Source: Bacteroidetes bacterium RIFCSPLOWO2_12_FULL_35_15
GTDB lineage: Bacteria > Bacteroidota > Bacteroidia > 2-12-FULL-35-15
NCBI GenBank assembly: GCA_001769385.1
Contig: MEPB01000066.1
Span: 1 to 58,449, forward strand
Reading direction: 5' to 3'
DNA length: 58,449 bases
The notes under the pieces: generated by a model
Told to the model about the DNA's origin: nothing
The model's input: only the letters and a program-made list of their open reading frames with translations
The model's database searches: none
Program-made: the position numbers and the translations under genes
Shown: piece by piece, positions 1 to 58,449 of the stretch
How positions within the stretch are numbered: the first letter of the stretch is position 1
How the letters are laid out: every line of letters begins with the position of its first letter

Positions 1-27
1 ATATTAGATTATAGGTTGTTTTACCAA

Positions 28-1722
28 CTATTTTTTGCTATTATACCTTTTTATTTCATTTCCAAGAAGATCAATTATTTTAATTGTTAAGTCGATTTGT
101 TCTTCGTTAAAACTAAGAGTTGTTTCATTACTGAAGGGATTAGGGTAAATACGAATCCCTATATTCGATTCAAATTCAGGAATACCGATCGTTGAGAAAG
201 TGGTATCAGTTTTTGCCAGAAACATATGAGACTGGCTATATATAGAGTTTGTCAGTATAGTAGGTCCGAAGTTAATGGTTGGACTTAAAAAATGCCCGGC
301 AACGTATATATCCTTACCATATTTTGCAACTGAATTAATAACATCAATATTACTGCTTCCATTGCCTTTTGCCCAAATAACATTTCCATTAAAATTATAT
401 TTTGTAAGGAACATATCTTCCATACCTGCATAATAAATAGTGGTTGATCCAAAGGTAATTAGAATACTACTAAATCCACCTCCCAAATAAACTCCTGAGG
501 AGTCAACAAAAATACTTCTTGCCTCATCAGTCCCATACCCTCCTTCTCGTTTTTTCCAAACCTCCATGCCAAGCGGATTATATTTTACAATGAAAATATC
601 ATAGGACGGCTGCAAATTATTAATATTGGCTAAGTTGCCTGTTGCGAAAGCAACAGTTGGACTAGCAAATATACCACCCACATATACTCCTGAGGAGTCT
701 GCAGTAAGGCATGTTGCATAATCATAATTAGTCCCACCTGCAGTTCTTATCCAAATCTCATTACCATTTTTATCATATTTTAAAATGAAGATGTCTTCAT
801 CCCCATGACAAACCACTGTTGTTGAAGCAAAGCTAAAATCAATGTCTGAATTATCGTAACCTCCTATAACATATAAGCCTGTATAATCTAAGGAAATACC
901 ATTTGGAAATTCGGAACAACTTCCACCTGTATTCTTGGCCCATATAACATTTCCATTTTTATTATATTTTACAACAAAAATATCTTTAGCTCCAATACAA
1001 ATTAGTGGATTAGTTTTAGGCGTCAATGTGGTTGTATCAAAAATAATTGAGGAGGGACCAAAGATTCCTGTTACATATATTCCTGATGTATCAGCCGAAA
1101 CGGAATTAGCTGTCTCATTGCTGAAACCTCCTGCAGTCTTAGCCCATAAAACATTCCCGCTCGTATCATATTTACTAATGAACATATCTTGGGATGAGTA
1201 AGAAGGAAGACTGTCCGTTGGCAAGATGAGCGTATCGAATCGAATAAATTTGCTTGAATAATATCCAACAATATAAATACCTGAGGAATCTGCAGCGATT
1301 GATGACACTCTGTCATTATCGCTCCCTCCTGCACTCTTTGCCCAAATGACATTTCCACTACTATTGTATTTTATAATGAACATATCTGAAGTGCCATCAA
1401 CGGTATCATTATTCAACGTATATATACCAAAAGTTATTGAAGCATCAAAGAAGTTTCCGGTTACATATATATTTCCGTAGGGATCTGTAATGACGGACTG
1501 TGCTGTGCTGCTTCCACTGGTATTCTGCTGTTTTGCCCACTGCCAATTAGGTGGCTGTGCAGACGAATTTAAAGCGAAAAAGAAAAGAAATAAATGAATG
1601 CTGTAACAAAAGAAAATTGTTTTTTGTTTTCTTAAACTAAGGCAGAAATTCAAAATAGTAAACATTTGCTTCTGGGATAAGGTAAATAGGGGATATTCAA
1701 ATATAGTTCTTTTTTGTTTCAC
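28..1722 (-). CDS. Secreted SBBP-type beta-propeller protein with truncated T9SS sorting domain
   Basis: The precursor carries a hydrophobic signal segment ending near NSSAQ at about residue 55, then about seven propeller-type repeats with the pattern WAK-x-x-GG, D-x-x-GIY-x-x-G and DMFI-x-KY. These resemble SBBP/beta-propeller repeats of Bacteroidota surface proteins. The C-terminus opens a type A sorting domain (IYPNPFSNETTLSF, then LLGNEIKRYN) but stops after NSKK, far short of the usual end. One extra base in the A6 run at 31-36 would let the frame continue as IVGKTTYNLI to the window edge, so the gene looks frameshifted or miscalled there. An internal Met at 1665 is an alternative start and gives a more compact signal peptide. 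The ligand or role is unknown; export and surface attachment by T9SS are inferred from the domain. Confidence 0.85.
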   Translation of the reverse strand: MKQKRTIFEYPLFTLSQKQMFTILNFCLSLRKQKTIFFCYSIHLFLFFFALNSSAQPPNWQWAKQQNTSGSSTAQSVITDPYGNIYVTGNFFDASITFGIYTLNNDTVDGTSDMFIIKYNSSGNVIWAKSAGGSDNDRVSSIAADSSGIYIVGYYSSKFIRFDTLILPTDSLPSYSSQDMFISKYDTSGNVLWAKTAGGFSNETANSVSADTSGIYVTGIFGPSSIIFDTTTLTPKTNPLICIGAKDIFVVKYNKNGNVIWAKNTGGSCSEFPNGISLDYTGLYVIGGYDNSDIDFSFASTTVVCHGDEDIFILKYDKNGNEIWIRTAGGTNYDYATCLTADSSGVYVGGIFASPTVAFATGNLANINNLQPSYDIFIVKYNPLGMEVWKKREGGYGTDEARSIFVDSSGVYLGGGFSSILITFGSTTIYYAGMEDMFLTKYNFNGNVIWAKGNGSSNIDVINSVAKYGKDIYVAGHFLSPTINFGPTILTNSIYSQSHMFLAKTDTTFSTIGIPEFESNIGIRIYPNPFSNETTLSFNEEQIDLTIKIIDLLGNEIKRYNSKK

Positions 1723-1781
1723 CTCTATTTATTTCAAAGGTATTTGCAACTATGTTGCTCTTCTATTAATCCTAAAGTTAC

Positions 1782-2570
1782 CTACAAACACCCCGTTCTA
1801 CCACCATCCACTGGAACATTAATTCCGGTAATATAAGAAGCTGCTGGTGAAGCTAAAAAGGCAACTGCATTCGCGATCTCTGATGGTTCAGCAAAACGAC
1901 CTAATGGAATTTCGCTTTCCATTTCATTTTTAATTTCGTTCAACGATTCTCCTGTGTTTTTTGATTTGTTTTCGATGATGCTGGTTAATCGTCCGGTAAG
2001 TGTTGCTCCCGGAAGAACATTGTTTACAGTTATTCCAAAGGATGCTACTTCATTCGATAATGTTTTACTCCAGTTGGCAACGGCAGCACGGATGGTGTTT
2101 GATACACCTAAATTTTTCAAAGGCATTTTCACAGAAGTGCTGATAATATTGATAACACGACCGTATTTTTCTTTTTTCATTCCTTCAATCAAAGCTTGAA
2201 CTAAGATGTGGTTACATACCAAATGATTATTAAAAGCTTGCAAAAATTCTTCCACTCTCGCATTTTGAATAAGTCCGCTTGGCGGTCCACCAGTGTTGTT
2301 TACCAAAATATGAATGGCGCCATTTGTAGCTACAAAATTTTCTACTTTTTCTTTTAACTTATCCGGGGTTTGAAAATCAACAGCTAAAAAATCATGTTGC
2401 TGACCTTTGGAAGAATCTAATTCCTTTAAGGTTTGTTTCAATGATTCTTCGTTGCGGGCAACTAAAACAATATTTGCACCAAGCAACGCTAATTCAATGG
2501 CAGAAGCTTTTCCGATGCCTTGTGTGCTACCGCAAACAAGTGCGGTTTTTCCTGATAGATCTAAATTCAT
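1782..2570 (-). CDS. Atypical short-chain dehydrogenase/reductase (SDR)
   Basis: A 262-residue Rossmann-fold SDR. The nucleotide-binding motif GSTQGIG is at residues 14-20 and the NNTGG variant of NNAG at 91-95. The catalytic Ser is present (S144, in IISTS), but the usual YxxxK is replaced by SNTIR at 157-161, so Tyr becomes Ser and Lys becomes Arg. The rest of the fold is intact, including the PLGRFAEPSEIANAVAFLAS and GINVPVDGG segments near the C-terminus. It is usually labelled a FabG-like oxidoreductase, but with this active site classical ketoreductase chemistry should not be assumed. The substrate is unknown. It is a single gene between the propeller gene and the ATPase. Confidence 0.9.
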   Translation of the reverse strand: MNLDLSGKTALVCGSTQGIGKASAIELALLGANIVLVARNEESLKQTLKELDSSKGQQHDFLAVDFQTPDKLKEKVENFVATNGAIHILVNNTGGPPSGLIQNARVEEFLQAFNNHLVCNHILVQALIEGMKKEKYGRVINIISTSVKMPLKNLGVSNTIRAAVANWSKTLSNEVASFGITVNNVLPGATLTGRLTSIIENKSKNTGESLNEIKNEMESEIPLGRFAEPSEIANAVAFLASPAASYITGINVPVDGGRTGCL

Positions 2571-2603
2571 TTTGCAAAGATAAGATTATGGACACGCAAT
2601 AAC

Positions 2604-3740
2604 TTAATCGCAAATCCAGTTTAAATAATTTTTCGGTGTAATCAATTCAAATTTGCTATCCGGGTAGGCTTGTTGCCATGCGCCAGGAGCTTTTATCTGT
2701 TTTTTTTCATTCCATTTTATTTCATAAGCAAATAATTTTCCGTTGCCATCTTCTATCCAGTCAATTTCTTGTTGTTGATGTGTTCTCCAAAAATAATTAT
2801 TTACAAGTATTCCTTTGTATTGCTGATATTTTATACGCTCGGCAATAACATAATTTTCCCATAATTCACCAACATCGTTTCGTAAATTGATACTATTAAA
2901 ATTCGCTATGAGTGTGTTACGAATGCCAATATCACAGAAATACCATTTACTGCTTTTAGTAATTTCATTTCTTAAATTCCTACTGAACCCTTGAAGCTTG
3001 AATACAACAAAAGTTTTAGCTAACAAATCCAAATAACGCTCTACAGTATTTTTACTCATTCCCAATTGTCGTCCAAGTTCTTCCATTGACACTTCTTTGC
3101 CAATCTGAAATGCAATTAAACGCAATAAATCAACGAGTTTAGAAGCATTTTTCACACCTTCAAATGCCAATATATCTTTGAATAAATAGTCGTTTACCAG
3201 TTCTTTCAAATAATTCACTTTATCTGTATCGCTTTTGTATTGCAACAATTCTGGATATGCGCCAAATAACAACCTTTCTTCTAAACGAGATTTAGTTTGG
3301 ATTAGCGTTTCTGTTTGCGAAAATTCCATCTGAGCCAACGGGTATAATAAAAAAGTTGTTTTTCTTCCTGTTAAAGGCTCTCCCAGTTTGGTTTTTAAAT
3401 CAAACATGGAAGACCCGGTTACAATTATTTTTATTCCCTTTATCTCATCAACCATCAATTTTAAGATGTTTCCAATATCCGGAACGTTTTGAGCTTCATC
3501 AATAAACAGAATGGTTTTGGTGCCGATTAAGCGTTTATAATTTTCGACAGTACGGTTTTTTAAAATCTCTATCGTTGAAAAATCCTCGCCATTTATCTCT
3601 AAAACGTCCTTTTTAAAATTAAGTAATACTTTTTTTATGAAGGATGTTTTTCCAATCCTCCTGGCACCAAGCAAAACAAGTACTTTGTTTGGTTTTAATT
3701 TTTTCAGAAAGGATTTTTCAATAGCTCTCGAAATGTACAT
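2604..3740 (-). CDS. AAA_14 ATP-binding protein with DUF4143 domain
   Basis: A 378-residue protein of the widespread, poorly understood AAA/DUF4143 family. Walker A is GARRIGKTSFIKK near residues 25-37, and Walker B is TILFIDEAQNV near residue 77. A winged-helix-like stretch follows (MEELGRQLGMSKNTVERYLDLL). The C-terminal domain has a PD-(D/E)XK-like arrangement, QEIDWIED then AYEIKW; DUF4143 is known to be related to that nuclease fold. The cellular role of the family is not settled. The gene lies downstream of radA but seems to have its own promoter, a TATATTTG -7 box about 18 bases before the ATG, behind two tandem palindromes. Confidence 0.9.
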   Translation of the reverse strand: MYISRAIEKSFLKKLKPNKVLVLLGARRIGKTSFIKKVLLNFKKDVLEINGEDFSTIEILKNRTVENYKRLIGTKTILFIDEAQNVPDIGNILKLMVDEIKGIKIIVTGSSMFDLKTKLGEPLTGRKTTFLLYPLAQMEFSQTETLIQTKSRLEERLLFGAYPELLQYKSDTDKVNYLKELVNDYLFKDILAFEGVKNASKLVDLLRLIAFQIGKEVSMEELGRQLGMSKNTVERYLDLLAKTFVVFKLQGFSRNLRNEITKSSKWYFCDIGIRNTLIANFNSINLRNDVGELWENYVIAERIKYQQYKGILVNNYFWRTHQQQEIDWIEDGNGKLFAYEIKWNEKKQIKAPGAWQQAYPDSKFELITPKNYLNWICD

Positions 3741-3757
3741 TTTGTTTGATTTTTACA

Positions 3758-3765
3758 CAAATATA
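3758..3765 (-). promoter_or_regulatory. -7 box (TATATTTG) of the AAA/DUF4143 gene
   Basis: It matches the Bacteroidota sigma-70-type -7 consensus TAnnTTTG and lies about 18 bp upstream of the ATG. No TTTG -33 element is visible; that position is occupied by the palindrome at 3771-3796, which fits control by a DNA-binding protein. Confidence 0.5.
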
Positions 3766-3770
3766 AAAAA

Positions 3771-3828
3771 AATTCCGTCAGTTGACTGACGGAATTCATG
3801 TAAATTCCGTCAGTTGACTGACGGAATT
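3771..3828. repeat. Two tandem 26-bp palindromes
   Basis: Two identical 26-bp copies lie at 3771-3796 and 3803-3828, separated by 6 bp (32-bp period). Each is a perfect inverted repeat with 12-bp arms (AATTCCGTCAGT and its complement) around a 2-bp centre. They lie between the radA stop and the ATPase start. They could be a double operator, because the proximal copy covers the expected -33 region, or paired RNA hairpins ending the radA transcript. There is no clear U-run after the second hairpin in the minus-strand direction before the first begins. Confidence 0.85.
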
Positions 3829-3840
3829 TGAAAACGGGTT

Positions 3841-5214
3841 TTACCCAAATAACAATCGAAACACTTCTTCAATCTTCCCAACCATGGTAATCTTAATGTG
3901 ATAATTTTTTAGTTCCAGTCCTTTTTTGTTGTATTTCGAAATAAAAATATGCTCAAAGCCCAATTTTTCAGCTTCTGAAATGCGTTGATCGATGCGGTTT
4001 ACAGGACGGATCTCTCCGCTTAATCCAACTTCCCCTGCAAAACAAACTTTGGGTGAAATGGGCATATCCTCATTGCTTGAAAGTACTGCACAAACCAAAG
4101 CCAGATCAATTCCCGGATCTTCCACTTTTATTCCGCCTGCAATATTTAAAAACACATCTTTTATTCCTAATCTGAATCCGCAACGTTTTTCCAAAACGGC
4201 CAACAACATGGATAATCTTCGAAGATCAAAACCTGTTGAGGAGCGTTGAGGTGTACCATAAGCAGCGCTACTAACTAATGCTTGTGTTTCAATTAACATC
4301 GGTCTCAAACCTTCCATGGTTGCAGCAATTGCAACACCGCTTACTAACTCTTCACGTGCTGTAATTAATATTTCGGAAGGATTGCTTACTTCGCGCAAGC
4401 CACTTCCCTGCATTTCGTAAATACCTAATTCGTTGGTGGAGCCGAAACGGTTTTTTGTGGTTCGCAACAAACGATATACGTGATTTCTGTCGCCTTCAAA
4501 TTGCAGAACAGTATCTACCATGTGCTCCAAAACCTTTGGTCCTGCAAGGCTTCCATCTTTTGTGATATGTCCGATCAAAAAAACAGCGGTACCACTTTCT
4601 TTTGCATAACGCATCAATTCTGATGTACATTCACGAATTTGAGAAACGCTTCCGGGTGATGATTCGATATGAGCCGAATGTAATGTTTGTATTGAATCAA
4701 CGATCAATAAATTCGGTTCCAGAATTTCAATTTGCTTGAAAATATTTTGGGTGGAGGTCTCCGTTAAAATATAACAATTTGGATTGTTCATGCCAATTCG
4801 TTCGGCACGCATCCGTATTTGTTGTTCACTCTCTTCACCTGAAACATAAAGTACTTTCAGGTTTTTCATATTGAGGGCAACCTGCAACATCAATGTTGAT
4901 TTTCCTATACCCGGTTCCCCACCAAACAATATTAATGATCCCGGAACTAAGCCGCCACCAAGTACTCTGGAGAGTTCAGAGTCGTAAACAGAAATACGGT
5001 GTTGCTCCGATAAACTTATTTCACTTATCAATTGCGGTTTCGAGGCGCGTTGGGTACTTGTACTGGCAATGCCAGGCGTTTTTGCATCATCACCTTTTGA
5101 AACAACTTCTTCAACGTAAGTATTCCATTCATTACAAGAAGGACATTTACCGATCCATTTGCCGGATTGTGCGCCACAGTTCTGACAGAAAAATGTTGTT
5201 CGTGTTTTAGCCAT
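3841..5214 (-). CDS. radA: DNA repair protein RadA (Sms)
   Basis: A full-length 457-residue RadA, a DnaB-like ATPase that promotes branch migration of recombination intermediates. The order is an N-terminal C4 zinc finger (C10, C13, C24, C27), Walker A GGEPGIGKST at 98-107, the RadA-specific KNRFG motif at 253-257, and a C-terminal Lon-protease-like domain that lacks protease function in this family. It is on the same strand as panD, the flippase-like gene and rfaE2 and probably belongs to that conserved cluster, although the remnant IVP gene interrupts it. The start fits the family. Confidence 0.97.
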   Translation of the reverse strand: MAKTRTTFFCQNCGAQSGKWIGKCPSCNEWNTYVEEVVSKGDDAKTPGIASTSTQRASKPQLISEISLSEQHRISVYDSELSRVLGGGLVPGSLILFGGEPGIGKSTLMLQVALNMKNLKVLYVSGEESEQQIRMRAERIGMNNPNCYILTETSTQNIFKQIEILEPNLLIVDSIQTLHSAHIESSPGSVSQIRECTSELMRYAKESGTAVFLIGHITKDGSLAGPKVLEHMVDTVLQFEGDRNHVYRLLRTTKNRFGSTNELGIYEMQGSGLREVSNPSEILITAREELVSGVAIAATMEGLRPMLIETQALVSSAAYGTPQRSSTGFDLRRLSMLLAVLEKRCGFRLGIKDVFLNIAGGIKVEDPGIDLALVCAVLSSNEDMPISPKVCFAGEVGLSGEIRPVNRIDQRISEAEKLGFEHIFISKYNKKGLELKNYHIKITMVGKIEEVFRLLFG

Positions 5215-5222
5215 TATTTTCA

Positions 5223-5289
5223 GTAGACAATTTTAAAAAGTAGACAATAGACAAAAAAAAGAGAATAGACAAGTTGAAAAAATAGACAA
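5223..5289. repeat. Five TAGACAA heptamers
   Basis: TAGACAA occurs at 5224-5230, 5241-5247, 5248-5254, 5266-5272 and 5283-5289. The inverse TTGTCTA occurs twice on the other side of the IVP gene, at 5761-5767 and 5783-5789. The heptamers therefore bracket the gene in opposite orientation. Confidence 0.7.
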
Positions 5290-5349
5290 ATAAAAAAATT
5301 CACTCTTTGTATTCTTTGTTTTTTCTTGTTTACAATCTACTCTTTTATT

Positions 5350-5738
5350 TTAATTGCGATTATATTTTGTTGGATTTTCCATCATGTGATTTAATAACCT
5401 TCCTATTTCAGAAGATTTTTCATTAAAATTATTTTGTGTTACCTGATCAATATATCCACATTCAAAAGCGAAATCGATCCAAACACTTGTTTCACTATTT
5501 TCCATATCAGCATCAATGTTTTACTAATAAAATGAGCTTCATATCTTCTTTTTCTGTATCCTTCACCTATTGAAGAACAAACAGAACGGGAAGCCCTTCT
5601 AATTTGGCTTGTCAACCCATATTTTTCATCGCTAGGAAATTTTTTTGTTGCTTCGAAAATTTCCATTGACAAACCAAATGCTTTTTTGTAAACAGTTAGA
5701 TCCTTAAATTTAAATGAGGAGTTTTTATTTTCACTCAT
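5350..5738 (-). pseudogene. Four-helix-bundle protein (23S rRNA intervening-sequence family), frameshifted
   Basis: The N-terminus reads as the four-helix-bundle / 23S rRNA intervening-sequence protein family (FKDLTVYKKAF, then SQIRRASRSVCSSIGEGYRKRR). After ISK the frame goes off into an unrelated tail ending at 5439. Removing one base of phase near 5515-5516 restores the normal family C-terminus (DADMENSETSVWIDFAFECG and on to a stop at 5350-5352), about 129 residues in all, the usual length. So the gene is intact apart from a one-base indel. It could be a true pseudogene or an assembly error. The family's function is unknown. It is inserted between rfaE2 and radA and is flanked by inverted TAGACAA repeats. 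Confidence 0.85.
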
Positions 5739-5786
5739 GTGTTCTCCTTTTTTTTATAATTTGTCTATTGCTTACTGCCTTCTTGT

Positions 5787-6332
5787 CTACTTATTGAAAT
5801 TCTTAATCTTTTCTTCGATTAGCGTTGTAGAAAATCCTTCCAGAAATTCGATCGTCTTTACTTCGCCACCATTGGCTTTTACAACATCAGAACCAACAAT
5901 ATATTTTTTGCTTAGCGGGTTAGTTTCACTCGAATCGTAATCAGCACCCTTTACCAACACATCTGGCTTTAAGAAATTGATCAGCTCAAATGGCGTTTCT
6001 TCATCAAAAATAATTACTGCGCTTACAAAATGTAAGGATGCAAGTACCATTGCACGTGTTTGTTCATCCTGTAATGGTCGTGAATTCCCTTTTTCTAAAC
6101 GTTTTACAGAAGCATCACTGTTTACTGCAATAATCAATTCGTTTCCCAGATCACTTGCTTTAGCAAGATAATCAATGTGTCCGCGATGAAGAATATCAAA
6201 ACACCCGTTTGTGAACACAACTTTTTTTTCAAAAAAGCGCCACATTCGAACAGTATTATTCAACACCTCCTTGCTGTAAGTTTTATTTTCTACAACAGTT
6301 AAGGCTTTTATTTTTTGTGTGAATGGAATCAT
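5787..6332 (-). CDS. rfaE2: D-glycero-beta-D-manno-heptose 1-phosphate adenylyltransferase (RfaE2-like)
   Basis: A 181-residue nucleotidyltransferase of the cytidylyltransferase-like superfamily. The HxGH-type motif appears as FTNGCFDILHRGHIDYL near residue 40, followed by IIAVNSD, the RPLQDEQTRA segment and DVLVKGADY. These are diagnostic for the HldE C-terminal / RfaE2 adenylyltransferase that makes ADP-heptose for lipopolysaccharide. The kinase half is not in this window, so a split system or another nucleotide-sugar role is possible. It lies 36 bp downstream of the flippase-like gene on the same strand, suggesting an envelope-linked operon. Confidence 0.9.
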   Translation of the reverse strand: MIPFTQKIKALTVVENKTYSKEVLNNTVRMWRFFEKKVVFTNGCFDILHRGHIDYLAKASDLGNELIIAVNSDASVKRLEKGNSRPLQDEQTRAMVLASLHFVSAVIIFDEETPFELINFLKPDVLVKGADYDSSETNPLSKKYIVGSDVVKANGGEVKTIEFLEGFSTTLIEEKIKNFNK

Positions 6333-6368
6333 TATGAGATAATAAGTTACAATGTAAAATTAGAATAA

Positions 6369-7385
6369 TTATACGATTGTTTTCTCCTCTTTATTCAATA
6401 GAGCTAAAAGTATCAAAGATATGAGACCTAATGAAAGAATAAGTAAAAACTGAGAGGTCCAAACTGACCAGGCGAAAGCATTTGAGGCAGTGTCAGATAT
6501 CAAATAAACAGTTGTGAGTATTTGTATAACAATGATCTGATAAGCACCGGTGCCTCCGGGAACAGTAATTACACCAATGCTTCCGAACACTACAATAACC
6601 ACTGCAACCATAAACGGAAGTTGAGCTGTTTCGGTAAAAGCAAAAAAGCAAACATACACCTGCAAAATATACATCATCCAAATGAGAAGGGTGTGCAGGA
6701 TAAATAAAAATGGTTTATCAACATTCTTAATGCTTTTTAAGCCATCCCATAAACCGTAAATAAATCCAAGAACTTTTGCAGAAAAGAGTGATTTAATTTT
6801 TTTTCGGAAATAATAAAAAACGGCCACAGAAATTAGTAAGGTAATACATGCAATAATTACAAAAGCTTGTTTTTGCATGAAAGCATGAAATTTTTGGGAA
6901 AGAGGAGTGAAAATAAAATAGTTTGCAATGCCTGATATCCGCTCGAATTCTAAGCCAAGCGTTGCAAAAAATAATAGCACTAAACAAATAAAATCCAATG
7001 CCCGTTCGGCAATCACGGTTCCGAATCCTTCTGTGAATGGTACTTTTTCATACTTGGTTAATATTCCGCATCGTGAAACTTCCCCTAAACGAGGCAAGGC
7101 GAAATTCGCCAGGTAGCCTACCATTACTGCAAAAAAAGTATTTGAAGTTTTTGGGCGATGCCCTAAAGGTTTTAATAAAAGTTTCCAACGGATGGCACGA
7201 AAATAATGACTCAAGCCGCTAACAATAAGGGAAGCAAAAAGCCAGAAGTAATTAGCCTGCTTTATTGCAACAATAATATCATTGATCTCTTTTTCTGATT
7301 TATTACGTAGAGCAAGCCAGATCAATAAAATCCCGATACTCAAAAAGAAAAAGAATTTCAGAACATTGGTTGCTTGTTTTTTCAA
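6369..7385 (-). CDS. Flippase-like integral membrane protein (YbhN / LPG-synthase TM-domain family)
   Basis: A 338-residue polytopic protein with about eight hydrophobic segments and the family signatures RAIRWKLLLKPLG, GYLANFALPRLGEVSRC and a late VPGGTGAYQ. It belongs to the UPF0104/YbhN group related to the membrane domain of lysylphosphatidylglycerol synthase; there is no aminoacyl-transfer domain, so it does not make lysyl-PG. A lipid flippase or envelope-lipid role is a family-level inference. It starts 2 bp after the panD stop, which points to translational coupling, and is followed by rfaE2. Confidence 0.9.
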   Translation of the reverse strand: MKKQATNVLKFFFFLSIGILLIWLALRNKSEKEINDIIVAIKQANYFWLFASLIVSGLSHYFRAIRWKLLLKPLGHRPKTSNTFFAVMVGYLANFALPRLGEVSRCGILTKYEKVPFTEGFGTVIAERALDFICLVLLFFATLGLEFERISGIANYFIFTPLSQKFHAFMQKQAFVIIACITLLISVAVFYYFRKKIKSLFSAKVLGFIYGLWDGLKSIKNVDKPFLFILHTLLIWMMYILQVYVCFFAFTETAQLPFMVAVVIVVFGSIGVITVPGGTGAYQIIVIQILTTVYLISDTASNAFAWSVWTSQFLLILSLGLISLILLALLNKEEKTIV

Positions 7386-7387
7386 AA

Positions 7388-7738
7388 TTAGCGGAGTTTA
7401 TTTGTTAAACTATCCGGGAAAACAACCTTTGGTTGGTGTTTTTTTGCCAATTCGAAATCCATCATGGCATACGAAACAATAATTACCTGATGTCCCACCT
7501 TTACTTTCATGGAAGCAGGACCATTTAAACAAATTACACCTGAACCTCGCTCCCCTTTTATAACATAGGTTGTAAAGCGTTCGCCATTGTTGTAATTGAA
7601 GATATCTACCTTTTCGTTTTCAATAAAACTGACAGCATCCATAAGGTCCTCGTCAATAGTTACGCTTCCGATATAATCCAGGTCGGCTTCGGTAACGCTT
7701 ACACGATGTATTTTTGATTTTAAAACTTCTATTTGCAT
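7388..7738 (-). CDS. panD: Aspartate 1-decarboxylase
   Basis: A 116-residue PanD, the pyruvoyl enzyme that makes beta-alanine for pantothenate and CoA. The proenzyme cleavage site is Gly24-Ser25 in [10 protein letters not shown], exactly where the family has it when the start is [13 protein letters not shown] at 7738. A longer open frame upstream to 7885 adds 49 low-complexity residues unlike any PanD and is not used. The conserved [10 protein letters not shown] and [11 protein letters not shown] segments are present. The protein is a little shorter than the E. coli enzyme, as is normal. It is the first gene of a likely panD, flippase-like, rfaE2, radA run. Confidence 0.95.
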
Positions 7739-7893
7739 GATGGATGCAAAACTAAATAAATTAACTGAAAACCTGAAAAAATTTCTTTGATCAAAAAACC
7801 AGAAGTTAATCAAATGAGAAAAGCATTGGAAATCACTTTTTTTATAAGAATTTCCAATACTTCGCTGAATTTTTAATACTACCACAAATAGTG

Positions 7894-8370
7894 TTAGATA
7901 AATAGCAAATGAGTGCCTTCTTCATTTGCTCTGCCATAAAAATCTCCAATGGTTAAAATACCATCGAGGTCATCTATCAGGTCGGTTTCTTTTAAATGGA
8001 ACATTTCTACAGCTAATTTGCAAGCCCAGAGGCTTACTCCTGAATCTTTTAATATTTCAAGAAATTCGCCAACAGGGGGCATATTTAATTTTTCCATTTC
8101 TTTTTTCATCATGTTTGTGGCAAATGCTTCCATTCCCGGCAATGCACCTAACATGGTAGGCATATGCATAGCAGGATTTCCAACGGTTGCTACATGCAGT
8201 TTTTCCAGTTTTTTCTTCTGGATGGCTTCCAGTCCAAAGAATGTAAAAAAGATTTCCGCTTCAATACCTTCCATTCTTGCGCCATTTGCCATTATAAAAG
8301 CAGCATACACGTTTTCTAAAGTAGCTTTAGAAAGTATGAATAGCATTTTTTTAACCTTGGTTTCACTCAT
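7894..8370 (-). CDS. DsrE/DsrF/DrsH-like sulfur-relay protein
   Basis: A 158-residue DsrE-superfamily protein ([19 protein letters not shown], later [11 protein letters not shown]). The single cysteine, C117 in [12 protein letters not shown], is at the position of the sulfur-carrying cysteine of DsrE2-type proteins, and the protein is rich in Met. DsrE proteins hold and transfer persulfide sulfur in the cytoplasm. It is the last gene of a three-gene sulfur cluster, 20 bp after the TusE-like gene and preceded by the same AACTAGAAATCATG start context. A role in moving sulfane sulfur from the SQR to a partner is inferred. Confidence 0.9.
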
Positions 8371-8390
8371 GATTTCTAGTTATTAAATTT

Positions 8391-8699
8391 TTAAATACAA
8401 CTTTTTGGTTTGGGAATGCCCGCAATTTTACTTGCCTTTTTTAAGGGGCCACCCGGGAATAATTCATAAAACTCTTTAATGTTTAATGTCCCACTGTTTT
8501 TTATTCCTCTGATTGAAAGTGGCGAATCATTTTTATATTCATTTTGAATCCATTCAATCGCTTTCCAGTGACGATCTATTAATTCTACTTTTTCTTCTAC
8601 GGCAATAGCATTTGCAATGTCTTTATCCCATTGTGCAAATTGTAAAAGATAACCTTCTTCGTTTACCTCTACCGTTTTTTCAGCTAACATCTTTTTCAT
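8391..8699 (-). CDS. tusE: TusE/DsrC-family sulfur-relay protein
   Basis: A 102-residue member of the DsrC/TusE/DsvC family (VNEEGYLLQFAQWDKDIANAI, then LFPGGPLKKASKIAG). The penultimate C101, the universal sulfur-accepting cysteine, is present. The second cysteine of true DsrC, 11 residues earlier, is Ser90, so the protein is of the TusE single-cysteine type and should not form the DsrC intramolecular disulfide. No tusBCD or mnmA neighbours are seen; instead it lies between an SQR and a DsrE-like gene, which suggests sulfide or sulfane-sulfur trafficking rather than only tRNA thiolation. The symbol is family-level. Confidence 0.88.
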   Translation of the reverse strand: MKKMLAEKTVEVNEEGYLLQFAQWDKDIANAIAVEEKVELIDRHWKAIEWIQNEYKNDSPLSIRGIKNSGTLNIKEFYELFPGGPLKKASKIAGIPKPKSCI

Positions 8700-8725
8700 G
8701 ATTTCTAGTTTTTTGGTTTAAATTT

Positions 8726-9961
8726 TTAATTTGTTATGTATTTACCTTTTTTTGTCATTTTTGCTGTCACAAAAGGAATTGAAATGCCTTTTATCAGCAT
8801 GTTCCAATAGATCCATCGGAATGCAAGTTTACCCAGATGATTGAGTTTGCTTTCCTTCAAAAGACTTAAAGGGCCAACAACCGGGAATGGGAAATTACCT
8901 CTTACAGGTTCTTGTTCATAATTAAAATCTATTAATAAAGCTTTGCCATTCCCTGTTTCAATAAAACAGTTGGCATGGCCATCAAATTCTTCTTTTAATT
9001 CCTTGCCCTTGATATAATTTTGGATGTTTTCTGTCAGCACCTCTGCTTCAAAATGTGCTACTGAACCAGCTTTTGAAGCCGGAATGTTAGATGCATCTCC
9101 AATAACAAAAATGTTTTCATTTGCCAGAGATTGCAGTGTTGCTTTGTTGGTAGGAATAAAATTTAAAGCATCTCCCATTCCTGAACGCTTAATTAAATCA
9201 TCACCCATGTTGGTTGGCGTGGTTACCAATAGGTCGTAATCTACCGCAATATCGCCATAATCAATAATTTTATTGTTCTCGTAATCTACCCTGTCTATAT
9301 TAAAATCAATTAGCTCTTTTATTCCTTTTTCTTCTAATAAATAATGCAAGGCAGCGGTTGCTTTTGGTTTTGTAAAAGCTCCTGAAAGTGGCGTTACATA
9401 AGTGATTTCCACGTTGTCCCTCATTCCTTTTTTTCTGAAATAGGTATCTGCTAAAAATGCAAATTCAAGTGGTGCAACCGGACATTTAATAGGCATTTCG
9501 GTAATGTGGATAACCAGTTTCCCTCCTTTCCAGGAACGAAGCTTGTTTCTTAATGCCAGTGCACCTTCATAAGTGTAAAAATCAAAAATATTTTTGTGCC
9601 ATTTGGGGCCTTTCATTCCTTCTGTTTCCTGAGGAGCAATTTTTGAACCTGTTGCAACTATTAGGACATCGTATGATAGTGTTTCATTTTCTAATTGTAC
9701 TTTATTTTCTTCAGGAACAATTTTTTCAATTCTTTTTTGAATATAGGTTACTCCTTTGGGGATAAATTTTTTGCCTTCTTTTTTTACATCCTTCTCTTTG
9801 TATATATCAAAAGGCAAGAATAAAAAGCCGGGTTGGTAATAATGTGTTTTGTATTGATCCACTATAGTGATCTTCCATTCATTTTTAGGCAATTTTGAAA
9901 CTAAGTGGTTTGCCATCATTGTTCCGGAAGTTCCCGCTCCAAGTATTATTAAGTTTTTCAT
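8726..9961 (-). CDS. Sulfide:quinone oxidoreductase-like flavoprotein
   Basis: A 411-residue FAD/NAD(P)-binding protein of the SQR family. The N-terminal dinucleotide fold is LIILGAGTSGTMMANHL, with VIVATGS-like DVLIVATGSKIAP near 98-110 and a second FAD motif NIFVIGDASNIPASKAGS near 283-300. It has only two cysteines, C160 (MPIKCPVAPLEF) and C332 (GHANCFIETG), which fit the redox-active pair that forms the sulfane bridge in SQRs. It probably oxidises sulfide at the inner membrane and passes electrons to quinone. It is the first gene of the cluster with TusE- and DsrE-like proteins, 26 bp before the TusE-like start. The promoter region has an activator-type palindrome. Confidence 0.88.
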   Translation of the reverse strand: MKNLIILGAGTSGTMMANHLVSKLPKNEWKITIVDQYKTHYYQPGFLFLPFDIYKEKDVKKEGKKFIPKGVTYIQKRIEKIVPEENKVQLENETLSYDVLIVATGSKIAPQETEGMKGPKWHKNIFDFYTYEGALALRNKLRSWKGGKLVIHITEMPIKCPVAPLEFAFLADTYFRKKGMRDNVEITYVTPLSGAFTKPKATAALHYLLEEKGIKELIDFNIDRVDYENNKIIDYGDIAVDYDLLVTTPTNMGDDLIKRSGMGDALNFIPTNKATLQSLANENIFVIGDASNIPASKAGSVAHFEAEVLTENIQNYIKGKELKEEFDGHANCFIETGNGKALLIDFNYEQEPVRGNFPFPVVGPLSLLKESKLNHLGKLAFRWIYWNMLIKGISIPFVTAKMTKKGKYITN

Positions 9962-10008
9962 GATTTCGAGTTTTTACTTTAAAAATTAATTGTAATAGTT
10001 TGACAGGA

Positions 10009-10016
10009 CAAAATTA
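10009..10016 (-). promoter_or_regulatory. -7 box (TAATTTTG) upstream of the SQR gene
   Basis: It matches TAnnTTTG on the minus strand, about 48 bp before the SQR start. No -33 TTTG is found at the normal distance, which fits a promoter that needs an activator. Confidence 0.45.
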
Positions 10017-10037
10017 GATCGTGCAAAATACCCCTTG

Positions 10038-10053
10038 TGTAACAATAGTTACA
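10038..10053. promoter_or_regulatory. Perfect operator-like palindrome TGTAAC-N4-GTTACA
   Basis: A 6-4-6 perfect inverted repeat with the geometry of CRP/FNR-family sites. Its centre is about 42-43 bp upstream of the start point predicted from the TAATTTTG box, the classic class II activator position. It probably controls the sulfur cluster; the regulator is not in the window. Confidence 0.5.
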
Positions 10054-10177
10054 TAGCGATGAATATCATGCGTGTATTACGACACAGGGTTTGGTGTCAA
10101 AAGACAAGATGCGTTTTGCGAAAAGAAATACGAGAAAAAAATTGGAATTTTAGAAGTAGAAACTTTGGGTATAAAAA

Positions 10178-10654
10178 TTATGTTAAGCTTTTTATCATTT
10201 CAATATGTGGAATATTATCTTCCAGATATTCTTCGCTAATTTGAGAAAAGCCAAAACTTTCGTAGAATTTTTTCAGATATAATTGTGCTCCGATATGAAT
10301 GGGAACAGTTCCATGTTTTTGATGGATCACTTCAATTGCTTTTTTCATTAATGCCTGTCCGGCACCCGTTCCACGAACTTTTGGTGATGAAACAACTCTT
10401 CCGATAGATACTTCATTAAAAGATATTCCTGCCGGAACAATTCGGGCATATGCAATTAAATTGCCCTTCTCATCAAATCCCATTAAATGAAATGATCTCA
10501 GGTCTTTTCCATCGGCATCCTGATAGGGGCAGTTTTGCTCCACTACAAATACTTCCATTCGTAAACTCAGGATGTTGTATAGCTCTGTATTAGAGAGTTC
10601 TTCAAAACTTTTTAATTCCCAGGAACAAGTCATTTCTTTACTTTTAATAATCAT
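10178..10654 (-). CDS. GNAT N-acetyltransferase, ElaA-like
   Basis: A 158-residue GNAT protein. The ElaA-type opening is SWELKSFEELSNTELYNILSLRMEVFVVEQNCPYQDADG, of which LRMEVFVVEQNCPYQDADG is diagnostic. The acetyl-CoA loop is SSPKVRGTGAGQALM (the Q/RxxGxG/A motif) near residues 90-103, and the C-terminal beta-bulge is YLKKFYESFGF. The substrate is unknown for the family. It lies 7 bp downstream of the VanZ-like gene on the same strand. Its C-terminus faces the SQR promoter region, with no gene in between. Confidence 0.9.
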   Translation of the reverse strand: MIIKSKEMTCSWELKSFEELSNTELYNILSLRMEVFVVEQNCPYQDADGKDLRSFHLMGFDEKGNLIAYARIVPAGISFNEVSIGRVVSSPKVRGTGAGQALMKKAIEVIHQKHGTVPIHIGAQLYLKKFYESFGFSQISEEYLEDNIPHIEMIKSLT

Positions 10655-10661
10655 GCAATAT

Positions 10662-11057
10662 TTATTTTATCATTTTTATCAAAACCTTTTTCTCCATCCA
10701 ATCATATAATATCACTCCCATAGTGGCACCAAAGGTGTTTGCAATGAAATCAAAAACATCAGCACCGCGATCAACAAATAATGTTCCTTGCATTATTTCA
10801 AGTGAGCCGCCATAAACAATACAAATTAAAAGGGCAATAAATTTTGCAAGTTTTTTTAATTGTGGAAAATTTGATTGTAGTATAAACCCTCTAACTGTCA
10901 ATAATACCAAAACGAAGAAAATTCCGGCATGAACAAATTTGTCAAAACTTAAAAGTTCTAAAAAAGAAATATGCGGAATATCCTTTCCTGGAATTCCGCA
11001 TAAAATTAATATGAGCAATGCCCAAAGCATTGCCCATTTAGTGTGTTTAAAAAACAT
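10662..11057 (-). CDS. VanZ-like membrane protein
   Basis: A 131-residue protein with four predicted transmembrane segments and the VanZ-like pattern: FDKFVHAGIFFVLVLL, then GGSLEIMQGTLFVDRGADVFDFIANTFGATMG. The family is named after VanZ of teicoplanin resistance, but most members, like this one, have no link to resistance and unknown function. The gene follows gcvH on the same strand, and a VanZ-like gene beside gcvH and sprA is an arrangement I recall from other Bacteroidota. Confidence 0.88.
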   Translation of the reverse strand: MFFKHTKWAMLWALLILILCGIPGKDIPHISFLELLSFDKFVHAGIFFVLVLLTVRGFILQSNFPQLKKLAKFIALLICIVYGGSLEIMQGTLFVDRGADVFDFIANTFGATMGVILYDWMEKKVLIKMIK

Positions 11058-11143
11058 GATGTTGCTTTATTGTTACTCTCCGATTAATTGTTGTTTTACA
11101 ATTTAGCAATAAAACAATTCAGCATCCCGATAGCTAATCGTGA

Positions 11144-11524
11144 TTAATGACCGATCAGTGTTTTGTAGTCAGCAACGCTTAATAAATTATTTACTTCAGA
11201 TGCATCTTTCATTTCCACTTTTATCATCCAACCTTGTCCGTAAGGATCTTTATTCACTGACTCAGGGTTTGTTTGCAAGCCGGGATTAACTTCCAATACT
11301 TTTCCTGAAACAGGCATAAAAAGATCAGAAACAGTTTTTACTGCTTCCACTGTTCCGAAAATTTGCTCGTGAGCTAATTCTTCACCTTCGGTTTCAATTT
11401 CTACGTAAACAATATCACCCAATTCGCCTTGAGCGAAGTCAGTAATTCCAATGTATGCAACATTGCCTTCCACACGAATCCATTCGTGATCTTTAGTGTA
11501 CTTTAAGTTTTCAGGAAAATTCAT
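11144..11524 (-). CDS. gcvH: Glycine cleavage system H protein
   Basis: A full-length 126-residue lipoyl carrier of the glycine cleavage system. The lipoylation site is K63 in [16 protein letters not shown], and the conserved start KYTKDHEWI and GWMIKVEM segments are present. It shuttles the aminomethyl group between the P, T and L proteins, none of which is in this window. It lies downstream of sprA on the same strand, separated by about 160 bp. Confidence 0.97.
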
Positions 11525-11682
11525 AATTTGATTTTTTAATTAGTAATGAATGGCAAATTTATATTTATTTCAATAATAAAATAATGATTATACTGATAAA
11601 TTATCGCTAAGGGCAAAAAAATCAATAAAAAAGGGCCATTTAGGATTCTTTTTTTTAGAAGATAAAATCGGTTGATTGAAAA

Positions 11683-14600
11683 TTAATTATTCAGCATCAA
11701 TCGTAAACTAATTCCGGCATTGGTATTAGTTGATGGGAAGGAGGATGAAATTACCGGTTTGTTTATGATACGATCATAAAATAAACGAATATTGATTCGT
11801 TCGCTGATTACATAATCAGCTGCTACTTTTATAGAAATAATATTGGTTCCACCTGTTGTTTGGCTTACTCCTTCAACAATTCGTCTCATAATCGTTTCGT
11901 TTTTACGGAAAGAAAGATCGAGCTTCAAATTCAGGTCGCTCTTAATTTGTTTTCCTTTTATGGTTAATTTTTTTCCCATTGATAAATTTTTGATACGATA
12001 ACCTGTACCACCAATTATTTCGCGGCCAACCACTTCTGTTACGGTACGACTTGTTAAGCCTAGTGATAAGTTTCTATCCTTTTTATATTCAAAACTTAAT
12101 AAAACACTATTGTTTAAGGTCATATCCAGTTTTATAAGCGGGCTCCATTGTTCGGAAATGGTAATGGTATTAATGGAGTTTTGTGATAAAAAATTCGGGT
12201 TCCCGGTAATACTCGAAACATTTTCTTTTATTGCTGTATATCCATCTCCATCGGGGTCATAAAACATCAGGTTGGACTGATAACTTCCAACACTGTATGT
12301 AGAGCGATATGCATGGCTCAATGTAAAAGACTTAAAATATTTTTTTACGGCTTCAATTTTTGATAATCCATCATACGTTACCCGCCAGTTTGGAAGCGGA
12401 ATTTTCGGAAACGGATCTAAGGTTGAACTGTTTGGGTTTTTTCCGCCATAAGCAGCTAAAAATGCGGGTATCAATACATCCTGCGAAGTTTCGTTATATC
12501 CTTCTGCAAAAGTTCCAACAGAACCATTTGAGTTAGGATTTTCAGCACCCAAACGAGCAGAAATACTTGCTCGAGCATCCAGAAAATCTTGAAAAATGTC
12601 GTCTTTGTTTTTTACAAATGAGGTACGGTAAGCCATATAGGACATACTGAAATTACCGGTTTCAATTGGCGATTCATGAACAAAGCGATCCGCAATAGAG
12701 CCATCTACTTTTGAGGTATCATTCAGTTTCCATCTGAAAAATTCACTGTTGTTTTTAGATTGAGTTCGTGTTCCGGTTAACTCAATTTTCAGATCAGGGA
12801 ATGGTTCCAGATTAGCGCGTATATTCAGATTGTTGCTACTTGTTCGTGTATAGGGAGAATTCAGCGATGGGGCTTTTGATATCCAGTCGTTATTGGGATC
12901 ATTATCTTCTGTAGTTGCAATTGCCTGATCCCGGATATCTTTTTGACTGCCAAAAATAAATCCCGGTGTTGGTCCCTGAAAATTACTTCCCATTCCCATC
13001 AGGTGTGTTGATTGAGCATAGCCGGGTAATAAGGTCCCATTTGTCATGGAATAAGTTACCGTAACATTTTTTGCACTCATTAATACCCGGGCAAGGTATT
13101 CTACGATCACATAATTATTTTCTTTTTCCTTTTTTGTTGAATCCTTTGGCGTTTTTACAGATGGATTTTTTAATGCTGAAATAGCTTTTCCGCTTTTTGT
13201 AGTTTGTGGCTTTTTGTTGCTTTTTTGATTTATTTTTTTCAAATAAGGTATTTTATTATACAAGGTGACCATATTCAGTTGGCCGTTCCATTGTATATTA
13301 CGCGAATTCTGAATGGTGTTCCCAATTAAAGTGTCGGCTCCAACCGGAGCACGCTGCCAGCTATAAGTTCCTGAATAACGCACAGAGGCAGTAGTGAAAT
13401 CAAGCAAAGGCAATTTATTAATTGGGATATTGTAATTAATATTTACCTGATGATTATAATGTGTGGTGTTTCCCAGGTTTAGAAGATTGGTTTGGATAGT
13501 GTCTTTTTCATCTTTTGTATCAATTAATCCAACCGGTTCTAAAATTCGATTCTCATTATTTGCAGTAAAATCAAGCTTTAATGCTTTAGTAATATCATAT
13601 TTAAAGTCATAGGCCCTATTCATATTAAAACGCTTATTGTAAGTAGGAATAATGAGCATATCTCCACCGGTGGTATTGCGATTTTTTGTTGCACTGAAAT
13701 CCCTTACAACATCCGTTGAAAAGCCTAATTTATTTGGTAAAAGGTAAAAGTTTATATCCTTTATCAATAGCAAATATTTTGATTGTAAAATTTTCGTTTT
13801 TGCAAATGGCTTATAATTTTTAGGCGTTGGTGCAAAGTTGTAAATCAATCCACCGTGATAATTTTTTTGATTGGCATATTCAAGGGTTGAATTATGATGA
13901 TTTAATTCGCTGTATGAGTAAGATGCGGCCCAGTTCTCCACATCATAGACATGACTCTTTTTCGAGTTTTTTCCTTTGTCTTTTTTTACATTCGTAAAAT
14001 TGATACTATTTCGTTTTGTATAATCCTGAGTAGCGGCTTTTATATCTTTTCTGACATCTTCAGGAATAGTTTTGTCTTTTAATGTTTGTACCAGAAGTAT
14101 ATCGGGATCAAGCGGGTTGTATTGAGGGGTAACGAATTTTTCGGAATAGCCGATATACATTGGAACATGTATGTTGGATTCTTTTGGTAAAAATTTGCCT
14201 AATTCTATACTGGAAGAAATATCATATTGTTTAGAGGTTTCTCTTTTTCGTTCAGTTACTTTATTTTCGATGCTTCCAAAACCTGGTGTGTACATGCTTC
14301 CCGACAAGGAAATTGTTCCCAGGTCGGCTAGTTTAGCCGTTATTCGTGCATTTGCGGCCCATCCGCCTTTTTCATCAAAATCACTTAAGCGCAATTCATT
14401 TACCCAGATCTGGGCACATTTCGGGAATCCATCGTCATCAATCCCCGGACCCATTTTTTTAGGATTTTTAATTCCTATCATGATGGTTTTAATGGCACTT
14501 AAATTGGGATTCCCTTTTACTATAATAGTTCTGCTTTCATCAGAGACTTTATATTCAGTGGTTAGCGAAACTCCGGAACCATTATAAATTTCTTTGTTTC

Positions 14601-17600
14601 GGTTTGTCTTTGCATTTTGCAGCTTTTCAAATTCCAGTATCATTTCATTAGCTTCCGGCCATACTCTGTATTGATCATCAAGGTTGGTTCCATTGTAGTT
14701 TCCCGGTGCTGTTACTTGTAAGGGGATTTCATATTCATAATAGTTATCGGTATAATCGGTACCTAAACGAACAAAAAGTTGCAGGTCATTATTATTTAAA
14801 ATTTCATTTGTATTTGCGGAGGCTTCCGCATGAACATACATTTTTAATTTTTTGTAGGAACGTACATCCAGGCTTGTATTTTTATAAGCAGCACGTGATT
14901 TACCATCTTCTAAATTGCAAACAGTAAGCGACATCGACTGTTCATTCATTTGAATTAAATTAGCTGATGCTGCATTTATTTCGCGTTCGATGTTTGGAGG
15001 AAGAACATAGTTAACCGGTTGCTTGCTGCCATTTTCTTCAATGTTAACTGCAGAAATATCGAATTGAGTATTTGCGTCATCGTTCGGAATGTATAATCCG
15101 GGTTCCAACAGATCAAAACCATATTTGCGCCATTCTCCCCGAACCAGTTCCAGTTTGGCAAAACGCAGGATGATAGGTTTATCTACATTTTTATAGAACA
15201 TCCTTATAAAACGAATGGATTGAAAGTTTTCGATGGGGCCTATTTTTGATTCCGGTGTTTTTAAAGGAATTTTAAATTGATACCAGGTGATTGGTTTAGA
15301 GCTTCCATCTTTAATGTTCTGACCCGTTGTACGAAAAACATCGGTGATATAATTACTTCCTACGCCACCGGCAAAATCGCTTGGTTTTAATCCGATATGG
15401 TATTGGAAATAACTTTCAACAGTACTCAGATTGTTATCGCGGTTGATATCTTCGGTGCTTGGAATTTGTGTGGAAGATGTTGGATATGATCCGGAAGTAA
15501 TGGGTGAATTACCTTCCAGACCATTAAATTTTTTATAACGTTCCAGTGTTTTTAAACCAGCAGCATCATAATCACTTCCACGGAAATAATGAAAGTCGTC
15601 AGCCGAAGGGTCTCCGCTAATACCCGGATATGCTGCAGGAGTAACAATTGCTTGGGCTTTTACTAAAAAGCTATTAAAATAACTTTGCTCAGCACTCAGA
15701 TTTAAGCCATCAAAACCAACATCTTGAGCTGTTCTGTCGTTCGGGTCGCTGTTAAATGCATTTACCAATGATTGTGTTGTTGGGATAAGCCCCCAAACGG
15801 TGCTATCCACTGGAAGATTTAATCCTCCATTTTGTGATTGTGTACTTGGAGCAGGTAATACGTTTTCAGCGCTTTTGTAGGAATCACGCAATACATCCTC
15901 AGAAATATTTCCTACATCAAAATAGAGATCACCTGTTGTGTTCCAATTTCCTGCCGGATTATCACTATTAAACGGATCCATCACCCAAAACTGAATGTAT
16001 TCAATGTTTGCCGCTTCAAAATCATTGCTTTGAACGGCACGGGTAATACCTGCCCAACGCGTTTCCGGGTTTTTTAAGGAACCATCCGTTTCTAGCCCCG
16101 AAGAAATGGTTGTTGGATTTGAATCGTAATTATAAGGACCGCGTTCACTTGGATAATAAGCCATATCAAGTGTAGCAATATTCATTGTCTGCCCTGAAGA
16201 AGAAGGTTTGTTCGGAAATACTTCTGTTTCAGGAATTTCACGGGCAAAATTATTTGACATATCAGTGTCGGAAATACTTGTTGGAGTAATACTATTATCT
16301 CTTCGTAAGAAGGAGAGATCGATTACATACCATGCTAATTTGGCTCTGTTAAAACCATATGCTAAACTGTTTGAAGAATCTCCTTCCGGAAACATGCCTG
16401 GTTGTCCTTGTGGTGTGCTTGCAATATTCCATGCAGCCTGCGATTTCAGATCGATGGTAGATTGGCTGCCTTCAAAATCATCAAGATAGGAGTTCCCGCT
16501 TTTTCCAATCGCTTTACTGTGCCCGGGGATAAGATATGCAAATTCTCCTGCTGCAGTTATTGTACTCATTTCCTTGGTTTCAATGAGCGGAATTTTATCG
16601 ATCCAGCGAGTAAGGAAAGGAGCTTCTGTTCTGTAATTTCCATCAAAACCCCAAATGGTGTTGGAAATGGGTTCATCACCAATATTTACTTTTTTGGTCA
16701 TGGGACGCTCCGTCAGGTTCATGACGGTTCCGCCAATATTAAAATCTTTATTGATCTTATAATCAAGGTGCGTAGCCATCAATCTTTTTTGCTGAATTGC
16801 AAAAAGAGAATTGCTCTCTGTTGAAATTTTAATCGGGGTTCCTGAATTTAAAATTCCTTCGTTAATTATTTTTACGCGTCCCAGGGAATAATCAACAGTA
16901 TAATCAACATTTTCTGTCAGCTGAACACCACCTGCAGAAACAGTTACAGAGCCTTGTGGAACATTGGGTGCTCCCAATGAAATTTCGGAGCCGGATGCTG
17001 ATTTATAGGTTCCTTTTAATTTATAGCGATTCACTTGCGGGAACATTTGAGCCGATGTTCTGGTAGAATCATATAATTGTTGAAATACATAGCCATTTGC
17101 TTCTGTGGCTGAACAATTAGAGTTAAATTTTACAAACAGATCATTTCCAAAAGGTTCAATAACAGGAAAAATAACACGTCCGTTATTTGCATTAATAGTT
17201 ACCCCATCAATAAAATCGAAAACACCATCAGGTGTATGGTCCATTTGTTGATCCAGTTTATCCAGGCTAACAATTTGAATCAAGGGTTTGGATACAATTG
17301 CCGATTGACAAGATGAAACAGGTAAATAATTAATATCAGTTCCTGTTTGTGAGTTGGTATATAAAATATCTAATTTAAAATCCTGAGAATTTATCTGGTA
17401 GGCTCCTAATGAATAAATGTTTTTCATCATCAAATCCCACATAGGGTGCTTCGTATTGGTAGCAGAGCTTTTAAGCATCTTTGCATACATCACCTGGTTG
17501 GTAGCAATACCTCCATCCGAAAATTCACCTACGTTATATACGTTTCCATTATACGTGTATTGATAAGCAACAGCAAGTACCTGATCGGGATTTAATGTTT

Positions 17601-19032
17601 GATTCAATGAAATAAATCCAAGTTTTGTATTTAAGGTATATTCAGAAGGCTGTAATTTACGCGCATTAAATTTTTCAAAATTAATTTGCTCCTTCATTGT
17701 ATTTCCTGAAATAAATTTTATTTCTGAAACACAAGTATTTGGTGTTCTAACTGTTGTGTTGTTTTTGGTGTTTAAATACAAATTATTTTGATCATTGTAA
17801 GGTAATACATCCGCAGTATTATCTAAGATAAATCCTTGTACATCAACTGGAATATGAGGAGGTGTTCCGGCATTTGCTTCGGCAAGCTCAGCAAATCCAA
17901 CCACATCACGTGTATCAGTAGTAGCGTTGTTGCTGTTGGAGATCCAGACTTCTATTCTGTTAATATTGATACCTGAGTTCACAAAAGGTAAATTTGATAA
18001 GGCAGCATTATATTGATCACGGAAATACTGTCCCAGAAAAAAATGTTTGTTTGCTTCGTAAGCATCGCCAGCTACTTCAAAGGTGCTCACCTGGGCTCCA
18101 CCGGTAACTTCCACTTCCGATTTTTTTCCTTTTTGCTGTGATAATAAACTGGTTACTGTTAATCTGCCAAATTGCAATTGTGTTTTTATTCCGAATAATG
18201 TTTGACTACCGGTAATTAATGAACCAGTCAAGGGCATACTCACATTTCCTGCTTCAATTTTTTTTATGATCTCATCTTCATAACCGGTGTATTCTAATTT
18301 CATTTGATTTTCAAAATCAAATGTTGCTTCTGTATTATAGCTGGTTGTAAGTTTTAATTTGTCGCCAATTTTTCCAACAACATTTAATTGAATTTTTTCA
18401 TTGAAGTCAAAAGTGTTTACTTTACGTTGTTTTAAAGGAAGAGCAGGGTTGTCGGTTTTTGTTCCATTGTAAGCAAAAATTAATTCGGCAGAACCATTCG
18501 GACGAATATCAACTGTATTACCACCAAAGATCCGGTCAAAAATTTCGCCTCCAACATGTAATTTCGGAATAATAGCATTGCTCTGATTGTTTTGTGATTC
18601 GGCATGTGAACGGGCGTTCCAATAATTTTTCACCTGTTTCTTAAACATATAATCCTGGTATTCCTGGCTATCCATATAGGTGTCGGGACGATAATCCAGT
18701 CCGCCCATATTCTGACTTATAATATAATTTCCGGTGGTTGGATCGTATTCAACTTTAGTAGCGATGTTAGAGGGGTTATTTAACATCAAACCTCCTGAAT
18801 TAGGATAGTTTAATGGGTCACCGGTAGATTGATCCTGAAAATTATAATGAAGTATAACAGGTGTTGTTTCTTCGCCAGGTGGTGGAGTATCGATAGCGAA
18901 GAGTGCCTGATGCGCTTCCACTTCTTTAGCGTAATTATAGGAACTTAACTTTGCATCCGAACTAACAATTATGCTAAGTAACACTGATGAAACAGCTCCA
19001 ACAAAAAGATATTTTGAAAATGATCTAGCCAA
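11683..19032 (-). CDS. sprA: T9SS translocon / gliding motility protein SprA
   Basis: A 2449-residue protein, the size of SprA, the giant 36-strand outer-membrane barrel that forms the T9SS translocon (Sov in Porphyromonas). An N-terminal signal peptide ends near residue 27 (YLFVGAVSSVLLSIIVSSDA). Several repeated SprA segments are visible, including FLDDFEGSQSTIDL-like YLDDFEGSQS near 850, DLSFLRRDNS, IQFWVMDPF, the ARITAKLADLGTISLSGSM segment near 1530, and the C-terminal SLGLTSRTVTEVVGREIIGGTGYRIKNL. It exports the cargo proteins with sorting domains found elsewhere in this window. It begins 15 bp after the ruvA stop, so the two are probably co-transcribed. It is uninterrupted. Confidence 0.97.
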   Translation of the reverse strand: MARSFSKYLFVGAVSSVLLSIIVSSDAKLSSYNYAKEVEAHQALFAIDTPPPGEETTPVILHYNFQDQSTGDPLNYPNSGGLMLNNPSNIATKVEYDPTTGNYIISQNMGGLDYRPDTYMDSQEYQDYMFKKQVKNYWNARSHAESQNNQSNAIIPKLHVGGEIFDRIFGGNTVDIRPNGSAELIFAYNGTKTDNPALPLKQRKVNTFDFNEKIQLNVVGKIGDKLKLTTSYNTEATFDFENQMKLEYTGYEDEIIKKIEAGNVSMPLTGSLITGSQTLFGIKTQLQFGRLTVTSLLSQQKGKKSEVEVTGGAQVSTFEVAGDAYEANKHFFLGQYFRDQYNAALSNLPFVNSGININRIEVWISNSNNATTDTRDVVGFAELAEANAGTPPHIPVDVQGFILDNTADVLPYNDQNNLYLNTKNNTTVRTPNTCVSEIKFISGNTMKEQINFEKFNARKLQPSEYTLNTKLGFISLNQTLNPDQVLAVAYQYTYNGNVYNVGEFSDGGIATNQVMYAKMLKSSATNTKHPMWDLMMKNIYSLGAYQINSQDFKLDILYTNSQTGTDINYLPVSSCQSAIVSKPLIQIVSLDKLDQQMDHTPDGVFDFIDGVTINANNGRVIFPVIEPFGNDLFVKFNSNCSATEANGYVFQQLYDSTRTSAQMFPQVNRYKLKGTYKSASGSEISLGAPNVPQGSVTVSAGGVQLTENVDYTVDYSLGRVKIINEGILNSGTPIKISTESNSLFAIQQKRLMATHLDYKINKDFNIGGTVMNLTERPMTKKVNIGDEPISNTIWGFDGNYRTEAPFLTRWIDKIPLIETKEMSTITAAGEFAYLIPGHSKAIGKSGNSYLDDFEGSQSTIDLKSQAAWNIASTPQGQPGMFPEGDSSNSLAYGFNRAKLAWYVIDLSFLRRDNSITPTSISDTDMSNNFAREIPETEVFPNKPSSSGQTMNIATLDMAYYPSERGPYNYDSNPTTISSGLETDGSLKNPETRWAGITRAVQSNDFEAANIEYIQFWVMDPFNSDNPAGNWNTTGDLYFDVGNISEDVLRDSYKSAENVLPAPSTQSQNGGLNLPVDSTVWGLIPTTQSLVNAFNSDPNDRTAQDVGFDGLNLSAEQSYFNSFLVKAQAIVTPAAYPGISGDPSADDFHYFRGSDYDAAGLKTLERYKKFNGLEGNSPITSGSYPTSSTQIPSTEDINRDNNLSTVESYFQYHIGLKPSDFAGGVGSNYITDVFRTTGQNIKDGSSKPITWYQFKIPLKTPESKIGPIENFQSIRFIRMFYKNVDKPIILRFAKLELVRGEWRKYGFDLLEPGLYIPNDDANTQFDISAVNIEENGSKQPVNYVLPPNIEREINAASANLIQMNEQSMSLTVCNLEDGKSRAAYKNTSLDVRSYKKLKMYVHAEASANTNEILNNNDLQLFVRLGTDYTDNYYEYEIPLQVTAPGNYNGTNLDDQYRVWPEANEMILEFEKLQNAKTNRNKEIYNGSGVSLTTEYKVSDESRTIIVKGNPNLSAIKTIMIGIKNPKKMGPGIDDDGFPKCAQIWVNELRLSDFDEKGGWAANARITAKLADLGTISLSGSMYTPGFGSIENKVTERKRETSKQYDISSSIELGKFLPKESNIHVPMYIGYSEKFVTPQYNPLDPDILLVQTLKDKTIPEDVRKDIKAATQDYTKRNSINFTNVKKDKGKNSKKSHVYDVENWAASYSYSELNHHNSTLEYANQKNYHGGLIYNFAPTPKNYKPFAKTKILQSKYLLLIKDINFYLLPNKLGFSTDVVRDFSATKNRNTTGGDMLIIPTYNKRFNMNRAYDFKYDITKALKLDFTANNENRILEPVGLIDTKDEKDTIQTNLLNLGNTTHYNHQVNINYNIPINKLPLLDFTTASVRYSGTYSWQRAPVGADTLIGNTIQNSRNIQWNGQLNMVTLYNKIPYLKKINQKSNKKPQTTKSGKAISALKNPSVKTPKDSTKKEKENNYVIVEYLARVLMSAKNVTVTYSMTNGTLLPGYAQSTHLMGMGSNFQGPTPGFIFGSQKDIRDQAIATTEDNDPNNDWISKAPSLNSPYTRTSSNNLNIRANLEPFPDLKIELTGTRTQSKNNSEFFRWKLNDTSKVDGSIADRFVHESPIETGNFSMSYMAYRTSFVKNKDDIFQDFLDARASISARLGAENPNSNGSVGTFAEGYNETSQDVLIPAFLAAYGGKNPNSSTLDPFPKIPLPNWRVTYDGLSKIEAVKKYFKSFTLSHAYRSTYSVGSYQSNLMFYDPDGDGYTAIKENVSSITGNPNFLSQNSINTITISEQWSPLIKLDMTLNNSVLLSFEYKKDRNLSLGLTSRTVTEVVGREIIGGTGYRIKNLSMGKKLTIKGKQIKSDLNLKLDLSFRKNETIMRRIVEGVSQTTGGTNIISIKVAADYVISERINIRLFYDRIINKPVISSSFPSTNTNAGISLRLMLNN

Positions 19033-19047
19033 AATTTATAAAAACTA

Positions 19048-19635
19048 TTAAAGGTTCTTAAGTGCCGATTTAATAAGTTGCTCTATTGTTTGTCCTGTTC
19101 CTTCTGTTCTGATAATTTTATCGAGCGCTTTATCTGCTGTTAATTTATTGAACCCTAACATAACGAGTGCAGATAACGCTTCTTCTTTCAAAGTATTGTT
19201 TGTTGAAATAAAAAAATCGGAAGCTATTTCACCTTTACCCATTTTGTCTTTCAGGTCCACAATTATTCGCTGTGCCGTTTTTTCACCAATGCCTTTTACA
19301 CTTTTTATCAATGCAACATTTCCTGTTATTATAGCATTTTGAATTTCACTTGCACTTAATGATGAAAGCATTAATAATGCGCTTGTCCCACCAACTCCCG
19401 AAACTGAAACTAATTGACGAAACAGGTTTCGTTCTGCAACATCGGAAAATCCAAAAAAGCGAGGCATGTCATCCCTCACATACATTTGTTCGGTATATAA
19501 TTTACATTTTTCAGAATCTCCGATCTTCGTAAAAGTATTCAAGGAGATCTGCATGATGTATCCAACACCTGCTACATCAATGACAGCATAGGTTGGTGTT
19601 TTTTCAACTAATTTTCCTTCAATGTGATAGATCAT
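19048..19635 (-). CDS. ruvA: Holliday junction branch-migration protein RuvA
   Basis: A 195-residue RuvA, the tetrameric protein that binds Holliday junctions and loads RuvB. Domain I opens with MIYHIEGKLVEKTPTYAVIDVAGVGY. The two helix-hairpin-helix motifs are present (FRQLVSVSGVG and LIKSVKGIGEKTAQRIIVDLKDK), with domain III at the C-terminus (EALSALVMLGFNK). Its partner ruvB is at 42992-44023, unlinked, as is common in Bacteroidota. The start codon directly abuts a palindromic MITE-like repeat, so the upstream control region is made of repeat DNA. sprA follows closely. Confidence 0.97.
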   Translation of the reverse strand: MIYHIEGKLVEKTPTYAVIDVAGVGYIMQISLNTFTKIGDSEKCKLYTEQMYVRDDMPRFFGFSDVAERNLFRQLVSVSGVGGTSALLMLSSLSASEIQNAIITGNVALIKSVKGIGEKTAQRIIVDLKDKMGKGEIASDFFISTNNTLKEEALSALVMLGFNKLTADKALDKIIRTEGTGQTIEQLIKSALKNL

Positions 19636-19785
19636 AAAGCCCCTCTCTTAATCTCTCCCCACAGGGGAGAGGTAATTGTAAATAAATAAAGATGTTTTCA
19701 TTAAAAGACGAATTATTTCAAAACGGTTGCTTGTTTTTTTACCCAACACCTCTCTCCCCCTGCGGGGAGAGCCGGAGAGGGGTTT
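19636..19785. repeat. MITE-like element with two hairpin-forming inverted ends
   Basis: Left arm 19636-19673 and right arm 19748-19785 are imperfect inverted copies of about 38 bp, and each contains its own GGGGAGAG-type hairpin. About 75 bp of AT-rich DNA lies between. It fills the gap between the ruvA start and the maeB stop exactly and contains no ORF. It resembles paired REP elements or a MITE. Confidence 0.75.
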
Positions 19786-22052
19786 TAATTTTTTGCCTGT
19801 GCCCCAAGAACTGCAATGGTGATCATATTTACGATCTCCCGAACCGAACTTCCAAGTTGAAGAATATGAACCGGTCTTTTTAATCCGATTACAATAGGTC
19901 CGATGGCTTCTGCACCACCCATTTCCTGAATTAATTTATAAGCGATATTTCCAGATGCCAGGTTTGGAAAGATCAGGGTATTCACTTTTTTATCTATTAA
20001 ATCGGAAAACGGAAATTGTTCTTTTAATAATTCATTATTCAGTGCAAAGTTTGCCTGCATCTCGCCATCCACGATCATTCCCGGATAATTTTTGTGTAAA
20101 ATCTGTACTGCATCACGCATTTTGTTTGGAACTTCTCCTTCTGCCGAACCAAAATTAGAGTAGGATAACAAGGCGATGCGGGGTGTAATATTAAATTGTT
20201 TTACGCTGTTTGCGGTTAGTACGGTTATATCTACTAATTCCTGTACCGTTGGATTTACATTCATGGTGGTGTCGGCAAAAAAGAAGGGTCCTTGTTTGGT
20301 ATTAATGATGTACATCCCTGCTACATTTGATACTCCTTCCTGAACTCCGATTACTTGTAAGGCAGTACGAATCGGGTCGCTGTACTTACGTGTAAGACCC
20401 GAGATCATGGCGTCAGCGGCTCCTGTTTCAACCATCATAGCTCCAAAATGATTTCGTTCGCGCATTATTTTGCGTGCTTCATAAAGCGTATGACCTCTTC
20501 GCTGGCGTTTTTTAAAGAAAATATCACCAAAAGAATTTCTCCGGTCATCTTCACTTTTACTACGTGGATCAATAATTGGAATATCGTGCAGATCTAAATT
20601 GTTTTCTTCAATTAATTTTTTGATCTTTTCTACATCCCCCAGTAATATTGGTTTTGCAATGCCTTCGTCAGCAACTTGTTGAGCAGCTTTCAAAATTTTA
20701 TAATGATCCGCTTCTGCAAATACAACACGTTTTGGATTTTGTTTTGCTTTATTGGTAATGTTTCTGATAAGTTTATTATCCAGTCCAAGCCTGTTAATTA
20801 ACTCTTGAGTATATGCTTCCCAATTAGTTATTTTATTTTGCGCTACTCCCGAATCAATTGCTGCTTTAGCTACTGCCGGAGCAACAGTATAAATTAAGCG
20901 AGGGTCGATTGGTTTTGGAATAATATATTCGGGACCGAATACAATATTTTTCGAATCATAGGCCAGGTTTACTGTTTCAGGAACAGGTTCTTTTGCAAGA
21001 TTTGCAATGGCATATACTGCCGCCAGTTTCATCTCTTCATTAATCTGAGTTGCGCGTACATCCAGGGCTCCACGGAAAATAAAAGGGAATCCAAGTACAT
21101 TGTTTACCTGGTTAGGATGATCGCTTCTGCCTGTTGCCATGATGATGTCTTTACGTGCATCCATTGCTTCCTGGTATGGAATTTCAGGATCAGGATTAGC
21201 CAAAGCAAAAACAATTGGATTTTTTGCCATTGATTGAACCATTTTTTGGCTTACGATATTTCCTTTTGAAAGGCCGATAAATACATCAGCATCTTTCATT
21301 GCATCTTCTAATGTTTTTGCTTTTGTTGCAGAGGCAAAAAACTTTTTCATTCCGTCCAGATCACTCCTGTCAACACTTAAAACACCTTTGCTGTCAAGCA
21401 TTATAATGTTTTCTTTTTTCGCACCTACGGCAATATAAAGTTTGGCACATGAAACAGCTGCTGCACCTGCACCATTCACAACAATTTTTATATTTTCAAT
21501 TTTTTTATTTGCAATCTCGCATGAATTTAAAAGAGCAGCGGAAGATATGATTGCTGTGCCGTGCTGGTCGTCATGCATCAGTGGAATATTTAATTCCTCT
21601 TTTAATCTTCTTTCTATTTCAAAACATTCAGGAGCTTTAATATCTTCTAAATTAATTCCTCCAAAAGTAGGCGCAATGGCTTTTACTGTATTGATGAATA
21701 ATTCAACATCATTAGCATCCACTTCGATATCAAACACATCAATATCTGCAAAAATTTTGAAGAGCAAACCTTTTCCTTCCATTACCGGCTTTGAAGCCAA
21801 AGGTCCGATATCACCCAATCCTAAAACGGCTGTGCCATTAGAAATTACGGCTACCAGGTTTCCTTTTGCAGTATATTTGTAAACATCATCGGGGTTTTTT
21901 TCAATTTCTAAACACGGTTCGGCTACACCGGGTGAATACGCTAATGATAAATCACGTTGTGAGCTATGTGGTTTTGTAGGGATAACTTCGATCTTTCCGG
22001 GTCTGCCTTGTGAGTGATAATCCAAGGCTTCCTGCTTTCTGAATTTTGTCAT
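19785..22052 (-). CDS. maeB: NADP-dependent malic enzyme with C-terminal phosphotransacetylase-like domain
   Basis: A 755-residue MaeB-type hybrid enzyme that decarboxylates malate to pyruvate and CO2. The malic enzyme half holds YSPGVAEPCLEI, the catalytic region DDQHGTAIISSAALLNS, and the NAD(P) site VVNGAGAAAVSCAKLY. The C-terminal half, from about residue 430, is a PTA_PTB domain (RVVFAEADHYKILKAAQ, then GAADAMISGLTRKY); in MaeB this domain is regulatory and binds acetyl-CoA. I chose the start at 22052 (MTKFRKQEALDYH), the family N-terminus; an upstream in-frame ATG at 22124 would add 24 unlikely residues. It is followed by ruvA after a repeat element. Confidence 0.96.
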   Translation of the reverse strand: MTKFRKQEALDYHSQGRPGKIEVIPTKPHSSQRDLSLAYSPGVAEPCLEIEKNPDDVYKYTAKGNLVAVISNGTAVLGLGDIGPLASKPVMEGKGLLFKIFADIDVFDIEVDANDVELFINTVKAIAPTFGGINLEDIKAPECFEIERRLKEELNIPLMHDDQHGTAIISSAALLNSCEIANKKIENIKIVVNGAGAAAVSCAKLYIAVGAKKENIIMLDSKGVLSVDRSDLDGMKKFFASATKAKTLEDAMKDADVFIGLSKGNIVSQKMVQSMAKNPIVFALANPDPEIPYQEAMDARKDIIMATGRSDHPNQVNNVLGFPFIFRGALDVRATQINEEMKLAAVYAIANLAKEPVPETVNLAYDSKNIVFGPEYIIPKPIDPRLIYTVAPAVAKAAIDSGVAQNKITNWEAYTQELINRLGLDNKLIRNITNKAKQNPKRVVFAEADHYKILKAAQQVADEGIAKPILLGDVEKIKKLIEENNLDLHDIPIIDPRSKSEDDRRNSFGDIFFKKRQRRGHTLYEARKIMRERNHFGAMMVETGAADAMISGLTRKYSDPIRTALQVIGVQEGVSNVAGMYIINTKQGPFFFADTTMNVNPTVQELVDITVLTANSVKQFNITPRIALLSYSNFGSAEGEVPNKMRDAVQILHKNYPGMIVDGEMQANFALNNELLKEQFPFSDLIDKKVNTLIFPNLASGNIAYKLIQEMGGAEAIGPIVIGLKRPVHILQLGSSVREIVNMITIAVLGAQAKN

Positions 22053-22286
22053 AATAATAAATTTTTGTGAGCTGCGAATATAGGAATTTTCAATGGATTG
22101 CGCAGTGATTTTATCAATTTGCAAATCATCAACTGATTTTTAAAATTTTAATAAAATTATAGCTTAATTAATTCAATCATTTTTTTTACTTTAGCAACTT
22201 ATGAAATGGTAATATGTTTCATTGAAAACAAATTGGGATGAGGAATAATACCGAATTTCTATTTGAAAATTTTAAAAATATTTTTT

Positions 22287-22973
22287 ATGAAACCCATCTT
22301 GGTTGTATTTACTGGAGCAGGTATTAGTGCCGAAAGTGGGATTCAAACTTTTCGTGATACAGGAGGTTTGTGGGAAGAATATAATATCAACGATGTAGCT
22401 ACTCCTCAGGCTTGGGAAAAAAATCAGAAACTGGTTCTGGATTTTTACAATAAAAGAAGAAAACAAGTGATCCAGGCACAGCCCAATAAAGCTCATTATG
22501 CGTTGGTGGACCTGGAAAAAAAATATGATGTTCAGATCATTACTCAAAACATAGATGATCTGCATGAGCGGGCCGGTTCAAAAAATGTGTTGCATTTACA
22601 TGGCGAAATTATTAAAAGCAGAAGCTCAATTGATGTTTCCTTGGTATATAAAATAAACGGGGATGAAATAAAATTTGGTGAAAAATGTGAACTGGGCTCA
22701 CAGCTCCGTCCTCATATTGTTTGGTTTGGCGAAATGGTTCCGGAGATGGAAACGGCCTATTCCATTTCCGAAAAGGCTGATATTTTTATGGTTGTTGGAA
22801 CATCTATGGCGGTGTATCCGGCTGCCGGGCTGATCGATTATGCCCCCACAACTATTCCAAAGTATTTAATTGATCCCAGTGATGTAAAAATTACAGGAAT
22901 AAATAATTTAACAATTATAAAAGAAAAAGCCAGCATCGGATTACCTAAGCTGGCTTTGGAACTTTTGAAATAA
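22287..22973 (+). CDS. cobB: NAD-dependent deacylase, sirtuin, lacking zinc cysteines
   Basis: A 228-residue SIR2 protein starting at MKPILVVFTGAGISAESG; an upstream TTG at 22263 would add only eight poor residues. NAD-binding motifs are GAGISAESGIQTFRD and TQNIDDLHERAGS, and the catalytic His lies in LHGE. Where CobB has the four-cysteine zinc ribbon, this protein has SRSSIDVSLVYKINGDEIKFGEKCELGSQLRPHIVWFGE-type sequence with one cysteine, so no zinc tetrad. This is common in Bacteroidota sirtuins. Protein deacylation, perhaps desuccinylation, is likely; the specificity is open. It is convergent with the next gene, 4 bp apart. Confidence 0.92.
   Translation: MKPILVVFTGAGISAESGIQTFRDTGGLWEEYNINDVATPQAWEKNQKLVLDFYNKRRKQVIQAQPNKAHYALVDLEKKYDVQIITQNIDDLHERAGSKNVLHLHGEIIKSRSSIDVSLVYKINGDEIKFGEKCELGSQLRPHIVWFGEMVPEMETAYSISEKADIFMVVGTSMAVYPAAGLIDYAPTTIPKYLIDPSDVKITGINNLTIIKEKASIGLPKLALELLK
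22926..22957. other. 9-bp stem hairpin at the end of the sirtuin gene
   Basis: AAAGCCAGC at 22926-22934 pairs with GCTGGCTTT at 22949-22957 inside the last codons. No T-run follows on either side. It may act as a barrier or weak bidirectional terminator between two convergent genes; this is tentative. Confidence 0.3.
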
Positions 22974-22977
22974 GCTG

Positions 22978-23730
22978 TTACTTCGAGCTGACCACTAATT
23001 TTCTGGTAGCTATTGCCTTCCCGTCCATTAAAAATGAATAGAAGTAAATACCATCATTGAGGTCAGTAACATTGATCTTTGCAACACCTTGCTTATCAGT
23101 AATGATAAATTCTTTTACCTGTTTACCAAGCATATCATAAATAACAATTTTTCCATTATAAGAAAGATTATTCACTTCATAATTAATTGCTACTATTGAG
23201 TTTGCAGGATTTGGATAGGCATTCGAAATTGTTCCTTTCGCTTTTTCAATATCATCCACTCCTGATGCGCAGGTATAATGAATAGTTACAGTTGCCGTAT
23301 CACCGGCTAAATTTGTGTTATAAACCTGATATTTAATATACGTTTCGCAGCAAGCCGCACCAACATCAAAATGTGCGATCAATCCTTGAGCTCCGGTTAA
23401 ATTCGTCATCCCGGCAAGGGAAGTTCCTGATCCCGGCTCATTAAAAACGGTAAGTGCACTGGGTGCATAACAAGATGATCCGGCACAAAAATATACAGCG
23501 CAGGTCGAATCCATTGGAGGACTTAGTATTGTTCTGCGAATTTTAAAATTTACAGATGAGCCTGTAATATTATGAATATCAATATCATTTGCCTGAAGGA
23601 CATTTGCTGAAATAGTCACGGTAAAGGTTGTAGCGGTAATTTCAGTAGCTCCATTATATAATCGTAAACTTTGTCCGAAACTATAAGTGATAGCTGAAAT
23701 AAAAAAAAGAGAGGTAAGAATTTTTTTCAT
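22978..23730 (-). CDS. Secreted protein with T9SS type A sorting domain
   Basis: A 250-residue precursor with a signal peptide (KKILTSLFFISAITYSFGQ) and a 150-residue middle domain containing five spaced cysteines (TCAVYFCAGSSCY, AACCETY), then a complete sorting domain (SNAYPNPANSIVAINYE, MLGKQVKEF, GIYFYSFLMDGKAIATRKLV). The middle resembles the short ‘choice-of-anchor’ style beta domains often seen before T9SS signals, but I do not recognise the family. It is presumably exported through SprA. It is convergent with the sirtuin gene. A TAAATTTG box lies upstream. Confidence 0.85.
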   Translation of the reverse strand: MKKILTSLFFISAITYSFGQSLRLYNGATEITATTFTVTISANVLQANDIDIHNITGSSVNFKIRRTILSPPMDSTCAVYFCAGSSCYAPSALTVFNEPGSGTSLAGMTNLTGAQGLIAHFDVGAACCETYIKYQVYNTNLAGDTATVTIHYTCASGVDDIEKAKGTISNAYPNPANSIVAINYEVNNLSYNGKIVIYDMLGKQVKEFIITDKQGVAKINVTDLNDGIYFYSFLMDGKAIATRKLVVSSK

Positions 23731-23776
23731 GTTATTATATTTAAAAATTTAGAATGTTTTTTATAGCTCTATACTT

Positions 23777-23784
23777 CAAATTTA
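23777..23784 (-). promoter_or_regulatory. -7 box (TAAATTTG) of the secreted protein gene
   Basis: It matches TAnnTTTG on the minus strand about 47 bp before the start at 23730. No -33 TTTG is seen. Confidence 0.4.
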
Positions 23785-23852
23785 CAATATTGTTTCACAG
23801 AATTCTAATTTTTTGATTGGATTCTTAGTATTCGACCAATTAAACTTAAGGA

Positions 23853-25379
23853 TTAAACACTTAAAGGTTTTAATTTGCTTTTAACAACTTCGGCAAATGT
23901 TTTGTTTTCAATTTTGCTTTCAAGCCAGGACATGATATCAAAATACATCAGGATTTTTCCTTCCAAAGGGTCTTTAATAACTGGTTCTAATGAGTTTTTT
24001 AATTCTTTGAAAAAGGTTAATGATTCTTTTTTAGAATTTACATTTATTAACTTACGAATAGATGTTAGAATGATCTTTTCAGACAGATACATTTTTTGTT
24101 TCGAAGCCAAAAAACGGTAGGTCGATTTGATACGATATTCCATACTGTCAAATTTACCAAGTTCATAATGCAATACAATTTCCATTATTCGTCCAATACA
24201 TTCCAGGTCTTGCCGGATGTTAGAGTGTTCCGAAATATTAGCTTTTACAAGCCATTTCAAGGCTTGTTTATATTCCTCGGCAATCATTAATATGGAAGTT
24301 ACCTGCCAATAAATTATTTCTTTTAAGAGTTTATCCGAATCAGTACTTGTTGCTAATAATGTTTCTATTTCAGGTATTAACCGGAGGCACTTTTTCATAT
24401 TACCCATTCTGAAATATACATTCAGCTTGGTATTATATGCCTTAAACAGGGTATTCATTTTTTGAATATCACTTTTAGGTTTCAGCACTTCCATTTTTGC
24501 AATGTATTCAAGTGCCTCATGGTATTTGCCAATATTATAACATTGAATGCTATGGCGATAATAAAATAAGGTTGGAAAATTTACATTTGTTTCAATTACC
24601 TGAGGGTTTTCTTCAAATATTTTAATCAACCCGGATGAAAATTCGTAGCATTTTTGAGAGTCCTCTGTATAGTTATAATAACTGGCATATAACTCGTAAT
24701 ATAAAATTTTTGCATTAATGGATAAAGCTTGTTTCTCATTCTTTAATAAAGGGGATTTTAAGAACCAATCGTAACTTTTCATTTCTGTTTCGTTGCGCAA
24801 CACCCCCATTTCCATGTGTTGAACATACAAACGGTTTTTAAGACTCTCGTATTCTGCCAGGTTTTTTATACGCATGGCATATTGTTCTATCTCTTCAATT
24901 AATTTACTCGAATTGTCTTTAATGTCGCCAACACTATATTGCATCCTGTAAATACTCTCTTCCATCAAATTTATTTCAGGAATATAGGTGAGTTTTTCAT
25001 AGGTGATCGCCATCTCTTTGGCTTTTTTAAGCAGTTTTTTTGCCTGGCTGTGTAATCCTTTATCAACAAGTATTTCTATCCTGTTTAACAAACTTCGGAT
25101 TTGAGTTGTAGAGTTTTTATGATATGCCTCTAAACTTTCCAGGATCATGTCGTACAAATAATTTTTTGCTACTGCAAACTGATTAATAAAACGCTCTTCT
25201 CTGAATTTGCGAAAAAGTTTATTTTCGTTGTATTCCTTTTGCGTGTCAATTGCATCGAAAATTTTTGTATAATTGTTTTGCTCATTTCGAACATGAAAGT
25301 TTGCATACTTTTTAAAATAACCCTTTTCAGATTTGTTTAGTGACTTTATTAGTCTAAAAAGATTGTCAGATGTTTTCAT
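23853..25379 (-). CDS. Large all-helical protein of unknown function
   Basis: A 508-residue soluble protein, predicted almost entirely alpha-helical, with no signal peptide. It opens with SDNLFRLIKSLNKSEKGYFKKYA, a beginning I associate with conserved hypothetical proteins in Bacteroidota. Repeated 30-40-residue helical hairpins (for example YNIGKYHEALEYIAKMEVLKP near 280-300 and EEYKQALKWLVKANI near 370) look TPR-like but are degenerate. Basic and acidic residues are mixed and there are no catalytic motifs. It lies alone, with a good promoter upstream. The function is unknown; a scaffold or regulatory role is only a guess. Confidence 0.85.
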   Translation of the reverse strand: MKTSDNLFRLIKSLNKSEKGYFKKYANFHVRNEQNNYTKIFDAIDTQKEYNENKLFRKFREERFINQFAVAKNYLYDMILESLEAYHKNSTTQIRSLLNRIEILVDKGLHSQAKKLLKKAKEMAITYEKLTYIPEINLMEESIYRMQYSVGDIKDNSSKLIEEIEQYAMRIKNLAEYESLKNRLYVQHMEMGVLRNETEMKSYDWFLKSPLLKNEKQALSINAKILYYELYASYYNYTEDSQKCYEFSSGLIKIFEENPQVIETNVNFPTLFYYRHSIQCYNIGKYHEALEYIAKMEVLKPKSDIQKMNTLFKAYNTKLNVYFRMGNMKKCLRLIPEIETLLATSTDSDKLLKEIIYWQVTSILMIAEEYKQALKWLVKANISEHSNIRQDLECIGRIMEIVLHYELGKFDSMEYRIKSTYRFLASKQKMYLSEKIILTSIRKLINVNSKKESLTFFKELKNSLEPVIKDPLEGKILMYFDIMSWLESKIENKTFAEVVKSKLKPLSV

Positions 25380-25402
25380 CGAGTGCTAAATATAAAACAG
25401 TC

Positions 25403-25432
25403 CAAATATATTAATTTTATTAGTAAATCAAA
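25403..25432 (-). promoter_or_regulatory. Promoter of the 508-residue helical protein gene
   Basis: The -33 element TTTG is at 25429-25432, followed by an 18-bp spacer and the -7 box TATATTTG at 25403-25410. Both match the Bacteroidota consensus. The box lies 23 bp before the ATG. Confidence 0.6.
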
Positions 25433-25612
25433 AAATATTCAGGTTCCGAATACTAATTAATAATTTAATTAGATTTGAAATGAAAACAGGAACGATCTAC
25501 ATTTGAAAAACAATTTACGAGATTATAAAATCAAAACTTTTAGTATCAGAATCGAGAATACATAAACAAGGCAAAAAAATTTTTAAAATATAATTAATTA
25601 AAACCCCAACAA

Positions 25613-27403
25613 ATGAGAAAAACAATTACCTTTTCAATTGCAGCCTTGTCAGCTTTAGCGACCAGTGCTCAATTACCTGTAAGCACATCACCTCAAAACA
25701 AAAAAGCTCTGATTGAAGAATTTACCGGAATTCATTGTACATATTGTCCTGATGGCCACAAAATATCAGCACAAATTGTTGCAGCAAATCCCGGAAATGC
25801 TTTTGCGGTGAATGTTCACACAGGAAGCTATGCAACTCCAAGCGGGGCTGAATTAGACTTTAGAACTTCTGAGGGTGATGCCATTGCTGCAATATCCACT
25901 ATGGGTATTACCGGTTATCCAACAGGAGATGTGAACCGTCATATTTTTTCGGGTACTACCTTGTCAATGAGCCGAAGCGACTGGGCTGCTTCCGTGGCAA
26001 CGATATTAGGTCAAAGTGCATATGTGAATATTGCCGGTGAAGCTTCCCTGGATATAAATACAAACGTTATGACCATTAATATTCAGGCCTATTACACCGC
26101 TAATAGTCCGCAGGCCACTAACAAACTAACTGTAATGTTAGTACAAAACAATGTTAATGGAACCCAAACAGGTGCTGCATCCTATAATCCAACTATGGTA
26201 AACCCTGATGGTACTTATCGCCACATGCATGCATTGCGTGATGTTATTTCTGCTACCACCGGTGATGCAATTTCACCTACCACAGCTGGAACAACTATCA
26301 ATAAATCATATACCTATACTGTTCCGGGGATAATTAGGAACATACCGGTTGATGTGTCTAATCTCGAATTAATTGCTTTTGTAGGGGAATCAACGAATGC
26401 TGAAATTATTAATGTAGGAACACTTCCAATTACCTATACAGGAATTACCACTACAAACAATGGTGCTGCAAGTTCACTTGTAGTTGAGAACAATATTTGC
26501 CAAACGTCAACTATACCATCATTTCTTTTAAAGAACAAAGGTTCTGCAACAATGACAAGCGCTGCTATAAGCTATTCAGTTAATGGCGGAACGGCACAGA
26601 TTTACAATTGGACGGGTTCATTAACCTCGTTGGCGTCAACTACCATAACTTTGCCGGTTATTAACTTTACATTAAACGCTTCCAACACTATAAATCTATC
26701 GGTTCAAAGCATAAACGGTGGTACTGATCAGGATGTAAGTGATAACACTGCAACAGCCACATTTATTGAAACTACCACCTTAGTAACATCCGGTACTATT
26801 ACAATTAATGTGACACAAGATCAGTATGGTACTGAAACCTCCTGGAGCCTTTTTGATGTATCAGGTTCAGTAATTACCAGCGGAGGGCCATATGCTAACT
26901 TAACCGCAAGCGGAGTGCTATTGCATACATCCACTGCAACTTTACCTTCTGATGGTTGTTATCGTTTTGAGATTTATGATTCGTATGGCGATGGGATCAA
27001 CTCAGGTTTTGGTGCAGGAAAAGTAGAGTTGAAAAATGCATCAGGCACCACTTTTTATTCTCTATCCGGTGCTGCAGCTAACTTTGGGAGTAAGGGAGTA
27101 CGCAACTTCAAAAAAGGACCAACTTCAATTCTAGAAAATGAATTTGTTAACAATGTGAACATTTATCCAAACCCGGTTTCAACTAATGCAACTATCAGCT
27201 TCAACTTAATTGAATCCAATGAAGTGATTATTGAAGTAGTAAATGCGATCGGACAAATAGTTTCAACAAAAAATTTAGGTAAAGTAAGTGCTGGCGAACA
27301 AAATTATTCAATGGATGCTTCTACCCTGAACAATGGTTTCTATTTCGTTAACATCCGTGTAGGAAACAGTAATGTTGTTAAAAAGATCTCAATAAATAAA
27401 TAA
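25613..27403 (+). CDS. Omp28-related secreted protein with T9SS sorting domain
   Basis: A 596-residue precursor. The signal peptide is RKTITFSIAALSALATSAQ. The Omp28 domain follows, with a thioredoxin-like CxxC at C42/C45 (LIEEFTGIHCTYCPDGHKI), typical of the Porphyromonas Omp28 family. A middle beta-sandwich region repeats (AAISYSVNGGTAQIYNWTG), then a domain with DGCYRFEIYDSYGDGINSGFG, and a complete sorting domain (NIYPNPVSTNATISFN through VKKISINK). It probably acts at the cell surface. It heads a cluster with a TlpA-like thioredoxin, a DUF6029 protein and a second Omp28 protein. Confidence 0.9.
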   Translation: MRKTITFSIAALSALATSAQLPVSTSPQNKKALIEEFTGIHCTYCPDGHKISAQIVAANPGNAFAVNVHTGSYATPSGAELDFRTSEGDAIAAISTMGITGYPTGDVNRHIFSGTTLSMSRSDWAASVATILGQSAYVNIAGEASLDINTNVMTINIQAYYTANSPQATNKLTVMLVQNNVNGTQTGAASYNPTMVNPDGTYRHMHALRDVISATTGDAISPTTAGTTINKSYTYTVPGIIRNIPVDVSNLELIAFVGESTNAEIINVGTLPITYTGITTTNNGAASSLVVENNICQTSTIPSFLLKNKGSATMTSAAISYSVNGGTAQIYNWTGSLTSLASTTITLPVINFTLNASNTINLSVQSINGGTDQDVSDNTATATFIETTTLVTSGTITINVTQDQYGTETSWSLFDVSGSVITSGGPYANLTASGVLLHTSTATLPSDGCYRFEIYDSYGDGINSGFGAGKVELKNASGTTFYSLSGAAANFGSKGVRNFKKGPTSILENEFVNNVNIYPNPVSTNATISFNLIESNEVIIEVVNAIGQIVSTKNLGKVSAGEQNYSMDASTLNNGFYFVNIRVGNSNVVKKISINK

Positions 27404-27423
27404 AATCCCGGCTTTGAAAATAG

Positions 27424-27472
27424 ATCAGCAGTTTGGCTTGTAGTTTGACATACCACTGCTGATTTATTTTTT
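27424..27472 (+). terminator. Rho-independent terminator after the Omp28/T9SS gene
   Basis: ATCAGCAGT at 27424-27432 pairs perfectly with ACTGCTGAT at 27455-27463, loop 22 bases, followed by TTATTTTTTA. It lies 20 bp after the stop and just before the TlpA-like gene. Confidence 0.65.
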
Positions 27473-27493
27473 ACTAATTTTACAAAACATTTT

Positions 27494-28015
27494 ATGAAAA
27501 AAATTATACTTGGTTTATTCATAGTTGGAGCATTCGCTTCTGCAACCATCATTCAAAATTCAGAGGGGAGATCTATTCCTGCTGCTGACGTGAAAACGCT
27601 TGATGGAAAAACAGTTAATACATCAAAATTTTCAAATGATGGCAAGCCAATGATCATTGATTTTTGGGCAACCTGGTGCAAACCCTGCAAAAAAGAATTG
27701 GATGCTATCTCTGAGGTTTATGCAGAATGGCAAAAAGAAACAGGCGTAAAATTAATTGCTATTTCTATTGACGACTCCCGTAGTTCGGGTAAAGTATCTG
27801 CTGATGCTAAAACCCATGGATGGGAATACGAGGTTTACCTGGACGAAAATCAGGATTTTAAACGCGCACTTAATGTTGGAGATATTCCCCAGGTATTTAT
27901 CCTGAATGGTAAAGGCGAAATAGTTTGGCAACACAATGGATATGTTGATGGTGGCGAGGAACATATTTTTGAGGTCCTGAAAAAAGTTGCTAAAGGAGAA
28001 AAAATAACAGAATAA
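27494..28015 (+). CDS. TlpA-family periplasmic thioredoxin-like protein
   Basis: A 173-residue TlpA/ResA-like disulfide reductase. The N-terminal segment KKIILGLFIVGAFASATII is a signal or anchor, then the thioredoxin fold with FWATWCKPCKKELDAI (C62, C65) and the cis-Pro turn in GDIPQVFILNGKGEIVWQHNGYV. It lies between two Omp28-type proteins that each carry a CxxC pair, so it is a likely redox partner for them or for DUF6029; that link is inferred from position only. The terminator upstream implies its own promoter, perhaps TAATTTTA just before the start. Confidence 0.92.
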   Translation: MKKIILGLFIVGAFASATIIQNSEGRSIPAADVKTLDGKTVNTSKFSNDGKPMIIDFWATWCKPCKKELDAISEVYAEWQKETGVKLIAISIDDSRSSGKVSADAKTHGWEYEVYLDENQDFKRALNVGDIPQVFILNGKGEIVWQHNGYVDGGEEHIFEVLKKVAKGEKITE

Positions 28016-28061
28016 TTAAAGGCTGTTTAATTTCTTAAACTAATTTAACAGTATTGAGAAT

Positions 28062-28171
28062 GTCATTCCGACCACTTCGGCTTCGCTCAGTGTAAACTCC
28101 GCGGAGGAATCTTAATATTTATCAGCATAATTGAAAGGAGTAAAAAGATTTCCCGACAAGCTCGAAATGAC
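28062..28171. repeat. 110-bp interspersed palindromic element (copy A)
   Basis: It begins GTCATTCCGACC and ends with TCGAAATGAC, and contains TATTTATCAGCATAAT. The same element occurs in reverse orientation at 44060-44169 with the same 110-bp length. It has inverted ends and no ORF. It is a MITE- or REP-like repeat in the gap between the TlpA-like and DUF6029 genes. Confidence 0.8.
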
Positions 28172-28225
28172 AAGAAAAAATTTCGAATATAATTTTAAAA
28201 CATAAATAGAAAAAATTTCCTCATT

Positions 28226-29893
28226 GTGAGAAAAAAATATTTTGGATTAATAAAAGCAGCTGCATTTTTAGTTGTAGTATTCTATAGCAACTTATCTGTT
28301 GCACAATTAAATTTAAATACATTAAATAACCTCAACTTAGGTGAAGTGCATGGCAATTTTCAGGCAAATGCACAATATTATATTCCTGATTCAACAATCG
28401 GAGCAGCGGAAGTACCGGAAAAAATGCTGATGAACGGCTTTGCAAATATCATTTATACAAAAGGAAAATTTACTGCCGGTATCCGATACGAAAGTTATTT
28501 AAATGGATTGCAAGGATATCCTTCCGGATATAAAGGAAACGGAATTCCATATCGCTATGCAACTTATAAATCAGATGAGCTAGAAGTTACGGTAGGCAGC
28601 TTCTATGAACAATTCGGGAACGGCTTAACATTGCGAAGTTATGAAGAGCGAAATTTGGGATTAGACAATGCGCTGGATGGGGTCAGATTAAAATACCAGC
28701 CATTTAAAGGAGTTTATTTAAAAGGATTGATCGGTAAACAACGTACTTATTTTGCTACTGCAGGCTTGGTTCGTGGCTTTGATGGAGAGATCCAGTTGAA
28801 TGAAGCTTTTGCGAAACTAAAAGATAAAAAACTGGTGGTAACACTCGGTGGAAGTTTTGTAAGTAAATTTCAAACGGATGCCGACCCGACACTTGTATTG
28901 CCCCAAAATGTTGGTAATTCGGCCGGACGATTTGAGATCACCAGAAATAACTTCAGAATAAACGGAGAATATGCCTATAAAATAAATGACCCCTCGTCTG
29001 ATAATAATTTTATTTATAAATATGGTGATGCTGCTCTGTTACAAGCAACTTATGCAGTTAAAGGATTTGCATTATCACTTAGCGGCTCCCGAATCGATAA
29101 TATGAGTTATCGTTCCGACAGAACGGCTCAGATAACCAATCTGTTAATTAATTATATTCCTGCTTTACCCAAACAACATACTTACAGCTTATTGGCTTTT
29201 TATCCGTATGCATCCCAATCCAAAGGAGAGATGGAGTTTTCTGGCGAACTAAAATATAAAATAAAAAAGGGTACCGTATTGGGTGGTGCTTATGGAACAG
29301 AAATAATTGTAAATTATTCGGGTGCAAACAGTCTGGATACCACTCAAATAAAAGGAACAGATACAAAGCATTTAGGCTATTCTTCCAATTATGCAGGAGT
29401 AGGAAAAGAAGTTTACTTCCGCGATCTGTATGTTGAAATATCAAAAAAGATAAACAAGACCTGGAAGGGAACATTGGTTTATTCTTACCAGGTGTATAAC
29501 AAATCCATTATTCAAAAACCGGGTTCTCCCACTATTTATTCGAATATTGTAATAGCAGACATTACGTATAAATTAAAAGCCACACGTTCATTACGCTTAG
29601 AATTGCAAAATTTACAAACCAAACAGGACCACCAGGATTGGGCCTATGCATTATTAGAATTTACGATCAACGAAAATTGGTTCATCGCTGCGGGAGATCT
29701 GTATAATTATGGGAACGAAGAAAGTTCAAAGCGTTATCATTATTATATGGGAAATATTGGCTTCACAAAAAATGCGAACCGAATTACATTAAGTTATGGG
29801 AAACAACGCGAAGGAATATTCTGTGTTGGTGGGGTTTGCAGGAATGTACCCGCTTCAAATGGTATAACACTTTCAGTTTCCAGTAGTTTCTAA
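28226..29893 (+). CDS. DUF6029 family outer-membrane protein
   Basis: A 555-residue protein with a signal peptide (KAAAFLVVVFYSNLSVAQ) and alternating aromatic/hydrophobic strands typical of an outer-membrane beta-barrel. Segments such as YEQFGNGLTLRSYEERNLGLDNALDGVRLKYQPFKGVYLKG and the final TLSVSSSF fit the DUF6029 family, which often lies next to Omp28/TlpA genes in Bacteroidota. The start is GTG at 28226; no ATG closer to the signal sequence was seen. The function is unknown. The next gene starts 17 bp after its stop. Confidence 0.82.
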   Translation: MRKKYFGLIKAAAFLVVVFYSNLSVAQLNLNTLNNLNLGEVHGNFQANAQYYIPDSTIGAAEVPEKMLMNGFANIIYTKGKFTAGIRYESYLNGLQGYPSGYKGNGIPYRYATYKSDELEVTVGSFYEQFGNGLTLRSYEERNLGLDNALDGVRLKYQPFKGVYLKGLIGKQRTYFATAGLVRGFDGEIQLNEAFAKLKDKKLVVTLGGSFVSKFQTDADPTLVLPQNVGNSAGRFEITRNNFRINGEYAYKINDPSSDNNFIYKYGDAALLQATYAVKGFALSLSGSRIDNMSYRSDRTAQITNLLINYIPALPKQHTYSLLAFYPYASQSKGEMEFSGELKYKIKKGTVLGGAYGTEIIVNYSGANSLDTTQIKGTDTKHLGYSSNYAGVGKEVYFRDLYVEISKKINKTWKGTLVYSYQVYNKSIIQKPGSPTIYSNIVIADITYKLKATRSLRLELQNLQTKQDHQDWAYALLEFTINENWFIAAGDLYNYGNEESSKRYHYYMGNIGFTKNANRITLSYGKQREGIFCVGGVCRNVPASNGITLSVSSSF

Positions 29894-29909
29894 TTGATAA
29901 AAAAAGAGA

Positions 29910-30806
29910 ATGAGAATTAAATTTAGTTCAACCATCGCGATCGGATTCGCTTTATTGATATCTTCCTGTGATTTTGTAACGTTGCCCGAACAGGGTACTG
30001 TTGGTCCAACCGGCCCTACCGGTATAGATAGCACAGTACATCGTAAGGTGTTGTTAGAAGATTATACCGGGCACAAATGTACCGCTTGTCCTGCTGCTGC
30101 TGTCACTGCAAATTCAATAATAGTAGCGAATCCCGACAAAGTAATTGTTATAGGTGTTCATGCGGGTTTTTTTTCTAATCCTGTGGCTTCCGGAACTCAG
30201 TACTTAACTGATTTCAGAACAACCGCAGGCACAGCGTATGATACGTATTTTGGAATTTCAGCAGTATCGAATCCGAATGGTTTAATAAACCGGAAAGATT
30301 ATACGCCTACTACCACTACACATGTTAAAGCTCCCGGAACCTGGGCAACTGAAGTGGCCATTGAATTAGCAAAACCCCCATTGGCAAAACTACAAATTGC
30401 AACCACCTACAATGCAGGAACACGGGTTTTAACCTGTGATGTAAATTCTACTTTTTTGCAGGATACTTTAACTGGCGGACCCTACAATTTGATCGTTGTT
30501 GTACTTCAGGATTCTATCATTGCTGATCAGCTGGATGCAGGAGTATATGTGCCATTGTATATGCACCGACATGTTTTAAGAGACAATATCAATGGTACCT
30601 GGGGCGAAAATTTAGTGAACGCAGGATCAATTATTACTAATTCGGTGATCAATAAAAATTACAACTATACATTTCCGGCAACTTATCCTGCTGCCGGTGG
30701 GGCAAGTTCAACAAGTTGTGATGTAAATCGTTGTTACGTTGTTGCCTTTATTTATAATGATGCTACAAAAGAAGTAATACAAGTAGAAGAGAAGAAAGTA
30801 CAATAA
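29910..30806 (+). CDS. Omp28-related lipoprotein
   Basis: A 298-residue lipoprotein precursor with lipobox LISSC, acylated Cys20. A collagen-like GPTGPTG spacer follows at 32-38. The Omp28 domain carries CxxC at C57/C60 (LLEDYTGHKCTACPAAAV), as in the larger Omp28 protein at 25613-27403. There is no T9SS signal, so it is anchored in the outer membrane by lipid. It lies 17 bp after the DUF6029 gene and is probably co-transcribed with it. A strong terminator follows. Confidence 0.9.
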   Translation: MRIKFSSTIAIGFALLISSCDFVTLPEQGTVGPTGPTGIDSTVHRKVLLEDYTGHKCTACPAAAVTANSIIVANPDKVIVIGVHAGFFSNPVASGTQYLTDFRTTAGTAYDTYFGISAVSNPNGLINRKDYTPTTTTHVKAPGTWATEVAIELAKPPLAKLQIATTYNAGTRVLTCDVNSTFLQDTLTGGPYNLIVVVLQDSIIADQLDAGVYVPLYMHRHVLRDNINGTWGENLVNAGSIITNSVINKNYNYTFPATYPAAGGASSTSCDVNRCYVVAFIYNDATKEVIQVEEKKVQ

Positions 30807-30822
30807 CAGGTTGATCTTTATC

Positions 30823-30866
30823 AATACAAATGCACCAAGGCAATAGTTTTGGTGCATTTGTATTTT
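30823..30866 (+). terminator. Strong hairpin terminator after the Omp28 lipoprotein gene
   Basis: A perfect 16-bp stem: 30823-30838 pairs with 30849-30864, loop GGCAATAGTT, then TTATT. The right arm contains the TTTG that looks like the -33 element of the next promoter. Confidence 0.75.
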
Positions 30867-30876
30867 ATTACCTTTG
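30848..30876 (+). promoter_or_regulatory. Promoter of the beta-barrel gene
   Basis: TTTG at 30848-30851, a 17-bp spacer and TACCTTTG at 30869-30876. The start point expected 5-7 bases later falls at or next to the ATG at 30883, so the mRNA is probably leaderless or has a very short leader. Confidence 0.6.
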
Positions 30877-30882
30877 TAATGC

Positions 30883-31503
30883 ATGAGAAAAATCATTTTT
30901 ATTGCTGTCTTGTTTTTTTTGATCGGTTCCGAAACAAAGGCGCAACAACGTTTTAAAGCGGGATTGAAAGTCGGCTTGAGTACCAGTCAGGTTGCAGGTG
31001 ACACGTATAGCGGATTTCATCAGGCGGGTTTTGATGGCGGTGGGTTTGTTAATGGGAAGCTAAGCGAAAAATGGACTGCTCAATTTGAAATAATTTATAT
31101 CCAAAAAGGAAGTAAACACAGGCCTGATCCTGATAAAGGCGACCTGAGCTCCTATTTTTTACGGTTAGATTATGTGGAGGTGCCTGTGTTGTTCCAATAT
31201 CATCAACAGAAATTTACATTTGAAGCGGGGCCCGGGTTCGGCTACCTGGTAAAGGTAAAAGAAGTGAATGACTATGGTGAAATAACAGGAGACCGTCCTT
31301 TTTTTAAAACAGAAGCAAGTTTTAATTTAGGAATAAGTTATACGATCTATAAAAATCTGGCAATGAACTGGAGATATTGTAATTCATTTTTAGCAATTCG
31401 TAAACATGCTTCCGGAGCAAGCAGATGGTATAATCCCGGACAAATAAACAATGTATTGGCATTTACATTAACCTATCAGTTTGGAACTAATGAATCAGAA
31501 TAA
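30883..31503 (+). CDS. Outer-membrane beta-barrel protein (PorT-like)
   Basis: A 206-residue barrel precursor: signal peptide KIIFIAVLFFLIGSETKAQ, then QRFKAGLKVGLSTSQVAGD, FEIIYIQKGSKHR and YVEVPVLFQYH, which are features of the PorT / outer_membrane_beta-barrel family of small eight-stranded barrels in Bacteroidota. PorT itself takes part in T9SS, but this general family is large, so a specific role is not claimed. Its end overlaps ubiX by 14 bp. A promoter within the preceding terminator drives it. Confidence 0.85.
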   Translation: MRKIIFIAVLFFLIGSETKAQQRFKAGLKVGLSTSQVAGDTYSGFHQAGFDGGGFVNGKLSEKWTAQFEIIYIQKGSKHRPDPDKGDLSSYFLRLDYVEVPVLFQYHQQKFTFEAGPGFGYLVKVKEVNDYGEITGDRPFFKTEASFNLGISYTIYKNLAMNWRYCNSFLAIRKHASGASRWYNPGQINNVLAFTLTYQFGTNESE

Positions 31504-32065
31504 ACATAAACTTGTTTTAGCCATTACCGGTGCAAGCGGTGCAGTGTATGCAAAAGTGCTGCTCGATAAATTAAATGCTCTGCAGCAACAAATAGAAACT
31601 GTTGGAATAGTGATGAGTGATAATGCAAAAGATGTCTGGAAATTTGAATTGGGAAATTCTGATTTTGAAAAAACAAATTTTAAGATCTATGCGACCAATG
31701 ATTTTTTTGCGCCCTTTGCTTCCGGCTCTGCAAAATACGATACGATGATTGTTTGTCCTTGTTCCATGGGCACCTTGGCGCGTATTGCAAGCGGCATTTC
31801 TAACGATCTGACCACACGTGCCGCTGATGTTATTTTAAAAGAAAGGAGAAAACTCATTCTTGTAACACGTGATACGCCCTTGAGTTTGATCCATATCAAC
31901 AATATGAAAACGGTTACTGAAGCAGGTGGAATTATTTGTCCGGCAAGTCCTTCCTTTTACAGCAAACCACAAACCATCGAAATGCTTGCAGCTACTGTAA
32001 TTGACAGGGTTCTTGATCTCTGCGGCCTGGAGCAGAATTCATTTAGATGGGGAACCAAAAAATAA
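31490..32065 (+). CDS. ubiX: Flavin prenyltransferase UbiX
   Basis: A UbiX/Pad1 flavoprotein of 191 residues that prenylates FMN to make the cofactor of UbiD decarboxylases. Motifs: LVLAITGASGAVYAKVLLDKL at the FMN site, CPCSMGTLARIASGISNDLTTRAADV, and ILVTRDTPLSLIHINNM. I chose the ATG at 31490, which overlaps the upstream gene by 14 bp; a TTG three codons earlier is possible. No ubiD is in the window. It probably serves menaquinone or aromatic-acid decarboxylation. Confidence 0.94.
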   Translation: MNQNKHKLVLAITGASGAVYAKVLLDKLNALQQQIETVGIVMSDNAKDVWKFELGNSDFEKTNFKIYATNDFFAPFASGSAKYDTMIVCPCSMGTLARIASGISNDLTTRAADVILKERRKLILVTRDTPLSLIHINNMKTVTEAGGIICPASPSFYSKPQTIEMLAATVIDRVLDLCGLEQNSFRWGTKK

Positions 32066-32131
32066 AGTACTCAGTCACAATTCGTTATAAAATTTTATGA
32101 TTTTTTATGAAAGTTATTTTTTAACAATTGG

Positions 32132-32139
32132 TAACTTTG
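32132..32139 (+). promoter_or_regulatory. -7 box (TAACTTTG) upstream of the 64-residue protein gene
   Basis: It matches TAnnTTTG about 74 bp before the ATG at 32213. No clear -33 element. Confidence 0.4.
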
Positions 32140-32212
32140 CCCTTGACATTTCGTTTTAAACGATGTAAATTAGTTCAATAAAATTTTGATAACCCCTTAA
32201 TAAAGCATCCTC

Positions 32213-32407
32213 ATGTTTGAATTAAGTAAAAATATTTTGCAGAAAGTGAGTTTTGATAAGGTCCTTTTTCGCAAAGAATTGACAAAAGCTGTAAAGTGGC
32301 TGAAGCCGGAAGAAAAAGCATTATTAATGATGTGGTGTTTAACTACCTTCGGACATCAATATAAAGATGTGATTCATGAAGTGTATAAAACCGTTGTTAA
32401 ATCCTAA
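32213..32407 (+). CDS. Small conserved helical protein
   Basis: A 64-residue protein with a regular amphipathic pattern (MFELSKNILQKVSFDKVLFRKEL, then WLKPEEKALLMMWCLTTFGHQYKDVIHEV). I recall near-identical short proteins in Flavobacteriia and Sphingobacteriia, which supports a real gene despite its size. There is no signal peptide or known domain. It has its own TAACTTTG box and is not in an operon. The function is unknown. Confidence 0.7.
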   Translation: MFELSKNILQKVSFDKVLFRKELTKAVKWLKPEEKALLMMWCLTTFGHQYKDVIHEVYKTVVKS

Positions 32408-32911
32408 TTTTTTTCTTTCCATTTTTAATGATGCAGGTCTCTTTTTTTTTGGAGGTTTCTAAGTCATTGTTTTGATTCGTATCAAAAGCTACTTAATAAA
32501 TAATCAGCATCACTTCATTTAAGCTTCTTTCTTTCTTTTGATTCTCCAAAAGAAAGAAGAGTTTCAATTCGATTTTTCTTTCTTGATTCTACAGAAAAAA
32601 TAAAAATTGCATTTCTATTTTTCTTTCTTTCTTTTTCCTTGATGATACGAGAAACAGGGCAAAATATACGATGTACATTTGAGCCGGTAAGTGTGTAAGC
32701 TCAAGAACAAATCCTGCATCTGCAGGACTCCACACTGGCAACAAACCCTCCTTGAAAAAAGGAGAGGTGATTGGACTATTTTATATTCCAATTGGTATAA
32801 AGAGGTCCTTTTTATTCGGGAAATTTAGAGCATTTTGTCTGTAACATTTTAATTCCTTTGCCGTTCTTATAATAGTACATTTGTTTATCTATCCACACAA
32901 AAACAAAACCC
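32408..32911. other. 504-bp intergenic stretch with repeat
   Basis: No gene is visible. It contains pyrimidine-rich runs (TTTCTTTCTTTT blocks near 32525-32640), a 115-bp interspersed repeat (32628-32742) also found reversed at 37509-37615, and a small hairpin TCCTGCA-TC-TGCAGGA at about 32712-32727. Confidence 0.7.
32628..32742. repeat. About 115-bp interspersed repeat, copy 1
   Basis: The 61-bp core at 32651-32711 matches the reverse complement of 37530-37590 with three mismatches, and the flanking CTCCACACTGGCAAC also matches. An inner hairpin TTGAGC/GCTCAA is conserved. The variable stretch between core and flank differs between copies. Confidence 0.85.
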
Positions 32912-33658
32912 ATGAAAAACATTCTATTTAGTTTGATATTGATTTCTGCAAGTCTGATTTTTACAAGCTGCAACAATGCTACCGTTTCAACAGGTGATGG
33001 CTCCAATAAAGTAACAGGAAACGGAAAAGTAAAATCAGAACAACGGGAAATAAATCACTTTAATAAAATAGAAGCGGTGGGTGTATTTAATATTATTCTT
33101 TCGCAAAGCGACCAAGAATCGGTAAAGGTAGAAACGGATGAAAACATTCAGCCACTGATTTTAACTTCGGTAGAAAATGAAGTGTTAACGATCAGCATGA
33201 AAGACAGTACTTCTATTGATAAAATGAAAAAAATAAATATCTATATCTCCTTTACAGATCTTTCGAAACTGAATTCCACCGGTGTAGGAAGTTTAAAATG
33301 TGCCACTAAATTAAATTTAAAAGAATTTGAATTAGATGCAAAAGGAGTGGGTGCAACCGAATTAAATATCGATGCCGAAAAATTAACCATCAATTCTGAA
33401 ATTGTTGGAGCATTGGTTTTAGCAGGTACAGTAAAAGAGGTGATCATAAACAACAAAGGTTTGGGTGCTATTTCGGCATTTGACCTGAAAGCTGAAAATT
33501 TAAGTCTGCGTTCAGAAGGTGTTGGAGCTGCTGAAGTGTATGCTTCAAACGACTTGCGTGTTGATGTAAGTGGTTTAGGAAGTGTAAAATACAAAGGCAA
33601 CCCAAAAACAAAAAACATTAAAAAAGAAGGATTAAGTAAAGTGGAGCGGGCGGATTAA
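32912..33658 (+). CDS. GIN-domain (DUF2807) lipoprotein
   Basis: A 248-residue lipoprotein with lipobox IFTSC, acylated Cys20. The rest is a GIN (DUF2807) domain, a right-handed beta-helix-like repeat with the pattern GVGALELNIDA / GVGAAEVYASNDL / GLGSVKYKGNP. It opens with the usual HFNKIEAVGVFNIILSQSDQESVKVE. The function is unknown, probably an adhesin-like or envelope-stress surface protein. It is surrounded by repeats and has no obvious partners. Confidence 0.88.
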   Translation: MKNILFSLILISASLIFTSCNNATVSTGDGSNKVTGNGKVKSEQREINHFNKIEAVGVFNIILSQSDQESVKVETDENIQPLILTSVENEVLTISMKDSTSIDKMKKINIYISFTDLSKLNSTGVGSLKCATKLNLKEFELDAKGVGATELNIDAEKLTINSEIVGALVLAGTVKEVIINNKGLGAISAFDLKAENLSLRSEGVGAAEVYASNDLRVDVSGLGSVKYKGNPKTKNIKKEGLSKVERAD

Positions 33659-33734
33659 AAGTGTAAAGGCATTTGTTTTTAACCATTCTGTCATTTCGGG
33701 TCCTTCGACTTTTCCACGTTGAACGTAGCCCCCA

Positions 33735-33782
33735 GTTGAGCGTAGCCTCCCGGCTACGTTCTATTAAACAAGGCGTCTCGCC
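33735..33782. repeat. 48-bp direct repeat, left copy
   Basis: It matches 35872-35919 with 46 of 48 bases identical, in the same orientation. It includes the hairpins CGTAGCC-TCC-CGGCTACG-type and GGCG-TCT-CGCC. The pair brackets the 498-residue gene. Confidence 0.85.
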
Positions 33783-34087
33783 TTACTGTTATTCTCGCCA
33801 AGATGCCGGTTTTAAAAGGTTGTAGCGAGACGCTACGACCAACCAGGATCCCCACTAAGTAGGATCGAGCTCGGACTAAAACAAGGCTGGTTTGAAAAAA
33901 TATCCAATGATCTTATTGAGCAATCAACCTTTATTCTGTTCAACGAAAGTGTAAATTTTTGTGGGAATGTAAATAAAACTGTGTAGAGGTACCCGAAGAA
34001 CGAGTGCTATTTCAAATTCAAGGGGCTGCCCGAAGGGCGGGGGATGTTTTTCTCCCCATATCTTATTATTTAACGATATAAAAAGTG

Positions 34088-34127
34088 GGGGTAAAATTAC
34101 CCCCGGTAAAAAGGGTAATTTTACCCC
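34088..34127. repeat. Nested inverted repeat upstream of the 498-residue gene
   Basis: GGGGTAAAATTACCC at 34088-34102 and its exact reverse complement at 34113-34127, with a 10-bp spacer. Each arm is itself nearly palindromic, so the segment could fold as one long hairpin or two small ones. There is no T-run after it. Confidence 0.7.
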
Positions 34128-34354
34128 TTGACAAGCTTATAAATTTAGTTTACGTTTGCTGTAAGCTTTTGTGCTTTGAACAAGATGCAAAACCATGATA
34201 AAAGATAGGTTTTGGGATTGGGATTGGTTTAAATTGGAGGGGGATTTAATTTTGAGATAGACTGAATGAGTTTATATAAATGTTGGCGGTAATATTAAGG
34301 ATTGGGCTATCTATTGCAAAGAAACAATATTTCAGAAATTTAAAATGAACGACT

Positions 34355-35851
34355 ATGGTATTTTTCACAGACTTTTTTAAAATAAAAGAAGAAACTTTGG
34401 ACTCTTACGGAGCATTCAATATTTCACTTATTAATGATTTACCTTTATTCATAGACCCTTTCTTGCTTTTTGGAAGTAAAAAGGAAGAATATATTAAATT
34501 ACATCATAATATTTTAGATTATCTAACTTTCTTAAAATCTAAATCCAAAATAGGAAAAGCAACTGACGCAGAAATTAAATCTTGGTACAAATTTTCTGAA
34601 GTCAAACAAAACTGGTTAGGATACAGCGTTTCTGGAAATGGAGGAAGTGGTCTCGGAGAAAAATTTGGAAAAGCAATGTCTGCGAATATGCATATTGTTT
34701 ATGATGATTTAAATAAAGAAATAATTACGACAACATCTCATTTAGAAAAAGTAGGATTGTTTCAAATCGGAGTTGGTAAAGATAACATAAGTGATTTTTC
34801 CTGTAATTTATTAAAATCATACTTACTTGAATACACAGAAATATTTGCTAAAGCTCATCTTAAAAAAAATCAAGTAAAGGAAATTAATGTCGGAAAAGTA
34901 TATTTTGATTACGAATTACAGAGATGGATGCCAAAAAGGATTACTTTACCTTATTATAATAATGATTTTATCATTTTAACTCCTAAAGACTTACTTACAA
35001 AGGATGATAATTGGATTAATGGTAATGACTTAAAAGGTAATTTTGCTAGTATTTGCAGTTCCATTCCAAACGACCAATTAAGAAGTGAAATTCATAATTA
35101 CTTTCGTTCAAAATTACCAGCGCCAGTATTAACCGGAAAAGGTAGAAGAAAAAAAATAAAGAAGCCAACTCAAAAACAAAACTCTTATGCCATTAATGAA
35201 ACAATTCAAAAGTTTCCCGAGATATTAAATTATTATATTAAGTCGAAAGAAGAAAATAAAGAAGGTGCAAAAAACATATCTAAAGGAAAAGTTCAAGAAG
35301 TCGAAAAAATATTTAATGAAAATGTTTCTAAATTAATAAACCAACTTACTGAACAATCGAAATTTTATGAAATAAGCCACACTAGTTCATTTAAAGAAGC
35401 CATCAAAAGAGTAGAATTTCTAAAAGATGTAATAGAAAACAAAGATGGTTATAGATTATTTTATTTCAAAGGGCAACCAATCAAAAGAGAAGCGGATTTG
35501 CAAGTGATTTATCGACTTACATGGTATTCTTCTCCATATGATGTTAATCGAGAGGTCAATAATGGAAGAGGACCTGTAGATTACGCTGTTTCAAAAGGAG
35601 CAAAAGATAAAACTTTAGTTGAATTTAAGTTAGCCTCAAATAGCAAACTTAAAATGAATCTTGAAAATCAAGTTGGAGTATATGAAAAAGCGAGTGATAC
35701 TCAACAAAGTATAAAAGTTATATTGTATTTCGACAACTTCGAATATTTGAAAGTAATAGAAATTCTCAAAGAACTAAAATTAGAAAAAGAAAAAAGTATA
35801 ATATTAATAGATTCTGGAAACAATAAACCTTCAGCATCGAATGTTAAATAA
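34355..35851 (+). CDS. Unrecognised protein with PD-(D/E)XK nuclease-like C-terminus
   Basis: A 498-residue cytoplasmic protein that I do not recognise as a named family. N-terminal part 1-255: globular, with LPLFIDPFLLFGSKKEEY at 29-46 and a Gly-rich SGNGGSGLGEKFGKAM at 93-108. A basic linker follows (GKGRRKKIKK, 261-270), then helices 280-370. At 379-440 it has a nuclease-like layout: E379, D409 (GPVDYAV), E423/K425 (LVEFKLAS) and Q439 (ENQVGVYEKA), fitting PD-(D/E)XK. It lies alone between near-identical 48-bp direct repeats; its stop is 20 bp from the right one. Its codons are very A-rich. A defence nuclease or mobile cargo gene is inferred, not shown. Confidence 0.75.
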   Translation: MVFFTDFFKIKEETLDSYGAFNISLINDLPLFIDPFLLFGSKKEEYIKLHHNILDYLTFLKSKSKIGKATDAEIKSWYKFSEVKQNWLGYSVSGNGGSGLGEKFGKAMSANMHIVYDDLNKEIITTTSHLEKVGLFQIGVGKDNISDFSCNLLKSYLLEYTEIFAKAHLKKNQVKEINVGKVYFDYELQRWMPKRITLPYYNNDFIILTPKDLLTKDDNWINGNDLKGNFASICSSIPNDQLRSEIHNYFRSKLPAPVLTGKGRRKKIKKPTQKQNSYAINETIQKFPEILNYYIKSKEENKEGAKNISKGKVQEVEKIFNENVSKLINQLTEQSKFYEISHTSSFKEAIKRVEFLKDVIENKDGYRLFYFKGQPIKREADLQVIYRLTWYSSPYDVNREVNNGRGPVDYAVSKGAKDKTLVEFKLASNSKLKMNLENQVGVYEKASDTQQSIKVILYFDNFEYLKVIEILKELKLEKEKSIILIDSGNNKPSASNVK

Positions 35852-35871
35852 TAATACAGCTAACAGCCCCT

Positions 35872-35919
35872 GTTGAGCGTAACCTCCCGGCTACGTTCTA
35901 TAAAACAAGGCGTCTCGCC
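35872..35919. repeat. 48-bp direct repeat, right copy
   Basis: It has two mismatches to 33735-33782, same orientation, 2137 bp apart. It follows the stop codon of the 498-residue gene by 20 bp. Confidence 0.85.
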
Positions 35920-35956
35920 ATCTTATTATTTTTGTATTAATTAAAAATTAAATAAA

Positions 35957-36874
35957 ATGAAAAAACTACTACTATTCTTTGTTTTCATTTCTCTTTTTTT
36001 TAAAACCTTGAATTCCTATGCTCAACTAACAATGACGCATGGTGATGCTTATAATTACACTGTGGGAGATGTTTTTGTGATACATAGTTATAGTAAAAAT
36101 GTGTCGGGTCCTGGTGGCTACTCTTATTCACCAACAGATTCTTTATACGAAAAAACTACTATTTTAAACAAGTTCTTTTCAGCAAGCGCGGATACTGTTT
36201 TTTATAATTGTTTAATAAAAACAAAGTATGTTCATTATAATCAACCATACGCGCAAGCTCCCTATTTTACATTTACGTATAATACCCTTACCGATACATT
36301 ATTTTATACTGATTTAAATTCGCCCATACAAAATTATCCTTTTATGATGACCTATCCGTGCTATGCAGATAGTATTGATAGTGTTTACATTGAACCTAAT
36401 CCGTATTGCTCAAAAAAAATATGGCATAAAGAATATGTTTGGGGAACAAATTGTTTTGAAGAGCCTTTTCAAAAATATGATTATGTAGAAGGTTGTGGAG
36501 GTCCGTATTATTATTATTTTGATGCTTCAGGTGGATCTTTGAATTGGCGGGATTTGATCTATTACAAAAAAGGAATTGATTCGTGTGGTCAAAATGTTTC
36601 TTTTACTACAGGACTTGCCGAACTTTCAAATTTAGAATCTGAGATAACTGTTTTTCCAAATCCTATGAATACCTATACAACTATAACTTTTTCAGAACCA
36701 CAAAAACAAGCTACGATAATACTAACAGATGCACTTGGAAAAGAAATAAAAAAAATTAATTTTACAGGCAAGCAATTGCGAATAGAAAAAGAAGAAATGA
36801 AAGCAGGGATTTATTTTATTCGTATTATAGATGAAAAGAAAAGCGCTGTGAATAAAAAAATAGTGATACAGTAA
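35957..36874 (+). CDS. Secreted protein with T9SS type A sorting domain
   Basis: A 305-residue precursor: signal peptide KLLLFFVFISLFFKTLNSYAQ, an unknown domain of about 190 residues rich in Tyr and with scattered Cys (YNCLIKTKYVHY, NPYCSKKIWHKEYVWGTNCFE), then a complete sorting domain (VFPNPMNTYTTITFSEPQ, LTDALGKEIKKINFTGKQL, GIYFIRI, VNKKIVIQ). The last segment is nearly the same as in the LRR protein at 38416-40623, so the two share a recently copied or conserved sorting domain. It is presumably exported through SprA. The role is unknown. Confidence 0.85.
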   Translation: MKKLLLFFVFISLFFKTLNSYAQLTMTHGDAYNYTVGDVFVIHSYSKNVSGPGGYSYSPTDSLYEKTTILNKFFSASADTVFYNCLIKTKYVHYNQPYAQAPYFTFTYNTLTDTLFYTDLNSPIQNYPFMMTYPCYADSIDSVYIEPNPYCSKKIWHKEYVWGTNCFEEPFQKYDYVEGCGGPYYYYFDASGGSLNWRDLIYYKKGIDSCGQNVSFTTGLAELSNLESEITVFPNPMNTYTTITFSEPQKQATIILTDALGKEIKKINFTGKQLRIEKEEMKAGIYFIRIIDEKKSAVNKKIVIQ

Positions 36875-37128
36875 ATTTCGTAGAACGTAGCCTCTTGCCG
36901 CTACTGTTCGAAACCTTGAAAGTTTTGTTTTTTGTTCTTTTTGCAAATCCCGCATCTGCTATCTTCTTTTAAATATTCGCCTCGAATAGTGAAATTTTCC
37001 TAGGATGTGTTTTTTGGATTATTTTGAATTTATTTTTATATTGTTAAATGTGGAGTTAGATAACCACTAAAAAAAACGGGCGAAACTGAAAAGCCAAATG
37101 AGTAAGAAAAATCTACTACATACATAAA

Positions 37129-37422
37129 ATGAAAACTAAATTTTTATCAGTAAGCCTGGGAATAACAATGATGCTTATGGCCGCAGGATTTTTAATCCGA
37201 TCAATTAACGTTGCAAATGCAGTTCCTTCACCCGTAAAATTTTTAGAACAAGGTACCAGTAAGATCGGAAAATATCAGGCCAGTATTTGTGTTAAAGGTG
37301 ATGGGGAATCTGCCTACGCTTTGATCATGGATACCGAAACAGGAGCAACTGCTTATTATTATTGTTCGAATGGTTGGTATAAAAGTGCGGCACAACTTCC
37401 TGTCAATCATTTTGCGAAGTAG
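37129..37422 (+). CDS. Small putative secreted protein
   Basis: A 97-residue protein with a hydrophobic N-terminus (FLSVSLGITMMLMAAGFLI) ending near ANA, followed by a compact domain with two cysteines (ASICVKGDGESAYALIMDTETGATAYYYC). I do not recognise the family. Codon use and an ATG after an AT-rich leader support a real gene. Export and periplasmic or surface location are inferred from the N-terminus. It has no operon partners and lies just upstream of a repeat. Confidence 0.6.
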   Translation: MKTKFLSVSLGITMMLMAAGFLIRSINVANAVPSPVKFLEQGTSKIGKYQASICVKGDGESAYALIMDTETGATAYYYCSNGWYKSAAQLPVNHFAK

Positions 37423-37508
37423 CTCTTTTGTTGCAAATTTTATTCGAAAACCGTGCGCAAGGAATGAACAAACGCCCTTCGACAAAAGCTTAGGACAGGC
37501 TAAGTCGT

Positions 37509-37615
37509 GTTGCCAGTGTGGAGCGATCGTTTGTTCTTGAGCTTACACACTTACCGGCTCAAATGTACACTGTACATTTTGCCCTGTTTCTTTTTCATTA
37601 AGGAAAAAGAAAAAG
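37509..37615. repeat. About 107-bp interspersed repeat, copy 2 (reverse of 32628-32742)
   Basis: The core at 37530-37590 is the reverse complement of 32651-32711 with three mismatches. The two copies bracket about 4.8 kb of accessory DNA in inverted orientation. A TGTACACTGTACA palindrome lies inside. Confidence 0.85.
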
Positions 37616-37697
37616 GAAGAAATTTAAGTGAGTAGCACACCGATAACCAGAGGTTATTTTGTGTGAGATGCTGTTAACAGAAGTGCTCTACTACAAT

Positions 37698-38237
37698 TTA
37701 CCTCGTCATCGGCCATTTACCATTTTTATCTTTCTTCATATAATAATCGAGTGTCAGATCACCTTTTTCGTTATATATGGAAAGGCACCAGGTATGAGGT
37801 TGTTCTTCCCACTTCTTTGTATAGTCGAAGTGCTGGTGAAGTTTTCCTGATGGAAAATATTCTTTACAAAAAACATATTCACCAATTTTTAAATTATGAA
37901 CCGAACTTAATTGTCCTTTTTCATTTAACCATTTATATTCTCCATCGAGCAATTTTATTGCTCCACCTTTTCCATTAGTAGTATTTAGAAATTCTAATTT
38001 GTAATTTTTCTTTCCGCAAGGACCCATAGGATAAATATTTGCTCCGTGGTCATAATACGTATATCTGCAATAAACAGCCTTGGTGCTGTCTTTTAGCTCC
38101 TTCCAGTTATCATTTAAATAAACGATCCATTTCCCGTCTTTTTTTCCTGCAGGATCAAGTTGGTTTATCTTTTCTGCCTGTGCATAAGAAAACAGGTTAA
38201 GTGTAAAGCAGAATAGAACAGAAGTAATTGTTTTCAT
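37698..38237 (-). CDS. Secreted MORN-like repeat protein
   Basis: A 179-residue precursor starting at MKTITSVLFCFTLNLFSYAQA; the longer frame to 38279 adds residues before the signal peptide and is not used. The body has MORN/toxin-antitoxin-like strands of the form GKKDGKWIVYLN, LLDGEYKWLNEKGQL and YFPSGKLHQHFDY, seen in many Bacteroidota envelope proteins of unknown function. It has no T9SS signal. It stands alone, divergent from the LRR gene that follows. Confidence 0.72.
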   Translation of the reverse strand: MKTITSVLFCFTLNLFSYAQAEKINQLDPAGKKDGKWIVYLNDNWKELKDSTKAVYCRYTYYDHGANIYPMGPCGKKNYKLEFLNTTNGKGGAIKLLDGEYKWLNEKGQLSSVHNLKIGEYVFCKEYFPSGKLHQHFDYTKKWEEQPHTWCLSIYNEKGDLTLDYYMKKDKNGKWPMTR

Positions 38238-38415
38238 TTTGAAATTAATTTTTGTTTGTTTTATAGTATAACGTTGCATTTTAAAAAGGATACATTTTTA
38301 CCGAACTCTCTGAATATGCGTTACGGCTAAATGTGTTTTTTGAAATTAATATATTATTGACTTTAACGAATAGATGGATTACATTTGGATAAGCGTTCAT
38401 TTTAAACTATACATT

Positions 38416-40623
38416 ATGAAAACAAAAATTACTCTCCTATTTCTTTTGTTTGCTATGAACTTCGCTTCCAAAGCCCAAACGTACGTGACCATACCGGATA
38501 CTAATTTTGTTTATTTTCTGATAAACAATTATCCTACATGTATGAGTGGCTTTCAAATGGATACTACCTGTCCTGATATTCAAGGAGAAATAACGCTTGA
38601 TGTCGGCAATATGAATATTTCAAATTTAACAGGTCTTGAATATTTTTCAAATCTACATTATTTATATTGCTATAACAATCAGTTAACAAGCCTTCCTCAA
38701 ATAACATCGAATTCTCTTTTGGACTTCTATTGTGATAACAATATGTTAACAAATTTACCTGCAATTCCAAGTTCAGTTACTGAACTTACGTGCTCCAACA
38801 ATCAGTTAACAAGCCTTCCTTCTTTACCTAATCTTGATCGATTAGAATGCCAACATAATCAATTAACAAGCCTTCCTTCTTTACCAAGTTATCTTGTTTG
38901 GTTACATTGTGAACATAATCAATTAACAAGTCTTCCTGCACTACCAAATATGTTGTATTCCCTAACTTGTAATAATAATCAGTTGGCCAGCCTTCCTGCA
39001 TTACCAAGCTCTTTGCTTGGTATAACCTGCGACAGTAATTTGATTTCTTGTTTTCCGGAGTTTCCCAGTACTTTTATTTATTCACTCTATTTTGATATTT
39101 CGCATAATCCTTTCAGTTGCCTGCCAAACTATGTTCCTGCCATGGATGCAGGGACATTGGCATATCCATTATGTGTCAACGGTGACACCATCAACAATTC
39201 AAATGGTTGTGCAAGTGCAAAGGGTATTGTTGGTTTTACATATAAAGACAATACAAGTAATTGTATAAACGACATTGGCGATCAAGGGTTGATTAATATT
39301 CCAATAAAATTATATAACACAAGTGGTATTCAGTTGGCAGAAACCTATTCACTTGCAAATGGCATTTATAATTTTTGTGATACTATAGGAACTTATACAA
39401 CTCTATTAGATACAGTTGGAGCGCCCTTTTATTCTCAATGTATTTATCCCGGTATCGATTCTACCGTTACACTTTCAATCTCGACTCCACTGGTATCTGA
39501 TGTCAACTATGACATAGCATGTAAGGCAGGCTTTGATCTTGGAATACAATCAGTAATTCCTACTGGTTGGGTCTTTCCGGGTCAACAGCATGAAGTGAAT
39601 ATTATTGCTGGTGATTTAAGTCATTGGTATAACCTGAATTGTGCGAATGGGGTTAGCGGCCAGGTAAAAGTAATCGTCACGGGTCCTGTTACATATGCTG
39701 GTATTCAACCAGGAGCTCATACTCCTATAGTAGCAGGGAATGTTCTTACTTATACCGTAGCAGATTTCGGTGCAATAAACAATTCGCATGATTTTGGTTT
39801 GCTATTCACAACAGATAATACTGCTCAAACAGGAGATCAAGTTTGTATCAATGTAATAGTTACTCCAGTTATTGGTGATAATGATACTAGTAACAATTCT
39901 TATCAGTTTTGCTATCAGGCAATCAACTCCTATGATCCAAATATGAAAGAAGTTTATCCTGTTGATGTTCCTCCTGCATTCCATGATTATTTCACATATA
40001 CTATCCATTTTCAAAACACAGGAACAGCTCCTGCAATGAATATTCACTTGGTAGATATGCTAAGTAATAATTTAGATCCAGAAACTTTTCAAGTCACAAA
40101 TTACAGCCATAACAATATCACTTCTCTAATTGGCAATGTATTAACTATTCGTTTTCCAAATATACAGTTACCTGATAGCACCAGTAATTCGGAAGGTTCT
40201 AAAGGTTTCGTGCAATACCGTATTAAGCCAAAAGCAAATTTACCTCTAGGCACTCAAATAACAAACACTGCAAATATTTATTTTGATTATAATAACCCGA
40301 TAAATACAAATACAACTGTTAATACCTATACAGCTACCGCAAATGTGCAAAATTTAAATAGCACAATTAATAGCGTTTTAATTTCTCCTAATCCTTTTAC
40401 ATCACAAACTACCATTATGTTTGACAAAGAACAAAAAAACACTACCATAAAAATAATGGATGTATTGGGTAAAGAAATAAAAACAATAAACTTTACCGGC
40501 AAACAATTAGTTTTAGAAAAAGGAGACATGCAGAAGGGGATTTATTTTGTTCAGGTAATTGATAAGTCCTTCGACAAACTCAGGATGACAAATGTGGTAA
40601 ATAAAAAAATAGTGATTCAGTAA
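38416..40623 (+). CDS. Leucine-rich-repeat surface protein with T9SS sorting domain
   Basis: A 735-residue precursor starting at MKTKITLLFLLFAMNFASKAQ; an in-frame ATG at 38374 adds 14 unlikely residues. About seven 20-21-residue LRRs of the type NQLTSLPALPNMLYSLTCN follow. Next come a carbohydrate-binding-like/SdrD-type beta domain (GIVGFTYKDNTSNCINDIGDQG) and a DUF7619-type domain (YDPNMKEVYPVDVPPAFHDYFTYTIHF), then a sorting domain. In the last domain an extra SFDKLRMTN lies between VQVIDK and VVNKKIVIQ; it is encoded by a REP-like repeat fragment at 40567-40589. Adhesion or degradation is possible; the role is unknown. Confidence 0.88.
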   Translation: MKTKITLLFLLFAMNFASKAQTYVTIPDTNFVYFLINNYPTCMSGFQMDTTCPDIQGEITLDVGNMNISNLTGLEYFSNLHYLYCYNNQLTSLPQITSNSLLDFYCDNNMLTNLPAIPSSVTELTCSNNQLTSLPSLPNLDRLECQHNQLTSLPSLPSYLVWLHCEHNQLTSLPALPNMLYSLTCNNNQLASLPALPSSLLGITCDSNLISCFPEFPSTFIYSLYFDISHNPFSCLPNYVPAMDAGTLAYPLCVNGDTINNSNGCASAKGIVGFTYKDNTSNCINDIGDQGLINIPIKLYNTSGIQLAETYSLANGIYNFCDTIGTYTTLLDTVGAPFYSQCIYPGIDSTVTLSISTPLVSDVNYDIACKAGFDLGIQSVIPTGWVFPGQQHEVNIIAGDLSHWYNLNCANGVSGQVKVIVTGPVTYAGIQPGAHTPIVAGNVLTYTVADFGAINNSHDFGLLFTTDNTAQTGDQVCINVIVTPVIGDNDTSNNSYQFCYQAINSYDPNMKEVYPVDVPPAFHDYFTYTIHFQNTGTAPAMNIHLVDMLSNNLDPETFQVTNYSHNNITSLIGNVLTIRFPNIQLPDSTSNSEGSKGFVQYRIKPKANLPLGTQITNTANIYFDYNNPINTNTTVNTYTATANVQNLNSTINSVLISPNPFTSQTTIMFDKEQKNTTIKIMDVLGKEIKTINFTGKQLVLEKGDMQKGIYFVQVIDKSFDKLRMTNVVNKKIVIQ
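40567..40589. repeat. REP-like fragment inside the LRR gene
   Basis: This 23-bp stretch is identical to the reverse complement of 57659-57681, an intergenic REP-like repeat. Here it is in frame and translated. Confidence 0.8.
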
Positions 40624-40728
40624 ATACTAACTAGTTCAATTGTTTGATTTCATCCTCCTGCCCTTCAAAGGAGGATATAATTCTGTAATGACGTAACATG
40701 TTTTGTAGTTTTTTATTCGGAATCTCTG

Positions 40729-41649
40729 TTATTTCAAAAATTCAATATTCCTTTTTAAACCACTGTACTTTGTACGCTTTACCGCTGAATTTTTAAATAC
40801 GCGTTTAAAAGTTTCTTCGGTTATTTCCAGCCAATCTTTTTTTGTCATGCCGAGCAATTCTTCTTTGGGCTGGAAGTGTGGTTCTGAATGTGGCTTGGCA
40901 AAACGGTTCCAGGGGCATACATCCTGACAAACATCACAACCAAAGACCCAGTTGTCCATTTTGTTTTTAAATTCAGCAGGAATGTTTTCTTTCAATTCGA
41001 TGGTTAAATAGGAAATACATTTGCTTCCATCCACGATGTGTGATGCAACAATAGCATCAGTGGGGCAGGCATCTATGCAGCGGGTGCAGGAGCCACAATA
41101 GTCTTTTATTGGGCCATCATAATCTAATTCCAAATCAATAATTAATTCAGCAATAAAATGAAAGGATCCACTTGATCGAGTAATGAGGTTGCTATGTTTC
41201 CCGATCCAACCCAATCCGCTTTTTTTTGCCCATGCTTTATCCAATACAGGAGCAGAATCTGTAAATGCCCGTCCGTCCACTTCACCAATATTTGATTTGA
41301 TGAATTCCAACAATTGATTTAATTTCTCTTTGATAACCAAATGATAATCTTCGCCATAAGCATACTTACTAATTTTTGGTACGCTTTCGTCTTTCTGTTT
41401 TTCGGAAGGATAATAATTGAGTAATAAAGAGATCACTGACTTTGCTCCCGGAACAAGCAATCGGGGGTCGAGTCGCTTATCAAAGTAATTTTGCATATAG
41501 GTCATTTGTCCATGCCTGTTTTTATTCAACCAGTTTTCTAAATGAGGAGCCTCTTCTTCTAAAAAGGTTGCTTTGGAAATACCACAATAAGCAAAGCCAA
41601 GTCTTTTTGACTCAGCCTTGATTTTAAACGTGTTTTTTGTATTAGGCAT
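40729..41649 (-). CDS. queG: Epoxyqueuosine reductase QueG
   Basis: A 306-residue QueG, the cobalamin- and Fe-S-dependent enzyme that reduces epoxyqueuosine to queuosine in tRNA. Motifs: [10 protein letters not shown] at the N-terminus, [25 protein letters not shown], then two 4Fe-4S clusters, [15 protein letters not shown] and [11 protein letters not shown]. The length and order match the short form without the HEAT-repeat tail. It stands alone on the minus strand. There is about 230 bp of AT-rich sequence before the next gene, with nothing visible in it. Confidence 0.96.
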
Positions 41650-41881
41650 AAAAATTTAGGCAATTATATTTTAAAAAAACAGAGGAATAAAAATATTTTT
41701 TTTATCCTATATGACAATCGAATAAATATCCAGTAGATTTTTTTTATTGGAGAAGTCTTTCAAAACATCTGTTTTTGAAACATAAAACATCCCCATTTAT
41801 CAACCATTATTTTATTATTTAAAATATTTACACTAAAATTACCAAATATTTACTTAATAGAATTAATTGAGCATTTAAAGG

Positions 41882-42982
41882 ATGAAAACAAAAGAAGAAA
41901 TTAAACGTAATAAAATAATATTTTTGAGTTTTATCGTTCTGTTCGGAATAATATTAGTTTATTTATTGAAAGAATACTTTACAGCTTTTTTAGGCAGTGT
42001 TACGTTTTATGTTCTATTTAAAAGCTGGATGGATTATCTTGCAGGTGAAAGAAAATGGAAAAAAAGCATCGTAGCCCTTTTAATAATTTTGGTTTCTTTT
42101 TTTATCGTGCTTCTTCCGGTCACTTTATTTTTCGCAATGCTCTATAAAAAGGTGGCTCCTGTTATTAATCATCCTGCAGAATTTCTCAGTTACTTAAAAC
42201 AAATCGATTATAATCTGAATAGTAAATTTGGAATTGAAGTTTTTTCTGATAAAAATATACAGGAAATCCAATCAACAGGTTCTAATATTGCATCAGGCGT
42301 AGTAAATGAGAGTCTCGCTTTTTTCGCATCGCTTTCAATGATGTATTTTTTACTTTATTTTCTTCTGATTAGTTATAACCGCATGGAGGCGTCCATTCTT
42401 GTCAATCTTCCGTTCAGTAATAGTAAGATCAAAATGTTCGGATCCGAATTAAAATCCCAAACATTCAGTAATGCTATCGGAATTCCTCTAATTGCAATCG
42501 TTCAAGGAGGTTTTGCTTATGCCATTTATCTTTTAACCGGTTTACCCGGAGCTGCTTTTTGGGCAATATTGACCGGATTCGGCTCTGTAATACCGATTGT
42601 GGGGACGGCCATCATTTGGCTGCCTGTGTCATTGTACTTCTTCATAACCGGACATATCTGGCAAGGTGTTGTTATAGTCTCCTGGAGCGCTATAATTATG
42701 GGAAGCATGGACAATGTGATTCGTTTTGTACTGGCTAAAAAAATGGCTGATGTACATCCTGTAGTGACTGTACTCGGTATTGTCTTCGGTTTGAATTACT
42801 TAGGGATTACCGGACTTATTTTCGGGCCATTGATTATTTCATACTTTTTGATCTTACTTAAAATATACAATACAGAATATCAAAAACCCATCGGCCTTCA
42901 AAAGAAAAAAGAAGTCGTTTTGGAAATTGGTGTACCTTTTATTTATACCAAAAAATTTATTCGAAAGGAAGATGGGAAATAA
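41882..42982 (+). CDS. AI-2E family transporter (PerM-like)
   Basis: A 366-residue polytopic protein with about eight transmembrane segments. Family features: an N-terminal pair of segments (IIFLSFIVLFGIILVYLL), a periplasmic loop with LKQIDYNLNSKFGIE, then the conserved IPLIAIVQGGFAYAIYLLTGLPGAAFWAILTGFGSVIPIVGTAIIW-type region and DNVIRFVLAKKMADVHPVVTVLGIV. AI-2E exporters such as TqsA and PerM belong here, but many members have other roles. It is convergent with ruvB, 9 bp apart. Confidence 0.92.
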   Translation: MKTKEEIKRNKIIFLSFIVLFGIILVYLLKEYFTAFLGSVTFYVLFKSWMDYLAGERKWKKSIVALLIILVSFFIVLLPVTLFFAMLYKKVAPVINHPAEFLSYLKQIDYNLNSKFGIEVFSDKNIQEIQSTGSNIASGVVNESLAFFASLSMMYFLLYFLLISYNRMEASILVNLPFSNSKIKMFGSELKSQTFSNAIGIPLIAIVQGGFAYAIYLLTGLPGAAFWAILTGFGSVIPIVGTAIIWLPVSLYFFITGHIWQGVVIVSWSAIIMGSMDNVIRFVLAKKMADVHPVVTVLGIVFGLNYLGITGLIFGPLIISYFLILLKIYNTEYQKPIGLQKKKEVVLEIGVPFIYTKKFIRKEDGK

Positions 42983-42991
42983 TTTTTTATA

Positions 42992-44023
42992 TTATTCCGT
43001 ATCAAACAAACTTCCTTTATGGGCACGAGGGATCTTTCCAAGATGTTTATAGGCAAGGTCGGTAGCTTCGCGTCCACGCGGGGTACGTACAAGATATCCT
43101 TCCTGAATTAAAAAAGGTTCATATACTTCTTCGATCGTTCCTGCTTCTTCGCCAACAGCTGTTGAAATAGTAGTTAAGCCAACAGGGCCACCTTTAAATT
43201 TTTCTATCAAAGCAGATAAGATACGAATATCCATTTCATCCAGGCCGTTCTTATCCACGTTGAGTGCGGCAAGTCCGATGTGAGCAATTTCAATATCGAT
43301 GGAACCATTGCCTTTTATTTGAGCGAAATCACGGATACGTCTTAACAAAGCATTGGCGATACGCGGTGTACCACGACTTCTACGAGCAATTTCAGCGGCA
43401 GCTTCATCCGTAATCGGAACATTTAAAATGCTTGAAGCGCGAACAATAATTTTTTTAAGAAGTTTGGCATCGTAATAATTCAATCGGGAATTAATTCCGA
43501 AACGGGCACGTAAAGGCGCTGTTAACAAACCGCTTCTGGTGGTTGCACCAATCAATGTAAATGGATTTAATTTGATCTGTACACTGCGGGCATTTGGTCC
43601 GCTATCGATCATGATGTCAATTTTATAATCCTCCATTGCCGAATATAAATACTCTTCAACGATCGGACTTAAGCGGTGAATTTCATCAATGAACAACACA
43701 TCGTATTCTTCGAGATTGGTTAATAAACCCGCCAGATCACCCGGTTTGTCGAGCACAGGGCCGGAGGTGATCTTTATATTTACTCCTAATTCAGCTGCTA
43801 CAATATTGGCAAGAGTTGTTTTTCCTAATCCCGGAGGTCCGTGTAATAACACATGATCCAGGGCTTCACTGCGTTGTTTCGCTGCTTTAACAAATATCTT
43901 TAAATTTTCCACTACCTCAAATTGCCCTGTGAAATCAGAGAATTCGGCAGGACGCAATACTTTTTCAAACTCTTTTTCGGAAGAGCTTAAGTTTTCGGAA
44001 TCTGGGTTGATGTTGGGATTCAT
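42992..44023 (-). CDS. ruvB: Holliday junction helicase RuvB
   Basis: A 343-residue RuvB, the hexameric AAA+ motor that drives branch migration with RuvA. Motifs: [11 protein letters not shown] at the N-terminus, Walker [13 protein letters not shown] near 65-76, Walker [10 protein letters not shown], sensor 1 [18 protein letters not shown], and the C-terminal winged helix [31 protein letters not shown]. Not clustered with ruvA. Upstream is a 110-bp palindromic repeat. Confidence 0.98.
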
Positions 44024-44059
44024 TAATTAAAAAATATCGATTTAGTTTTTGTACATTTT

Positions 44060-44169
44060 GTCATTTCGACTGCTTCGACTGCGCTCAGTATAAACTCCGC
44101 GAGAAATCTTTTTAATGTTTTCGATTATGCTGATAAATATAAAGATTCCTCCGCAACGGTCGGAATGAC
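44060..44169. repeat. 110-bp interspersed palindromic element (copy B, reversed)
   Basis: It is the reverse orientation of the element at 28062-28171 and has the same length. It includes TTCGATTATGCTGATAAATATA and ends in GGAATGAC. It lies upstream of ruvB. Confidence 0.8.
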
Positions 44170-44229
44170 ATTTCTTATTATTGTTAAATCATTGTCAGAA
44201 AATTGAACAGCGTCTAAAATTCAATTTTT

Positions 44230-45147
44230 TTATTTCAATGTAATGGTTGATTGACCTACAATTACATCATCACAAATAATATCTATTAAATATTTTCCGG
44301 GAATAAATGGATTGGGGTTGGCACAAAATACATCAAGGGCTACTTCTTCATTTTTATAATTTACATCTTGCTTAGCGGCATAATATCCTCTTGATCCATT
44401 GAATGAAACCATATTCATATCGTCCTGCGATTTGCAAAGCTCCTTGCCATCAGGTGTTGTAATGCGAATATAAACAGGTTTGGTTCCTTGTTTAGCGATT
44501 TTATTTTCGCCCAAAACAAATGAAACTTTTATTTTTTCGACACGTGAAGCTTTTGTTGTTTCCACTTCTTTTGTTCCACCTGATTTAAATTTAACACCTT
44601 TTACTGTAGGATTTTCCGCCTTTAAAATGGATCCTAAATTTACAGTGCTTTGTAAAGCATCTTTATCTTTCGAAAGTTTAGTGGTTTTATCTTTTTCAGC
44701 TGAAAGGTCGGAGCTAACTTTATTTTTTTCGGCAACAATGGTTTTGTTCAAAGTATTTAATGAATCAATTTCTACAATGTAGTGTTTCATTATACTGCGC
44801 AAGGTTTCTGTTTCTTTTCTAAGTCTAGAAATGATATATGCATCGCCTTTATGTTTTTCTGCTTGTTCAATCAGATCAGCAATTTCAATACGTTTTGCTT
44901 CCAATTCGGCTTGTAATCCTTTGTCGTTGGTTTGTAAGGTGGCATATTCTTCCTGCAGGGCCAATAGATCTGTTTTTACATTATCCCGTTCAACAAGCAC
45001 TTCCTGCTTTTCAACTACTGTAACATTAGCTCTGTTTTTTTCCTGCCACCAAAGCCAAGCAAAGGTGCCGTTTCCACCTAATAATAATGCTAATAATATT
45101 AATAAGATCTTATTAGTTGATTTTTTTTCTTCCGGTTTGTTTTCCAT
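44230..45147 (-). CDS. Membrane-anchored coiled-coil protein
   Basis: A 305-residue protein starting at MENKPEEKKS; the longer frame to 45207 runs through the promoter and is rejected. A single transmembrane segment (KILLILLALLLGGNGTFAWLWW) near residues 12-33 is followed by a coiled coil of about 110 residues with heptads (LLALQEEYATLQTNDKGL, RLRKETETLRSIMKHYI) and a C-terminal beta domain of 120 residues (VEKIKVSFVLGENKIAKQGTKPVYIRITTPDG). This layout recurs in Bacteroidota proteins of unknown function. It is divergently arranged with comF-type gene, with its promoter in the gap. Confidence 0.82.
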   Translation of the reverse strand: MENKPEEKKSTNKILLILLALLLGGNGTFAWLWWQEKNRANVTVVEKQEVLVERDNVKTDLLALQEEYATLQTNDKGLQAELEAKRIEIADLIEQAEKHKGDAYIISRLRKETETLRSIMKHYIVEIDSLNTLNKTIVAEKNKVSSDLSAEKDKTTKLSKDKDALQSTVNLGSILKAENPTVKGVKFKSGGTKEVETTKASRVEKIKVSFVLGENKIAKQGTKPVYIRITTPDGKELCKSQDDMNMVSFNGSRGYYAAKQDVNYKNEEVALDVFCANPNPFIPGKYLIDIICDDVIVGQSTITLK

Positions 45148-45175
45148 AAATAAGGATTGTTTAATTTCGACACTG

Positions 45176-45208
45176 CAAAAGTAATACAATTTACTGTTAT
45201 CGTACAAA
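45176..45208 (-). promoter_or_regulatory. Promoter of the coiled-coil protein gene
   Basis: TTTG at 45205-45208 (minus strand), a 21-bp spacer and TACTTTTG at 45176-45183. It ends 29 bp before the ATG at 45147 and nearly reaches the divergent ComF start. Confidence 0.55.
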
Positions 45209-45212
45209 AACT

Positions 45213-45896
45213 ATGTTGAAGGACTTTATTTCACTCATATTTCCAAAAATATGTGTTTCATGCGGCAAAAGCTTATATAAAAATGAACATACTATTTGTA
45301 CTTATTGTGCGTATCATTTACCTAAAACCAATTATCATTTAGATAACGAGAATCCGGTAGCAAAAATTTTCTGGGGACGCACAAATATATTTTCAGCGGC
45401 AGCTTTTTATAATTTTAATAAAGGAGGACAGGTGCAGCATTTAATTCACCAGTTGAAATACAAGGGGCGTTCAGAGGTTGGAGTTGCTGTTGGAAAGTTA
45501 TATGGTTATGAATTAATACAAAGCGAGTATTTTAAAACGGTTACCATTATTATTCCTGTTCCCTTACACCCGAAAAGACAAAAGAAAAGAGGTTATAACC
45601 AAAGTGATTGTTTTGCCGAAGGTCTTGCGAAAAGCATGAAGGTAGAGGCAGACTGTAAAACTCTTTACCGTGCGTTTGAATCGGAAACACAGACTAAAAA
45701 ATCACGTTTTAAGCGCTGGAAAAATGTGGAGACCATTTTCCAATTGCGTGATCTGAAAACATTGGAAGGCAAACATGTTTTATTGGTTGATGATGTTATA
45801 ACAACCGGTGCAACATTTGAAGCTTGTGCCCAAACTTTATTGCAAGTACCCGGTATAAAAGTGAGTATTGCGGCTATAGCGTATGCGAGTCATTAG
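45213..45896 (+). CDS. ComF family phosphoribosyltransferase-like protein
   Basis: A 227-residue ComF/GntX-type protein. The N-terminal zinc-ribbon holds CVSCGKSLYKNEHTICTYCAYHLP, and the phosphoribosyltransferase fold ends in the PRPP loop VLLVDDVITTGATFEACAQTL. IIPVPLHPKRQKKRGYNQSDCFAEGLAKSM matches the family. It takes part in natural transformation in Bacillus and Haemophilus; in Bacteroidota it is widespread and may be housekeeping. It is divergent from the coiled-coil gene. Confidence 0.94.
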   Translation: MLKDFISLIFPKICVSCGKSLYKNEHTICTYCAYHLPKTNYHLDNENPVAKIFWGRTNIFSAAAFYNFNKGGQVQHLIHQLKYKGRSEVGVAVGKLYGYELIQSEYFKTVTIIIPVPLHPKRQKKRGYNQSDCFAEGLAKSMKVEADCKTLYRAFESETQTKKSRFKRWKNVETIFQLRDLKTLEGKHVLLVDDVITTGATFEACAQTLLQVPGIKVSIAAIAYASH

Positions 45897-46164
45897 TTAG
45901 CATAAGAATAACCTGTTCAAAATTTAGAAGAAAATACGATTTTATTATTTTTTAGCATGTGTCGAACGCAGAAAAAAACTGAGATCGAGGATCATTTTTT
46001 TGAGATTTCTCTCGGAGTTTATCCTGAGGAAAGTCGAAGGGGTCGAAATGGCACCGTGTATATAAACTGGGAGCAGCCATTTAAAAATCAATTATTGATC
46101 GAAATAGTTTATCAGAAAATTAAAGAAAGAGTACTGTTTTTTAGAAAGGAATAATTTCAAGATA

Positions 46165-46563
46165 TTATTTTACTAAGTTCCCATATCTATCGATATATCC
46201 TTCTGCACCATCTGATTTTACTTTGGCTTTTCCATTCTCAAAATCATAGATCCAATCAAACATAGGTCTGATGATCTCTTTTCCGGATGTATCTATCAAA
46301 CCCCACTTTTGACCCTTTCTTACTCTTGCCAAACCATCCGAAAAATTTCCTACTTCATTGTATTTTGGAGAAACAACTACACCTCCGGTCGAATCAATGA
46401 ATCCCCATTTTTTATTCAATCTTACTTTGGCTAGTCCATCACAAAAAGGTCCCTGGAATTCATATTTGGAGGGTGCTTTATTTTTTGTTTTTTGTGCAAA
46501 ACCAATAGTAGAACAAAAGAGAAAAAGAAAGAAGAGGTAAAAAAAATTACGATACGATTTCAT
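46165..46563 (-). CDS. WG-repeat secreted protein
   Basis: A 132-residue precursor with signal peptide (NFFYLFFLFLFCSTIGFAQ) and about three WG repeats of the type GLARVRKGQKWGLIDTSGKEI and LAKVRLNKKWGFIDSTGGVV. WG repeats form beta-propeller-like surface structures of unknown function. It is short for the family, so it may be a small member rather than a fragment. It lies downstream of kbl, 12 bp after its stop, on the same strand. Confidence 0.85.
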   Translation of the reverse strand: MKSYRNFFYLFFLFLFCSTIGFAQKTKNKAPSKYEFQGPFCDGLAKVRLNKKWGFIDSTGGVVVSPKYNEVGNFSDGLARVRKGQKWGLIDTSGKEIIRPMFDWIYDFENGKAKVKSDGAEGYIDRYGNLVK

Positions 46564-46575
46564 GTATTTGTTTTT

Positions 46576-47763
46576 TTATTTGATCACACCTAACTCTTTT
46601 CCGATCTTTTCAAAAGCAGCCAACGCTTTATCAATATGTGCTTTTTCATGAGCAGCAGACAGCTGAACACGAATACGTGCTTGTCCTTTTGGAACAACAG
46701 GATAAAAGAAACCGATAACATAAATTCCTTCGTTCAATAATTTTGAAGCAAACTCTTGCGCTAATTTTGCATCGTATAACATAACAGGAACAATAGCTGA
46801 ATCCCCATCTTTAATTTCCAGACCCACTTTTTTAATTCCTTGTTTAAAATAATTTACGTTCCATTCCAGTTTATCGCGCAATTCGGTAGATTTACTTAAT
46901 AGATCCAACACAGCGATGGATGCACCAACAATATGTGGAGCCAGTGAATTGCTGAATAAATAAGGGCGGGAACGTTGACGTAATAATTCGATGATCTCTT
47001 TTTTTGCGGAAGTAAATCCGCCCATAGCGCCACCCAATGCTTTGCCAAGTGTTCCGGTAACAATATCAACACGGTGCATTACATTTTTTAATTCGATGGT
47101 TCCTCTTCCGGTTTTTCCAATGAAGCCACTGGCATGACTTTCATCTACCATCACCAGTGCATTGTATTTATCAGCTAAGTCACAAATTTTATCCAATGGA
47201 GCAACAAATCCATCCATGGAAAAAACTCCATCGGTAACAATGATCCGGAAACGTTGTTTTTGTGCCTGTTTCAACTGCTCTTCCAGATCAGCCATGTCAG
47301 AGTTTTTATAACGATAACGTTGTGCTTTACACAAACGAACGCCATCAATGATGGAGGCATGATTCAATTCATCCGATATAATGGCATCCTCTTCCCCAAA
47401 TAAAGGTTCGAATACCCCACCGTTCGCATCAAAGCAGGCAGCATATAAAATAGTATCTTCCTGTCCTAAAAAGGTAGAAAGTTTTTGTTCCAGCTCTTTA
47501 TGGATATCCTGTGTGCCGCAAATAAAACGGACACTGCTCATTCCGTATCCGCGAGTATCTAATGTTTTATGAGCAGCCTCAATAACTTTCGGGTGTGATG
47601 ATAAACCAAGATAATTATTTGCACAAAAAATAATTACTTCTTTACCATTAACTTTTACAACAGCGCCTTGCTCGGTTTCAATGATGCGTTCACGTTTAAA
47701 AAGGCCAGCTTCTTCAATGTTTTTTAATTCTGTTTGAAGATGATTTTGAAAATTTCCGTACAT
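46576..47763 (-). CDS. kbl: Glycine C-acetyltransferase (2-amino-3-ketobutyrate CoA ligase)
   Basis: A 395-residue PLP enzyme of the alpha-oxoamine synthase family, starting at [13 protein letters not shown]; the upstream extension to 47868 is rejected. Motifs: [43 protein letters not shown], and the PLP lysine in [14 protein letters not shown]. It converts 2-amino-3-ketobutyrate with CoA to glycine and acetyl-CoA in threonine degradation, with Tdh not in this window. A serine palmitoyltransferase or 8-amino-7-oxononanoate synthase is less likely because of the N-terminus. A minus-strand TACTTTTG box lies upstream. Confidence 0.95.
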
Positions 47764-47818
47764 AATATATTTATTTGAGGTATCAGATTGAGATTTAGGA
47801 TTATTGTTGACTGAAGAA

Positions 47819-47826
47819 CAAAAGTA
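47819..47826 (-). promoter_or_regulatory. -7 box (TACTTTTG) upstream of kbl
   Basis: It matches TAnnTTTG about 56 bp before the start at 47763. No -33 TTTG is seen. Confidence 0.4.
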
Positions 47827-47959
47827 TTGAATTTTTAGCTTAATTTGTAATGATTTTTTTGTAGGCAATAGTTGAAAATTTTGTTTTAAAATAATGAGTA
47901 TCCTGAAGATCGAAATATATTTATTTAATTTTTTTCTATTCGTTTGTTAAACTATTTTA

Positions 47960-49354
47960 ATGAAACAAAACAAAGCAATTAATTTTATCAGTAACTATCT
48001 GTTGTTTTTTTCTGCCTTCGCTTTTGTTTTGTTTTTTTTGATCCTTAGTTATTATAACCGGCCCACTTACGATGATCTTGGAAATATTTATTACGCAAAA
48101 GGAAAAAATATTTTCGAATATGTAAAGTTGTTTTATGATCAATATGGCGGACGATGGACCAGCTGGGCATATATCTATATTGCTTTTGCTGCAAGAGAAA
48201 ACTTTCAATCAATCCCAGTTTCCGTATTTATCTATTATGCAATAACACTTTTCATTTTTATATATGCTGCAAAAGAAATTATCAGGATAGGCGCCTATAA
48301 ATTATTTCAGGTTGAATTAGATAAAAAAACTACCATTACTTTTTCCATTTTATTTATTGCCTGTTTCTATTTTTTTACTTTTAATAATATTGAAGCCTGG
48401 TGGTATATCTGTTCAAGTTTTCATTATTTGCAAGGCATTGTTTTTTTGTTATTGGGTATCGCTATACTGCTTAAAAGAAATTTAAAAATAAGAGATCATT
48501 TTTTAATAGCCATAAGTTTTATTTATGTTGGCTCCGGTTATGAAATGTATGCTTTAATTGTTGGAGCTTTATTATTTAGTTGCATTGCGTATTTATATGT
48601 TAAAAGTAAAAACACTTCCTTTAAAGGTTTAACTATAGCTTTTGTGGCCTTGATGGTTTCAACTGTTGTTAGTGTTATAGCTCCCGGAAATGCGGAAAGA
48701 AGGAGCTACTTTAAAGAAAATATTGCCGAATATTTGCATCCGGTAACATTCCATGATATTTCAGAGATCTTAATTCAAAAGAAATTTTTAATCGCTTTTA
48801 TTCTTTCTGCTGCCTGGCTGATACTAGGAATGAAATTGAAGAACAGTACAGCTGTTCTCCTGAATAAGAAGTATGTCAAAAATATATTTATCCTTTCAAT
48901 CAGTTCAATCCTTTTGTCTATACTGATTCCTTATGCTTTTGCAATAGTGTTTACGTATGGGATCATACCACCTACAAGAGCCTGGACATTTACGAGTTTT
49001 GCTTTCGCCTTTTTTAGTTGTTTTTCATTCCTCATCATCGGTTATAATATCTCATTCTTAAATCAATCACTACGATCACTTCTTGCATTGCTTGTTTCAG
49101 CGTGCATTTTGTTGCTATTGACAAGCAATTTGTATTATCAATATAATTACGCAAGTAACTATTCAAAAAAATATGATCAATTGATTAATTCCTTTTTGGA
49201 AGCGAAAAAAAATAAACAGATCGCTCCATTCTATATGGAAAATCTACCCGACTCAGGAATGTTAATGCAATTAAATATGAATGATCCAACTTCCAACCCA
49301 ATTTATCTTAAAAAGATTTTAGGAATTGATTTTGAAATTATCGTTAAACAATAG
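47960..49354 (+). CDS. Multi-pass membrane protein, DUF6056-like
   Basis: A 464-residue polytopic protein with about ten transmembrane segments. After the first one, YNRPTYDDLGNIYYAKGKN and GGRWTSWAYIYIAF carry a DD and a GRW, a pattern typical of GT-C-fold glycosyltransferase-like membrane families, in particular DUF6056. It could be an envelope polysaccharide or protein glycosylation enzyme, but no catalytic role is shown. The C-terminal soluble tail is short. It stands between kbl and mnmH, not obviously in an operon. Confidence 0.75.
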   Translation: MKQNKAINFISNYLLFFSAFAFVLFFLILSYYNRPTYDDLGNIYYAKGKNIFEYVKLFYDQYGGRWTSWAYIYIAFAARENFQSIPVSVFIYYAITLFIFIYAAKEIIRIGAYKLFQVELDKKTTITFSILFIACFYFFTFNNIEAWWYICSSFHYLQGIVFLLLGIAILLKRNLKIRDHFLIAISFIYVGSGYEMYALIVGALLFSCIAYLYVKSKNTSFKGLTIAFVALMVSTVVSVIAPGNAERRSYFKENIAEYLHPVTFHDISEILIQKKFLIAFILSAAWLILGMKLKNSTAVLLNKKYVKNIFILSISSILLSILIPYAFAIVFTYGIIPPTRAWTFTSFAFAFFSCFSFLIIGYNISFLNQSLRSLLALLVSACILLLLTSNLYYQYNYASNYSKKYDQLINSFLEAKKNKQIAPFYMENLPDSGMLMQLNMNDPTSNPIYLKKILGIDFEIIVKQ

Positions 49355-49394
49355 GTCAATTCATCGTTTTCTTTTTCTGAACCCATTATTTCAA

Positions 49395-49402
49395 TAACTT
49401 TG
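49395..49402 (+). promoter_or_regulatory. -7 box (TAACTTTG) upstream of mnmH-selD
   Basis: It matches TAnnTTTG about 42 bp before the ATG at 49445. No clear -33 element. Confidence 0.4.
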
Positions 49403-49444
49403 AGAAAATATTTGATTCAAATAAAAATAATTTTCCAGTAATAA

Positions 49445-50464
49445 ATGCCGACCCCAATAAATATTCATGATTTTATAGAGCTTTCGAAAGAGCATCCGAT
49501 ATTCGATGTTCGGAGCCCGGGGGAATATAATTACGGACATATTCCCGGAGCCATCAGCTTGCCTTTATTTACAGATGAAGAAAGAGCAGTGATAGGAACG
49601 GCCTATAAAAAAGAAAGCAGAGAAGCAGCTGTTAATAAAGGCCTGGCGTTTTTCGGGCCGAAGATGAAAGAACTTGCTACGACTGCAAAAAAGTCAACCA
49701 AGGGGACAATATTTTTAGTTCATTGTTGGCGTGGTGGTATGCGAAGTGCCAGCGTTGCATGGCTTTTAGAGTTGTACGGTTTTAAGGTGTATTTACTTAT
49801 TGGCGGTTACAAATCATACCGGCATTTTGTATTGGAAAGTTTTTCTGAAGACAGAAAGATAGTAATACTTGGTGGACGCACAGGTTCTGGAAAAACAATC
49901 ATTTTAAAGGAACTTGAAAAATTAGGGGAGCAAATAATTGATCTGGAACAGTTGGCCCACCACAAAGGGTCTTCCTTTGGTGCTTTGGGTGAAACACCGC
50001 AACCTACTCAGGAAATGTTCGAAAACGAATTGTTTTTACAATTGCAACAAACAGATAAAAATAAAACGGTTTGGCTGGAAGATGAAAGTAACAGAATTGG
50101 TTCCATGGTAATTCCTTCCTCTTTATTCGATAAAATGAGAGCATGTAAAAATGTATTTATTGATCTCCCTTTTGAAATTCGATCTCAGTATTTGACAGAA
50201 GAGTATGGAAAATTTAAACCCGAAGATCTGAAAGATGCCATTAAAAGGATCGAAAAAAGATTGGGCGGCCTAGCTACAAAAACAGCATTAGAAGCAATTG
50301 ATTCAGGAAACATAAAACATGCCTTTGAATTATGTTTGATCTATTATGATAAAACATATACTTACGGAAAAAATAAACGAAATCCTGAAAGTGTTATTAA
50401 TTGCACTTTTGAAAAATTAGAAGCAAGTGTAATTGCAGAAGGAATTAAAAACTATTCGAGATAA
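49445..50464 (+). CDS. mnmH: tRNA 2-selenouridine synthase
   Basis: A 339-residue MnmH (SelU/YbbB) that replaces sulfur with selenium at the wobble 2-thiouridine of certain tRNAs. The rhodanese domain holds PIFDVRSPGEYNYGHIPGA and the active Cys in VHCWRGGMRSASVAWLL near residue 97. The P-loop domain has LGGRTGSGKT near 140-149 (loop GRTGSGKT) and DLEQLAHHKGSSFG. Its stop is immediately followed by the ATG of selD, which supplies selenophosphate, so the two form an operon. Confidence 0.97.
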   Translation: MPTPINIHDFIELSKEHPIFDVRSPGEYNYGHIPGAISLPLFTDEERAVIGTAYKKESREAAVNKGLAFFGPKMKELATTAKKSTKGTIFLVHCWRGGMRSASVAWLLELYGFKVYLLIGGYKSYRHFVLESFSEDRKIVILGGRTGSGKTIILKELEKLGEQIIDLEQLAHHKGSSFGALGETPQPTQEMFENELFLQLQQTDKNKTVWLEDESNRIGSMVIPSSLFDKMRACKNVFIDLPFEIRSQYLTEEYGKFKPEDLKDAIKRIEKRLGGLATKTALEAIDSGNIKHAFELCLIYYDKTYTYGKNKRNPESVINCTFEKLEASVIAEGIKNYSR

Positions 50465-51505
50465 ATGGAAAAGATAAAACTAACACAATATAGTCATGGT
50501 GGTGGATGCGGATGTAAAATAGCACCACAACTGTTAGATGAGATTTTAAAATCAAATTTTGTGGCACCCAAAAATGATAAACTGATCGTTGGAAATAGTT
50601 CAAAAGATGATGCTGCAGTTTATGATATTGGGAACGGACAAGGCCTCATCAGCACTACTGATTTTTTTATGCCGATCGTGGATGATGCTTTTGAGTTTGG
50701 AAAAATTGCATCTGCCAATGCGATCAGTGATGTATATGCAATGGGAGGAAAGCCGTTGATGGCAATAGCGATACTCGGCTGGCCAATAAATAAATTACCT
50801 GTTGAAACAGCGCAGCAAGTGATCGATGGAGCACGTGCAATTTGTGCAGAGGCTGGCATTCCTTTAGCTGGAGGACATAGCATTGATAGTCCGGAACCAA
50901 TTTTTGGACTGGCAGTTAGTGGACTGATTGATCTCAAAAATCTGAAACAAAACAATACTGCGAAAGAAGGAAACTTACTTTATCTCACAAAAAAAATTGG
51001 TGTAGGTATTCTTTCAACTGCCGGGAAAAAGGGTATCTTAAAGGAAGAACACATTGGCATTGCAGCAAAACAAATGATGCAATTAAATAAGTTAGGTGAA
51101 AAAGCGGGGCAGCTTTCAGGTGTTACTGCAATGACTGATGTAACAGGTTTTGCTTTGTTGGGACATTTAATTGAGATGGCTGAAGGCAGCAATTTAACAG
51201 CTGAGATAAGCTATTCAAAAGTTCCTCTTTTCGAAGGATTAGAATTTTATACTTCGCAAAAATGTATGCCGGGGAATACACAAAAAAACTGGAAGAGCTT
51301 TGAAACAAAAGTTGCAGGCATGACCGAAGAGTTGACCTACACTCTTTGTGATCCTCAAACAAATGGAGGTTTATTAATTGCTGTCGATCCGGATTCGAAA
51401 ACTGAATTTGAAAATTTATTGATCGCAGAAGGCTTAGGTGATTTTGTGGAGCCCATTGGAGTGATGAAAAGCAAAGGGGAGAATGTAGTTGTAATAAAAC
51501 CATAA
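50465..51505 (+). CDS. selD: Selenide, water dikinase
   Basis: A 346-residue SelD that makes selenophosphate from selenide and ATP. The active segment is YSHGGGCGCKIAP with Cys15 and Cys17, the cysteine form (no selenocysteine codon). NSSKDDAAVYDIG, STTDFFMPIVDD and GGHSIDSPEPIFGLAV are family motifs. There is no selA/selB here, so its known use in this window is the tRNA modification by MnmH. It has no gap to mnmH. Confidence 0.97.
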   Translation: MEKIKLTQYSHGGGCGCKIAPQLLDEILKSNFVAPKNDKLIVGNSSKDDAAVYDIGNGQGLISTTDFFMPIVDDAFEFGKIASANAISDVYAMGGKPLMAIAILGWPINKLPVETAQQVIDGARAICAEAGIPLAGGHSIDSPEPIFGLAVSGLIDLKNLKQNNTAKEGNLLYLTKKIGVGILSTAGKKGILKEEHIGIAAKQMMQLNKLGEKAGQLSGVTAMTDVTGFALLGHLIEMAEGSNLTAEISYSKVPLFEGLEFYTSQKCMPGNTQKNWKSFETKVAGMTEELTYTLCDPQTNGGLLIAVDPDSKTEFENLLIAEGLGDFVEPIGVMKSKGENVVVIKP

Positions 51506-51611
51506 TAATAGTGACTGAATATTTTTTACTTGGGCATGCGTGTTAGTAAAAGAAGAGCGATGTGTGAGTAAATAGGGGTTGTTGAGGAATTTGTGTAGTA
51601 ATTGGAAATTT

Positions 51612-52757
51612 CTACCTTCTTAATTCCCCGATTACTTTTTTAAATGTTTCCACTACTTCATTAATTTCCTCATCGGTGGTATATTTCCCTAAGCTAAATC
51701 TTATCGAAGAATAGGAATCTTCATCATTCACGGCCATCGCTTTTAATACATGTGAAGGTTCTGACAGGGTAGAAGTGCAGGCTGAGCCCATGGCGACAGC
51801 TATAGTTGCGATTTTATTAATTATCGTTTCGGAAGGGATCCCTTGAAAACAAATATTTGCAGTATTGAATAAACGATGCCTGGTACTTCCGTTAATGAAT
51901 ACATTTTCCAAGGAGCAAAGTTGTTGTTCTAATTTTGTACGAAGTTTTGAAATTCGGGCAGAGTTTTCCCACATTTCCTGTTTTGCCAGTTCACATGCTT
52001 TACCGAGCCCGACAATGCCTGTAACATTTAATGTTCCGGAACGGATTCCGCGTTCATGCCCGCCACCATCCATTTGTGGAAACAAAGTAACCCTTGGATC
52101 TTTTCTGCGAACATACAATGCGCCAACACCTTTTGGTCCGTATAGCTTATGGGCACTGATACACATCAGATCAATGCGCTCTTCTTCCACATCAATATTT
52201 ATTTTCCCGATAGCTTGTGTGGCATCGCATAAAAAAATGCTTTTATTAGAATGAACCAGATCAGAAATTTGTTTAATCGGCTGAATAACTCCGGTTTCAT
52301 TATTGACATACATTACGGCAACCAATATAGTATCAGGGCTTAAGGCATTTTTTAATTCCTGCAGGTCGATCAATCCTTCTCTGTCAACCGATAAATATGT
52401 AATATCCGCGCCTTTTCGTTCCAACGCTTTACAGGTATCCAACACCGCTTTGTGTTCTGTTTTTACCGTGATAATATGTTTTCCTTTTGTTTGATAATTT
52501 TCCCAAACTCCTTTTATTGCAAGATTCAGTGCTTCGGTTGAACCTGAGGTAAAAACAATTTCTTGTTCGATACAATTGACCAGGTTGGCTACTTGTAGTC
52601 GGGCAGTTTTAACAGCATCTTCAGCGATCCAGCCAAATGAATGAGTGCGACTGGAAGCATTTCCAAATTTTTCGCTGAAGTAAGGCAACATTGTTTCCAG
52701 CACCCTTTTGTCAACAGGAGTGGTGGCATTATAGTCCAGGTATATTGGCTTTTTCAC
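51612..52757 (-). CDS. Cysteine desulfurase, NifS/IscS-like
   Basis: A 381-residue PLP enzyme, class I desulfurase: YLDYNATTPVDKRVLETML at the start, NNETGVIQPIKQIS, the PLP lysine in SAHKLYGPKGVGALYVRR, and the mobile-loop cysteine in GSACTSTLSEPSHVLKAM. It supplies sulfur, or selenium for SelD, from cysteine. It is convergent with selD and about 100 bp away, so a link to selenium use is possible but only positional. It is separate from the sufS at 53579. Confidence 0.93.
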   Translation of the reverse strand: MKKPIYLDYNATTPVDKRVLETMLPYFSEKFGNASSRTHSFGWIAEDAVKTARLQVANLVNCIEQEIVFTSGSTEALNLAIKGVWENYQTKGKHIITVKTEHKAVLDTCKALERKGADITYLSVDREGLIDLQELKNALSPDTILVAVMYVNNETGVIQPIKQISDLVHSNKSIFLCDATQAIGKINIDVEEERIDLMCISAHKLYGPKGVGALYVRRKDPRVTLFPQMDGGGHERGIRSGTLNVTGIVGLGKACELAKQEMWENSARISKLRTKLEQQLCSLENVFINGSTRHRLFNTANICFQGIPSETIINKIATIAVAMGSACTSTLSEPSHVLKAMAVNDEDSYSSIRFSLGKYTTDEEINEVVETFKKVIGELRR

Positions 52758-52930
52758 AGATCAAAAGTAAGGAATTAAACTTTCAAAATTGAGTGTCTGA
52801 TTGTAGAGTTTTGTTTAGCTCTATTGTTCAGCATCTTTTTCTTCTGAGGTAATATTATTGATTTCTTCTGTGAGAAGATTGACATCCGAAATTAAACAAC
52901 ATGCTCCCAATGCCGGATATTCAGCAGGGT

Positions 52931-53332
52931 TTAATTACAGCTTTCCTTAATTAGTTCTGAGGCTTCTTCGCTACCTAAGTCAGCAGCTTTACGTAAATCC
53001 AGGCATCCGTTAGCTTTTTGATTCATGGAAATTTTTGAAATTCCTCTGTATAAATAAGGAGCTGCATCTTTAGGGTTGATCTCTATTGCCTTCGTATAAT
53101 CAGCAATTGCTCCTAGGTAGTCTTTTAAATTATTTTTTGAAATTCCTCTGTTATAATATGCAATTGCATACTTCGGATTAAGCGCTATTGCCTTACTGTA
53201 TTCTGCAATGGCCCCTTTGTAGTCCTTTAGCTCATCCTTTTCGACTCCACTGTAATTCAGCTCCACACTTGTTTGGCCGAAAGAATTTATGCTTAAAATA
53301 AAGGTAAGGAATAAAAAAAGTAATGTTTTCAA
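52931..53332 (-). CDS. Secreted TPR-repeat protein
   Basis: A 133-residue precursor with signal peptide (KTLLFLFLTFILSINSFGQ) and about three TPRs of the form YNRGISKNNLKDYLGAIADYTKAIEINPKDAAPYLYRG. The C-terminus has two cysteines (GCLDLRKAADLG, KESCN). Small periplasmic TPR proteins of this kind are common in Bacteroidota and have no known role. An in-frame-looking remnant of about 35 codons without a start lies just downstream. Confidence 0.85.
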   Translation of the reverse strand: MKTLLFLFLTFILSINSFGQTSVELNYSGVEKDELKDYKGAIAEYSKAIALNPKYAIAYYNRGISKNNLKDYLGAIADYTKAIEINPKDAAPYLYRGISKISMNQKANGCLDLRKAADLGSEEASELIKESCN

Positions 53333-53559
53333 AATATGTATCTACTATCAAATGAGGATATAAAGTTAATGTAAATGAAAGTATTAAGCGAATATTCAAG
53401 GTTTATTTTATAATACTTCGAAACTATAGCAGCCGAATAAATATAAAATTTGTTATTAGCCCTCGTACCTCTATTCATAGTTTTGTTTATTTGAAGAATC
53501 AGAAAAAAGAGGCCGAAAGGTATTTATTCTTTAAAAGATTCCTTATTTAGAATTATTCT

Positions 53560-53567
53560 TAACTTTG
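53560..53567 (+). promoter_or_regulatory. -7 box (TAACTTTG) of sufS
   Basis: It matches TAnnTTTG; the expected start point falls about 6 bases before the ATG at 53579, so the leader is very short. No clear -33 element. Confidence 0.45.
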
Positions 53568-53578
53568 TATTCTCAAAA

Positions 53579-54826
53579 ATGAGCGAAGCAAAAACGATAC
53601 TAAAAACAAGCATCGATCTGAAAAAAATTCGTGCCGACTTCCCAATACTTTCCCGCAAAGTAAATGGCAAGTCGCTTGTTTATTTTGATAATGGAGCAAC
53701 TGCACAAAAGCCGCAACAGGTAATCGATGCCATTGATAGGTATTATAAAGAGCAAAATGCAAATATCCATCGTGGAGTTCATACCTTAAGTCAGGAAATT
53801 ACCATTGCTTATGAGAATTCACGTTCAACAATTCAAAAACATCTGAATGCTGCCTATTCCCATGAGATCATTTTCACGAGTGGAACTACTGAATCAATCA
53901 ATTTAGTTGCTACCTCCTTTGGGAAAAAATTTATTTCACAGGGAGATGAAATTATTATTTCTGAGATGGAACATCATTCTAATATTTTGCCCTGGCAAGT
54001 AGTGTGTGAAGAAAAAGGTGCGATTTTAAAAGTGATCCCAATCAATGATTCCGGTGAATTGTTGATGGATGAATACAAAAAATTACTTTCTGACAGAACA
54101 AAAATTGTTGCTGTTACACATATTTCAAATACACTTGGAACAATTAATCCCGTAAAAGAAATTATTGAATTGGCACATGCGAAAAACATCCCTGTATTGA
54201 TTGACGGAGCACAAGCGGTTCCGCACACTTCTGTGGATGTTCAGGCATTGGATTGTGATTTTTATGTATTCAGCGGACATAAATTATTTGGTCCCACCGG
54301 AGTTGGAATATTATACGGGAAAGAGAAATGGTTGAATGAGCTGCCTCCTTATCAGGTTGGCGGTGGAACAATAAAAACGGTAACATTCGAAAAAACGGAA
54401 TACGCAGATCTGCCACTGAAGTTTGAAGCCGGAACACCACATATTGAAGGAGGCATTGGATTAGCAGTTGCGATTGATTATATAAATGAAATAGGATTAT
54501 CAAAGATTGCAGCCTATGAGCATGAACTACTGCTATATGCAACAGAAGCATTACAAAAAATTGAAGGACTAAGAATCATAGGAACCGCAAAAAATAAAGC
54601 GAGTGTGATTTCATTTGTTGTGGATGGATTACATCCTTTTGATATAGGGACTATTCTGGATCAATTAGGAATTGCAGTTAGAACAGGACATCATTGTACG
54701 CAACCCTTGATGCAATGTTATGAAATACAAGGAACGGTGCGTGCTTCATTTGCTTTTTATAATACCATAGAAGAAATTGATGAATTCATTATTGGTCTTA
54801 ACAGAGCGATAAAAATGTTGAAATAA
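53579..54826 (+). CDS. sufS: Cysteine desulfurase SufS
   Basis: A 415-residue class II desulfurase. LDLKKIRADFPILSRKVNGKSLVYFDNGATAQKP-type N-terminus (here DLKKIRADFPILS), HRGVHTLSQEIT, the PLP lysine in VFSGHKLFGPTGVGILYG, and the catalytic Cys in VRTGHHCTQPLM. It gives sulfur to SufE for Fe-S cluster assembly. SufE follows 1 bp later. A short-leader promoter lies directly upstream. SufBCD are not in the window. Confidence 0.97.
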   Translation: MSEAKTILKTSIDLKKIRADFPILSRKVNGKSLVYFDNGATAQKPQQVIDAIDRYYKEQNANIHRGVHTLSQEITIAYENSRSTIQKHLNAAYSHEIIFTSGTTESINLVATSFGKKFISQGDEIIISEMEHHSNILPWQVVCEEKGAILKVIPINDSGELLMDEYKKLLSDRTKIVAVTHISNTLGTINPVKEIIELAHAKNIPVLIDGAQAVPHTSVDVQALDCDFYVFSGHKLFGPTGVGILYGKEKWLNELPPYQVGGGTIKTVTFEKTEYADLPLKFEAGTPHIEGGIGLAVAIDYINEIGLSKIAAYEHELLLYATEALQKIEGLRIIGTAKNKASVISFVVDGLHPFDIGTILDQLGIAVRTGHHCTQPLMQCYEIQGTVRASFAFYNTIEEIDEFIIGLNRAIKMLK

Positions 54827-54827
54827 A

Positions 54828-55253
54828 ATGAGCATCGAAGAAACAGAACAAGAAATAATTGAGGAGTTTGAGATCTTTGATGATTGGATGCAGAAGTACG
54901 AATACATCATCGATCTTGGAAAGTCATTGCCAATTATTGATGAGAAATACAAAACCGGTGACAAGTTGATAAAGGGCTGTCAGAGCCAGGTTTGGTTACA
55001 TTCAGAACTAAAGGACGGAAAAATAATTTATACGGCAGATAGTGATGCGATCATTACCAAAGGCATTGTTGCATTGATGATACGTGTATTATCAAACCAC
55101 ACACCTGAGGAGATCATGAATGCGAAATTGAATTTTATTGAAAAGATCGGATTAACTCAACACCTGTCACCTACTCGTAGCAATGGGTTACTGAGTATGA
55201 TCAAACAAATGAAAATGGATGCACTTGCATATAGTTCAAAGTTGGAAAGTTAG
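54828..55253 (+). CDS. sufE: Sulfur acceptor SufE
   Basis: A 141-residue SufE that takes persulfide sulfur from SufS. The active-site Cys is in DKLIKGCQSQVWLHSE near residue 51, and QEIIEEFEIFDDWMQKYEYIIDLGKSLP is a SufE opening. It begins 1 bp after sufS and is translationally coupled. It is followed, 132 bp later, by a DUF59-type protein. Confidence 0.96.
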   Translation: MSIEETEQEIIEEFEIFDDWMQKYEYIIDLGKSLPIIDEKYKTGDKLIKGCQSQVWLHSELKDGKIIYTADSDAIITKGIVALMIRVLSNHTPEEIMNAKLNFIEKIGLTQHLSPTRSNGLLSMIKQMKMDALAYSSKLES

Positions 55254-55385
55254 AAAGTCCAAAGTACATTGGATACCTTGCTGGTATAATTTATATTTAA
55301 ATAATAATTTGTAATTGATTAAAATATGTTAATGAGTCAGGAAATTTTTTAGCCTGAAAAACTTTAAACTTTAAAATTTTTTTAA

Positions 55386-55715
55386 ATGTCTGCAATAATA
55401 AATACTACAAATCCCGAATTAGCACAGAAAGTAATCGAGGTGATCAAAACCTGTTACGACCCCGAAATACCTGTGGATATTTGGGAACTGGGTTTGATCT
55501 ATGAAATTAACCTGGATCCCGAAAATAATCTGAATGTAAAAATGACATTGACTTCTCCTTCTTGCCCTGTTGCAGAAACATTACCTCCTGAAGTGGAACA
55601 AAAATTGCGCGAAATAGAAGGGATCAAATCTGCAAAAATTGAATTGACATTTTATCCGCCCTGGGTGAAAGAAATGATGAGTGAAGTGGCTCAGGTGGAG
55701 CTTGGGTTTATGTAA
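55386..55715 (+). CDS. MIP18-family Fe-S assembly protein (SufT-like)
   Basis: A 109-residue DUF59 protein: VIKTCYDPEIPVDIWELGLIYEI, then MTLTSPSCPVAETLPPEVEQKL with the conserved Cys, and FYPPWVKEMMSEVAQVELGFM. This family (SufT/PaaD/MIP18) helps mature Fe-S proteins. Its place after sufS-sufE supports that role. It is normal length. Confidence 0.93.
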   Translation: MSAIINTTNPELAQKVIEVIKTCYDPEIPVDIWELGLIYEINLDPENNLNVKMTLTSPSCPVAETLPPEVEQKLREIEGIKSAKIELTFYPPWVKEMMSEVAQVELGFM

Positions 55716-55784
55716 AATAGAATTGAGACAGGAGAAGTGGGTATTTTTTATCCCCCAAAATTTATCTTACATTAATCTTCAAAA

Positions 55785-56282
55785 ATGGAAATTGTAAATA
55801 AAGTTGCACAAAGCGGTCTGGTAACAATTGACCTGGAAGATTTTTATTCCGAGGGCGAACGCGTTCTGTTTGATATTAAAGATTTACTTTTTCAGGGAAT
55901 GATCTTACGTGAAAAAGATTTGCGAGAATTTGTTGCAAAAGAAGATTGGAGCAACTACCAAAATAAATTTGTTGCCATAATTTGTTCGGTTGATGCTGTG
56001 ATCCCAACCTGGGCATATATGCTATTGACGATACATCTGGAACCGTATGCAAAAAAAATTGTGTTTGGGGATCTTAAAACATTAGAAATTAATTTATTTA
56101 CAGAATCCCTAAGTAAACTAAAAGTGGAGGATTATAAAGATGCTCGCATCGTAATTAAGGGTTGCGGGAAATTGCCTGTTCCAACATTTGCATATGTAGA
56201 AGTAACAAGACTCTTGCGTCCTGTTGCAAAAAGCATCATGTATGGTGAGCCCTGCTCAACAGTTCCTTTGTATAAAAAATAA
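55785..56282 (+). CDS. DUF2480 family protein
   Basis: A 165-residue protein of the Bacteroidota-specific DUF2480 family: NKVAQSGLVTIDLEDFYSEG, LRFV-like REFVAKEDWSNYQNKFVAI, VDAVIPTWAYMLLTIHLEPYAKKIVFGD, and the final KGCGKLPVPTFAYVEVTRLLRP. It regularly follows suf genes, and its position here, 69 bp after the DUF59 gene, supports a link to Fe-S metabolism. The function is not known. Confidence 0.9.
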   Translation: MEIVNKVAQSGLVTIDLEDFYSEGERVLFDIKDLLFQGMILREKDLREFVAKEDWSNYQNKFVAIICSVDAVIPTWAYMLLTIHLEPYAKKIVFGDLKTLEINLFTESLSKLKVEDYKDARIVIKGCGKLPVPTFAYVEVTRLLRPVAKSIMYGEPCSTVPLYKK

Positions 56283-56662
56283 TTTTAAAAATTGTTTTAT
56301 AGGTCAATTTCGACTCCTTCGACTTCGCTCAGAGTAAATTCCAGGAGAAATCTCGTCTCGGTAAGCAGATTTCTCTCTTCATTTCATTGCGTTCGAAATG
56401 ACAGTCGTACGTGTCATTTCGACCATCGGGAGAAATCTCGTCTCGGTAAGCAGATTTCTCTCTTCATTTCATTGCGTTCGAAATGACTTCGTACGTGTCA
56501 TTTCGACCATCGGGAGAAATCTCATCTTGATAAACAGATGTTTTTCTTCATTTCATTACGTTTGAAATGACAGTTGAATTTGTCAATGACAAAGTTCTAA
56601 AATAATAAAAATCAAATCTTTACTAAAATTTAAACAGGTTATTTCCTAGACGCAGTCTGATT
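56283..56662. other. 380-bp intergenic stretch filled with tandem repeats
   Basis: There is no gene. It contains three tandem repeat units at 56303-56402, 56413-56487 and 56497-56571. Downstream of 56571 it is AT-rich and shows nothing. Confidence 0.8.
56303..56571. repeat. Three tandem palindromic repeat units
   Basis: Units 2 (56413-56487) and 3 (56497-56571) are 75 bp each at an 84-bp period; unit 1 (56303-56402) has the same ends but a different 5' part (CTCCTTCGACTTCGCTCAGA). All run from GTCATTTCGAC-like to TTCGAAATGAC-like ends, which are mutual inverted repeats, and unit 3 has diverged. They are REP-type units of a family also seen at 28062, 44060 and 57600. Confidence 0.85.
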
Positions 56663-57508
56663 TTAACAACACCCGGAGCCCGGGGTGCAACACGATTGCA
56701 CTTTTGGCTTATCAGCATAAACAGTGATACTAAAAATTCCAAATACACCATTCTTATAATCGGCTAATTCTTTTCCTGATAAATAATTTTTTAATAGTTC
56801 GTCTGGGATAGAAATTGCTTTATCCTTTTGTACGGTACTGTTTTCAAAACCACTTTCTTTAATAATGTTCAGGTATTCACTTTTTTGAATTGCACCGGAA
56901 ACACAGCCAGCATACATTTCTGCATCTTGTTTTAAACCATCAGGTAACTCACCAATTAATACCACATCAGAAATAGAAAAGTGTCCGCCCGGTTTTAAAA
57001 CCCGGTAAATTTCTTTAAATGCATTTACTTTATTTGGAACAAGATTGAGCACACAATTACTAACTACTACATCTGCCACATTACTTGTTAGCGGCATCTT
57101 TTCAATTTCTCCTAAACGGAATTCCACATTGTTGAATCCTAATTTATCAGCATTCTCACGTGCTTTATTGATCATGGCTTCCGTCATATCAATACCAATT
57201 ATTTTTCCTGTTTCCCCGGCAATTGCTCTTGCAACAAAACAATCGTTGCCTGCTCCCGAACCAAGATCGATCACCACATCTCCTTTTTTAATTAAGGCAA
57301 ACTCTGTTGGTAAACCACAACCCAGACCAAGATCGGCATTTGGATCATAACCTTCCAGTTTTGAATAATCTTCACTGAAAATAGTGTAATCTACACCACA
57401 GGAATTACCTGCACCGCAACAAGATGTTTCATTTTGCTGTTTTGTTTGAAGAGCGATTTCGCTGTATTTCTCTTTAACAATTTGTTTTAATTTTTCTGAA
57501 TTTTCCAT
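56663..57508 (-). CDS. arsM: Arsenite S-adenosylmethionine methyltransferase
   Basis: A 281-residue ArsM starting at MENSEKLKQIVKEKYSEIA; the upstream extension to 57592 is rejected. The As(III)-binding cysteines are NETSCCGAGNSCG near residue 31, and further Cys in ISDVVLIGELPDGLKQDAEMYAGCVSG and the CC-rich tail QSCCTPGSGCC. SAM motif: VIDLGSGAGNDCFVA. It methylates arsenite to volatile or less toxic forms. ArsR is upstream; an operator matching that of arsR lies in its promoter region. Confidence 0.95.
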   Translation of the reverse strand: MENSEKLKQIVKEKYSEIALQTKQQNETSCCGAGNSCGVDYTIFSEDYSKLEGYDPNADLGLGCGLPTEFALIKKGDVVIDLGSGAGNDCFVARAIAGETGKIIGIDMTEAMINKARENADKLGFNNVEFRLGEIEKMPLTSNVADVVVSNCVLNLVPNKVNAFKEIYRVLKPGGHFSISDVVLIGELPDGLKQDAEMYAGCVSGAIQKSEYLNIIKESGFENSTVQKDKAISIPDELLKNYLSGKELADYKNGVFGIFSITVYADKPKVQSCCTPGSGCC

Positions 57509-57527
57509 TTGTTTGTTTTTTAAAATT

Positions 57528-57549
57528 ATTATCGCAATGTTACGATTAT
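57528..57549. promoter_or_regulatory. ArsR-type operator upstream of arsM
   Basis: ATTATCG-N8-CGATTAT, a near-perfect 7-8-7 inverted repeat. It resembles the arsR operator at 58141-58168 (shared TATCGCAA and TACGATT). The centre reads TAACATTG on the minus strand, a weak -7-like box. Confidence 0.5.
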
Positions 57550-57599
57550 TAAATAGTCTATTAATGATTCTGATTCTTCTTTCCCTCTGCACTTTCTCG

Positions 57600-57790
57600 A
57601 CAAGCTCGAAATGACTGGGCGCTGTTCAGGCGAGGGTACAAAATGTCGAAGTGCGGAGGTCATCCTGAGTTTGTCGAAGGAGTGGGAAAGCCAACACACA
57701 TGTTTCGATGCTTCGACAAAAGCTCAGCACAGGCCAAGATCAACATGACCGCCCACAGTCCGGGTTTGTCATTTCGAGCGGAGTCGATAA
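57600..57790. repeat. REP-like repeats between arsM and arsR
   Basis: Several short palindromic REP fragments: TCTCGACAAGCTCGAAATGAC, GTCATCCTGAGTTTGTCGAAGGA at 57659-57681, and TGCTTCGACAAAAGCTCAGCACAGGC. The 23-bp unit at 57659-57681 is also found, reversed, in the coding sequence at 40567-40589. Confidence 0.75.
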
Positions 57791-57803
57791 AGTGTTGATG
57801 TTT

Positions 57804-58133
57804 TTAACAACACTTTCCTTTTGTTTTGTAACTTTCAAATAACGCAACTAAATAGTTTTTTGCATTTGCCCATTCTGCTTCATCAATACAGTAACAAACT
57901 TTTACTCCATCAATATCTCCTTTTATTAATCCGGCATCTTTTAATTCCTTGAGATGTTGTGATACGGTGCTTTGCGATAGAGGCAACTCCTCTACAATAT
58001 CACCACAAATACAAGTTTGTTTTTTTATAAGTAATTGAATTATTGCAATACGGGCAGGATGCGCTAAGGCTTTTGCATAGGCTGCTATTTTATTGCTTTT
58101 TACCGAAAATTCTTCTGCTTTAGTGGTTCCCAT
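57804..58133 (-). CDS. arsR: ArsR-family metalloregulator
   Basis: A 109-residue ArsR/SmtB winged-helix repressor: ALAHPARIAIIQLLIKKQTCICGDIVEELPLSQSTVSQHLKELKDAGLI, with the cysteine pair CIC at the helix-3 metal site, and a C-terminal KGKCC that could add metal ligands. It probably binds As(III)/Sb(III) and releases DNA. It sits upstream of arsM on the same strand, and an inverted repeat at 58141-58168 overlaps its promoter, fitting autoregulation. Confidence 0.94.
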   Translation of the reverse strand: MGTTKAEEFSVKSNKIAAYAKALAHPARIAIIQLLIKKQTCICGDIVEELPLSQSTVSQHLKELKDAGLIKGDIDGVKVCYCIDEAEWANAKNYLVALFESYKTKGKCC

Positions 58134-58140
58134 TTTTAAA

Positions 58141-58168
58141 ATATCTATCGCAAAGATACGATTGATAT
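58141..58168. promoter_or_regulatory. Operator overlapping the arsR promoter
   Basis: ATATCTATCG-N8-CGATTGATAT, 10-8-10 inverted repeat with one mismatch per arm. The 8-bp centre is TATCTTTG on the minus strand, the -7 box, so a bound repressor would block the promoter. Confidence 0.7.
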
Positions 58169-58181
58169 TTTAAATAGCAAA
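58151..58181 (-). promoter_or_regulatory. arsR promoter
   Basis: TTTG at 58178-58181, a 19-bp spacer and TATCTTTG at 58151-58158, on the minus strand. It matches the Bacteroidota consensus and lies 18 bp before the start. Confidence 0.65.
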
Positions 58182-58311
58182 ATAATCAGTGAAATTATTT
58201 AGACTAATTGTAATTAATTAATGATTATTGTCAAAACAATAAATATAATTAGTCAATAAAAAAAAACAGCCTATTCTCTTATTTTATATTTTATTAACAG
58301 CTACAATAAAG

Positions 58312-58413
58312 ATGAACACTTTAAAAAAAATATTAATTGCCATAGATGATGGACCGGCTTCTGAAGGCAATGTCATATTAACAGGTAGCAATTGGTTTAA
58401 CTTTGTTTGTTAG
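58312..58413 (+). pseudogene. UspA-like N-terminal remnant
   Basis: A 33-codon frame, MNTLKKILIAIDDGPASEG, begins like a universal stress protein (ILIAIDDGPASE), but the frame then reads NVILTGSNWFNFVC and stops, where the family continues with a long helix. Later bases keep a UspA-like look only in another frame. It is probably a degenerate copy or a frameshifted gene that would continue past the window. Confidence 0.4.
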
Positions 58414-58449
58414 TAGTGCATTATAGAGGAAGAGTTCAAATATTTTTTC

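What the first reader, a model, noticed from the sequence alone, without database searches (positions are those of the whole stretch)
33735..35919. Unrecognised 498-residue nuclease-like gene between near-identical direct repeats
Seen: a single gene whose C-terminal 120 residues show E379, D409, E423, K425 and Q439 in a PD-(D/E)XK layout, bracketed by two 48-bp direct repeats with 46 of 48 bases identical; the stop lies 20 bp from the right copy. Established: such nucleases are frequent in restriction and abortive-infection systems. Inference: the gene may be a self-contained, horizontally moved defence or cargo unit. Nearby inverted repeats and an A-rich codon bias agree. No known system name fits.
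Basis: partly seen in the sequence, partly recalled or inferred. Interest (0 to 1): 0.72.

Follow-up and report, generated by a model that had tools for sequence, protein, structure and literature searches.

The report
Widespread single-gene candidate anti-phage nuclease
The gene encodes a two-part protein, an unfamiliar front domain joined to a DNA-cutting domain, from a widespread but unstudied family that in other bacteria sits beside restriction genes and as cargo of phage satellites, so it is probably an anti-virus defence gene; the two repeats around it are ordinary scattered repeats, not the ends of a mobile unit.

Summary
The gene (34355-35851, 498 aa) and the repeats (46 of 48 identical) are real. 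The C-terminus is a predicted PD-(D/E)XK nuclease: E379, D409, E423, K425 and Q439 are kept in 87-88 of 88 family proteins. The N-terminal domain (high-confidence model, no PDB match found) is that of PADLOC's uncharacterised candidate PDC-M36A. The window protein has a different nuclease module from the PADLOC reference and no PDC-M36B partner was found: a solo variant. Some relatives sit at the ends of type I and III restriction operons or on plasmids. In E. coli (17 of 5,426 genomes) the relative is cargo between integrase and psu of P4-type satellites, a known defence hotspot (14 of 14 loci opened; alone there in 13, with an IS in one). The repeats are dispersed palindromic elements (8 places in this genome; 17 of 36 genomes of the genus, own included), so they do not define a mobile unit. 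The gene is probably acquired all the same: within the genus intact only here, low G+C, missing with its surroundings at the syntenic site of one near relative. Most likely mechanism, inferred: the N-terminal domain senses infection and releases the nuclease. Defence activity is untested; three name searches of an open-access library found no paper.

The parts
34355..35851 (+). 498-aa gene: N-terminal PDC-M36A-type domain + helical linker + C-terminal PD-(D/E)XK nuclease
   Evidence: ORF; PADLOC; conservation, model, fold comparison
34355..35134 (+). N-terminal domain, residues 1-260; invariant D28, D34, P35, E82, G89, G97, D143, D147, P210 in 61 aligned sequences
   Evidence: PADLOC PDC-M36A over residues 5-255; alignment A7; model of residues 1-300 with pLDDT 92.7, pTM 0.88
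35258..35356 (+). predicted long helix, residues 302-334, joining the two domains
   Evidence: model secondary structure
35372..35848 (+). C-terminal PD-(D/E)XK nuclease domain, residues 340-498; codons of E379 35489, D409 35579, E423 35621, K425 35627, Q439 35669
   Evidence: 88/88, 87/88, 88/88, 88/88, 87/88 conserved; predicted core; VIA-align matches over 334-489
33735..33846 (+). full copy of a dispersed palindromic (REP/MITE-like) element that contains the left 'direct repeat'
   Evidence: 8 matches in own genome, 17 of 36 genus genomes; three predicted hairpins, -44.4 kcal/mol
35872..35930 (+). partial copy of the same element: the right 'direct repeat'
   Evidence: 90% over element positions 1-59; 46/48 core
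34088..34127 (+). perfect 15-nt inverted repeat (arms GGGGTAAAATTACCC), in a stretch with further matches elsewhere in the genome
   Evidence: matches on C97, C10, C68, C27; predicted hairpin -24.8 kcal/mol
34128..34158 (+). possible promoter of the Bacteroidota type (TTG...TAnnTTTG, consensus recalled); a second candidate at 34224-34254
   Evidence: regular-expression match only, no control made
32912..33658 (+). upstream neighbour, DUF2807 protein
   Evidence: 4.7e-42; relatives, paralogues included, in 36 of 36 genus genomes
35957..36874 (+). downstream neighbour with a Por_Secre_tail sorting domain, also low in G+C; not a PDC-M36B partner
   Evidence: (8.5e-12)

Best explanation
A horizontally acquired, single-gene candidate anti-phage defence protein. 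The N-terminal domain (about 260 residues, with conserved acidic and glycine-rich positions) is the sensing and control part; the C-terminal PD-(D/E)XK domain is the effector that cuts DNA once infection or foreign DNA is sensed. Because E. coli relatives stand without a methyltransferase as the cargo gene of P4-type satellites, the nuclease must be kept off or be selective in an uninfected cell, so a trigger-gated nuclease (phage DNA destruction or abortive infection) is more likely than a classical restriction enzyme. Shown: domain make-up, conservation of the catalytic set, contexts, patchy distribution. Inferred: nuclease activity, trigger, gating, outcome for the cell.
For: Catalytic set kept in 87-88 of 88 proteins; model with the PD-(D/E)XK core, whose structural alignments over residues 334-489 are mostly to members of that superfamily by title or my recall, including EndoMS, BglII, Can2, SduA/Shedu, McrC, NucC and LmuA (Z only 4.5-5.9 for these); Pfam PDDEXK_9 in 13 of 69 family members; PADLOC PDC-M36A in 69 of 69. 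Context: among 92 loci entered, HsdS-like genes lie within five genes in 10 and HsdM-like genes in 9, and the gene lies 56 bp or less behind, or overlaps, an hsdS, hsdR, type III restriction or methyltransferase gene in L051, L061, L066, L067, L070, L071, L080, L082 and L085 (single labels partly my reading). Septu PtuA adjoins it in Janthinobacterium. The E. coli relative, 52% identical, is in 17 of 5,426 genomes, and in 14 of 14 opened loci it follows an integrase at tRNA-Leu with psu on the other side. The int-psu interval of P4 is a published defence hotspot (PMC9122126, passages). The same N-terminal domain occurs with a second PD-(D/E)XK-like module (D...E-x-K...Q in 7 of 7) and in an A+B gene pair: sensor constant, effector swapped.
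Against: I know of no activity test of any member. No recognised defence gene lies close to the window copy; the nearest candidate found, a PDC-S01 match, is about 31 kb away. Only the best 80 of 418 genome relatives were held, and recurrent partners are few: Pfam on 105 adjacent proteins gives at most 4 for any one family (first 25 of 92 families listed). Foldseek gave no PDB match at E <= 0.001, and the Z values are in the range that models without clear match often reach. The 14 opened E. coli loci share one integrase protein and are probably one satellite lineage, so they may be close to one event. The Janthinobacterium relative lacks both D409 and Q439.
Confidence: 0.72

Rival explanations
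1. A modification-dependent (type IV-like) restriction enzyme: the N-terminal domain reads a modified base or structure on incoming DNA and the nuclease cuts it directly, without cell suicide.
For: Stands without a methyltransferase in P4-type satellites; PD-(D/E)XK core; the second class of C-terminal module resembles the ECKN type of Mrr enzymes (resemblance recalled).
Against: No known base-reading domain was found by Pfam in the window protein or among the 25 most frequent Pfam families of 69 family members; the N-terminal model had no PDB match, which does not exclude one.
Confidence: 0.15
2. An accessory of restriction-modification systems: a back-up effector set off when restriction is blocked by phage anti-restriction proteins, in the manner described for PARIS (PMC9122126, passages).
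For: Gene directly behind type I or III restriction genes, or a methyltransferase gene, with overlap or gaps up to 56 bp in nine loci.
Against: Cargo without R-M genes beside it in the 14 opened E. coli loci; no R-M family among PADLOC matches of 38 window ORFs at 1e-15. So it does not need an R-M partner next door.
Confidence: 0.08
3. A cargo gene that acts against plasmids or competing mobile elements rather than phages, or a host DNA-repair nuclease.
For: Present on plasmids (23 records, 10 of them covering at least 80% of the query); the fold also occurs in repair enzymes such as EndoMS.
Against: Patchy distribution (6 of 148 genomes, own and partial matches included; 17 of 5,426 E. coli) speaks against housekeeping repair.
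Confidence: 0.05

Closest known systems
PADLOC candidate system PDC-M36 (PDC-M36A + PDC-M36B)
   Same: N-terminal half: PDC-M36A over residues 5-255, 7.7e-25; the same N-terminal residues are invariant in both groups.
   Different: The C-terminal nuclease module is of another class (profile positions 253-457 unmatched), and no PDC-M36B gene was found beside it; L177 has two M36B genes next door and L105 one.
RefSeq 'DUF8370 family protein' (E. coli WP_001572310.1)
   Same: 52% identical over 497 columns, full length.
   Different: Name only, on 1 of 17 E. coli copies; the other 16 are 'hypothetical protein'. No paper found with the term DUF8370.
Shedu (SduA), Can2, NucC, McrC and other PD-(D/E)XK immune or restriction nucleases
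   Same: Superfamily fold at the C-terminus (predicted; VIA Z 4.7-5.6 for these four) and the D, E-x-K, Q residue layout.
   Different: SduA is not among PADLOC matches of the window protein up to E = 10; the others were not tested one by one. Different N-terminal domain.
Cargo of the P4-satellite int-psu hotspot (PMC9122126)
   Same: Relatives occupy this interval in E. coli (14 of 14 opened).
   Different: The window copy is not in a recognised satellite. I saw passages of the paper only; whether its supplementary table lists this gene was not checked.
REP/RAYT-type palindromic repeats (PMC3733652, passages)
   Same: Short dispersed palindromes; the genome holds 11 Y1_Tnp transposase-family matches.
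   Different: A GTAG/CGTC tag and linkage of the repeats to a transposase gene were not tested.

Membership tests
PD-(D/E)XK nuclease superfamily | D, E-x-K and flanking catalytic residues conserved | tested here: met
   E379 88/88, D409 87/88, E423 88/88, K425 88/88, Q439 87/88; both exceptions are the Janthinobacterium protein L018
PD-(D/E)XK nuclease superfamily | alpha-beta-beta-beta-alpha-beta core | tested here: met
   predicted model only: H379-388, E396-398, E410-413, E419-426, H432-446, E452-458; alignments to solved members up to Z 5.9 for EndoMS and 6.6 for 7et0
PD-(D/E)XK nuclease superfamily | metal-dependent DNA cleavage | not testable with these tools
   needs the bench
PADLOC PDC-M36 | PDC-M36A profile match | tested here: met
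   7.7e-25 over residues 5-255; 69 of 69 family members
PADLOC PDC-M36 | match over the whole M36A profile, C-terminal part included | tested here: not met
   profile positions 9-252 of 457 only; L105 and L177 match 16-454 and 1-457
PADLOC PDC-M36 | adjacent PDC-M36B gene | tested here: not met
   no ORF of 60 aa or more lies between 33658 and 34355, and the next gene downstream has a Por_Secre_tail; no M36B among the PADLOC families matched at 1e-15 by 38 window ORFs of 150 aa or more. ORFs under 150 aa, such as 37129-37422, were not scanned
Shedu (SduA) | SduA / DUF4263 profile match | tested here: not met
   not among PADLOC matches of the window protein up to E = 10, HMMER filters on; 1 of 69 family members at 0.0044
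Composite mobile unit bounded by the two direct repeats | repeats specific to the gene's insertion, single copy at the empty site | tested here: not met
   repeat dispersed in 17 of 36 genus genomes; no repeat in the fetched G024 stretch, which lacks the whole 4.7 kb. One syntenic site only
Dispersed palindromic (REP-like) repeat | several dispersed copies with hairpin potential | tested here: met
   copy number is low (8 places at E <= 0.001 in 5.4 Mb) compared with typical REP families
Dispersed palindromic (REP-like) repeat | mobilisation by a RAYT transposase | not tested
   11 Y1_Tnp matches in the genome, some broken; linkage to the repeat not examined

The most novel reading that the evidence does not exclude
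The N-terminal domain is a new fold and a new kind of infection sensor (or enzyme: D28, D34, E82, D143 and D147 with a glycine-rich loop could be a ligand or metal site), used as a constant module with interchangeable PD-(D/E)XK effectors. The solo form is then an undescribed one-gene anti-phage system, spread from E. coli phage satellites to Bacteroidota and beyond.
Probability: 0.4. Interest if true: 0.7.

Novelty: new variant of a known kind. Interest (0 to 1): 0.52.

Why it matters
It turns an anonymous gene into a concrete, testable one-gene defence candidate whose relatives carry 14 phylum labels among the 78 genome rows of the tree and include a standard laboratory species. The N-terminal domain has a confident model but no PDB match found here, and it is shared by two classes of nuclease effector, so it may be a general sensing module. 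The case also shows that near-identical flanking repeats can be scattered background repeats rather than the ends of a mobile unit.

Tried and rejected
Repeats as att sites, target duplications or IS ends: rejected; the same element lies at 8 places in the genome, these two included, and in 17 of 36 genus genomes. Clean 2.1-kb empty site: not found. In G024 the DUF2807 gene is followed within about 150 bp by the relative of window 38374-40623, so the whole stretch 33659-38373 is missing there; in the fetched stretches of G027 (C38), G023, G006, G026 and G015 the DUF2807 relative is the only gene of the neighbourhood found.

Known family names: no Pfam match for the window protein, NCBIfam only far below cut-off, no phage record. 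phrog_30194 matches the full length, function unknown. Sequence searches against PDB gave only weak matches that I took as chance (in 119 the best, 0.00017, is to a designed protein over 27 residues with no stretch passing on its own). Foldseek against PDB and BFVD gave nothing at E <= 0.001. VIA-align of the N-terminal model: best Z 3.5 over residues 223-296; this does not prove a new fold. In one search two Rep15 entries (Z 5.2 and 5.1), not nucleases, rank among the superfamily members.

Control for defence neighbours: 38 window ORFs (39 less the 2,449-aa one at 11683-19032) gave at 1e-15 DndA/SspA (2 proteins, cysteine-desulfurase type by my recall), PDC-S01 (1) and mad2 (1). The mad2 profile matches all 14 control genomes and PDC-S01 9 of 14, so PADLOC profile matches alone are weak evidence; the mad2/mad5 rows were disregarded for that reason. 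The neighbour scans (105 adjacent and 84 second-next proteins) list families, not proteins, so no enrichment figure is given. Those sets come from the 80 genome loci and left out proteins under 180 or over 1,100 aa. Gene calling in flanks was a greedy longest-ORF rule and produced some spurious ORFs. Labels such as HsdM, HsdS, HsdR, type III and Gabija-like for single loci rest on BLAST clusters plus my reading of the sequences; the PADLOC and Pfam scans support the classes.

Literature: searches for PDC-M36, DUF8370 and PDC-M36A found no paper in the open PMC library; no preprints and no supplementary files were searched. The preprint that PMC12988326 cites for the PDC candidates was seen only as a citation. 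PMC9122126, PMC12988326, PMC11811056, PMC12255303, PMC10121019 and PMC3733652: passages only; other papers: search listings.

Full report
What was checked. The ORF at 34355-35851 (+, 498 aa) exists. The gene stands out in composition: G+C 27.9% and GC3 18.8%, against 36.3 +/- 2.7% and 29.6 +/- 3.0% for 39 other ORFs in the window. The neighbour at 35957-36874 is also low (30.8%, 20.9%).

The repeats. They are not specific to the gene. The left copy is part of a 112-nt element with three predicted hairpins (33735-33846; -44.4 kcal/mol); the right copy is its first half. The element has 8 matches in the window's own genome, these two included, and matches in 17 of 36 genomes of the genus, own included. 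Its AAGGCGTCTCGCCTT hairpin occurs 6 times in the genome with up to 1 mismatch, against 0 for the reversed control pattern. The genome holds 11 matches to Y1_Tnp, the kind of transposase linked to REP repeats in the literature (PMC3733652, passages); whether they move this element was not tested. The perfect inverted repeat at 34088-34127 lies in a stretch that also matches other places in the genome.

Acquisition. Of 148 genomes searched, 6 match, own included. The genus has 36 genomes (handles G000-G035), all among those 148 to judge by their handles; within it only the window's genome holds the gene, and G032 has a decayed C-terminal piece on another protein (L003). In G024, whose upstream genes are 82-98% identical, the DUF2807 gene is followed within about 150 bp by the relative of window 38374-40623. 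So the locus is variable, but the boundaries of the event are not the two repeats. Gain here or loss in G024 cannot be told apart from one site; the composition favours gain.

The C-terminal domain. The 88 proteins are the window's, 78 from genome contigs, 4 viral and 5 plasmid. E379, E423 and K425 are invariant; D409 and Q439 are kept in 87, and both exceptions are the same protein, L018 of Janthinobacterium. The AlphaFold2 model from 64 rows (mean pLDDT 84, pTM 0.74) shows helix 379-388, strands 396-398, 410-413 and 419-426, helix 432-446, strand 452-458. Foldseek gave no PDB match at E <= 0.001. VIA-align, a second look at Foldseek's candidates, gave 26 chains at Z >= 5. The rows shown are mostly PD-(D/E)XK proteins by title or my recall: 7et0 (CinB) Z 6.6 (rmsd 3.4, 115 aligned), EndoMS 5.9 (4.4, 100), BglII 5.7 (3.9, 123), Can2 up to 5.6 (4.8, 117), McrC 5.3, SduA 5.3 (4.6, 123), NucC 4.7, LmuA 4.5. 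Two Rep15 entries (Z 5.2 and 5.1) are in the list and are not nucleases. These Z values are modest; the consistency of the list and the residues carry the argument. Pfam PDDEXK_9 matches 13 of 69 family members (best 8.1e-05).

The N-terminal domain. PADLOC PDC-M36A matches residues 5-255 (7.7e-25) and all 69 family members scanned. Modelled alone from 61 rows, residues 1-300 give pLDDT 92.7 and pTM 0.88. No convincing PDB match was found by Foldseek (0 at E <= 0.001), VIA-align (best Z 3.5 over residues 223-296) or profile search (best E 0.35). D28, D34, P35, E82, G89, G97, D143, D147 and P210 are invariant across both classes of protein.

Two architectures. Their C-terminus, and that of L004-L006, L158 and L159, shows D...E-x-K-N...Q in 7 of 7 and is not found by a profile of the window-type C-terminus, while the N-terminal profile finds all seven. 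The window type keeps the N-terminal domain, has its own nuclease module and no M36B was found. The window-type module also sits on an unrelated, apparently membrane-anchored start in L003 (broken by a TGA). So sensor and effector appear to be swapped as modules.

Distribution. A scan of genome contigs found 418 relatives, of which the best 80 were kept; viral contigs gave 6, plasmids 23 records (10 covering at least 80%), phage records none. In a tree of 78 of these 80 (two split genes left out) plus the window gene, the rows carry 14 phylum labels and need 18 label changes where 13 is the least: mostly grouped by phylum, with some mixing that may or may not be transfer. Some labels come from metagenome bins; the Methanobrevibacter row lies next to a Bacteroidota row on very short branches and is probably a binning error. 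In a phylum-wide sample the M36A profile matches 18 of 395 genomes, own included, several of them weakly or in part.

Context. Of 79 genome loci with an upstream gene called, it is on the same strand in 68, and within 60 bp in 18. BLAST clusters within five genes, over 92 loci, show HsdS in 10 loci, HsdM in 9, a tyrosine integrase in 6, a type III-like methyltransferase in 5, and a Gabija-like ATPase-helicase pair in 3 (labels explained under Tried and rejected). Examples of tight coupling: hsdR-hsdM-hsdS-gene in L067; the same with one more gene before hsdS and a 4-bp overlap in L085; hsdM-hsdS-...-restriction subunit-gene in L080 and L082; helicase-methyltransferase-gene with overlap in L070. 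PADLOC at 1e-15 lists Specificity_I and REase_II among adjacent proteins and MTase_I, MTase_II, DrmD, BrxH, GajB and PDC-S05 among second-next ones. Pfam on 105 adjacent proteins: Methylase_S 4, Phage_integrase 4, ResIII 3, HSDR_N 2 (first 25 of 92 families). Recurrent partners are thus few and varied. On plasmids, Septu PtuA in Janthinobacterium and RmrA in Roseomonas adjoin the gene. Near the window copy no defence gene was recognised; a PDC-S01 match lies at 2613-3740.

The E. coli relatives. The Mangrovibacter gene (L079) finds 17 of 5,426 E. coli genomes at 80-81% DNA identity. I opened 14 of the 17 (H28, H34 and H37 not opened). In all 14 the gene follows the same integrase protein (WP_001572309.1) at tRNA-Leu; in 13 psu is next on the other side, in one (H24) an IS21-type element lies between gene and psu. 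This interval is the hotspot in which others found and tested defence systems (PMC9122126, passages). The protein of one such locus (L183) is 52% identical to the window's over its whole length, with the catalytic motifs kept.

Reading. The best explanation is a one-gene defence protein with a sensing N-terminal part and a nuclease effector. Because it is cargo in the satellites with no methyltransferase, it must be gated or selective; I favour gating by an infection signal. Confidence 0.72 for defence by a conditional nuclease; the trigger and outcome are unknown.

Novelty. The N-terminal half belongs to a named candidate (PDC-M36A), so this is not categorically new. The solo form with another nuclease and without M36B is a variant I found no description of (searches; preprints and supplements not searched).

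Noticed in passing
window 36880-36909: By eye, a third hairpin-like fragment resembling the palindromic element follows the next gene, so the genes here seem separated by such repeats (sequence).
   Followed up: no
window 34088-34127: A second palindrome (GGGGTAAAATTACCC arms) whose stretch matches places on C97, C10, C68 and C27 of the same genome.
   Followed up: no
window 2613-3740 (-): Match to PADLOC candidate PDC-S01 (4.3e-159); the profile also matches 9 of 14 control genomes, so it may be an ordinary gene.
   Followed up: partly
L167 1-1968: A protein of at least 655 aa joins a part with an SGGLDS motif (QueC-like, recalled) to the second class of C-terminal nuclease module.
   Followed up: no
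L003 1480-2139 (-): In a genome of the same genus the nuclease module lies on a different, apparently membrane-anchored N-terminus and is broken by a stop.
   Followed up: partly
L031, L041, L049, L099: A helicase protein (Pfam SLFN-g3_helicase in 3 of 105 adjacent proteins; GIY-YIG-like start by my reading) and a small MazG-like protein recur near the gene in four loci: possibly a further defence pair.
   Followed up: no
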